Of a stretch of 33,035 bases of DNA, positions 1 through 33,035 are shown piece by piece. The stretch lies in the NCBI GenBank assembly GCA_002720375.1, contig PBIE01000030.1:1-33035 (forward strand), read 5' to 3'. The position numbers were made by a program, and so were the translations under genes. Within the stretch, counting starts at the first letter, position 1, and each line of letters begins with the position of its first letter. This DNA comes from Crocinitomicaceae bacterium. Lineage in GTDB: Bacteria > Bacteroidota > Bacteroidia > Flavobacteriales_D > Sanyastnellaceae. The notes under the pieces are model-generated. The model had not been told where the DNA came from and did no database searches. It saw nothing but the letters and a program-made list of their open reading frames with translations.

Positions 1-2
1 CC

Positions 3-590
3 GGACGGGTGTTGGTTGCGAAGCTCAAACGAAACGGTGGAGCACAGGTGGGTGACCGGCTCTTTCTCACAAAGCCACTGGGCGTGGGTATGGTAACCAC
101 CGCGCAGAAGAAGGGGGTGGTTCAATCCGAACACCTCGCCGCTGCCGAAGCCAATATGATGCAGTTGAACAAGGTGGGGACGGCCTTGGGCGATGTCGAC
201 GGTGTGCATGCCATGACCGATGTGACAGGCTTTGGCTTGGCCGGGCATGGGTTGGAGATGGCCCGTGCCACAGGCGTCGAATTGGTTATCGACAGCGGTG
301 CGCTGCCAACATTGGACCGAGAAGCCCTTATGGGCTATCACACCGCAGGCTGCATCCCTGGAGGGACCCGGCGCAATTTTGCCAGCTACGGGCAGGACCT
401 GATCATGGGAGGGACATCAGATTTTGTTCGAGACTTGGTGTGTGACCCTCAGACCAGCGGTGGCCTGCTCTTGTCAGCTTCTCCTGATGCAGAGCGTTCG
501 GTCCAGGAGATTTTAATCAGCGAAGGGTTGTGCGCCGAACCCATCGGGGAAGTGGTGTCAGGCGAGCCGGGACGCGTGCGGTTGTGTTGA
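3..590 (+). CDS. selD: Selenide, water dikinase (selenophosphate synthase), C-terminal part; 5' end outside window
   Basis: SelD makes selenophosphate from selenide and ATP, the selenium donor for selenocysteine and selenouridine. The reading frame is already open at the window edge, so about 195 C-terminal residues are visible out of a usual length near 345. The AIRS-type C-terminal domain is recognisable from TDVTGFGLAGHGLEM and CDPQTSGGLLL, both typical of SelD. The N-terminal catalytic Cys/Sec and Lys lie upstream and cannot be judged, so it is unknown whether this copy is itself a selenoprotein. It ends 4 bases before the end of the convergent blh gene, with no obvious terminator between them. 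The family assignment is confident; the physiological use of selenium here is not shown by the window. Confidence 0.93.
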   Translation, partial: GRVLVAKLKRNGGAQVGDRLFLTKPLGVGMVTTAQKKGVVQSEHLAAAEANMMQLNKVGTALGDVDGVHAMTDVTGFGLAGHGLEMARATGVELVIDSGALPTLDREALMGYHTAGCIPGGTRRNFASYGQDLIMGGTSDFVRDLVCDPQTSGGLLLSASPDAERSVQEILISEGLCAEPIGEVVSGEPGRVRLC

Positions 591-594
591 CCAA

Positions 595-1494
595 TTAGCG
601 GGTGCGGGCAGTCACCCACCCTTCGATCACAGCAATATGCGGCAGAGTTCCGGCCAGCAAGAAGCTTAACGCGGCCCGCTCGCGCAGGACGGCGTCCGAG
701 GCGAGCCAAAGGACAACGCCTGCGATGGCGGCAAAAGCGATGCTCAAGGGAAGGCTGCGCAGGTAAAAGCGATTGAAGTCCCGGGTCACACTTTGGCGTT
801 CCTGAAATTCTTCGAAAAAGGCTTCTCGAGCGTGCCCCAAAGCGAAGTACAAGGCAAACGCGAGGAGTAAATCGTGGACAAACCACGCCAACACCACACC
901 CGAGATGGCCAAGATGCCGTTGCGCCAGGACCGATGGAGCGCGGCACCGAGCAACGCGGCTGACAGCGATGCGAGTTGAAGGGGCAGCAGTTCGTTGCCA
1001 TACGGAGGGTCGAAGTCCCAGCCGAATTCCCTAAGCACATCAAGGGCATCTGGACGGGTCACAAGTGGCGCCAATATGGCCATACCAAGGACGAGCCCGG
1101 AAAATCCGTCGGCCTTTCGTTGGCCTGCCCGCAAGGCATCCACCCTCAGGTGGGACATGCCAAAGTGGTAGGCGCTGATCAGAAGAAAGAGTCCAAGCAT
1201 CACAGACGGCAACGCTTCAAATGCGAGCCACGCAATTCCAATACTTGCGATGTAGGGTAAAGCGAAAGACTGTCTTAGCGGGCCTTCAGGATCACCGTGC
1301 ATGTGGGCGTGGAGAATGTGATCTAGCGCACCGTGTTGAATGCCTATACCAGCGATGAGCGCAAGGGCTAAGGGCATTTGAATTTCAGGTGCCCAAAGCG
1401 AAGCGGCTTCACCGACAGCAGCACCCCCGAATAGCAGGATGAGAGTCCAACTGCGGATTTTTCCTGCATCCTGAAAGAGAGAATCGCCCTTCAT
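595..1494 (-). CDS. blh: Brp/Blh-family beta-carotene 15,15'-dioxygenase (retinal synthesis)
   Basis: Integral-membrane dioxygenase of the Brp/Blh family, which cleaves beta-carotene to retinal, the chromophore of the rhodopsin encoded just upstream. With the chosen start the protein has 299 residues and several hydrophobic segments. Family motifs are visible: GIQHGALDH (about residues 51-59), YHFGMSH (109-115), YFALGHAREAF (216-226) and LPHIAVIEGW near the C-terminus. The conserved histidines should bind catalytic iron. The last motif reads H-A-R-E-A, where I expected a second histidine four residues on, as in characterised Blh. The start at 1494 is preferred over an in-frame ATG at 1536 because the longer form would translate through the rhodopsin terminator hairpin. 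No clear Shine-Dalgarno is seen. The gene runs in the same direction as rhodopsin and converges with selD. Confidence 0.9.
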   Translation of the reverse strand: MKGDSLFQDAGKIRSWTLILLFGGAAVGEAASLWAPEIQMPLALALIAGIGIQHGALDHILHAHMHGDPEGPLRQSFALPYIASIGIAWLAFEALPSVMLGLFLLISAYHFGMSHLRVDALRAGQRKADGFSGLVLGMAILAPLVTRPDALDVLREFGWDFDPPYGNELLPLQLASLSAALLGAALHRSWRNGILAISGVVLAWFVHDLLLAFALYFALGHAREAFFEEFQERQSVTRDFNRFYLRSLPLSIAFAAIAGVVLWLASDAVLRERAALSFLLAGTLPHIAVIEGWVTARTR

Positions 1495-1507
1495 ATGACA
1501 AAGAAAA

Positions 1508-1534
1508 GGCCCACCTCCGAGTGGGAGGTGGGCC
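1508..1534 (-). terminator. Rho-independent terminator between rhodopsin and blh
   Basis: Read on the minus strand, an 11-bp perfect GC-rich stem (arms 1524-1534 and 1508-1518) with a 5-base loop is followed directly by TTTTCTTT. It lies 26 bases after the rhodopsin stop and ends only 14 bases before the blh start. It should stop most rhodopsin transcripts, leaving blh to be expressed by read-through. Confidence 0.88.
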
Positions 1535-1560
1535 AAATTTCCTTGCTTGGTTCAGAGGGT

Positions 1561-2295
1561 TCAGCTGTTGCTGTCCTTCACGGCCAAAGCGTAAATAACG
1601 AGGCCAAATCCAATCTTGTTGATGGCGTCACCGATGTTGTAGACGACGTCCATGTCGAGGGCTCCGTTGAGGAACTCGTACCATTGACCGTCACCGGTTC
1701 CCACCATGTAACCGATTGGGTAAATCGCCCAACCAACAAGAACGAAGCGACCGAGCCACTTGTTCGCATCTGCAACGGCTCCACCAGCGCTGTCAGCAAG
1801 CTGCTTGACTTCACCGGAGAACACCAGATACACGATGTAGAAGTAGGCAATTCCGGAGAAGAGTCCCCAGAGCCAAGCGTCAGCGCGATACACAGCTTCA
1901 CCGAAGTAACCGAAAACCAACATGGCAACGGATGCGGCAATCAGCTTCCAAAGGAGCCCCATTGTGCCGCCTGCCTTTTTGGTGATCAGGTAAAATTCAA
2001 CGCACATGAGTGGGACCGTCAACGTCCAGTCCACATAGCGGAAGAACGTTGGGCTGGTGCCCGTCTCGAGGTAAAAACCCCTCATGTAGTAGTAGTGGAC
2101 GAACGCGATAAACGTGATCAATCCACTCACGAGGAGCGATGTGCGCCATTTCTTGTCGACGTTCCACATCTCGAAGAAAAAGAAAACGGAGGCGGCCATC
2201 ATGGCCATACAGCCCACGAAAAACGTGAAGCTGGTCGCAGAAGTGAAATGCTCACTGCTATGTCCGGCAGCTGCCAGAATCAAAGAAAGGTTCAT
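1561..2295 (-). CDS. Proteorhodopsin, green-absorbing type, light-driven proton pump
   Basis: Seven-helix retinal protein of 244 residues, the normal length for proteorhodopsin. Helix C carries RYVDWTLTVPLMCVEF, giving the D89-T93-E100 (DTE) triad of outward proton pumps: acceptor Asp89 and donor Glu100. His67 in AFVHYYYMRG matches the conserved His75 of proteorhodopsin. Lys227 in INKIGFG is the Schiff-base lysine. The spectral tuning position (105 in proteorhodopsin) is Met97, as in marine flavobacterial pumps, predicting green absorption. The N-terminus is short and hydrophobic. The gene has its own promoter (2333-2361) and terminator (1508-1534), with blh downstream to supply retinal. Sodium (NDQ) or chloride (NTQ) pumping is not supported by the motif. 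Confidence 0.97.
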   Translation of the reverse strand: MNLSLILAAAGHSSEHFTSATSFTFFVGCMAMMAASVFFFFEMWNVDKKWRTSLLVSGLITFIAFVHYYYMRGFYLETGTSPTFFRYVDWTLTVPLMCVEFYLITKKAGGTMGLLWKLIAASVAMLVFGYFGEAVYRADAWLWGLFSGIAYFYIVYLVFSGEVKQLADSAGGAVADANKWLGRFVLVGWAIYPIGYMVGTGDGQWYEFLNGALDMDVVYNIGDAINKIGFGLVIYALAVKDSNS

Positions 2296-2309
2296 TTGTG
2301 TTTGTGGTT

Positions 2310-2323
2310 TTGAACGTGTTCAA
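2310..2323. promoter_or_regulatory. Inverted repeat in the rhodopsin leader, possible operator
   Basis: TTGAAC-GT-GTTCAA is a perfect 6-bp inverted repeat placed just downstream of the predicted start of the rhodopsin transcript. Its half-site GTTCAA recurs in the inverted repeat at 2356-2366 over the -33 element. Binding by a dimeric regulator is an inference. Confidence 0.4.
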
Positions 2324-2332
2324 CGTACACAG

Positions 2333-2361
2333 CAAACTTACGCACGCGGATGCTTGTTCAA
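2333..2361 (-). promoter_or_regulatory. Bacteroidota-type promoter of the rhodopsin gene
   Basis: On the minus strand TTG (2361-2359) is followed after 18 bases by TAAGTTTG (2340-2333), an exact match to the Bacteroidota consensus TTG-N17..20-TAnnTTTG. The predicted transcription start lies near 2326, giving a leader of about 30 bases before the ATG at 2295. Confidence 0.7.
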
Positions 2362-2366
2362 TGAAC
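2356..2366. promoter_or_regulatory. Inverted repeat over the rhodopsin -33 element, possible operator
   Basis: GTTCA-A-TGAAC overlaps the TTG of the rhodopsin -33 box (2359-2361). It shares its GTTCAA half-site with the repeat at 2310-2323, 38 bases away, so the two could be bound together. No regulator gene is visible nearby. Confidence 0.35.
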
Positions 2367-2414
2367 TTGCTAAAAAAGTACACAGAATAACCTCGTTTTT
2401 TGAGTAATCCCTAG

Positions 2415-3056
2415 TCAATCAATGCATTGCAGTGTGCGAAAAATTTTATGCATAGGAAGCCCCATGACGGTGTAATGGCTCCCATTTAGGGAATGAATCG
2501 CACAAGCTCCGATCAAATCTTGGGCTCCGTAGCCTCCCGCCTTGTCAAACGGATTGTGGTTTTCGATGTAATGGAGAGCGAATTCGCGAGACAGGTGTTC
2601 GAAGGACACGTCGACCTTGTCGTGATCAGTTTGAATCGAATGAGGAGAGGCACCGTCCACGATTGAGAACGCCGTAACCACTTGGTGGGTTTTGCCAGAC
2701 AGTTTCATGATCATTTGCATGGCTTCTTCCGGTGTCTTGGGTTTCTCGAGGGTTTCCCCGTTGAGTTGAACCACGGTGTCACTCGTGATGACGATGTCTT
2801 TTGTCCCCATGGTTTTGGCGGCCGCTTTGGCTTTCATTTCGCTCAGAAAGCGCGGGATGGAGGGGCCAGTTAGGTCATCGGGATAGACCTCATCAAGGCC
2901 AATGGGACGCACCTCAAAAGGAATACCCAGAAGCGAAAGAAGTTGCTTTCTTCTCGGTGAAGCACTGGCAAGTATAAGGTTTCGGTCCCGCAGACCGGGA
3001 AGAAGCGGCAGGGTGGAGGGTCCTTCGGGGAGAATGTGGTTAGACTGGTTCATCAT
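2415..3056 (-). CDS. maf: Maf-family nucleotide pyrophosphatase
   Basis: Maf/Ham1-superfamily house-cleaning enzyme that hydrolyses dTTP, UTP or modified nucleotides to the monophosphate and pyrophosphate. It has 213 residues. The Maf signature LILASASPRRKQLL begins at about residue 28, followed by ITSDTVV with the catalytic Asp and by EKPKTPEEA. DKAGGYGAQD and LNGSHYTVMGLP are also family signatures. The roughly 26-residue N-terminal extension before the signature is a little longer than usual, so a later start is possible, but no other Met precedes the motif except the paired MM at the start. It is divergent from guaA with an 87-base gap. Substrate choice between the YhdE and YceF types cannot be settled by eye, though the pattern is nearer the dTTP/UTP type. 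Confidence 0.9.
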   Translation of the reverse strand: MMNQSNHILPEGPSTLPLLPGLRDRNLILASASPRRKQLLSLLGIPFEVRPIGLDEVYPDDLTGPSIPRFLSEMKAKAAAKTMGTKDIVITSDTVVQLNGETLEKPKTPEEAMQMIMKLSGKTHQVVTAFSIVDGASPHSIQTDHDKVDVSFEHLSREFALHYIENHNPFDKAGGYGAQDLIGACAIHSLNGSHYTVMGLPMHKIFRTLQCID

Positions 3057-3094
3057 TGGTGCAAAACAACACCTTTAACACGCTTCCGTTCACC

Positions 3095-3124
3095 TTGGTG
3101 GGCAGAGGATGCCACGTAATTTCA
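3095..3124 (+). promoter_or_regulatory. Possible guaA promoter
   Basis: TTG (3095-3097) followed after 19 bases by TAATTTCA (3117-3124) is a partial match to TTG-N17..20-TAnnTTTG: the TA and TT are correct, the last two bases are not. It lies 20 bases before the guaA start. It is the best candidate in the gap but only weakly supported. Confidence 0.3.
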
Positions 3125-3143
3125 TCCCTTCACAGGGCACATC

Positions 3144-4706
3144 ATGGACAGCATACTCATTCTTGACTTCGGCTCCCAATACACGCAGCTCATTGCAAGG
3201 CGGGTTCGAGAGTTGAACACCTTCGCGGAGATCAAGCCGTGGAATGGCGATTGGCGTACCCTTCTTGAAACGGCACCAGAAGATGATCCTCAAGGCCGCC
3301 AATGGAAAGGGGTCATTCTCTCAGGCAGTCCATTCAGCGTCCGGGACGCTGACGCCCCTAATCTTGATTTGAAGGGGGTCCGCGGCAAGTGGCCAGTTCT
3401 CGGGGTCTGTTTTGGTGCCCAGTGGCTCGCACAGAACGGAGGGGGCGAAGTCGGGGCCAGCGACAGCAGGGAGTATGGTCGGGCCCATTTGGCCTATATC
3501 GATACGTCGAATCCCCTGTTCTCTGGAATGACAGAGGGCAAAGCGGTTTGGATGAGTCACGGCGACACGATACAAAGCGCGGGTGCGCGCGCTCAAATCA
3601 CATGCAGCACCGAGGATGTAAGATTTGCCGGGTTTGTCTTGGACGAGGAGCCGACTTGGGGCATTCAATTCCATCCGGAAGTCTATCATAGTGAAGAGGG
3701 ATTGACCCTTCTGCAGAATTTTGTCCATTCCATTTGCGGCTGTTCTGCGGATTGGACCCCCGCCCATTTTGTCGACACCACTGTCTCGGACTTGAGGCAG
3801 AAGCTGGGCGAGGAGCGCGTGGTCTTGGGGCTCAGCGGTGGGGTTGATTCGAGTGTTGCGGCCATGCTGCTCCATCGGGCCATCGGAGACCGGCTTTATT
3901 GCATCTTCGTGGACAATGGCTTGCTTCGAAAGCATGAATTTGAAGAGGTTCTTGAAGGGTATGAAGGCATGGGGCTGAATGTCAAGGGTGTCCGGGCTGC
4001 CGAGCAGTTTTATGCTGCGCTGGATGGCATTTCGGATCCAGAGGGCAAGCGCAAGGCAATTGGTGCCACCTTCATCGACGTCTTTGACCATGAAAGCGGA
4101 TTGTTGGAGGATGTGAAGTGGCTCGGTCAGGGGACAATTTATCCTGATGTCATCGAGAGCGTATCGGCCACGGGCGGGCCGAGTGCCACCATCAAGAGTC
4201 ACCACAACGTGGGCGGATTGCCCGATTACATGAAACTGCAAGTGGTCGAGCCCCTGCGCATGCTGTTCAAGGATGAGGTGCGTCGCGTGGGACGCGAAAT
4301 GGGCATCGATGCCAAGCTCCTCGGTCGTCATCCTTTTCCTGGTCCTGGACTCGGCATCCGCATCCTCGGCGAGGTAAATGCGGAGAATGTGAAGCTCCTT
4401 CAAGACGCCGATCGCATCTGGATTGATAAGCTCCGTGAGCATGGTCACTATGACCGCGTGTGGCAGGCAGGTGCGATTTTGCTTCCAGTACAGAGCGTTG
4501 GTGTCATGGGAGATGAGCGGACCTATGAGCAGGCTGTGGCCCTGCGCGCAGTGAGCTCTACGGATGGGATGACGGCAGATTGGGTGGACTTTCCCCATGC
4601 ATTCCTTGCGGAGGTGTCCAACGCCATCATCAACAAGGTTCGCGGCATCAATAGGGTGGTTTACGATATTTCGTCAAAGCCGCCGGCAACCATCGAATGG
4701 GAGTGA
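3144..4706 (+). CDS. guaA: GMP synthase (glutamine-hydrolysing)
   Basis: Converts XMP to GMP with ATP and glutamine in purine synthesis. The 520-residue protein has the full two-domain layout. The class I glutamine amidotransferase domain (about 1-200) has nucleophile Cys89 in GVCFGAQ and His176/Glu178 in FHPEVYH. The ATP-pyrophosphatase domain has the P-loop SGGVDSS at 230-236. The C-terminal dimerisation domain ends with KPPATIEWE, typical of GuaA. The Phe in GVCFGAQ replaces the Tyr most GuaA proteins have there. It is the first gene of an overlapping plus-strand cluster; its TGA overlaps the ATG of the next gene (TGATG). Confidence 0.97.
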
Positions 4707-6226
4707 TGCGCAACATATTAAGGATTGTCTTGGCTGCCGCGGGTATACTGACCGCCGATGTCGGTTGGGCGCAGGAAGAGCGCGTCCACTCTGTTCAGCG
4801 AAAGGAAACGGCCTACGGAATCGCGCGTCAATATGGCGTTGATCTCAATCGGTTGTTTGAGTTGAACCGATGGGCGGAAGGGGGCATAAAAAAGGGGGAC
4901 ATCCTGCGCATACCCTCTGTTGACAAGGATGATTCGGATGTCGTCCAGCCGCCGATATCGGAGGTGCCGCTGGACCTCTCAGAGGCGAAGGTTGGCTTCC
5001 CGGCCACCACAATCACCTCGGTTGTGTCTGAAGGGGTGGCCATGAAAGAGGCGCCGAGGTTGCGCCCTGTACCCGCGCATTGGCCAGGCGATACTCTGCG
5101 GGTGGCGGTCATGTTGCCCTTTTCTGGTGGTCAGGACAGCCTAGAAAGGCAGGCAGAGCGCTTGCGTTCTATCGCTCTCGATTGTGCTGCAGGTGTTCGG
5201 TTGGCTTTGGATTCTGGTCGCTGGTTGGGCGGGAATGTTGAGGTTCGTTTCCTCGATACCGGACTCGATACTGCAGGGGTGATGTTGTGCGGCCCAGAGG
5301 ACCTTGCCTTCAATGGTCACGGCGTTGACATCGCGGTGGGTCCATTGAAGCGGACGGCGATGAAGCAGGTTCGGACATGGCCGGGAATGGAAGGGGCTGT
5401 CCACCTTGTGCTAACCGACCTCGGTTCGCCGCTGGTGATTGGGAATCCGGGGTTATTGTATCCGTATTCTCAACGGGAGAGCACCATGGCATTGCTGGCA
5501 GAGCACATTGCCTTGCGCCATCCCGGTGAGCGGGTGATGATGCTGGCCACAGGTGACATCCGGAACATTCAGGCTGAAGATGCATTTCGGTCCGGTTGGG
5601 ACGAGGCGGAAAAGGACAGTTTGACCACCTTGGTTGAGGTGCAAGTCACGTCGCGAGGACTCGGCGCTTTGCGGGATTCCTTAAGCGATGTGCGACGAAA
5701 CATACTCGTCGCCCCTGGCGGAAAGGCAAGTCGTTCTTTTGCCGGGGTATTGCAGACGGAGATTCAATTGGGTGACACCATGGATTTCCTCCTTTATGCA
5801 GATGGGAGTTGGTTGGACTTCGAGTTTTTGGATCCCGGGCTGCGCGATCGCGTCCAAATGACAGTGGTCGATGGAACGGGAAGTCGCGCAGACTCCACTG
5901 CACAGGGGGATGCGGGAGATTCCTTGTTCTTGGCCCGTTCAAGGAGGATGGCGGTGCTGCGGGGCGGAGTTGTTGGTCAATATGGCTGGCTGACACACGA
6001 TCTTTTGCGCAATGCCTTGCTTTGGACGGCAGGCCACGGCCGCAGTTGGCCTAGAAGACTTTCCGCAGGTGAGCCATTGCTTAGTCCATCGCGGGGTACC
6101 GGTAGCGTGCTTTATCGGTTTGTTTGGGGGGCGCCTTATGGAGAAGGTTCCGGCTTGATTAACAGTGCGGCACGGCTGTTGCGCCAAGAAAACCTCCGGT
6201 GGATTGAAATCGACCCCAATGACTGA
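4706..6226 (+). CDS. Exported LysM protein with periplasmic-binding-protein-like domain
   Basis: About 506 residues. A signal peptide ([20 protein letters not shown], then WAQ) is followed by one LysM domain (HSVQRKETAYGIARQYGVDL through LRIPS, about residues 27-71), which should bind peptidoglycan. After an acidic linker comes a long region starting LRVAVMLPFSGG (about residue 130) that looks like the type 1 periplasmic-binding fold of LivK-like receptors. This LysM plus binding-fold architecture is common in Bacteroidota, but its ligand is unknown. The start at 4706 (TGATG overlap with guaA) is favoured; an in-frame ATG at 4697 adds three residues. The 3' end overlaps hemF by 8 bases, suggesting translational coupling of all three genes. 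No permease genes are near, so a transport role is unlikely. A role in envelope sensing or cell-wall anchoring is a guess. Confidence 0.8.
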   Translation: MRNILRIVLAAAGILTADVGWAQEERVHSVQRKETAYGIARQYGVDLNRLFELNRWAEGGIKKGDILRIPSVDKDDSDVVQPPISEVPLDLSEAKVGFPATTITSVVSEGVAMKEAPRLRPVPAHWPGDTLRVAVMLPFSGGQDSLERQAERLRSIALDCAAGVRLALDSGRWLGGNVEVRFLDTGLDTAGVMLCGPEDLAFNGHGVDIAVGPLKRTAMKQVRTWPGMEGAVHLVLTDLGSPLVIGNPGLLYPYSQRESTMALLAEHIALRHPGERVMMLATGDIRNIQAEDAFRSGWDEAEKDSLTTLVEVQVTSRGLGALRDSLSDVRRNILVAPGGKASRSFAGVLQTEIQLGDTMDFLLYADGSWLDFEFLDPGLRDRVQMTVVDGTGSRADSTAQGDAGDSLFLARSRRMAVLRGGVVGQYGWLTHDLLRNALLWTAGHGRSWPRRLSAGEPLLSPSRGTGSVLYRFVWGAPYGEGSGLINSAARLLRQENLRWIEIDPND

Positions 6227-7136
6227 TTACATTATTGAAGAGGCAAAGGGTGCTTTTCGACGCATCCAAAAAGAGCAAGTATCTGCCTTGATTGCCTTTG
6301 ACGGACAGCTCAGTCAGATTCGGGATACTTGGGATCGCGCTGGTGGTGGAGGTGGAGACACGCGAATCCTTCAAGACGGCAGGGTCATTGAGAAGGGGGG
6401 GCTGAATTTTTCTGCTGTAGAAGGGGCTGTCGGGCCTGAGCTTCGAGAACAGATGCAGACACAAGCAGGTCGCTTTTCCGCCACTGGCGTTAGCAGTGTT
6501 CTGCACCCGCACAACCCGCACGTGCCCATCATTCACATGAATGTTCGTTGCTTTTCACTGGACGATGGTACCTGGTGGTTTGGTGGTGGAATCGACCTCA
6601 CCCCACACTACGTGGTTCCAGAAGAGGCAAAGGCGTTTCACGCGGACTTAAAGGCGGTTTGTGACCGCCATGCAGTGGCCGATTACCCTGCGTTTAAGGC
6701 ATGGGCAGACCGCTATTTCTACAGCCCGCACCGCGCCGAATCTCGCGGGGTAGGCGGCATCTTTTTTGACCACCTCGGGCGAGGTGGTGGTGTTGACTGG
6801 CAGGCTGCCCTGGATTTTTGTGTGGACCTGGCTGGCCAGTATGCCTCCATATATGCGCGGCGAGCATCGGCGTTTGTAGACCATCCTGTTTCTGATGCGG
6901 AGCTGAATTGGCAGGGGCTTCGCCGTGGACGTTATGTTGAGTTCAACTTGGTTCACGATAGGGGGACCCGCTTTGGACTCGTGTCCGGTGGTCGGACAGA
7001 GAGCATTCTGATGAGCCTTCCGGCCCGAGCCCAATGGTCCTACAATCACACGCCTACCGAAGGGTCTCGGGAAGCGGAAACGCTGGACTGTCTCAAGCGC
7101 GGTGAGGCTGGAACAGATTGGTTGGGGTTGGACTGA
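6219..7136 (+). CDS. hemF: Oxygen-dependent coproporphyrinogen III oxidase
   Basis: Aerobic oxidative decarboxylation of coproporphyrinogen III to protoporphyrinogen IX in haem synthesis. The protein has 305 residues, normal for HemF. Signature segments are all present: GVSSVLHPHNPHVPIIHMN, WWFGGGIDLTPHY, YFYSPHRAESRGVGGIFFD and RRGRYVEFNLVHDRGTRFGL. They include the conserved His and Asp residues of the active site. The start at 6219 is chosen because it begins MTDYIIEEAKGAF like the family; an upstream in-frame ATG at 6165 would add 18 residues inside the LysM gene. It overlaps the preceding gene by 8 bases and converges on queE with a 16-base gap. Its oxygen requirement fits an aerobic, light-exposed lifestyle. 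Confidence 0.96.
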   Translation: MTDYIIEEAKGAFRRIQKEQVSALIAFDGQLSQIRDTWDRAGGGGGDTRILQDGRVIEKGGLNFSAVEGAVGPELREQMQTQAGRFSATGVSSVLHPHNPHVPIIHMNVRCFSLDDGTWWFGGGIDLTPHYVVPEEAKAFHADLKAVCDRHAVADYPAFKAWADRYFYSPHRAESRGVGGIFFDHLGRGGGVDWQAALDFCVDLAGQYASIYARRASAFVDHPVSDAELNWQGLRRGRYVEFNLVHDRGTRFGLVSGGRTESILMSLPARAQWSYNHTPTEGSREAETLDCLKRGEAGTDWLGLD

Positions 7137-7144
7137 TCCAACCC
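7125..7144. terminator. Short hairpin between convergent hemF and queE
   Basis: GGGTTGGA-CTGA-TCCAACCC is a perfect 8-bp stem whose 4-base loop includes the hemF stop codon TGA (7134-7136). There is no T-tract on either side, so termination is uncertain. It is the only structure seen in the 16-base convergent gap and could serve both strands. Confidence 0.35.
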
Positions 7145-7152
7145 AGACCTAA

Positions 7153-7761
7153 TTATCGGATGCCGATGTATTTGTGGGTCTGTAGACTGATTCTCCAGCC
7201 CGGGCGCGACGCAATCCAAGACAAGATCCAAAAGGTTGCATCCTCTCGTCGGTCCCATTCAGGCTGGAGGTAAAGTGCACACCCATCGGACACCTGTTCT
7301 GCATGTCCGGCGGCCCAGTCCATGTCAGTTCTGTGGAAGACGACCACCTTGAGTTCATCTGCAATTGAGTAGGACTCAGGCAAACAAGGCTTGAATTTCT
7401 TTGGGCTGAGGGTGACCCAATCCCATTTTCCGGAGACGGGGTTCGTCCCGCTGGTTTCAATATGGGCCTTGAGGCCGGCTTCATGCAGCCCCTCTGTCAA
7501 AGGGCCCAGGTCGTGGATGGTGGGTTCTCCTCCAGTCACCACGACGATGTTTCTTCCGCTGTCAACAGCGGCGGCTACAATGTCTTCGACACTTTGTTGG
7601 GGATGGGCGTCCGGGTCCCAGCTTTCTTTGACATCGCACCAAATACAGCGAACATCGCAACCGCCGAGGCGAATAAACCAAGTTGGAGCTCCTGTATAAG
7701 CGCCTTCTCCTTGCACTGTGGCAAACGCTTCCATGACTGGATAAGTCACGTTTCTCTTCAT
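7153..7761 (-). CDS. queE: 7-carboxy-7-deazaguanine synthase (radical SAM)
   Basis: Radical SAM enzyme that rearranges 6-carboxytetrahydropterin to 7-carboxy-7-deazaguanine in queuosine precursor synthesis. The protein has 202 residues, as in the short QueE family. VQGEGAYTGAPTWFIRLGGC leads into the cluster motif C35-x3-C39-x2-C42, and TGGEP (76-80) is the SAM-binding motif. The substrate-binding ETSGT lies in the middle of the protein. The start codon overlaps the stop of the upstream rimO remnant by 4 bases (ATGA arrangement), so it is probably cotranscribed from the rpmG/ftsY side. No queD, queC or queF is visible in the window. Confidence 0.94.
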   Translation of the reverse strand: MKRNVTYPVMEAFATVQGEGAYTGAPTWFIRLGGCDVRCIWCDVKESWDPDAHPQQSVEDIVAAAVDSGRNIVVVTGGEPTIHDLGPLTEGLHEAGLKAHIETSGTNPVSGKWDWVTLSPKKFKPCLPESYSIADELKVVVFHRTDMDWAAGHAEQVSDGCALYLQPEWDRREDATFWILSWIASRPGWRISLQTHKYIGIR

Positions 7762-7988
7762 GTGATGTGGCCAAAGAGATGAAATTCCGCATCGGAGTCG
7801 ATGGTCACTTCCAAGACGTCACAGGTGTTGATGATGACCAAGAGCGTTGCATCAGCGGGGATGTCTTTGCTGACGCCGCAGTCGTCCACCTTCAATCGGT
7901 TCATGAGAACCTCTGAATCAAGAGCGTTTTTGGTACACCCTAAGGTGATCAAATGTGCTCTGTGGCTGGATTCGATTTGCCCTAGCAT
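7758..7988 (-). pseudogene. rimO: Truncated rimO (ribosomal protein S12 methylthiotransferase) remnant
   Basis: The 76-residue frame begins like RimO, with HLITLGCTKNALDSEVLM (about 12-29) and LLVIINTC (49-56), the first two cluster cysteines of the N-terminal methylthiotransferase domain. After Cys56 the similarity stops. The tail of about 20 residues lacks the third cysteine, the radical SAM CxxxCxxC and the TRAM domain of a protein normally near 430 residues. It overlaps the ftsY end by 7 bases and the queE start by 4, so a deletion has joined the pieces neatly and kept coupling. I recall rimO beside ftsY in other Bacteroidota, which would make this the ancestral place. The tail could come from another gene lost from here, or the frame could be a short expressed peptide. 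Confidence 0.72.
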
Positions 7989-8968
7989 GCGTTTTGAGTA
8001 TCATCGCCAAAGGTGGCGGGGAGAAGGGAGTCCACGAATTCCATCGCGTTAAAAACCTGAAGGTCTTCGGGTTGTTCTCCGACGCCAATGAATCGAACGG
8101 GGATATGGAATTCTTCGGCAATTCCAATCACCACGCCTCCGCGGGCCGTGCCATCTAACTTAGTCAGAATCAGTCCAGAGACCTCTGTTGCCGCGGTGAA
8201 TTGTCGGGCCTGTTCAATGGCATTCTGTCCGGTAGAGCCGTCGAGGACCAGCAATACTTCGTGGGGGACACCTGTGGCTACCTTTTGCATCACCCGCTTG
8301 ATCTTGGACAACTCATCCATGAGGTGCTTCTTGTTGTGAAGCCGACCAGCCGTGTCAATCAGAACGACATCGTGCCCTTTGGCAACAGCACTTTCTACAG
8401 CATCAAAGGCGACGGCAGCTGGGTCGGCGTCCTGTCCTTGGGCGACAAAGTGTGCACCCGTCCGGTCCGCCCAAACCTTTAGTTGGTCCACAGCGGCGGC
8501 ACGAAATGTGTCGGCGGCCCCGACTGTCACCTTCAGTCCGCGTTGTGCGAACTGGTGGCAGAGCTTGCCGATCGTGGTGGTCTTACCCACACCGTTGACA
8601 CCGACGATAAGGAAGACATAAGGCCCTTGGGTTTGTGGAAGCGTCAAATCGGTCGGTTGATCGCCGCGATGGGCCTCGAGCATGTCGCCGATTTCCTCCC
8701 GTAGCATGGGCAGGAGTTTATCGACTGAAGCGGCAGAATCGCGGGATGTCCGGTCTTCGATTCGGCGGATAATTTCAGTGGTCGTTCGGACCCCTATGTC
8801 ACTGGTTATAAGAGCCTCTTCGAGTTCTTCAAGGACGTCAGCATCAATGTCTTTCTTGCCGGTTACGGCGCGGGAAAGTTTTTCCAGTACACCGCGTTTG
8901 GATCGGGCCAGGCCCTCGTTGAGGGTCTGTTTCTTCTCGGAACTAAAGATTCTTTTGAAGAAGGACAT
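7982..8968 (-). CDS. ftsY: Signal recognition particle receptor FtsY
   Basis: SRP-receptor GTPase that docks ribosome-SRP complexes at the inner membrane. The 328-residue protein has a short N-terminal segment ([13 protein letters not shown]) without the long acidic A domain of E. coli, as usual in this phylum. The NG domain shows G1 GVNGVGKT (123-130), DTFRAAA (153-159), DTAGR (205-209) and [10 protein letters not shown] (269-278). The start is preceded by a long hairpin at 8993-9034. Downstream it overlaps the rimO remnant by 7 bases. The order rpmG, DUF4295 gene, ftsY is a familiar Bacteroidota arrangement. Confidence 0.97.
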
Positions 8969-8992
8969 GTGCTGAAAGGTAGGGGGGGAATG

Positions 8993-9034
8993 CGACGAGG
9001 GCCGACTCCCGGATGTGGAAGTCGGCCCTCGCCT
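8993..9034 (-). terminator. Long GC-rich hairpin between the DUF4295 gene and ftsY
   Basis: Arms 8996-9007 and 9020-9031 form a 12-bp perfect stem (CGAGGGCCGACT with its complement). Three more inner pairs, one of them G-T, extend it over a small loop. On the minus strand it is followed by TCGCATTCCCCCC rather than a T-tract. It could be an imperfect terminator or a stabilising or attenuating hairpin in front of ftsY, whose ATG lies 25 bases on. Confidence 0.5.
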
Positions 9035-9061
9035 GCCTTTAGAGGCGGTTAGAATGAGGGG

Positions 9062-9214
9062 TCACTTGGCGAACCAAGCTTTCACGTTGTCGTTGTGCAC
9101 GACTTCCTGACGGAAAGCATAAGCGCCGGTTTTTGGACTCTTAAACATCTTGATGCACATGGTGTGCTGCTTTCCTCCTCCTGTTTGGAGTGATGCGACG
9201 GTCTTCTTGGCCAT
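9062..9214 (-). CDS. Small basic DUF4295-type protein
   Basis: The translation is 50 residues, beginning MAKKTVASLQTGGGKQHTMC and ending NVKAWFAK. It is basic and matches the short Bacteroidota-specific family usually encoded directly after rpmG. Start and stop were read directly: ATG at 9214-9212 and TGA at 9064-9062. It begins 18 bases after the rpmG stop, so the two are almost certainly cotranscribed. A ribosome-associated role is inferred only from this constant linkage; no enzymatic motif is visible. Confidence 0.85.
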   Translation of the reverse strand: MAKKTVASLQTGGGKQHTMCIKMFKSPKTGAYAFRQEVVHNDNVKAWFAK

Positions 9215-9232
9215 GGTGTTTCAGATTCCGGG

Positions 9233-9415
9233 TTACTTAATTTCCTTGTGGACCGTCATTTTCCGGAGGATAGGGTTGTATTTCTTCAACTCAATCCGAT
9301 CCGGTGTGTTTTTGCGATTCTTCGTCGTGACGTAACGAGACGTGCCGGGCATGCCGGACTCTTTGTGCTCAGTGCACTCTAAGATGACTTGTACGCGGTT
9401 TCCTTTCTTCGCCAT
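9233..9415 (-). CDS. rpmG: Ribosomal protein L33
   Basis: 60-residue large-subunit protein starting [20 protein letters not shown], with [20 protein letters not shown] and the C-terminal [10 protein letters not shown] typical of bL33. It lacks the zinc-binding CxxC pairs, so it is the zinc-independent form. In related genomes rpmB (L28) commonly precedes rpmG; here the upstream neighbour is divergent ftsK, so L28 must be elsewhere. A TATCTTTG promoter element lies 20 bases upstream. Confidence 0.96.
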
Positions 9416-9434
9416 GGTCCGAGAAAATGGAGGG

Positions 9435-9442
9435 CAAAGATA
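9435..9442 (-). promoter_or_regulatory. Probable -7 element for the rpmG operon
   Basis: On the minus strand TATCTTTG matches TAnnTTTG exactly and sits 19 bases before the rpmG ATG. The nearest upstream TTG (9459-9457) is only 14 bases away, shorter than the usual spacing, so the -33 part is uncertain. Confidence 0.5.
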
Positions 9443-9526
9443 GGGATTTCCTCTTCCAATTCCGCTTGTGAATAAGCAAGCGTTGAAGTCCGCGTTCTAA
9501 AGGGGTCTCCCTTTACTTTCGATACA

Positions 9527-12283
9527 ATGTCCCGACGCCCTTCCAAACCCCGTCGTTCCAAGCGTTCTAAGGCCAAGTCCGGAACACGTCCCCGCAACCG
9601 TCGACTCGATGTAGGGGAGACCGAAGTGGCCGATAAAGTAGCATCTAAACCCAGCCGACGCAAGGCCAAAGGGACCAAGCAAAGCGGCTCAAAGGCAGCG
9701 GATCGGCGTGAAGAGCGCCGTTTGTCCAGAGAAGCCAGAGCGGCAGAAAGGGCTGCTCTCAGGGCGGAAAGGCAGGCGCGATGGTCAGCCAGAATCGAAT
9801 GGACGCGCGATCCCAGAACCAAGCAAATTTTCGGTGTCTTGGCGTTGTCCACTGGGGCGTTCATGCTCTTGGCTGGTGCCAGTGCCATTTTAGTCGGAGG
9901 AGAGGACATTCGAATGATTGCGTCGGGCGCAGAGCCCGGTGGAGGGAGTTACCGGAACCTGTTGGGCGCCTTGGGCGCGAAATGGGCCTTCTCTTTCATG
10001 CGGGGCGGTTTTGGAATTTCAGCGCCCCTTTTTGGTGTTTGGCTTCTGGCCTTGGGAGCACGACAATTCAGTGAAGCCCCCACATGGGCAGTGGGCCGCT
10101 TTTTTCGCAACATTCTAGCTGCTTCGCTGGTGCTTCCGTGGGCCATTGGACTGCTCACGTTGCAATTTGACGGGGAGACCGGCTTGGTCACAGGATGGGG
10201 TGGAGACCATCTTGTGGGTGCGGTTGGCCTTTGGTTGACCCAGTGGAGCAGATTTACCCTTGGTGTTGCCGGTTCGGTTATGGCGTTGGTTGCCGTCATC
10301 GCTATTTGGTCCTTACTCAATCCGCGGGTTTCCGCCTTCCTGGCCTCCTTCTTTGCCCGTGAGGTATTGGATGAGGATAAGTCCGAAATTGAACAGGAGG
10401 TTGATGCCCCGCGCTCTGCGCGGGAATTGGCCGATGCAGAGGAAGCGTCTTGGGACCCTTATGCCGAACCAGATCGGATCCCCGAGACGGAGGCTGGATC
10501 GGATCCTCTACCCGACAGAGAGACTGCTGTTGACGACAAGGCAGCGGATGAACTGCTGCCCCCTCAGAGCACCCCGCCGGAACCTGAAGTGGAGCCAGTT
10601 GCCAAGGCGGCAGAGGCTCCAGAAGTTCAGGAGAAGGTGGCGCCAGCCAAAGAGCCGGTCAATGGACCGGAGTCGAACACGACCATGGAGGTGGAGGTCG
10701 CTGCTGAGGAGGCGACGCTGACGGAGGATGAGATTGACGCCAAGGTTCAAGCCTTTGGCGAATACGACCCCACCCTCGACCTAAGCCGGTTCGAGTTGCC
10801 CAACATCGATTTGCTCGCCGCTCACGGGTCTGGAAAAGCAGAGGTGAGTCCGGATGAACTGGAAGCCAACAAGAAGCGAATCGAGGACACGTTGCAGAAT
10901 TATGGCATCGAAATCGCAAGCATCAAGGCGTCCATTGGTCCCACGGTGACGCTGTACGAGTTGGTGCCTGCTCCGGGCGTGCGCATTTCCAAAATCAAGA
11001 ACCTCGAAGACGACATTGCCCTGAGTCTGGCGGCGCTTGGCATCCGAATCATCGCGCCGATTCCAGGCCGAGGCACCATTGGCATCGAGGTACCGAATTC
11101 GAATCCCGATGTGGTGAGCATGCGCTCGCTTATCGCCAGCGATAAGTTCCAAAACAGCGACGCGGCCCTGCCCATTGCCATCGGAAAGACGATTTCCAAC
11201 GAGACCTATGTCTTTGACCTGGCGAAGATGCCGCACATGCTCATGGCCGGTGCAACAGGTCAGGGTAAATCAGTGGGGCTCAATGCCATGCTGGTGTCTC
11301 TGCTCTACAAGAAGCACCCGAGCCAGCTCAAATTTGTTTTGGTTGACCCGAAAAAGGTGGAGCTTACCCTGTTCAACCACATCGAACGGCATTACTTGGC
11401 CAAACTCCCCGATACTGAAGAGGCCATCATCACCGACAACAGCCAGGTGGTGCGGACCATCAAGTCACTATGCCTGGAGATGGACCAGCGCTATGAACTT
11501 CTCAAAAATGCGCAATGCCGCAACTTAAAGGAGTACAATGCCAAGTTTGTCCGGCGGAAACTCAATCCGGAAAATGGCCACCGCTATCTGCCCTACATCG
11601 TCCTGGTCATTGATGAGTTTGCAGACCTGATCATGACCGCGGGCAAGGAAGTAGAGATGCCCATCGCCAGATTAGCCCAACTGGCAAGGGCCATTGGCAT
11701 CCACCTGATCATTGCGACCCAAAGGCCGTCGGTCAACATCATCACCGGCACGATCAAAGCCAATTTCCCTGGCAGGGTCGCCTTCCGTGTCACCTCCAAG
11801 GTCGACAGCCGAACCATCCTTGATGCGGGCGGGGCTGACCAGCTCATTGGTCGGGGTGACATGCTCCTGTCCACAGGAAACGATTTGATTCGCCTCCAGT
11901 GTGGGTTTGTGGACACACCTGAAGTGGAGGCCATTACGGACTTTATCGGGTCTCAGCGCGGTTATCCCGATGCCCTGCTTCTGCCGGAGGTGCCAGATGA
12001 GCACAGTGAGCAGATGGCCGACATAGCCGGTGAGGACAGGGACAGCATGTTTGAGGAGGCAGCGCGCATTTTGGTGTTGCACCAGCAGGGGTCCACATCT
12101 CTGCTGCAGAGAAAGCTCAAACTCGGCTACAATCGGGCGGGACGTTTGGTTGATCAGCTGGAGGCAGCAGGCATCATCGGGCCCTTTGAGGGGTCCAAGG
12201 CGAGGAAGGTTCTCGTCCCAGATGAAGCATCTTTGGAACAGTTGTTGCATGGTAGCGGTTCTGATGACACAACCAGCGACTAA
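9527..12283 (+). CDS. ftsK: DNA translocase FtsK/SpoIIIE
   Basis: Membrane-anchored hexameric DNA pump that segregates the chromosome terminus at the septum. It has 918 residues. An unusually Arg/Lys-rich N-terminus (about 1-95) precedes four hydrophobic segments (about 100-270). An acidic Pro/Glu/Ala-rich linker follows (about 280-400), then the motor. The motor shows the alpha/beta region with YELVPAPGVRISKIKNLEDD, Walker A GATGQGKS (575-582), Walker B VLVIDEFAD (692-700), and RPSVNIITGTIKANFPGRVA. The winged-helix gamma domain (QQGSTSLLQRKLKLGYNRAG) that reads KOPS sites and contacts XerD is intact. It is divergent from rpmG and followed after 13 bases by the lolA-like gene. Confidence 0.97.
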   Translation: MSRRPSKPRRSKRSKAKSGTRPRNRRLDVGETEVADKVASKPSRRKAKGTKQSGSKAADRREERRLSREARAAERAALRAERQARWSARIEWTRDPRTKQIFGVLALSTGAFMLLAGASAILVGGEDIRMIASGAEPGGGSYRNLLGALGAKWAFSFMRGGFGISAPLFGVWLLALGARQFSEAPTWAVGRFFRNILAASLVLPWAIGLLTLQFDGETGLVTGWGGDHLVGAVGLWLTQWSRFTLGVAGSVMALVAVIAIWSLLNPRVSAFLASFFAREVLDEDKSEIEQEVDAPRSARELADAEEASWDPYAEPDRIPETEAGSDPLPDRETAVDDKAADELLPPQSTPPEPEVEPVAKAAEAPEVQEKVAPAKEPVNGPESNTTMEVEVAAEEATLTEDEIDAKVQAFGEYDPTLDLSRFELPNIDLLAAHGSGKAEVSPDELEANKKRIEDTLQNYGIEIASIKASIGPTVTLYELVPAPGVRISKIKNLEDDIALSLAALGIRIIAPIPGRGTIGIEVPNSNPDVVSMRSLIASDKFQNSDAALPIAIGKTISNETYVFDLAKMPHMLMAGATGQGKSVGLNAMLVSLLYKKHPSQLKFVLVDPKKVELTLFNHIERHYLAKLPDTEEAIITDNSQVVRTIKSLCLEMDQRYELLKNAQCRNLKEYNAKFVRRKLNPENGHRYLPYIVLVIDEFADLIMTAGKEVEMPIARLAQLARAIGIHLIIATQRPSVNIITGTIKANFPGRVAFRVTSKVDSRTILDAGGADQLIGRGDMLLSTGNDLIRLQCGFVDTPEVEAITDFIGSQRGYPDALLLPEVPDEHSEQMADIAGEDRDSMFEEAARILVLHQQGSTSLLQRKLKLGYNRAGRLVDQLEAAGIIGPFEGSKARKVLVPDEASLEQLLHGSGSDDTTSD

Positions 12284-12296
12284 TTTTGCCCCCCTT

Positions 12297-12974
12297 ATGA
12301 AGTTGATCACTGCCCTCCGAAGCACGGGATTTTCCGTGTTGATTGCCTTGGCCATTTTCCCCGGGTTTCGCGCTGCTGCACAGAGTGACCCCGCTGCTGA
12401 AGCGCTGTTGACGAAGGTGAGCGAAACCATGCAGGGATATGCGTCAGTGCATGCGGTATACCTCTCCAAGATGATTGATCGGCAGAGCGATTTCGAGATG
12501 GATCAAGCCGGTGAAATATGGGTTGAGGGGAATCGATACCACCTCATTTTGGGGGAGTACACCATCATTTGTGACGGGCAGACCGTCTGGACTTACGAGC
12601 CCGAAATGGGGGAGTGTTACGTCGATGATGCCGAAACCATTGCAGAGGATGGCATTGACCCCGCTCGAATGTTCACCATCTGGGAGGAGGGCTTCACCAA
12701 GGTGATGAAAGGAGACTTTGAGCTGGGCAATCGGAAAGTGCAACGTGTGGATCTTCATCCGCAAAATGCCGATGACAGAGGATATCACACAATCCAGTGT
12801 TATGTAGACCCCGTGTCTCTTGAGGTGGTCAAGCTCATCATGAAAGGCCGAGAAGGGACAGACGTGGAGTATCGCATCGAAGAATTTGAAGGCGATGGCG
12901 CTGTTCCCGATGGCGCTTTTACTTTCGATATATCGAAGTATCCCGGCACCACGTTGATTGATAATCGACTCTGA
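12297..12974 (+). CDS. lolA: LolA-like outer-membrane lipoprotein carrier protein
   Basis: 225 residues with a signal peptide (MKLITALRSTGFSVLIALAI then FPGFRAAAQ, cleavage near residue 28). The body resembles the LolA/LolB fold: SETMQGYASVHAVYLSKM, then AGEIWVEGNRYHLILGEYTI, ICDGQTVWTYEPE and a C-terminal beta-rich region. LolA carries lipoproteins across the periplasm. The placement directly after ftsK with a 13-base gap fits cotranscription. The start at 12297 is chosen because it opens the signal peptide; longer in-frame starts lie inside ftsK. It converges with the PaaE-like gene, leaving 3 bases between stops. Confidence 0.85.
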   Translation: MKLITALRSTGFSVLIALAIFPGFRAAAQSDPAAEALLTKVSETMQGYASVHAVYLSKMIDRQSDFEMDQAGEIWVEGNRYHLILGEYTIICDGQTVWTYEPEMGECYVDDAETIAEDGIDPARMFTIWEEGFTKVMKGDFELGNRKVQRVDLHPQNADDRGYHTIQCYVDPVSLEVVKLIMKGREGTDVEYRIEEFEGDGAVPDGAFTFDISKYPGTTLIDNRL

Positions 12975-12977
12975 CTG

Positions 12978-14054
12978 TCAGGGAAATTCGACGTCAATCC
13001 TGGGACTGGCTGGCCGTTCCTGGCAGCACAGAATCCAACCCTTGTCCAAGATTTTACCTCCAGCTCTAGCAGGCTTCGAAACGGTGCGGCCTTGGACAAG
13101 TTTCGCCTTGCACCGGTGACATATGCCGCTGCGACAGTCTGCGGGCATATCTAACCCAGCCTGATCGGCAGCTTCTAGAATGGTCAAATGTCGGGGTGCG
13201 TCTTTTATCAATCGGGGTTCTCCTCCTGAATGAATGTGGAGGCGTGAGGTGAGTTGGTCCACACCGACATCCCTTGGATGCACGTAGGGCTGATTCGCAA
13301 AGGAATACCGTCTGTAGGGAATTGATCTTGAAGTTTCAATTAGGCCACTTTCAACAGCATTCATAAATCCGGAGGGCCCGGAAATGAAAGCATATTCAGG
13401 TAAGTCGACCTTGCCATACTGATCCATCAATTTAGCCACACGGTGCCCATCAATGCGACCGCTTGACGCGTCCTCTCCCGTTCCTCCATCGCCCAAAATG
13501 TGATAGACCTCCAAGCGGGAGGAGTGCGCTAACTCTTCCAACTCCTTAGCAAACATGATGTCCCGGGTGGAGGAGTTTGCATAGAACAGTGTCACATGGT
13601 GGTCCGGTCGAGCGCGCAAAGCGTGTCTGGCGATGGAATAGACGGGGGTGATGCCACTGCCCGCAGCGAACAAGATGAGGTGGTGCGATTTGAGGTCAAT
13701 TGAATCGGGGTACAGCGTCCCTTCTGGAGGCATGACGTTGAGCACATCACCAATGCGCACAATATCATTAAAATGTTCGGCGGCCCCTCCCCGTGTGACC
13801 TTTTTGACTGCCACCTGGGGAAGTCCCCCAGAATGGTTGACAAGGTTATAGCTGCGGAAGCATGTTCGGTCCTGCAGGTCCAAACAAAAGGTTATCCTCT
13901 GGCCTGGCTTGTGGCGAAACGTCTCAAGAGCACCTGCTGGATCCAGCGTGACCAAGACACTGTCTTGGGTTAACCTGCGCACATCTTGTACTCTACAAGG
14001 ATGCGTTTTAGGCGAGAGTGCCTCTCTCGGGGATGATGACGAACCAGCTGACAT
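12978..14054 (-). CDS. PaaE-like FAD/NAD(P)H oxidoreductase with C-terminal 2Fe-2S ferredoxin domain
   Basis: 358 residues with the chosen start; an in-frame ATG at 14096 adds 14. The order of domains is FAD-binding ferredoxin-reductase barrel with RSYN (about residues 67-70), then the NAD(P)H domain with AAGSGITP (131-138). The C-terminal plant-type 2Fe-2S domain has Cys307-x4-Cys312-x2-Cys315 and Cys344. This is the layout of PaaE, the reductase of phenylacetyl-CoA epoxidase, but no other paa genes are near. In Bacteroidota such single genes are often generic electron-transfer reductases, so the partner is unknown. Two direct repeats lie upstream at 14117-14135. Confidence 0.85.
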   Translation of the reverse strand: MSAGSSSSPREALSPKTHPCRVQDVRRLTQDSVLVTLDPAGALETFRHKPGQRITFCLDLQDRTCFRSYNLVNHSGGLPQVAVKKVTRGGAAEHFNDIVRIGDVLNVMPPEGTLYPDSIDLKSHHLILFAAGSGITPVYSIARHALRARPDHHVTLFYANSSTRDIMFAKELEELAHSSRLEVYHILGDGGTGEDASSGRIDGHRVAKLMDQYGKVDLPEYAFISGPSGFMNAVESGLIETSRSIPYRRYSFANQPYVHPRDVGVDQLTSRLHIHSGGEPRLIKDAPRHLTILEAADQAGLDMPADCRSGICHRCKAKLVQGRTVSKPARAGGKILDKGWILCCQERPASPRIDVEFP

Positions 14055-14116
14055 ACAATTCACAATGCACAACTTGGGGCTGTGCCAACGGAACACGTTG
14101 GTAATCTTACCTACTG

Positions 14117-14135
14117 AGGTTCAATAAGGTTCAAT
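14117..14135. repeat. Pair of 9-base direct repeats upstream of the PaaE-like gene
   Basis: AGGTTCAAT occurs at 14117-14125 and again at 14127-14135, a 10-base period or about one helical turn, in the 137-base gap between two minus-strand genes. The core GTTCAA is the same hexamer as in the inverted repeats at the rhodopsin promoter. It may be an activator site; this is inference. Confidence 0.35.
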
Positions 14136-14191
14136 CTGATTCAGGGCCTTGACAAATAAGGGCCATGGGGACCGCCATGTGGGTACAGGAC

Positions 14192-16288
14192 TCAGTACGC
14201 GAGGAGCGCAGCGCAAGCTTCCTTCACCTTCTCTGCATTCGGCAAGACAGCGGCCTCCAACCCTTGGTTCAATGGAATGGCAGGAACCTCCATGGAGCCA
14301 ATGCACCGCACAGGGGCATCTAAAAATTCAAATGCCTCCTCCGAAATTATACCTGCCACGGCTTGAGCGAAACTCCCTGTGGGGGGTTCTTCCGTCAGCA
14401 CCAGACACCGGTGACAATGTCGAACCGAGGCCAGCACGGTGTCTTTGTCGAGGGGTACAATGCTCCTGAGGTCCACAATTTCGATTTGTCCCGGCCATTG
14501 TTTGCTGGCGGCAAGAGCCCAATGGACGCCGCGGCCATAGGTTACAATGGACAGTTTAGGCAAAGGCAGTCCTTCCTCTGCATGTTGAACGACCCGGGCG
14601 AGTCCGAGGGGAAGTGCATAATCTGCGTCTGGCTCGACCGTTTTGGCAGCTTCCGTTCCCGGCACCTTGGACCAGTACAGGCCTTTGTGTTCCAAGACAA
14701 CGACCGGATTTGGGTCGGCCACGGCCGCCTTGAGTAGCCCCTTCAGGTCTGCGCCGCAGCTGGGGTAGGCGACCTTGATACCACGGATGGCCGATAGCAC
14801 GCTTTCAATGCTCGAGCTGTGGTAAGGGCCACCTGAGCCATAGGCGCCGATGGGCACGCGAATCACGCTGTGAACTGGCCATTTGCCATTGGAAAGGAAG
14901 TGGCTTCTTGATAGCTCGGTAAACAGTTGATTCAAACCGGGCCACAGGTAATCCGCAAACTGAATTTCCACGATGGGCTTGAGTCCGACAGCACTCATGC
15001 CCACCGTACTTCCCACAATAAAAGCTTCTTGAATTGGGGTGTTAAAAACCCGATGGTCTCCAAATTTCTGAGCAAGCGTCGCAGCCTCGCGAAAGACGCC
15101 GCCCAAACGCCCCCCAACATCTTGTCCGTAGAGCAGGGTGGAAGGGTCCGAGCTCAAAACCTCGGACATGGCGTGAAGCGCCTGATCCACCATAATTTGT
15201 GGTTCCGGATTATCGCCTACCCTTCTTCCGATTTCAGCTGTTATGGGGGTGGGGGCGAGCGCATCAGGAAGCAGGCTTGCAGCATCGGGTTCAGCAGCAT
15301 TTCGGGCCGCTTCAAATGCCAAAGCGACCTCTTCCTTCACTGCAGCAGACGTGGAGTCCAATTGTTTTGCTTTAACACCTTTGTCCAATAGGGCGAGGCG
15401 CAAATGCCGCAAGGGGTCTCTTTCTGCGTGTTCTTCGAGGTCGTCGCGGTACCATTCCCTTCGCACCCCACTTGTGTGGTGTCCGAGCAGGGGAACGCGG
15501 GCATGGACCAGCACAGGCCTCCGTTCTTTTCGAATGGTCTCAAACGCCCACTTCATGGCCTTTTTGCAAGCATTTAAATCGTGGCCTTCAACGGATTTAA
15601 CGTCCAATCCAGGATAGGCTTGTGCCAAGATTGTCGCATCTCCGAAGCGAACCTCTGAGGCATGAGCAGAAATATCCCATTCGTTGTCCTGGATAAGAAA
15701 GAGGATGGGCAATTGACGAAGAGTGGCCATGTGCAAGGCCTCTGAAACCTCTCCTTCGGTCATGGCAGCATCTCCAATCGAGCAAAGAACCAAAGGCGGG
15801 TGTTTTCCCTCAACTTCTTGTCCGAGTCCGTTTTGTTCCCTGTATTGAATTCCCATGGCGGCTCCAGTGGCTGGAATTGCTTGCATGCCGGTGGCTGAGC
15901 TGTTGTGGGGTATACGAGGCAGCCCCTTTCTCTTTAATGAAGGGTGTGCGTAATAAGTTCGTCCCCCGCTGAAAGGGTCGTCAGCTTTCGCAAACAACTG
16001 GAGCATGAGCTCTTTCGGCGTCATTCCCAAACTGAGAAGGAGCGCATCATCCCGATAGTATGCATAGAGATAATCCTGTGCGCCTAAGAGCGGGCCGGCA
16101 GCCATTTGTATGGCCTCGTGGCCGTGTGCGCAGGCGTGGACGTATTGAGAGGTCAATTTCGCGTTGGATTCATACACCTCGGCCAGAGACCGAGCGCGAA
16201 CCATCCTCTTCCAGTCTTCAATTTCCACGGATGAATTGTCCGCTTTGGCCTTGCCCATTGAGCTAAAATACGCTCGGGAATTATCCAT
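14192..16288 (-). CDS. Fused E1 (alpha+beta) 2-oxoacid dehydrogenase, branched-chain type
   Basis: Thiamine-diphosphate E1 component that decarboxylates 2-oxoacids (2-oxoisovalerate type, or pyruvate) and passes the acyl group to E2 lipoyl. It has 698 residues with start 16288; ATG codons at 16393 and 16258 are alternatives. The alpha half has the cofactor motif GDAAMTEGEV (about 172-181) with the paired DN at 201-202, a variant of the usual GDG...NN. The beta half starts near residue 362 with IMVDQALHAMSEVL and includes LLYGQDVGGRLGGVFREA and EIQFADYLWPGLNQL. The C-terminal transketolase domain has SIVTYGRG and EIVDLRSIVPLDKDTV. Fused E1 proteins are common in Bacteroidota. E2 and E3 are not in the window. 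Confidence 0.9.
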   Translation of the reverse strand: MDNSRAYFSSMGKAKADNSSVEIEDWKRMVRARSLAEVYESNAKLTSQYVHACAHGHEAIQMAAGPLLGAQDYLYAYYRDDALLLSLGMTPKELMLQLFAKADDPFSGGRTYYAHPSLKRKGLPRIPHNSSATGMQAIPATGAAMGIQYREQNGLGQEVEGKHPPLVLCSIGDAAMTEGEVSEALHMATLRQLPILFLIQDNEWDISAHASEVRFGDATILAQAYPGLDVKSVEGHDLNACKKAMKWAFETIRKERRPVLVHARVPLLGHHTSGVRREWYRDDLEEHAERDPLRHLRLALLDKGVKAKQLDSTSAAVKEEVALAFEAARNAAEPDAASLLPDALAPTPITAEIGRRVGDNPEPQIMVDQALHAMSEVLSSDPSTLLYGQDVGGRLGGVFREAATLAQKFGDHRVFNTPIQEAFIVGSTVGMSAVGLKPIVEIQFADYLWPGLNQLFTELSRSHFLSNGKWPVHSVIRVPIGAYGSGGPYHSSSIESVLSAIRGIKVAYPSCGADLKGLLKAAVADPNPVVVLEHKGLYWSKVPGTEAAKTVEPDADYALPLGLARVVQHAEEGLPLPKLSIVTYGRGVHWALAASKQWPGQIEIVDLRSIVPLDKDTVLASVRHCHRCLVLTEEPPTGSFAQAVAGIISEEAFEFLDAPVRCIGSMEVPAIPLNQGLEAAVLPNAEKVKEACAALLAY

Positions 16289-16466
16289 ATTGCGTTCAGC
16301 GGCTGGAAAGGGCCTGTTCCAAATCTGTAAGTGTATATAAGTGTATTCGGCGGTGTGTAATTGTCGACGTTTACGAAACGGTGTGAATTTCATCGCAGAT
16401 CAAGGGGGATTTAGGGGGAGGTCGAATTCATTCGTCGATAACACGATTTCTGTTTTGTAAAAGAAT

Positions 16467-16480
16467 ACTGAATAGGTATA
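16467..16480 (+). promoter_or_regulatory. Motif shared by the upstream regions of both giant genes
   Basis: ACTGAATAGGTATA here, 43 bases before the start of the first giant gene, matches ACTGAATAGATACA at 25326-25339 upstream of the second (12 of 14 positions). No convincing TTG/TAnnTTTG promoter was found in either region, so this is the only shared candidate. The 234 bases from 16289 to 16522 are AT-rich and hold no gene. Confidence 0.3.
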
Positions 16481-16522
16481 ACACAAGCCTAATTTTATTC
16501 TACAAGCCAAAATCGTTCACCA

Positions 16523-19500
16523 ATGTTTCACTATCTTCTACGGGCTCAAACTGCCCTCCTTTGCATGCTCACCGTTGGTTGGGCTGTTCATGCACAATGT
16601 GACGACCCAATCACATTTGATGCTGACCTAACCAACACTTCAGTTCAATGCCTTAGTGATTTGCCCACCTCGTGTGACGAGACCGTCGGGGCGAATCGAG
16701 GCGACGTCGCTTGCATATTGGGCGAGCAGCGCCTCTCCGCAAACACCTGTGAGGCTTCCATGGCCTTGGGCACAGGAGAAGACGGTGCAATCGTGCTGTT
16801 TGACATTGACGGCGATCCCAACGACGATCGATATTTTATTCCCACAGCCGAAGGACTAACACTGGTGCAATTCGAAAACGGAGTTGCGCAAGTATCTGGA
16901 CAGGTCGCTGACGTTAACAATCCCGATGCCATTCTCAATGTGGAAATCGTATATGACCAAGGGACGTCTGGTGCGGATTGGTCAGGAGGCTATAAGTATG
17001 ACATGAGTTGTGTGCCGACCACGGACATAACAGATACTTGGAGCATCTACATTTTGAATGCTGAGCTCAGTTATCTGATCGGGGAGGGGGATTTGGATGG
17101 TACCCTTTTGGAGGTCAACCACGCTCCATCGAGTGAGTACTTTGGTTTTCAGGTTGGTGAAATGGCCAATGACCGCAACTGCAATTATGGTGCGGGTGGT
17201 TGGTTCAGCTATCATGGAACCTTGAATGGTGTCGAAATCCAAGGTGGCCAGGGCGATGTCCTGCTCGATTTGGAATGCACTGATGATCTGGTGAACCCTT
17301 GCGAGGAAAACGAAGCCAGTGTTACCCTTATATACACCGCCATCGACACTGAATGCGGAGATGCAATCACTGAGGAGCAGGTAATCAGCCGTAGCGATAC
17401 GGAATTGCCCACGTTTGACAATGCACCCGCTGACGAGCAGGTGGCCTGTGCAGATGGCTTACCTGATGTGCCGACGGTGACCGCATCTGACAACTGCGAA
17501 GACAGTGATGCAGAGGGTCCCACGGTGACCTACGATGGTCAAACGCCCGCTTATGATCAGATTTGCACTGGTTCCTACAAAGTGGACCGCACGTGGATTG
17601 CCGAAGATTGCTCGGGCAATCAAGCCACACATACCCAGACCATCACGGTGGTTGATGAGGTTGCTCCCGTGATATCCGGAGGAACAAATGCGCTTGTCGA
17701 ATGCGATGGTGCAGGCAACACTGATGAATTGGCCGCTTGGTTGGCTGTTCAAGGAGGAGCGACCGCTGTGGACGATTGCGGCACAGTGAGCTGGAGCCAC
17801 GATTATGAGGACGGTGACATGAGCAACCTCTGCGGCGAGACAGGCGCCGTAGACGTCATTTTCACATCGTCGGACGATTGTAACAACCAGAGCAGCATCA
17901 CCTTGACCTTCACCATTCAAGACACAGGTGCGCCCACATTGACCGCTGCCCCCATTGCTGATGTGCCCTGCGAGACCTACAGCGCAGAGGGCATTTATGA
18001 AGCTTCGGCCAGTGACGTCTGTGGCGATGCCACTGTCGTGCTGGTGTCTGTGAATGAAGTCAGCAGCAGCTGCGCAGGCCAATTCTTGCATGTGTATAAG
18101 GCCGTGGATGACTGTGGAAACGAGAGCGAGACCTACGATCAGGTGGTGACCCTGATTGATGAGACCGCACCCGTGGTGACCATTTCTTGCCCGGCAAATG
18201 CAGCACTTGTTGCGGACGGTTCTTGCAATGCGGATACCACTCCTGATGCGCTTGGAATTGCCACCTTCACTGCTAGCGACAATTGCGACGAAAACCTCGA
18301 CAATACCTTGGGGCACTCCGATGCAATTGAGACGCTTTGTGAAGGCAGCTACATCATAACGAGGACTTGGACCATCGAGTCTACAGATCATTGCGGCCAG
18401 TCATCTCAGGCTTCATGCGACCAGACCATTACGGTGACCGACGAAACGGCCCCAACGGTGGATGTCTCGGCAGCGAATTTGACCGTCGAATGTGATGGAG
18501 CAGGCAACGCGGAAGAACTTGCCGCTTGGCTCGCCAGCAATGGAGGTGCCCAGGCCAGTGACAACTGCAGTGCGGTGACTTGGAGTCACAGTGATGCTGA
18601 ACTGAGCGACCTCTGCGGAGCAACAGGTGCAGCCACTGTGACCTTTACCGCCACAGATGACTGTGGCAACGCGTCCGAAACGACGGCCACCTTTACCATT
18701 GAGGACACCACCAATCCAACCATTGAGACGGCGGCCACAAGTGAGACCGTTGAATGCGATGGCGCAGGCAATGAAGAAGAACTGAATGCTTGGCTTGCGA
18801 GCCACGGTGGAGCGGCGGCCAGCGACATCTGTGGTGGCGTGACGTTCTCTAACAACTTCGCGGGCCTGAGCGACGGTTGCGGTGCCACAGGCAGTGCGAC
18901 TGTGACCTTCACCGCCACGGATGATTGCGGCAATGCCAGCAGCACGACGGCGACGTTTACCATTGAAGACACTACAGCTCCGATTTGGAACCCATATGAC
19001 ACATACATGACTGCAGCGTGTGAGGATTTACTCGATCCAGAAGATCCCACGCTCGTTCCCCTCAGCGCTGAGGACATTTGCGGTGGGGTGAGTTACTCGA
19101 TTGAAGCATACCAGTTGTCTGGCGGTTGCCCTGGCACTTGGATGCGCATTTGGACCGCCACGGACGAATGCGGAAACGCCTCAGTAGAGACTGAGCAATA
19201 TGTCCAGCTTTTCGACATCATTGCCCCAGTTCCAGTCATCACTTGTCCAGCCGACTTCACGGTGAGTGCTGATGAGAATTGCCAGGCCGACACATCTCCG
19301 GCAGCGGCAGGGGAGGCCACGGCGACAGCAACAGACAACTGCGACAGCGATGTGGACATCATTATCTCGCATACCGACGGTGAGCCCACAAGCTTGTGTG
19401 ATGGACAATACAGCTTCATCCGGACTTGGACAGCAGACGCTGTAGACGACTGTGATAACCCTGCGAGCACCAGTTGTGAGCAGCTCATCACTGTTGAAGA

Positions 19501-22500
19501 CACCACGGCGCCCATCATTGGTGTTGCCGCTGCCAACCTAACGGTGGAATGCGATGGTGCTGGAAACTCAGCTGACTTGGAGGCTTGGTTGGCCGATAAT
19601 GGAGGGGCAGAAGCCACAGACAACTGCAGTGCCATCACCTGGAGCCACAGCGATGCCACACTCAGTGACCTGTGCGCCGCCACAGGAGCTGTGAATGTGA
19701 CCTTCACTGCTACCGATGATTGCGGTAACGCCAGTCAGACGACAGCGACATTTACCATTCAAGACACCACAGCACCGGCTTTCTCTGGCGATGTGGAGGT
19801 CAGCATTTCTTGCGATGAGTGGGCGTGCGATGCGGATGCGCTTGAGGCGCTCGGCATCTTCTCCATCGAAGAAGCTTGCGGCACATACACGCTCGAGGCA
19901 TCCTGTGTCTCATTCAGCGGCGGTTGCGTGACACCTGTTGGCGCCTATCAGGCCAACTACACGGCCACCGACGAATGCGGCAACACCAGCGCATTCAGTC
20001 AAATCGTCATCTTGAGTGATGACGTGAAGCCCGTTCCGAGCATCACTTGTCCCGCTGAGGCCAATTTGACGGCAGATGCAGACTGCGATGCAGACCTAAA
20101 TCCTTCCAACACTGGAATGGCCATCGGAAGCGCCACGGACAATTGTGATGCTGCCCCTGAGGTTGTGGTGACCCACATTGACGGTCCCATCTTGGAAGGA
20201 TGCGCAGGCAGCTACTCCTTCACGCGCACCTTTACTGCAACAGCGACGGATCACTGTGGTAACACGGACAGCATCAGTTGTGATCAGCTTATTACGGTGA
20301 GCGACGAGACTGCTCCTAGCGCACCTGTCATCGATGGACCTGCAGATGCAGAGGTGTTGCTCGATGCCGATTGTGCGACCGATGCGAGCCCGTCTGTGAC
20401 GGGAGAGGCCGCGGCTACTGCAACGGACAACTGTGACGCGTCACCATCTATTGCCATCACATACGAAGACAGCGCCCCGACATACGCCTGTGTGGGAGAC
20501 GATACGGCAGAAGGCAGCTACACCTTCCTTCGGACTTGGACCGCCACTGCCACAGACGATTGTGGAAACGTGGGGACTGCCAGTACGCATGTTCAAACCA
20601 TCACGGTAAGCGACGAGATTGCACCTGACTTCGCGGGAAGTGCAAACACCTTCGAAATTGCTTGTGACCTGTATGATGAGGCCGTACCATACGATGTGAT
20701 GGCAGTTGACAATTGCGACAGCGACGTCAGCATTGTTATCCTGAGCAACTCCGAGGTCAGTGGCAGTTGTGCTGGAGCCTTACTCCGCACTTATGAAGCC
20801 ACGGATGACTGCGGCAACAGTGTACAGTTTGAGCAGGCCATCAGCCTTATCGATACTGTGGCGCCACTCATCACCTTGACTTGTCCAGCAGACGCGACGC
20901 TCGAAGCGGACGCTGCTTGCGGTGCAGATACATCGATTACTGCCCTTGGAAATGCCGATATCACGGCCGTAGACAATTGCGACGCCGACCTTGACGTCAG
21001 CCTGACCCATCAAGATGTGCTCACCGAGGGTTGTGAAGGCAGCTATACGATTGCCCGCACCTTTACCCTGACGGCGACTGACCATTGTGACAACACATCC
21101 ACGTTGAGCTGCACACAAAACATCGCAGTGATTGACTTTACGCCCCCAAGCATTGACATGGAAGCGTCCGATGTGACTGTGGAGTGCGATGGCAATTTGA
21201 ACGAGGCGGAGTTTTTGCTTTGGCTCGGAACCAATGGCGGAGCTAGTGCTTCTGACAATTGCAGTGATATTGTATGGTCCAATGACTTCGTCATCACCGA
21301 AGAAGGTGAAATCATCGGCGCTGTTCAGGGATGCAGTCTGTTCACCGGCAGCCTTCTTGTAACCTTCACGGCAACTGACGGCTGCGGAAACAACAGCAGC
21401 ACATCGGCCACATTCACCATTGAAGACACCACGGCACCTGAGATAACGGCTGCCCTTGAGGTGGACGTGCCTTGCGATGAGTACGACGCCGACATGCCAT
21501 ACAGCTATGAGGCATCGGACTCCTGTAGCAATGTGACTACCGCCATCGATGACCTCTTTTTCAGCGGGGCATGCGAGGGGACATACCAGCGAACCTATAC
21601 GGCCACGGACGATTGTGGCAACAGTTCTCAGTTTATCCAAATCATCAACTTGACGGATGAGGTTCCCCCGTTATTTACCCTGAGTTGTCCTGCAGACACA
21701 ACGCTCAGTGCGGATGCTGAATGCGGTGCCGATACCAGTATTGAAACCCACGGTCTGGCGACATTCGCCGATGTCATTGACAACTGTGATGCTGACGTTC
21801 AAATGACGGTAACGCATGCAGATTCGACAGTTTCCCCATGTGACGGAAGCAGGGTGATCACACGGACCTTTACCATCACGGCCGAGGACAACTGTGGCAA
21901 CACCCTGACGCAGACCTGTGACCAGACCATCACAGTCAACGACGATACCGCACCGAACATTGTGGCTCCAGCGGATGTGACGGTGGAGTGTGACGGTGCT
22001 GGAAACGAGGCCGATTTGGCAGCGTTCCTTGCAGGGGCCACGGCCAGCGACAACTGCAGCAATGTCACGATTGAGCACGATTTCGACACACTCAGCGATG
22101 GCTGTGGAGCCACCGGCACTGCAACTGTGATGTTCACGGCCACAGATGCTTGCGGCAACAGCAGCAATGCTTCAGCGACCTTCACCATCGAAGACACCAC
22201 TGCTCCGAGTATCGACACAGCGGCCTCGAGTCTGACTGTGGAATGCGACGGCATGGGCAATGTGATGGAATACTTAGCGTGGCAGAGTACCCTAGGCGGT
22301 GCGGCGGCCAGTGACGCCTGCAGTGGTGTGTCTTGGAGCCATGAGGTACTCGAGACAGGAGACGACTGCGGCGGTGCAGTGGGACACTCCACCTTGGAGT
22401 TCACGGCGACCGATGCTTGCGGCAACAGCAGCAGCACCACCGCGACCTTTACGATTGTCGATACCACGGCTCCCGAGGTTTCCGCAGCCAACGAGGTGGA

Positions 22501-24742
22501 AGTCCCTTGTGACGCTTACGATTCCGACACGCCATATGGAGACTATGCAGCGACTGATGGATGCAGTGGGGTGACCACCTCCATCGAGGACTTGTTCTTC
22601 AGTGGTCCTTGCGAGGGCTCGTATCAGCGCACCTACACGGCCACAGATTCTTGCGGCAACAGTGCGGAGTTCATCCAGATCATCAATTTGACCGATGAGG
22701 TGGCCCCCACCTTCACAATCAGCTGCCCAGCAGACACCACGCTCAGTGCGGATGCGGCCTGCGAGGCAGACATCAGTGCGGAGGCCCACGGCGTGGCAGA
22801 ATTTGCCGACGTGGCGGACAATTGTGACAATGACGTCGAGATGACGGTGACGCATGAGGATGCAACGGCTTCTCCTTGTGACGGCAGCACGGTCATCACG
22901 CGGACCTTCACCATTACAGCCGAGGACAACTGTGGCAATGTCACCACGCTGACCTGCGATCAGACGATAACGGTCAACGACGACACTGCTCCGATCATTA
23001 CAGCACCAGCCGACTTGACGGTGGAGTGCGACGGGTTGGGCAATGAGGCTGACCTTGTGGCATTCCTTGCAGGTGCCAGCGCCACTGACAACTGCAGTGC
23101 AGTGACCATCGAGCATGACTTCTCCGCTTTGAGCGACAGTTGTGGTGCCACGGGCAGCGCGACAGTGAGCTTCACAGCAACGGATGCTTGCGGCAACACC
23201 AGCAGTGCTTCTGCCACGTTTACCATCGAAGACACGACGCCCCCAAGCCTCACCATCGAGGGTCCAGCCAATCAGGATTTGATCCAGAATGGCACTTGTG
23301 ACCTCGATACGGGTGTGGACGCTCTTGGTAACGTGTCATTTGAGACCGGTGACGCCTGCGGCAGTGCTACCGTAGAGATTACCCACTCCGATGGAGATGC
23401 CCTGTTCACGTGCGACGGAGACGACGATATGCTGGAGGGAAGCTACACGTTCATCCGGACCTTTACAGTGACGGCCACGGACGAGTGCGGGCTACAAACG
23501 ACCGAATCGTACGACCAAACCATTACGGTCACGGACGACAGTGCGCCGAGTTTCACCAGCACAGGCGATGTTGAGAATGGAGAGGTCCAATCGGTGTGCT
23601 GCGAAAGCCATCTCGGGGACTTGACCATCCCAGAGGCTGTTCAGCCTTCGTACGAGGACAATTGTGACTCGGATGTGGCATATGCAATGAGCGAGACCCT
23701 CGTGGGAGCTTATGCACCTACAGACGCTGTTGACTTGTTCTGCTTGAGTACAACGCCTGCGGCTTTTGAGGACGGTGAGACATGCAATGGCTATGATCCA
23801 CACAGCCTGCGCATTTTCGCCTTGCCGGGCGGTGCTGAATTCTACTTGGCTTCGGGTCCAGGTCTCGTGGCCAACAACGCAGATGGTACGCTGACACTGA
23901 CGCAATCCACTATGGCTGCTGACGGATCCAGTGCCGGTTGGGATATCTCAGTGACCTACGGGGCTGCCTTGTCTTGGGACGATTGGAACAGTCAAGCTTT
24001 CCCAACTGGATATAAGCGCGATTGTGGAGACTTGATTGACGACCATGAGAACTGGGCGTACCGAATTCTTGAGTCTGGGTCCCTCACGGGAACAGGAGAC
24101 TATGCAGGATCGGACCTCAGCTTGTCACATGCACCGAGCAACAACTACTACGCTTGCCAGTTCGGCCTCGGCGCCAACAACATGAACAATGAATACGGTT
24201 ACAGCGGATGGTTCACCTATAGTGGCTCATTCTTGGACAGTGACATCATGGGCTCCGGCGACTTATTCGGTGACCTCGACTGTTGCTTGCCTTGGAGTAT
24301 TGAGCGGGACTATAGCATCGCTGACGACTGTGGCAATGCCAATGGGTTCGCATACAGCATTGAGGTCAACGGAGAGGAGTGTGACGATGCAGACGGGGCG
24401 CTTGTGAGCGGCGGTCAGAACGGAGATCACACACCTGGCATCCTCGATGGCTTAGGTGAGGTGACGATGGGTAAGACTCCGATTCGCGTCACCAACCTTC
24501 AGCCTAACCCGACAAACGACATCAGCCAACTTGGATTCGTCGTGGACCACAACATGCGCATCCGCGTGGACCTGGTGGGCATGGACGGTGTCTTGGTGGC
24601 GGAGTTGTACGATGGCATCGCCCAAACCGGGGTGAACCACACCCTCGATGTGGACGCCGGCACCCTGAATAACGGAATGTACCAGATTCGCCTGAGCAGC
24701 AGTGCATACCTGGTCGTAAAGAAATTGCTCGTGAGTGAGTGA
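16523..24742 (+). CDS. Giant secreted HYR/Ig-like repeat protein with T9SS sorting tail (first paralog)
   Basis: 2739 residues. A signal peptide is cleaved after about Ala24 (VHA|Q). An N-terminal module (about 80-253, DGAIVLFDIDGDPNDDRYF to GDVLLDLEC) and one distinct repeat precede 22 HYR-like units (17672-23554), each with DNC..., C...GS and ATDxCGN cysteine motifs and ending ITVxDxTAP. A C-terminal module (about 2412-2588) resembles the N-terminal one: HAPSNNYYACQFGLGANN against HAPSSEYFGFQVGEMAND. Residues 2657-2739 are a T9SS type A tail, from TNLQPNPTND to YLVVKKLLVSE. The protein is acidic, Thr/Asp-rich and cysteine-rich, so disulfide-linked surface fibres are likely. No catalytic motif is seen. 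Adhesion or matrix binding is inferred from architecture only. A terminator follows at 24784. Confidence 0.93.
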   Translation: MFHYLLRAQTALLCMLTVGWAVHAQCDDPITFDADLTNTSVQCLSDLPTSCDETVGANRGDVACILGEQRLSANTCEASMALGTGEDGAIVLFDIDGDPNDDRYFIPTAEGLTLVQFENGVAQVSGQVADVNNPDAILNVEIVYDQGTSGADWSGGYKYDMSCVPTTDITDTWSIYILNAELSYLIGEGDLDGTLLEVNHAPSSEYFGFQVGEMANDRNCNYGAGGWFSYHGTLNGVEIQGGQGDVLLDLECTDDLVNPCEENEASVTLIYTAIDTECGDAITEEQVISRSDTELPTFDNAPADEQVACADGLPDVPTVTASDNCEDSDAEGPTVTYDGQTPAYDQICTGSYKVDRTWIAEDCSGNQATHTQTITVVDEVAPVISGGTNALVECDGAGNTDELAAWLAVQGGATAVDDCGTVSWSHDYEDGDMSNLCGETGAVDVIFTSSDDCNNQSSITLTFTIQDTGAPTLTAAPIADVPCETYSAEGIYEASASDVCGDATVVLVSVNEVSSSCAGQFLHVYKAVDDCGNESETYDQVVTLIDETAPVVTISCPANAALVADGSCNADTTPDALGIATFTASDNCDENLDNTLGHSDAIETLCEGSYIITRTWTIESTDHCGQSSQASCDQTITVTDETAPTVDVSAANLTVECDGAGNAEELAAWLASNGGAQASDNCSAVTWSHSDAELSDLCGATGAATVTFTATDDCGNASETTATFTIEDTTNPTIETAATSETVECDGAGNEEELNAWLASHGGAAASDICGGVTFSNNFAGLSDGCGATGSATVTFTATDDCGNASSTTATFTIEDTTAPIWNPYDTYMTAACEDLLDPEDPTLVPLSAEDICGGVSYSIEAYQLSGGCPGTWMRIWTATDECGNASVETEQYVQLFDIIAPVPVITCPADFTVSADENCQADTSPAAAGEATATATDNCDSDVDIIISHTDGEPTSLCDGQYSFIRTWTADAVDDCDNPASTSCEQLITVEDTTAPIIGVAAANLTVECDGAGNSADLEAWLADNGGAEATDNCSAITWSHSDATLSDLCAATGAVNVTFTATDDCGNASQTTATFTIQDTTAPAFSGDVEVSISCDEWACDADALEALGIFSIEEACGTYTLEASCVSFSGGCVTPVGAYQANYTATDECGNTSAFSQIVILSDDVKPVPSITCPAEANLTADADCDADLNPSNTGMAIGSATDNCDAAPEVVVTHIDGPILEGCAGSYSFTRTFTATATDHCGNTDSISCDQLITVSDETAPSAPVIDGPADAEVLLDADCATDASPSVTGEAAATATDNCDASPSIAITYEDSAPTYACVGDDTAEGSYTFLRTWTATATDDCGNVGTASTHVQTITVSDEIAPDFAGSANTFEIACDLYDEAVPYDVMAVDNCDSDVSIVILSNSEVSGSCAGALLRTYEATDDCGNSVQFEQAISLIDTVAPLITLTCPADATLEADAACGADTSITALGNADITAVDNCDADLDVSLTHQDVLTEGCEGSYTIARTFTLTATDHCDNTSTLSCTQNIAVIDFTPPSIDMEASDVTVECDGNLNEAEFLLWLGTNGGASASDNCSDIVWSNDFVITEEGEIIGAVQGCSLFTGSLLVTFTATDGCGNNSSTSATFTIEDTTAPEITAALEVDVPCDEYDADMPYSYEASDSCSNVTTAIDDLFFSGACEGTYQRTYTATDDCGNSSQFIQIINLTDEVPPLFTLSCPADTTLSADAECGADTSIETHGLATFADVIDNCDADVQMTVTHADSTVSPCDGSRVITRTFTITAEDNCGNTLTQTCDQTITVNDDTAPNIVAPADVTVECDGAGNEADLAAFLAGATASDNCSNVTIEHDFDTLSDGCGATGTATVMFTATDACGNSSNASATFTIEDTTAPSIDTAASSLTVECDGMGNVMEYLAWQSTLGGAAASDACSGVSWSHEVLETGDDCGGAVGHSTLEFTATDACGNSSSTTATFTIVDTTAPEVSAANEVEVPCDAYDSDTPYGDYAATDGCSGVTTSIEDLFFSGPCEGSYQRTYTATDSCGNSAEFIQIINLTDEVAPTFTISCPADTTLSADAACEADISAEAHGVAEFADVADNCDNDVEMTVTHEDATASPCDGSTVITRTFTITAEDNCGNVTTLTCDQTITVNDDTAPIITAPADLTVECDGLGNEADLVAFLAGASATDNCSAVTIEHDFSALSDSCGATGSATVSFTATDACGNTSSASATFTIEDTTPPSLTIEGPANQDLIQNGTCDLDTGVDALGNVSFETGDACGSATVEITHSDGDALFTCDGDDDMLEGSYTFIRTFTVTATDECGLQTTESYDQTITVTDDSAPSFTSTGDVENGEVQSVCCESHLGDLTIPEAVQPSYEDNCDSDVAYAMSETLVGAYAPTDAVDLFCLSTTPAAFEDGETCNGYDPHSLRIFALPGGAEFYLASGPGLVANNADGTLTLTQSTMAADGSSAGWDISVTYGAALSWDDWNSQAFPTGYKRDCGDLIDDHENWAYRILESGSLTGTGDYAGSDLSLSHAPSNNYYACQFGLGANNMNNEYGYSGWFTYSGSFLDSDIMGSGDLFGDLDCCLPWSIERDYSIADDCGNANGFAYSIEVNGEECDDADGALVSGGQNGDHTPGILDGLGEVTMGKTPIRVTNLQPNPTNDISQLGFVVDHNMRIRVDLVGMDGVLVAELYDGIAQTGVNHTLDVDAGTLNNGMYQIRLSSSAYLVVKKLLVSE
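17672..23554 (+). repeat. Array of 22 HYR-like coding repeats, three unit types (first giant gene)
   Basis: By eye the order is A C B A A C B A C B B C B A C B A A C B A B, averaging about 89 codons. Type A begins with VECDGxGNxxELxAWLAxxGG. Type B begins with CPADxTLxADAxC. Type C begins with VxCDEY and has SGxCxGxYxRTYTATD. All six C units are followed by B. Boundaries are set at the TAP motif between units. Confidence 0.85.
21446..23247 (+). repeat. Tandem duplication of a C-B-A block (about 765 bases each) flanking one A unit
   Basis: The block 21446-22209 (C5-B6-A6) closely resembles 22481-23247 (C6-B7-A8). Both share FIQIINLTDEV, CPADTTLSADA, CDQTITVNDDTAP and a shortened A unit with AFLAG in place of AWLAxxGG. 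A single ordinary A unit (A7) separates them. The second paralog has only one equivalent of the pair. Confidence 0.8.
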
Positions 24743-24783
24743 TTAAGGAGAGGTCCTGGAGAGGGCCGCAAAACCAAGCCAAT

Positions 24784-24809
24784 AAAAGCCACCCTTCGGG
24801 GTGGCTTTT
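24784..24809 (+). terminator. Rho-independent terminator of the first giant gene
   Basis: AAAAGCCACCC-TTCG-GGGTGGCTTTT is an 11-bp perfect stem with a UUCG tetraloop and a T-run, 41 bases after the stop. The A- and T-runs make it able to act on both strands. Confidence 0.93.
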
Positions 24810-24839
24810 TGTGTTGTCTTTTGTGAGTTGGGCTTCACC

Positions 24840-25118
24840 ATTTTGACAGGCACGTCACCGATGCGTGCAACGAACCATCAATTTAACCCCACCAACGACC
24901 TTAGCTTGCTTGGCTTCACGGTGACGGGGAACATGCGCCTCTGCGTGGACATGTGCACAATGGACGGGATTTTGGTCTCGAGCTTTGAGACAGTGTTGCT
25001 TCTTCGAACGTTAATCACACGCTTGGTATAGAAGCAAACGCCCTTGAACTCGGCATACTAGATTCACCTCTTCAGCAGCCAGTATCTGGTGGTTAAGAAG
25101 CTCTTGGTGACAGAGTAA
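24840..25118 (+). pseudogene. Frameshifted 3' relic of a third giant repeat gene (T9SS tail only)
   Basis: The DNA from about 24840 aligns with the 3' end of the second giant gene (32883 onward). FNPTNDLSLLGFTVTGNMRL and then CTMDGILVS are readable in one frame. After a disruption near 24985, HTLGIEANALELGIL is read, and after a further frame change QYLVVKKLLVTE ending in TAA (25116-25118). No start codon, signal peptide or repeats remain. The sequence is closer to the second gene's tail (PTNDLSLLGFTV) than to the first gene's (PTNDISQLGFVV). It lies between two terminators, so it looks like the stump of a deleted copy. Confidence 0.87.
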
Positions 25119-25140
25119 TCTCCATCACCTTCTGATTAAG

Positions 25141-25171
25141 GAAAAGGCTGCTCTGCCGGGCGGCCGTTTTT
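25141..25171 (+). terminator. Probable terminator of the relic gene
   Basis: GAAAA then stem GGCTGC (25146-25151) pairs with GCGGCC (25160-25165) with one G-T wobble, followed by GTTTTT. The position, 23 bases after the relic's stop, fits a terminator left from the lost gene. Confidence 0.6.
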
Positions 25172-25449
25172 GATTTTTCAAAGCCTTGCTCAATGCCGAA
25201 TGAAGGCGTTTGCCTCGCTTATCCAATGAAGTCAATTTTGTTACGAGTGGAGTATAAAAAGGCCCATAAATGTGTTTTTCGAATTGTTCGATTATGTGAT
25301 TTGAGACATAAAGCGGACGAATTACACTGAATAGATACAGCATTATTTGGGCGCACATAATAGCTTATACTATTTGTGTCGTGCATATATGGGAATTGGA
25401 TAAGAAATCCATGATATGAAGCCAATTTAGGCTCACCAAAACGTACGCC
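25172..25449. other. AT-rich intergenic region upstream of the second giant gene
   Basis: 278 bases without a supportable gene. It holds the ACTGAATAGATACA motif at 25326-25339, shared with the region before the first giant gene. A near-consensus CAATTTTG lies at 25233-25240, but 210 bases from the start codon, so it is a weak promoter candidate. Short minus-strand frames here have no recognisable similarity. Confidence 0.5.
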
Positions 25450-28400
25450 ATGCTTAAACAGCTACTCCAAGCCTCAGCGGCTTTCTTTTTTATTCTGGTG
25501 CTCACTGCAGCAGCAAACACTTTGTTCGGCCAGTGCGATGAGCCAATGGAATTTTTGCCAGCTCTTTCCAATGAAACGGTTCAGTGCTTGGACGATCTTC
25601 CAACTGAATGTGATGGCGAGCAGGGAGCAAGTCGCGGTGTTGTGTCCTGCGGCATGGCTGAGGACATTCAGAGCCGCATAGTGTGCACGGCTACCACTGC
25701 AATGGGCACGGGTGAAGACGGTGCTATCGTGTTGTTTGACGTTGATGGTGATCCGGACGATGATCGTTATTTCATGCCCACCACGGATGGTTTGTCGCTA
25801 ACTCAATTTGAAAACGGTGTGGCTGTGGTCTCAGGTCAGGTTGCCGATATCAACGACCCAACGGCCATCCTGAACGTCAGTATTTTCTATGACAACGGAA
25901 CCAGTGGAGCAGACTGGGACGGCGGTTACAAGTACGATATGTCATGTGCCCCAACTCCGGAAATGACGGATGCTTGGACCATTTATACCATGAACAGTGG
26001 ATTGAGCTTTCTGGTAGGAGCGGGCAGTATGGAGGGCACCACCCTTCAATTGTCGCACGCGCCAGCCAGCGAATACTTCGGCTTCCAAGTAGGAGAAATG
26101 GCCAACGATCGCAACTGCAACTACGGTGCAGGTGGATGGTTTAGCTATGATGGTGCTATCAATGGCGTGGAAATTCAAGGCGGTACGGGAGACGTCCTTC
26201 TTGACCTTGAGTGCAATGAGGAACAAAACAACGAATGTGGTGAAGACGAGTCTTCAGTGACGTTTTTCTATGCTGCTTATGACGCCGATTGCTTCGACGT
26301 CATCACTGGCACGGAAACCTTCACGCGCCACGATACAGAGGCTCCCGCATTTGACAATGCGCCCGCTGACATTTCAGTGGCTTGCGAGGACATGGATATT
26401 GAGGTTCCTGAGGTCACAGCAAGTGACAACTGTGAAGACAGTGATGCGACAGGACCTACGGTAACCTACAATGGCCAGTCTCCACAGTACGATATTACAT
26501 GCACGGGCTCGTACAAGGTAGACCGCACATGGACTGCTGAGGACTGCTCAGGCAACCAAGTGGGTCACACACAGACTATTACGGTCTATGACAATACACC
26601 TCCAGTTATTTCTGTCGGAGCTCAGTCATACACAGCGGAGTGTGATGGCAATTTGAACCAAGAAGAGTTCTTCGCTTGGTTGATCAATAATGGTGGTGCG
26701 ATGGCCTCTGACAACTGCGGTGATGTTGTTTGGTCCAATGATTTTGTTGTGACGGATGAAGGTGAAATCATTGGTGCCGTTCAGGGTTGCAGCGCCTTCA
26801 CAGGTAGCATTCTTGTGACTTTCACGGCCACAGATGATTGCGGTAACGCATCTGAGACCTCCGCCACCTTTACGATTGAAGACACCACGGCCCCTAATCT
26901 TACGGTCACACCGACTCACGACATCGCTTGTGAGGAGTATTCATCTGAGGGTATCTACGGTGCTTCATCGAGCGACGTATGCGGTGAATCCGAGGTGGTT
27001 CTGGTCTCCGTGAGCGAAGTGAGCAGCAACTGCGCCGGAGTATACCTCCACACTTATATGGCCGTGGACGAGTGCGAGAATGAGAGCGAGACGTATGAAC
27101 AGGTGGTGACCCTCATCGACACGGACGCCCCAGCGGTGACCATCTGGTATTGTCCGGTTGACGCCAATCGATCCACCGACGAGAATTGCGAGGCCGACAC
27201 CACCCCGGAGGCCAATGGCATTGCCCTCGCTTCGGCCGAGGACAACTGCGACGACAATCCAGAGGTGATCGTCGAATACAGTGACGTAGTGACTCCTGGG
27301 TGCACCGGCAGTTACACCATCGAACGCACCTGGACGGCCACAGCTACCGACCACTGTGATAACGCGGCCAGCACGAGCTGCACGCAGATCATCACGGTGA
27401 CCGACGACACCGATCCGGTTCCTAGCATCAGCTGCCCTGCTGCTTACACGGTGGATGCCGATGAGCTCTGTGAGGCTGACACCACGCCTGCTGCTGCTGG
27501 TTCTGCGACGGCTACTGCCACGGACAACTGCAGCCCTGCAGATAACATCAGTCTTGACATCACTTACGAGGACAGTGAGGCGATTTTTGAGTGCGACGGC
27601 GAGTACAGCTTTGTTCGCACGTGGACGGTTGTTGCCACGGACGATTGCGGCAATGATGCGAGCACGAGTTGCACACAGACCATCACGGTTGAGGACAACA
27701 CGGCACCGACATGGGATGCCTATGATACTTATGCATACGCTGCTTGTGAGGACCTCTTGGATCCCACTGACCCGACCTTGGTTCCCATCAGTGCCAGCGA
27801 TAACTGCAGCGAAGTGAGTTACAGCATTGAGGCTTTCCAGCTTTCCGGGGGTTGCCCTGGCACGTGGATGCGCGTTTGGACTGCCACGGACGATTGCGGC
27901 AACGTTTCTGCAGAGACTGAGCAATACGTTCAGTTATATGACAACATCAAGCCAGTTCCTGTGATTGTTTGTCCTGAGGACTACACAATTGATGCTGATG
28001 GTGCCTGTGAAGCTGACATCACACCTGCTGCTGCTGGTGAGGCCACGGCCACAGCCACGGACAACTGCGCTGCAGAGGAGGACATCACCATTGCGATCAC
28101 CTATGAGGACGGTCCAATCACTGATGTTTGCACCGGCGCTTACTACTTCACGCGTACTTGGACTGCAACGGCCACTGACGAGTGTGACAATGTGGATTCC
28201 ATTTCCTGTGACCAGCTGATTACGGTCGAGGACAACACGGCTCCGGTCATCACAGGTGGAGCCGACGAGACGGTTGAGTGCGACGGATTGGGCAACCTCG
28301 ATGAGTTGAATGCATGGTTGGTCAACAACGGCGGCGCCACGGCCACCGACAACTGCAGCGACATCACTTGGAGCTACGGCATGGAGCTTTCATCCAACGT

Positions 28401-31400
28401 CATGGCGTGGCACCCCCACCACATTGCTAACGGATATGATCACAACTTTCTCGGTGTCCCTGCATCTTGGGCTGCCTATTTGCCAGCCGACGGCATGTTC
28501 ACCGTGACCCTGACCCACAACGGTGCCACGGAGGAATTCCAGATTAGTGGTTGGACGGGCGCTAATGATGGTGTGATTTACCTGTATGCGGTGGCCAATC
28601 CCGAGTTGGATTACCAGTTCGACATCTTCGGTGATGCATTCGGTGAACCGGTGACCATTGATGACACCGTCTCGATTTCGATTGATGAAGTTGAGCTCAG
28701 CGATGACTGTGGCGCGACCGGTTCTGTTGACGTAGTCTTCACGGCCACCGACGACTGTGGAAATAGCAGCAGCACATCCGAGTTCACCTTTGAGATTGAG
28801 GACACGACTGCACCTGTGATTTCGGGCAACATGGAGGAGAGCGTTTCTTGCGATGATTGGACTTGCGATGCAGACGCCTTGGAGGCCATGGGTCTATTCA
28901 GCGTTGCTGAGGACTGCGGCGATTATCACTTGAACATCACGTGCAGCGCATTCAGTGGAGCTTGTGTGACTCCAGTCCCAGGCTATTCCATCACGGTGAC
29001 TGCGACGGATGAGTGCGACAATGTGAGTGAAGTGTTCATGCAGATGATTGATTTGTACGACGACGTCAATCCTGTTGCCAGCATCACTTGTCCTGCAGAC
29101 TTCGTCACCACTGCTGATGAAGATTGCAATGCAGATACGACACCTGAAGCTGCGGGAATTGCAGAAGCGAGCGCCACGGATAATTGCGACGCTTCACCTG
29201 AAGTGACCATCAGTCATGAGGATGGCGAGTCGAACTACACTTGCTCAGGCAGCTATAGCTTCACGCGTACTTGGACTGCAACTGCTGAAGACCACTGTGG
29301 AAATGTGCACAGCGTTAGCTGCGACCAGTTGATTACGGTCAACGACGAGACGGCTCCGGACGCTCCGGTGATTGACTCACCTGAGGATGCCATAGTCTTT
29401 TTGGATGAAAATTGCACCGTGGACTCGAGTCCGGCTGTCACCGGAGTGGCTACAGCAACTGCGGAAGACAATTGTGACAGCAATCCCGCAGTCACTGTGG
29501 AGCACACGGATGGTGTTTTCGAATATTTCTGTGAAATTGACCCGGGGTTGGACTACTCGAATGAGGAGACGTCCCTGAACCTTCTCGTAACCAGTGGTGG
29601 TATGGTTTCCTTCAATTGGAGCTACCATACTGATGACGTTGATCCTTCGTACGATCCTGCGTATTACATCAATGAGGCCCAGTATTTATTGACGGATGAT
29701 GATGGACCAAACGATCAGTCAGGGTCCATTAGTTTCGAGGTGTCGGAGGGCGATATGATTGGTTTCGGAATCAACGCAACAGATATGTGCTGTGGTGGGG
29801 CCATTTTGACAGTTAGTGGGTTCCAGGCTCCTGGAGGAGAAGATTTCACAGGGGACTACGCCCCCGAGAACTGGAATTCATTCGATGGAGCCAATGGGAG
29901 CATTGAGTTTTCGGATGATGCAAGCACACTTGTAGTCACAGGTTCAGATGATTCAGGTGAAGGGTCATACGGATTCGAGCGGGTCTGGATGGCATATGCC
30001 GAAGACGATTGTGGCAATCAGAGTGACACTTCGTACGCATATCAGTGGATTGAAGTGTTGGATACAATTGCCCCTTCTTTTGATGGCTCTTCTGAAGTCG
30101 TGAATGTCCCTTGTGACGAGTATAATGACGACCACATGTATTCTGTTGTGGCGAGTGACAATTGTGACAGCGACGTTAGCATTGCCATTCTGAGTAACAG
30201 TCAAGTGAGCGGCGCCTGTGCAGGTACTATCCTGCGCACATACCTGGCGATGGATGATTGTGGCAATGAAACAGAATGGCAGCAGTTCATCAACCTGACC
30301 GACGATGTAGACCCAGTGGTGACCATCACTTGTCCTGAGAACACAGATTTGACATCGGATGCCGCTTGTAACGCAGATACGACCCCTGATGCCAACGGCA
30401 CTGCCAGTTGGACTGCTACAGACAACTGTGATACGGATTTGGACACAGATTTGAGCTACAGTGATGCAATTGAATATGGTTGCGAAGGCAGCTATACAAT
30501 CACGCGTACTTGGACGATTACTGCTACCGACCATTGTAACAACGTGGGCAGCACGAGCTGCAATCAGACTATTACCGTGACAGACGATACAGACCCGACC
30601 ATCAGTGCGGAGGCAATGGACTACACGGCTGAATGTGATGGCAACTTGAACCAAGAAGAGTTCTTCACGTGGTTGACTGCCAACGGTGGAGCGACGGCTT
30701 CGGACAACTGTAGTGATGTTGTTTGGTCCAACGACTTTGTTGTGACGGATGACGGTGAAATCATTGGTGCTGTTCAGGGTTGCAGTGCATTCACAGGCAG
30801 CATTCTTGTGACGTTCACGGCCACAGATGCTTGCGGCAACTTCAGCGAGACGTCTGCGACGTTCACGATTGAGGATACGACCAGTCCGGCTGCTTCTGCG
30901 GATGCGGTGACGGAGGTTGCCTGTGACGAGTACGATCCAGCTGTTGCTTATGGCAACTTCACTGCTGTTGATGCGTGCAGTGAGGTCACGGTAGAGATTG
31001 CCGACTTGGCTGTCAGTGGTGCTTGTGCGGGCAGCTACTCTCGTACCTACACCATCACCGATGAGTGCGGTAACGATACGTTGGTTTACCAGATTATCAA
31101 CTTGACTGACGACGTTGCCCCGAGCTTCGACATCACATGTCCTGACAATGTGGACTTGGTTGCCGACGCTGACTGCAATGCAGATACGAGCGTTGAGACA
31201 CACGGGTCTGCGACCTTCAGCAATGTGATGGACAACTGTGACGATGAAGTTGATATGGAGGTGAGCTCCAGCGATGAAATTGCATACGGTTGCCAGGGCA
31301 GCTACACGATTAGCCGCACGTGGACCATCACGGGTACGGACCACTGTGACAACACAACGGAGAAGACGTGCGTCCAAACCATTACGGTGAGCGACGAGAC

Positions 31401-33035
31401 GGCTCCGACGATCAGCGGCGGTGCCAATGCCCTTGTTGAGTGCGACGGTTCTGGCAACACAGATGATCTGAATGCTTGGCTCGCTAACAATGGCGGTGCT
31501 ACGGCGACGGACAACTGCAGCGCAGTGAGCTGGAGCCACAGCGATGCTTCGTTGAGCAACGGTTGTGGTGCCACGGGCACGGTTGACGTGGTCTTCACGG
31601 CCACCGACGAGTGCAACAACAGTGCTACGATCACGTTGACGTTCACGATCCAAGACACGACCCCACCAAGTCTGTCTATCGAGGGACCTGCGAACCAGAA
31701 CCTTGACCAGAACGCCACGTGCGATGTTGACACGAGTGTTGATGCCTTGGGCAACGTGATTGCTTCTGCTGGCGATGCTTGCGGGTCTGCGAGCATTGCG
31801 ATCACGCACGAAGACGGCATGGCCACCTACACCTGCACCGGCGACGATGAGGCGTTGGAGGGCAGCTACACGTTTGTGCGGACCTTCACGGTGACGGCCA
31901 CGGACGAGTGCGGCTTGACCACGACTAACACCTACGACCAGACGATCACGGTGACCGACGGCACGGCCCCTCAGTTCACTGAGACATGTGATCTTGCCAA
32001 CGGCGACATTGTGGAAGTTTGCTGTGAGGACTTGAGCGGCACAGTGACGATTCCGGACGCTTGCGAAACGGAGGCTGCCGACAACTGTGACAGCGATGTT
32101 GCCATTGCCTACACCGAGACGTACATGGGCGATTACGCACCGACCGATGCGGTGATGAGTTTCTGTTTGAGCACAACTCCAGCTGCATATGCCGACGGAG
32201 AGGCTTGCAATGGCTTGGATCCTCACGCGTTCAGCTTGTTCAACTTCGACGGCCAGCCACGTGTTGACTTTGTGAGTGTCGGCTCCGGCTTGGTGTCGCA
32301 GATGAACGACGGCACGTGGATGCTGGAGCAGGAGTTGACCAATGACGCTGGCACAGGCCTGCTCACCTTGACGGTGACCTACGGTGCTGCCTCAAGCTGG
32401 GACGATTGGTTCGTGGCCGGCCAGACCAACTACAAGCGCGACTGCGGTGTATTGGTTGACGACCACGAGAACTGGGATTACCGCATTCTGGAGTCAGGAA
32501 GTGTTACGGGATCTGGCGACTACGATGGTCTTAACCTTTCCTTGTCTCATGCACCTGCCAACGAGTACTACGCATTCCAGATTGGATTGGGCGCCAACAA
32601 CCAGAACGACAACTACGGCTACAGTGGTTGGATTATGGCCACGGGCACCTACGGGGATGATGCGGTGTTCTTCAGCGGCGACTTGTTCGGTGACCTCGAC
32701 TGCTGCTTGCCATGGAGCATTGACCGTGAGTACACGGCCAGTGACGACTGCGGCAACGCGACTGAGTTCGAGTACTCCATCTCGGTGAACGGTGACAATT
32801 GCGGTGACGACGACGGTGTCTTGGTGTCTGGAGGTCAGGACGAGGACCACACGCCGGGCATCATCGGTGGTGCTGGCGATGTGCTGACAGGAAAGTCACC
32901 TATTCGCGTGACGAACCTTCAGCCTAACCCCACCAACGACCTGAGCTTGCTTGGCTTCACGGTTACGCAGAACATGCGTCTCCGCGTGGACATGTACACG
33001 ATGGACGGCATCTTGGTCTCCGAGTTGTATGACGG
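25450..33035 (+). CDS. Giant secreted HYR/Ig-like repeat protein with T9SS tail (second paralog), 3' end outside window
   Basis: Open from ATG 25450 to the window end, about 2528 codons. The frame was checked at many points and no stop was met. A signal peptide (MLKQLLQASAAFFFILVLTA, then AANTLFGQ) leads to the N-terminal module (about 86-258: GEDGAIVLFDVDGDPDDDRY to GDVLLDLEC), 17 HYR-like units (26608-31977), a C-terminal module (about 2244-2419) and the start of the T9SS tail (TNLQPNPTNDLSLLGF). By comparison with the first paralog about 41 residues are missing. Two units carry inserts: about 105 residues in an A unit (28378-28692) and about 140 in a B unit (29533-29950, with FNWSYHTDDVDPSYDPAYY). 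It is a paralog of the preceding giant gene; surface adhesion is inferred only. Confidence 0.92.
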   Translation, partial: MLKQLLQASAAFFFILVLTAAANTLFGQCDEPMEFLPALSNETVQCLDDLPTECDGEQGASRGVVSCGMAEDIQSRIVCTATTAMGTGEDGAIVLFDVDGDPDDDRYFMPTTDGLSLTQFENGVAVVSGQVADINDPTAILNVSIFYDNGTSGADWDGGYKYDMSCAPTPEMTDAWTIYTMNSGLSFLVGAGSMEGTTLQLSHAPASEYFGFQVGEMANDRNCNYGAGGWFSYDGAINGVEIQGGTGDVLLDLECNEEQNNECGEDESSVTFFYAAYDADCFDVITGTETFTRHDTEAPAFDNAPADISVACEDMDIEVPEVTASDNCEDSDATGPTVTYNGQSPQYDITCTGSYKVDRTWTAEDCSGNQVGHTQTITVYDNTPPVISVGAQSYTAECDGNLNQEEFFAWLINNGGAMASDNCGDVVWSNDFVVTDEGEIIGAVQGCSAFTGSILVTFTATDDCGNASETSATFTIEDTTAPNLTVTPTHDIACEEYSSEGIYGASSSDVCGESEVVLVSVSEVSSNCAGVYLHTYMAVDECENESETYEQVVTLIDTDAPAVTIWYCPVDANRSTDENCEADTTPEANGIALASAEDNCDDNPEVIVEYSDVVTPGCTGSYTIERTWTATATDHCDNAASTSCTQIITVTDDTDPVPSISCPAAYTVDADELCEADTTPAAAGSATATATDNCSPADNISLDITYEDSEAIFECDGEYSFVRTWTVVATDDCGNDASTSCTQTITVEDNTAPTWDAYDTYAYAACEDLLDPTDPTLVPISASDNCSEVSYSIEAFQLSGGCPGTWMRVWTATDDCGNVSAETEQYVQLYDNIKPVPVIVCPEDYTIDADGACEADITPAAAGEATATATDNCAAEEDITIAITYEDGPITDVCTGAYYFTRTWTATATDECDNVDSISCDQLITVEDNTAPVITGGADETVECDGLGNLDELNAWLVNNGGATATDNCSDITWSYGMELSSNVMAWHPHHIANGYDHNFLGVPASWAAYLPADGMFTVTLTHNGATEEFQISGWTGANDGVIYLYAVANPELDYQFDIFGDAFGEPVTIDDTVSISIDEVELSDDCGATGSVDVVFTATDDCGNSSSTSEFTFEIEDTTAPVISGNMEESVSCDDWTCDADALEAMGLFSVAEDCGDYHLNITCSAFSGACVTPVPGYSITVTATDECDNVSEVFMQMIDLYDDVNPVASITCPADFVTTADEDCNADTTPEAAGIAEASATDNCDASPEVTISHEDGESNYTCSGSYSFTRTWTATAEDHCGNVHSVSCDQLITVNDETAPDAPVIDSPEDAIVFLDENCTVDSSPAVTGVATATAEDNCDSNPAVTVEHTDGVFEYFCEIDPGLDYSNEETSLNLLVTSGGMVSFNWSYHTDDVDPSYDPAYYINEAQYLLTDDDGPNDQSGSISFEVSEGDMIGFGINATDMCCGGAILTVSGFQAPGGEDFTGDYAPENWNSFDGANGSIEFSDDASTLVVTGSDDSGEGSYGFERVWMAYAEDDCGNQSDTSYAYQWIEVLDTIAPSFDGSSEVVNVPCDEYNDDHMYSVVASDNCDSDVSIAILSNSQVSGACAGTILRTYLAMDDCGNETEWQQFINLTDDVDPVVTITCPENTDLTSDAACNADTTPDANGTASWTATDNCDTDLDTDLSYSDAIEYGCEGSYTITRTWTITATDHCNNVGSTSCNQTITVTDDTDPTISAEAMDYTAECDGNLNQEEFFTWLTANGGATASDNCSDVVWSNDFVVTDDGEIIGAVQGCSAFTGSILVTFTATDACGNFSETSATFTIEDTTSPAASADAVTEVACDEYDPAVAYGNFTAVDACSEVTVEIADLAVSGACAGSYSRTYTITDECGNDTLVYQIINLTDDVAPSFDITCPDNVDLVADADCNADTSVETHGSATFSNVMDNCDDEVDMEVSSSDEIAYGCQGSYTISRTWTITGTDHCDNTTEKTCVQTITVSDETAPTISGGANALVECDGSGNTDDLNAWLANNGGATATDNCSAVSWSHSDASLSNGCGATGTVDVVFTATDECNNSATITLTFTIQDTTPPSLSIEGPANQNLDQNATCDVDTSVDALGNVIASAGDACGSASIAITHEDGMATYTCTGDDEALEGSYTFVRTFTVTATDECGLTTTNTYDQTITVTDGTAPQFTETCDLANGDIVEVCCEDLSGTVTIPDACETEAADNCDSDVAIAYTETYMGDYAPTDAVMSFCLSTTPAAYADGEACNGLDPHAFSLFNFDGQPRVDFVSVGSGLVSQMNDGTWMLEQELTNDAGTGLLTLTVTYGAASSWDDWFVAGQTNYKRDCGVLVDDHENWDYRILESGSVTGSGDYDGLNLSLSHAPANEYYAFQIGLGANNQNDNYGYSGWIMATGTYGDDAVFFSGDLFGDLDCCLPWSIDREYTASDDCGNATEFEYSISVNGDNCGDDDGVLVSGGQDEDHTPGIIGGAGDVLTGKSPIRVTNLQPNPTNDLSLLGFTVTQNMRLRVDMYTMDGILVSELYD
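26608..31977 (+). repeat. Array of 17 HYR-like coding repeats, three unit types (second giant gene)
   Basis: The order is A C B B C B A C B B C B A C B A B. All five C units are followed by B, as in the first gene. C1 to C5 each correspond individually to C1 to C5 of the first gene, for example CEDLLDPTDPTLVPISASDN against CEDLLDPEDPTLVPLSAEDI. Two A units (the first and third) carry the long variant with GEIIGAVQGCSAFTGSILV. Confidence 0.83.

Follow-up and report, generated by a model that had tools for sequence, protein, structure and literature searches.

Fibrillar adhesins are very long multidomain surface proteins in which tandem stalk domains are combined with an adhesive domain, and a "domain grammar" has been sought in them (PMC8286594). 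SasG is an extended surface protein with alternating G5 and E repeats that lack covalent cross-links, the E domains being disordered on their own (PMC4458895). Consecutive genes for giant extracellular proteins, Giant1-5, are described from the lactic acid bacterium Apilactobacillus kunkeei; they have positional homologues and beta-solenoid N-terminal domains (PMC12863079). The A-band super-repeats of titin, made up of muscle Ig and FnIII domains, form ordered series of related domains whose conservation is tied to super-repeat position (PMC10665226). The two giant proteins described here, P1 and P2, resemble each of these in some respects. They share tandem stalk units with the fibrillar adhesins but have no recognised adhesive domain, and their grammar, unlike that of the adhesins, runs between subtypes of one domain family (PMC8286594). 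With SasG they have in common only the alternation of two unit kinds in an extended surface protein; their units are cysteine-rich, and one kind (C) occurs elsewhere in the family without the other (B) (PMC4458895). The consecutive giant genes are reminiscent of Giant1-5, whose published abstract makes no mention of HYR units (PMC12863079). Titin offers the parallel of an ordered series with positional conservation, although the domains differ and no homology is claimed (PMC10665226). Finally, P1 and P2 are like HYR_4C and LapB_rpt_80 proteins in their profile matches, but differ in that their A, B and C units are distinct subtypes with an order of their own. No paper on this HYR family or its unit syntax was found among the open-licence matches listed, which does not prove that there is none; the sole Flavobacteria match among them to name the HYR domain concerns ice-binding proteins (PMC9957290).

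The window, meaning the whole 33,035-nucleotide stretch that was analysed, is the entire contig C30 of a 1.56-Mb, 65% complete assembly of an uncultured, Flavobacteriales-like Crocinitomicaceae bacterium. P1 and P2 are adjacent plus-strand genes that fill its right half. (All coordinates are on this strand unless stated otherwise.) P1 is a complete giant HYR-repeat protein of 2739 aa (16523..24742), and its tandem paralogue P2 (25450..33033) has at least 2528 aa, its 3' end being missing at the contig end. When the 11 C-B dyads of the two proteins were used as queries against named genomes, the closest named relative among the best 80 of 343 relatives was the MAG PL36313bin_11, at 89% identity, and nine of the first ten rows of those 80 were Flavobacteriales assemblies. 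Elsewhere in the window, a rhodopsin gene (PF01036; 1561-2295, minus strand) adjoins a beta-carotene dioxygenase gene (PF15461; 595-1536, minus strand), the customary retinal-supply pair of light-using marine bacteria.

P1 matches HYR_4C (PF23237) at 114.3 bits, over the cut-off of 27 bits. P2 as a whole protein stays below it at 22.2 bits, and one stretch of P2 passes at 30.1 bits in the genome search. Scores for NCBIfam LapB_rpt_80 are 149.3 bits (P1) and 68.7 bits (P2). P1 also has an N-terminal non-repeat domain (aa 99-252; 16817..17278) with a second copy near its C-terminus (23825..24283); the two are 31% identical (E 2e-18) and match no Pfam family. A possible T9SS C-terminal sorting domain follows (24503..24733; Pfam 22.1 bits). 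No sorting-domain match in P1 reaches a curated cut-off (Pfam 19.3 and 22.1 of 27 bits; NCBIfam 15.6 of 23), so P1 can be called only a presumptive T9SS cargo; the end of P2 lies beyond the contig. No adhesive Pfam family matched P1, P2, or the end regions when these were searched apart. Both proteins are strongly polyanionic, with a net charge of -424 each and 0.3% lysine, and contain 128 (P1) and 110 (P2) cysteines. For the 11 neighbouring ORFs the corresponding values are 1.0-5.8% lysine and net charges of -23 to +6, and for seven related open frames 0.2-0.5% lysine and -299 to -556.

The repeat region was cut by hand at the linkers and then segmented in two rounds with profiles derived from the units of the window itself, profile D joining the first three in the second round. 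Hand cutting and profiles agree on the order D A C B A A C B A C B b C B A C B A A C B A b for P1 and D A C B B C B A C B b C B A C B A b for P2, where D is the canonical HYR unit and b is a B without its outer cysteine pair. Each protein is thus a tandem array, of 22 units in P1 and 17 in P2, behind one leading D (17399..17656 in P1; 26335..26592 in P2, 77% identical). Apart from these D units, which it did not include, the original prediction had given the same order for both giants. Four cysteines are found in both leading D units, in all 12 A units and in 9 of the 11 C units, the C at the third C position having six; B departs from the four-cysteine pattern of HYR_4C, with six cysteines in all but 3 of 16 units. 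All 11 C units have a B directly behind them; shuffling of types within the arrays leads one to expect 2.9 such steps, and none of 1000 shuffles reached 11. This rule, noticed at first in unit cuts made from the letters alone, holds under profile-based segmentation as well. The six dyads of P1 lie at 17924..18442 (02C-03B), 18971..19501 (06C-07B, the dyad modelled below), 19766..20305 (09C-10B), 20615..21136 (12C-13B), 21428..21943 (15C-16B) and 22463..22981 (19C-20B, an internal copy of the fifth). Those of P2 lie at 26884..27405 (02C-03B), 27697..28233 (05C-06B), 28804..29346 (08C-09B), 30064..30585 (11C-12B) and 30877..31395 (14C-15B).

A Needleman-Wunsch alignment at the level of units recovered the almost one-to-one register proposed for the two proteins, except that the additional block of P1 is shifted by one unit towards the end (p1_17A against p2_16A), and none of 2000 type-preserving shuffles of unit identity reached its score. 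When one type was shuffled alone, the score was reached in 0 of 2000 cases for B and in 12 of 2000 for C (about the chance of redrawing the identical order of five units, 1 in 120), but was equalled or bettered in 932 of 2000 for A. Positional identity is therefore carried by B and C and not by A. A tree of the 41 units bears this out for C: the first four C units pair across the proteins at 100/99, 100/99, 100/99 and 99/82 (ultrafast bootstrap/SH-aLRT). The claim that all five C units are individually recognisable thus stands firmly for four of them and less so for the fifth, where P1 15C pairs with 19C (98/91) after an internal duplication and p2_14C stands apart; in a tree of 107 C units these three fall into one clade of 6 rows (SH-aLRT 93). 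B is mostly locked to position too. Among the b units, 22b/17b and 11b/10b pair across proteins at 100/100 and 94/93, and in both 10B/09B and 07B/06B the two units are each other's closest by identity, though the 41-unit tree does not resolve them as pairs. One B is out of place: p1_03B is nearest to p2_12B, although the preceding p1_02C is nearest to p2_02C.

The unit orders of the two proteins differ at two places. P1 has two A units, A4-A5 (18443..18970), where P2 has the single 04B (27406..27696), which is nearest to p1_07B (62%) and p2_06B (60%). The extra units of P1, cut as A A C B in the original prediction, are better read as a copied block with the period C-B-A-A. C15-B16-A17 (21428..22195) and C19-B20-A21 (22463..23233) are 75%, 79% and 82% identical unit by unit (the flanking 14A/18A only 56%), and B16/B20 are sisters at 100/98, C15/C19 at 98/91. 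The A units follow no positional pattern: p1_01A groups with p2_16A and p2_01A with p2_13A, both at 99/92. P2 A1 (26593..26883) is 85% identical to P2 A13 (30586..30876), itself also a partner of P1 A14, and only 47% identical to P1 A1. Clustering within a protein instead of by position, which would speak against inheritance of a finished array, is thus seen for part of the A units and not for C, except in the internal copy 15C/19C.

How old is this arrangement? In a tree of the N-terminal regions, P1 groups with four orthologous loci (L061, L076, L071 and L091; 100/98) and P2 with two (L062 and L078; 83/96), which have N-terminal ends longer than that of P2. The latter two lie just downstream of the C-terminal end of the P1 orthologue in their genomes (G001 and G009, respectively), so the tandem arrangement is present in three genomes, the window's included. 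The arrays of P1, its orthologue L061 and the downstream gene L062 of G001 all start with D A C B A A C B A, and that of the orthologue L076 agrees wherever it is legible. (In L076 a run of N in the contig covers most of the A5 slot, which was excluded from the comparison; its short A5 was at one point considered a lost unit and rejected as such.) This supports the proposal that a finished gene was duplicated and its repeats not randomly shuffled, with the qualification that the event is old, as set out below, and that remodelling followed. The downstream gene in particular has been remodelled, since the readable arrays of L062 (D A C B A A C B A) and L078 (D A A A A), both cut, are unlike each other. 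The single B of P2 was considered as the ancestral state, since arrays starting D x C B B C B are common in other paralogue groups, and set aside because the downstream gene of G001 has A A. Judging from these arrays, A A is the likelier state at the time of duplication, the place of L062 as a P2 orthologue having moderate support (83/96).

The common view of long repeat proteins is that unequal crossing-over both lengthens them and keeps their repeats alike. In the orthologues L061 and L076 the unit at the same position in P1 was the best match for 9 of 9 C units and 10 of 10 B units, but for only 5 of 9 A units (one a tie to rounding). The mean positional identity of C to P1 is 86% in L061 and 90% in L076, whereas the closest other C within each protein reaches only 42% and 39%; for A, on the other hand, the best identity within the protein (76% and 81%) equals or exceeds the positional one (75% and 72%). 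The A variant that fills slot A14 in the window is not the one that both orthologues have there. This amounts to concerted evolution of A alongside positional inheritance of C and B within one and the same array.

Is the C-B rule general? Four profiles were used to segment 79 arrays (fetched relatives and the window), with 172 ambiguous steps of all types set aside; the thresholds, the D seeds and which arrays to drop as redundant were the analysts' choices, and some arrays are cut by contig ends. Among the 191 clear steps after C, the next unit is B in 112, b in 7, D in 68, A in 3 and C in 1. The rule that C is always followed by B thus holds for the two proteins and not for the family, where C-D is the main alternative; nor is there, at sequence level, an obligate dyad of the SasG kind. 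(A family-wide C-B rule had been entertained and was rejected once profile D was added, the earlier profiles having miscalled many D units as low-score C and so produced false runs of C.) In the clade of P1 and P2, which comprises 8 arrays by the author's assignment, all 26 steps after C lead to B. Over 45 non-redundant arrays, C-B was observed 59 times with 22.5 expected, C-C once with 17.3 expected, and A-B once with 13.6 expected. A second set of 69 ORFs from named records gave D after C in 48 of 54 steps, and B, b and C in 2 each. It partly overlaps the first set: 16 same-assembly loci were removed by hand, whereas L122 and L134, apparently the same as G022:C144 and G017:C88, were still counted, along with L133, L142 and L159, which share accession prefixes with them. 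Since D follows C so often in both sets, the C-B dyad is no folding necessity of C. The wider rule in these arrays is that C units occur singly, in many cases setting the beat of a longer repeat, with C-B as the version of this clade. Elsewhere, several loci of other genera (L056 from 2361 onward, L055, L057 and L054) have the regular period C D D D, a super-repeat with C as its beat. Eleven genomes preserve the 17-unit array D b C B B C B D C B D D C D D D D in one paralogue group (loci L041, L043, L045, L046, L048, L050, L064, L068, L073 with one unit ambiguous, L077 and L089).

The B that follows C is also of a particular kind. By a pattern on the unit ends, both outer cysteines are present in 75 of 76 B units after C when three profiles and strong units only are used, and in 112 of 119 B-type units with four profiles, the pair being absent in the remaining 7. 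After A, both are present in 1 of 8 cases with three profiles and in 1 of 7 with four; after B, in 53 of 97 with three profiles.

Insertions inside units are biased away from C and six-cysteine B. They were found inside A or b in 16 cases (145 confident units) and inside D in 13 (229 confident units, mostly near array ends), but in none of 209 confident C or six-cysteine B units. Collapsing the A/b insertions by hand to 10 events, several of the b cases being orthologues, changes Fisher's test from 0.000001 to 0.00017. The count of 16 omits the 13 D splits, one b-b gap and the b10 unit of P2 (29347..30063), which is split by a stretch of about 100 aa between two profile hits and whose halves failed the continuity test. 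P2 A7 (28234..28803) is split by 81 aa. (The inserted stretches of A7 and b10 are possibly small ligand-binding domains.) Two unassigned gaps lie directly after a C and before a b-type unit, of 152 aa in L042 (array at 2657, aa 490-641) and 229 aa in L106 (aa 846-1074); these are the only such gaps after a confident C in the two sets (1 of 195 and 1 of 105 steps), and they make insertions near C possible. An AlphaFold2 model of the P1 dyad 06C-07B had a mean pLDDT of 95.8 and a pTM of 0.78 with 37 sequences; an A-C-B-A model gave 84.8 and 0.54 with only 6 sequences and is not comparable with it. In Foldseek, tandem cadherin domains headed the PDB rows and the SraP adhesin came fifth, all at low TM-scores by query length (0.28-0.49 over the 50 listed rows), and a sequence search of solved structures returned weak matches only (best E 0.014). 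The likeness to a cadherin-like calcium rod is one of resemblance, coming from these low-scoring matches of a predicted structure and from the net charge of -424. Judging from the model, C-B may possibly be a structural super-unit.

Why, then, is C followed by B? The collinearity itself could stem from a recent whole-gene duplication or from continuing gene conversion between P1 and P2, which are tandem neighbours with N-terminal regions of about 390 residues that are 65% identical. This is very improbable, and was rejected on the evidence of four-fold degenerate sites: over the 17 collinear pairs, with 17 to 39 sites apiece, the difference at these sites is never below 0.52 and goes up to 0.94, much like the mean of all same-type pairs (0.66-0.70), so that the pairs are saturated and the duplication must be old, with no sign in them of recent conversion. 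P1 moreover groups with its orthologues, apart from P2. (For the internal copies the differences are 0.48-0.58 in the P1 block and 0.43 for P2 A1/A13.) Improbable too, if not to the same degree, is that C-B is a unit of recombination, a possibility raised in the original prediction, with arrays growing and exchanging by C-B modules. The joint sisterhood of C15-B16 and C19-B20 in P1 is what such a process would leave behind, but that block copy, the one clear case, takes in A and has the period C-B-A-A, and p1_03B and p1_02C have their nearest relatives at different positions. If dyads moved as modules, similar C units should be followed by similar B units; within six proteins the similarity of C did not predict that of the following B (rho -0.21 to 0.32, with 153 to 377 of 500 permutations as high), a comparison of low power with 4 to 6 dyads per protein. 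Recombination was accordingly dropped as the main reading.

The strongest rival is inheritance without present constraint, in which C-B is a frozen accident from one ancestral array fronted D x C B B C B, and tandem copying of A, B and blocks would leave C-B intact. Such a front is indeed found in several paralogue groups, and two further genera of the family (L059 and L060) have it as D D C B B C; one C subtype clade of the 107-unit C tree consists in 13 of its 19 rows (author's count) of second-place C units from several paralogue groups, so that common descent may account for much of the rule; and only 2 of 54 steps after C in the second set go to B. However, parsimony on the C and B trees counts 18 changes of B between after-C and not-after-C positions and 12 changes of the C follower between B and D, and despite these changes C-C and C-A stay at 1 and 3 of 191. 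(These trees are quick, weakly supported and built on few columns; 107 of 110 C units and 152 of 158 B/b units entered, some having been filtered by length and a few perhaps overwritten by name.) Nor were insertions seen inside C and six-cysteine B. We consider pure inheritance a possible explanation, but rather an unlikely one. The reading we favour, and think probable, is that P1 and P2 are secreted polyanionic rods of HYR domains in which C and the six-cysteine B form a fixed spine, with A, b and D as spacers or hosts of insertions.

Under this favoured reading, P1 and P2 would be tandem paralogues in a family of giant secreted surface rods made of disulphide-rich, HYR-type beta-sandwich units of four kinds: D as the canonical HYR_4C unit, A with four cysteines and a helix, C with four cysteines (six at the third position) and B with six. 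An array that was already long would have been duplicated long ago and both copies inherited vertically. Since then, each C and the six-cysteine B behind it would have been kept in place, every position with a sequence identity of its own, whereas the slots of A would have come and gone, been overwritten by copies of other A units and taken up inserted stretches. The reason is most probably mechanical: C and B would be the fixed stiff segments of a rod that presumably binds calcium, and successive C units would mark distinct positions along it, possibly sites of binding or packing, with A, b and D as spacers and carriers. Such a surface rod would presumably be secreted by the T9SS and have a part in adhesion. 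More tentatively, and with some doubt on our part, the proteins may be a bacterial analogue of the titin-like super-repeats, C and the six-cysteine B acting as position-locked addresses on a lysine-poor polyanionic rod and A, evolving in concert, as a replaceable spacer or docking site for inserted heads. If so, the length of the rod and its heads could change while the register is kept.

Two evolutionary modes coexist in one gene, with C holding its position across species and paralogues and A being recopied, and this provides a natural test of which domains of a rod carry position-specific function and which only set its length. The syntax, in which C is rarely doubled, a six-cysteine B follows C in this clade, and insertions within units fall in A, b and D, can guide the choice of segments for structural study, and could equally be used to annotate a large family of giant proteins.
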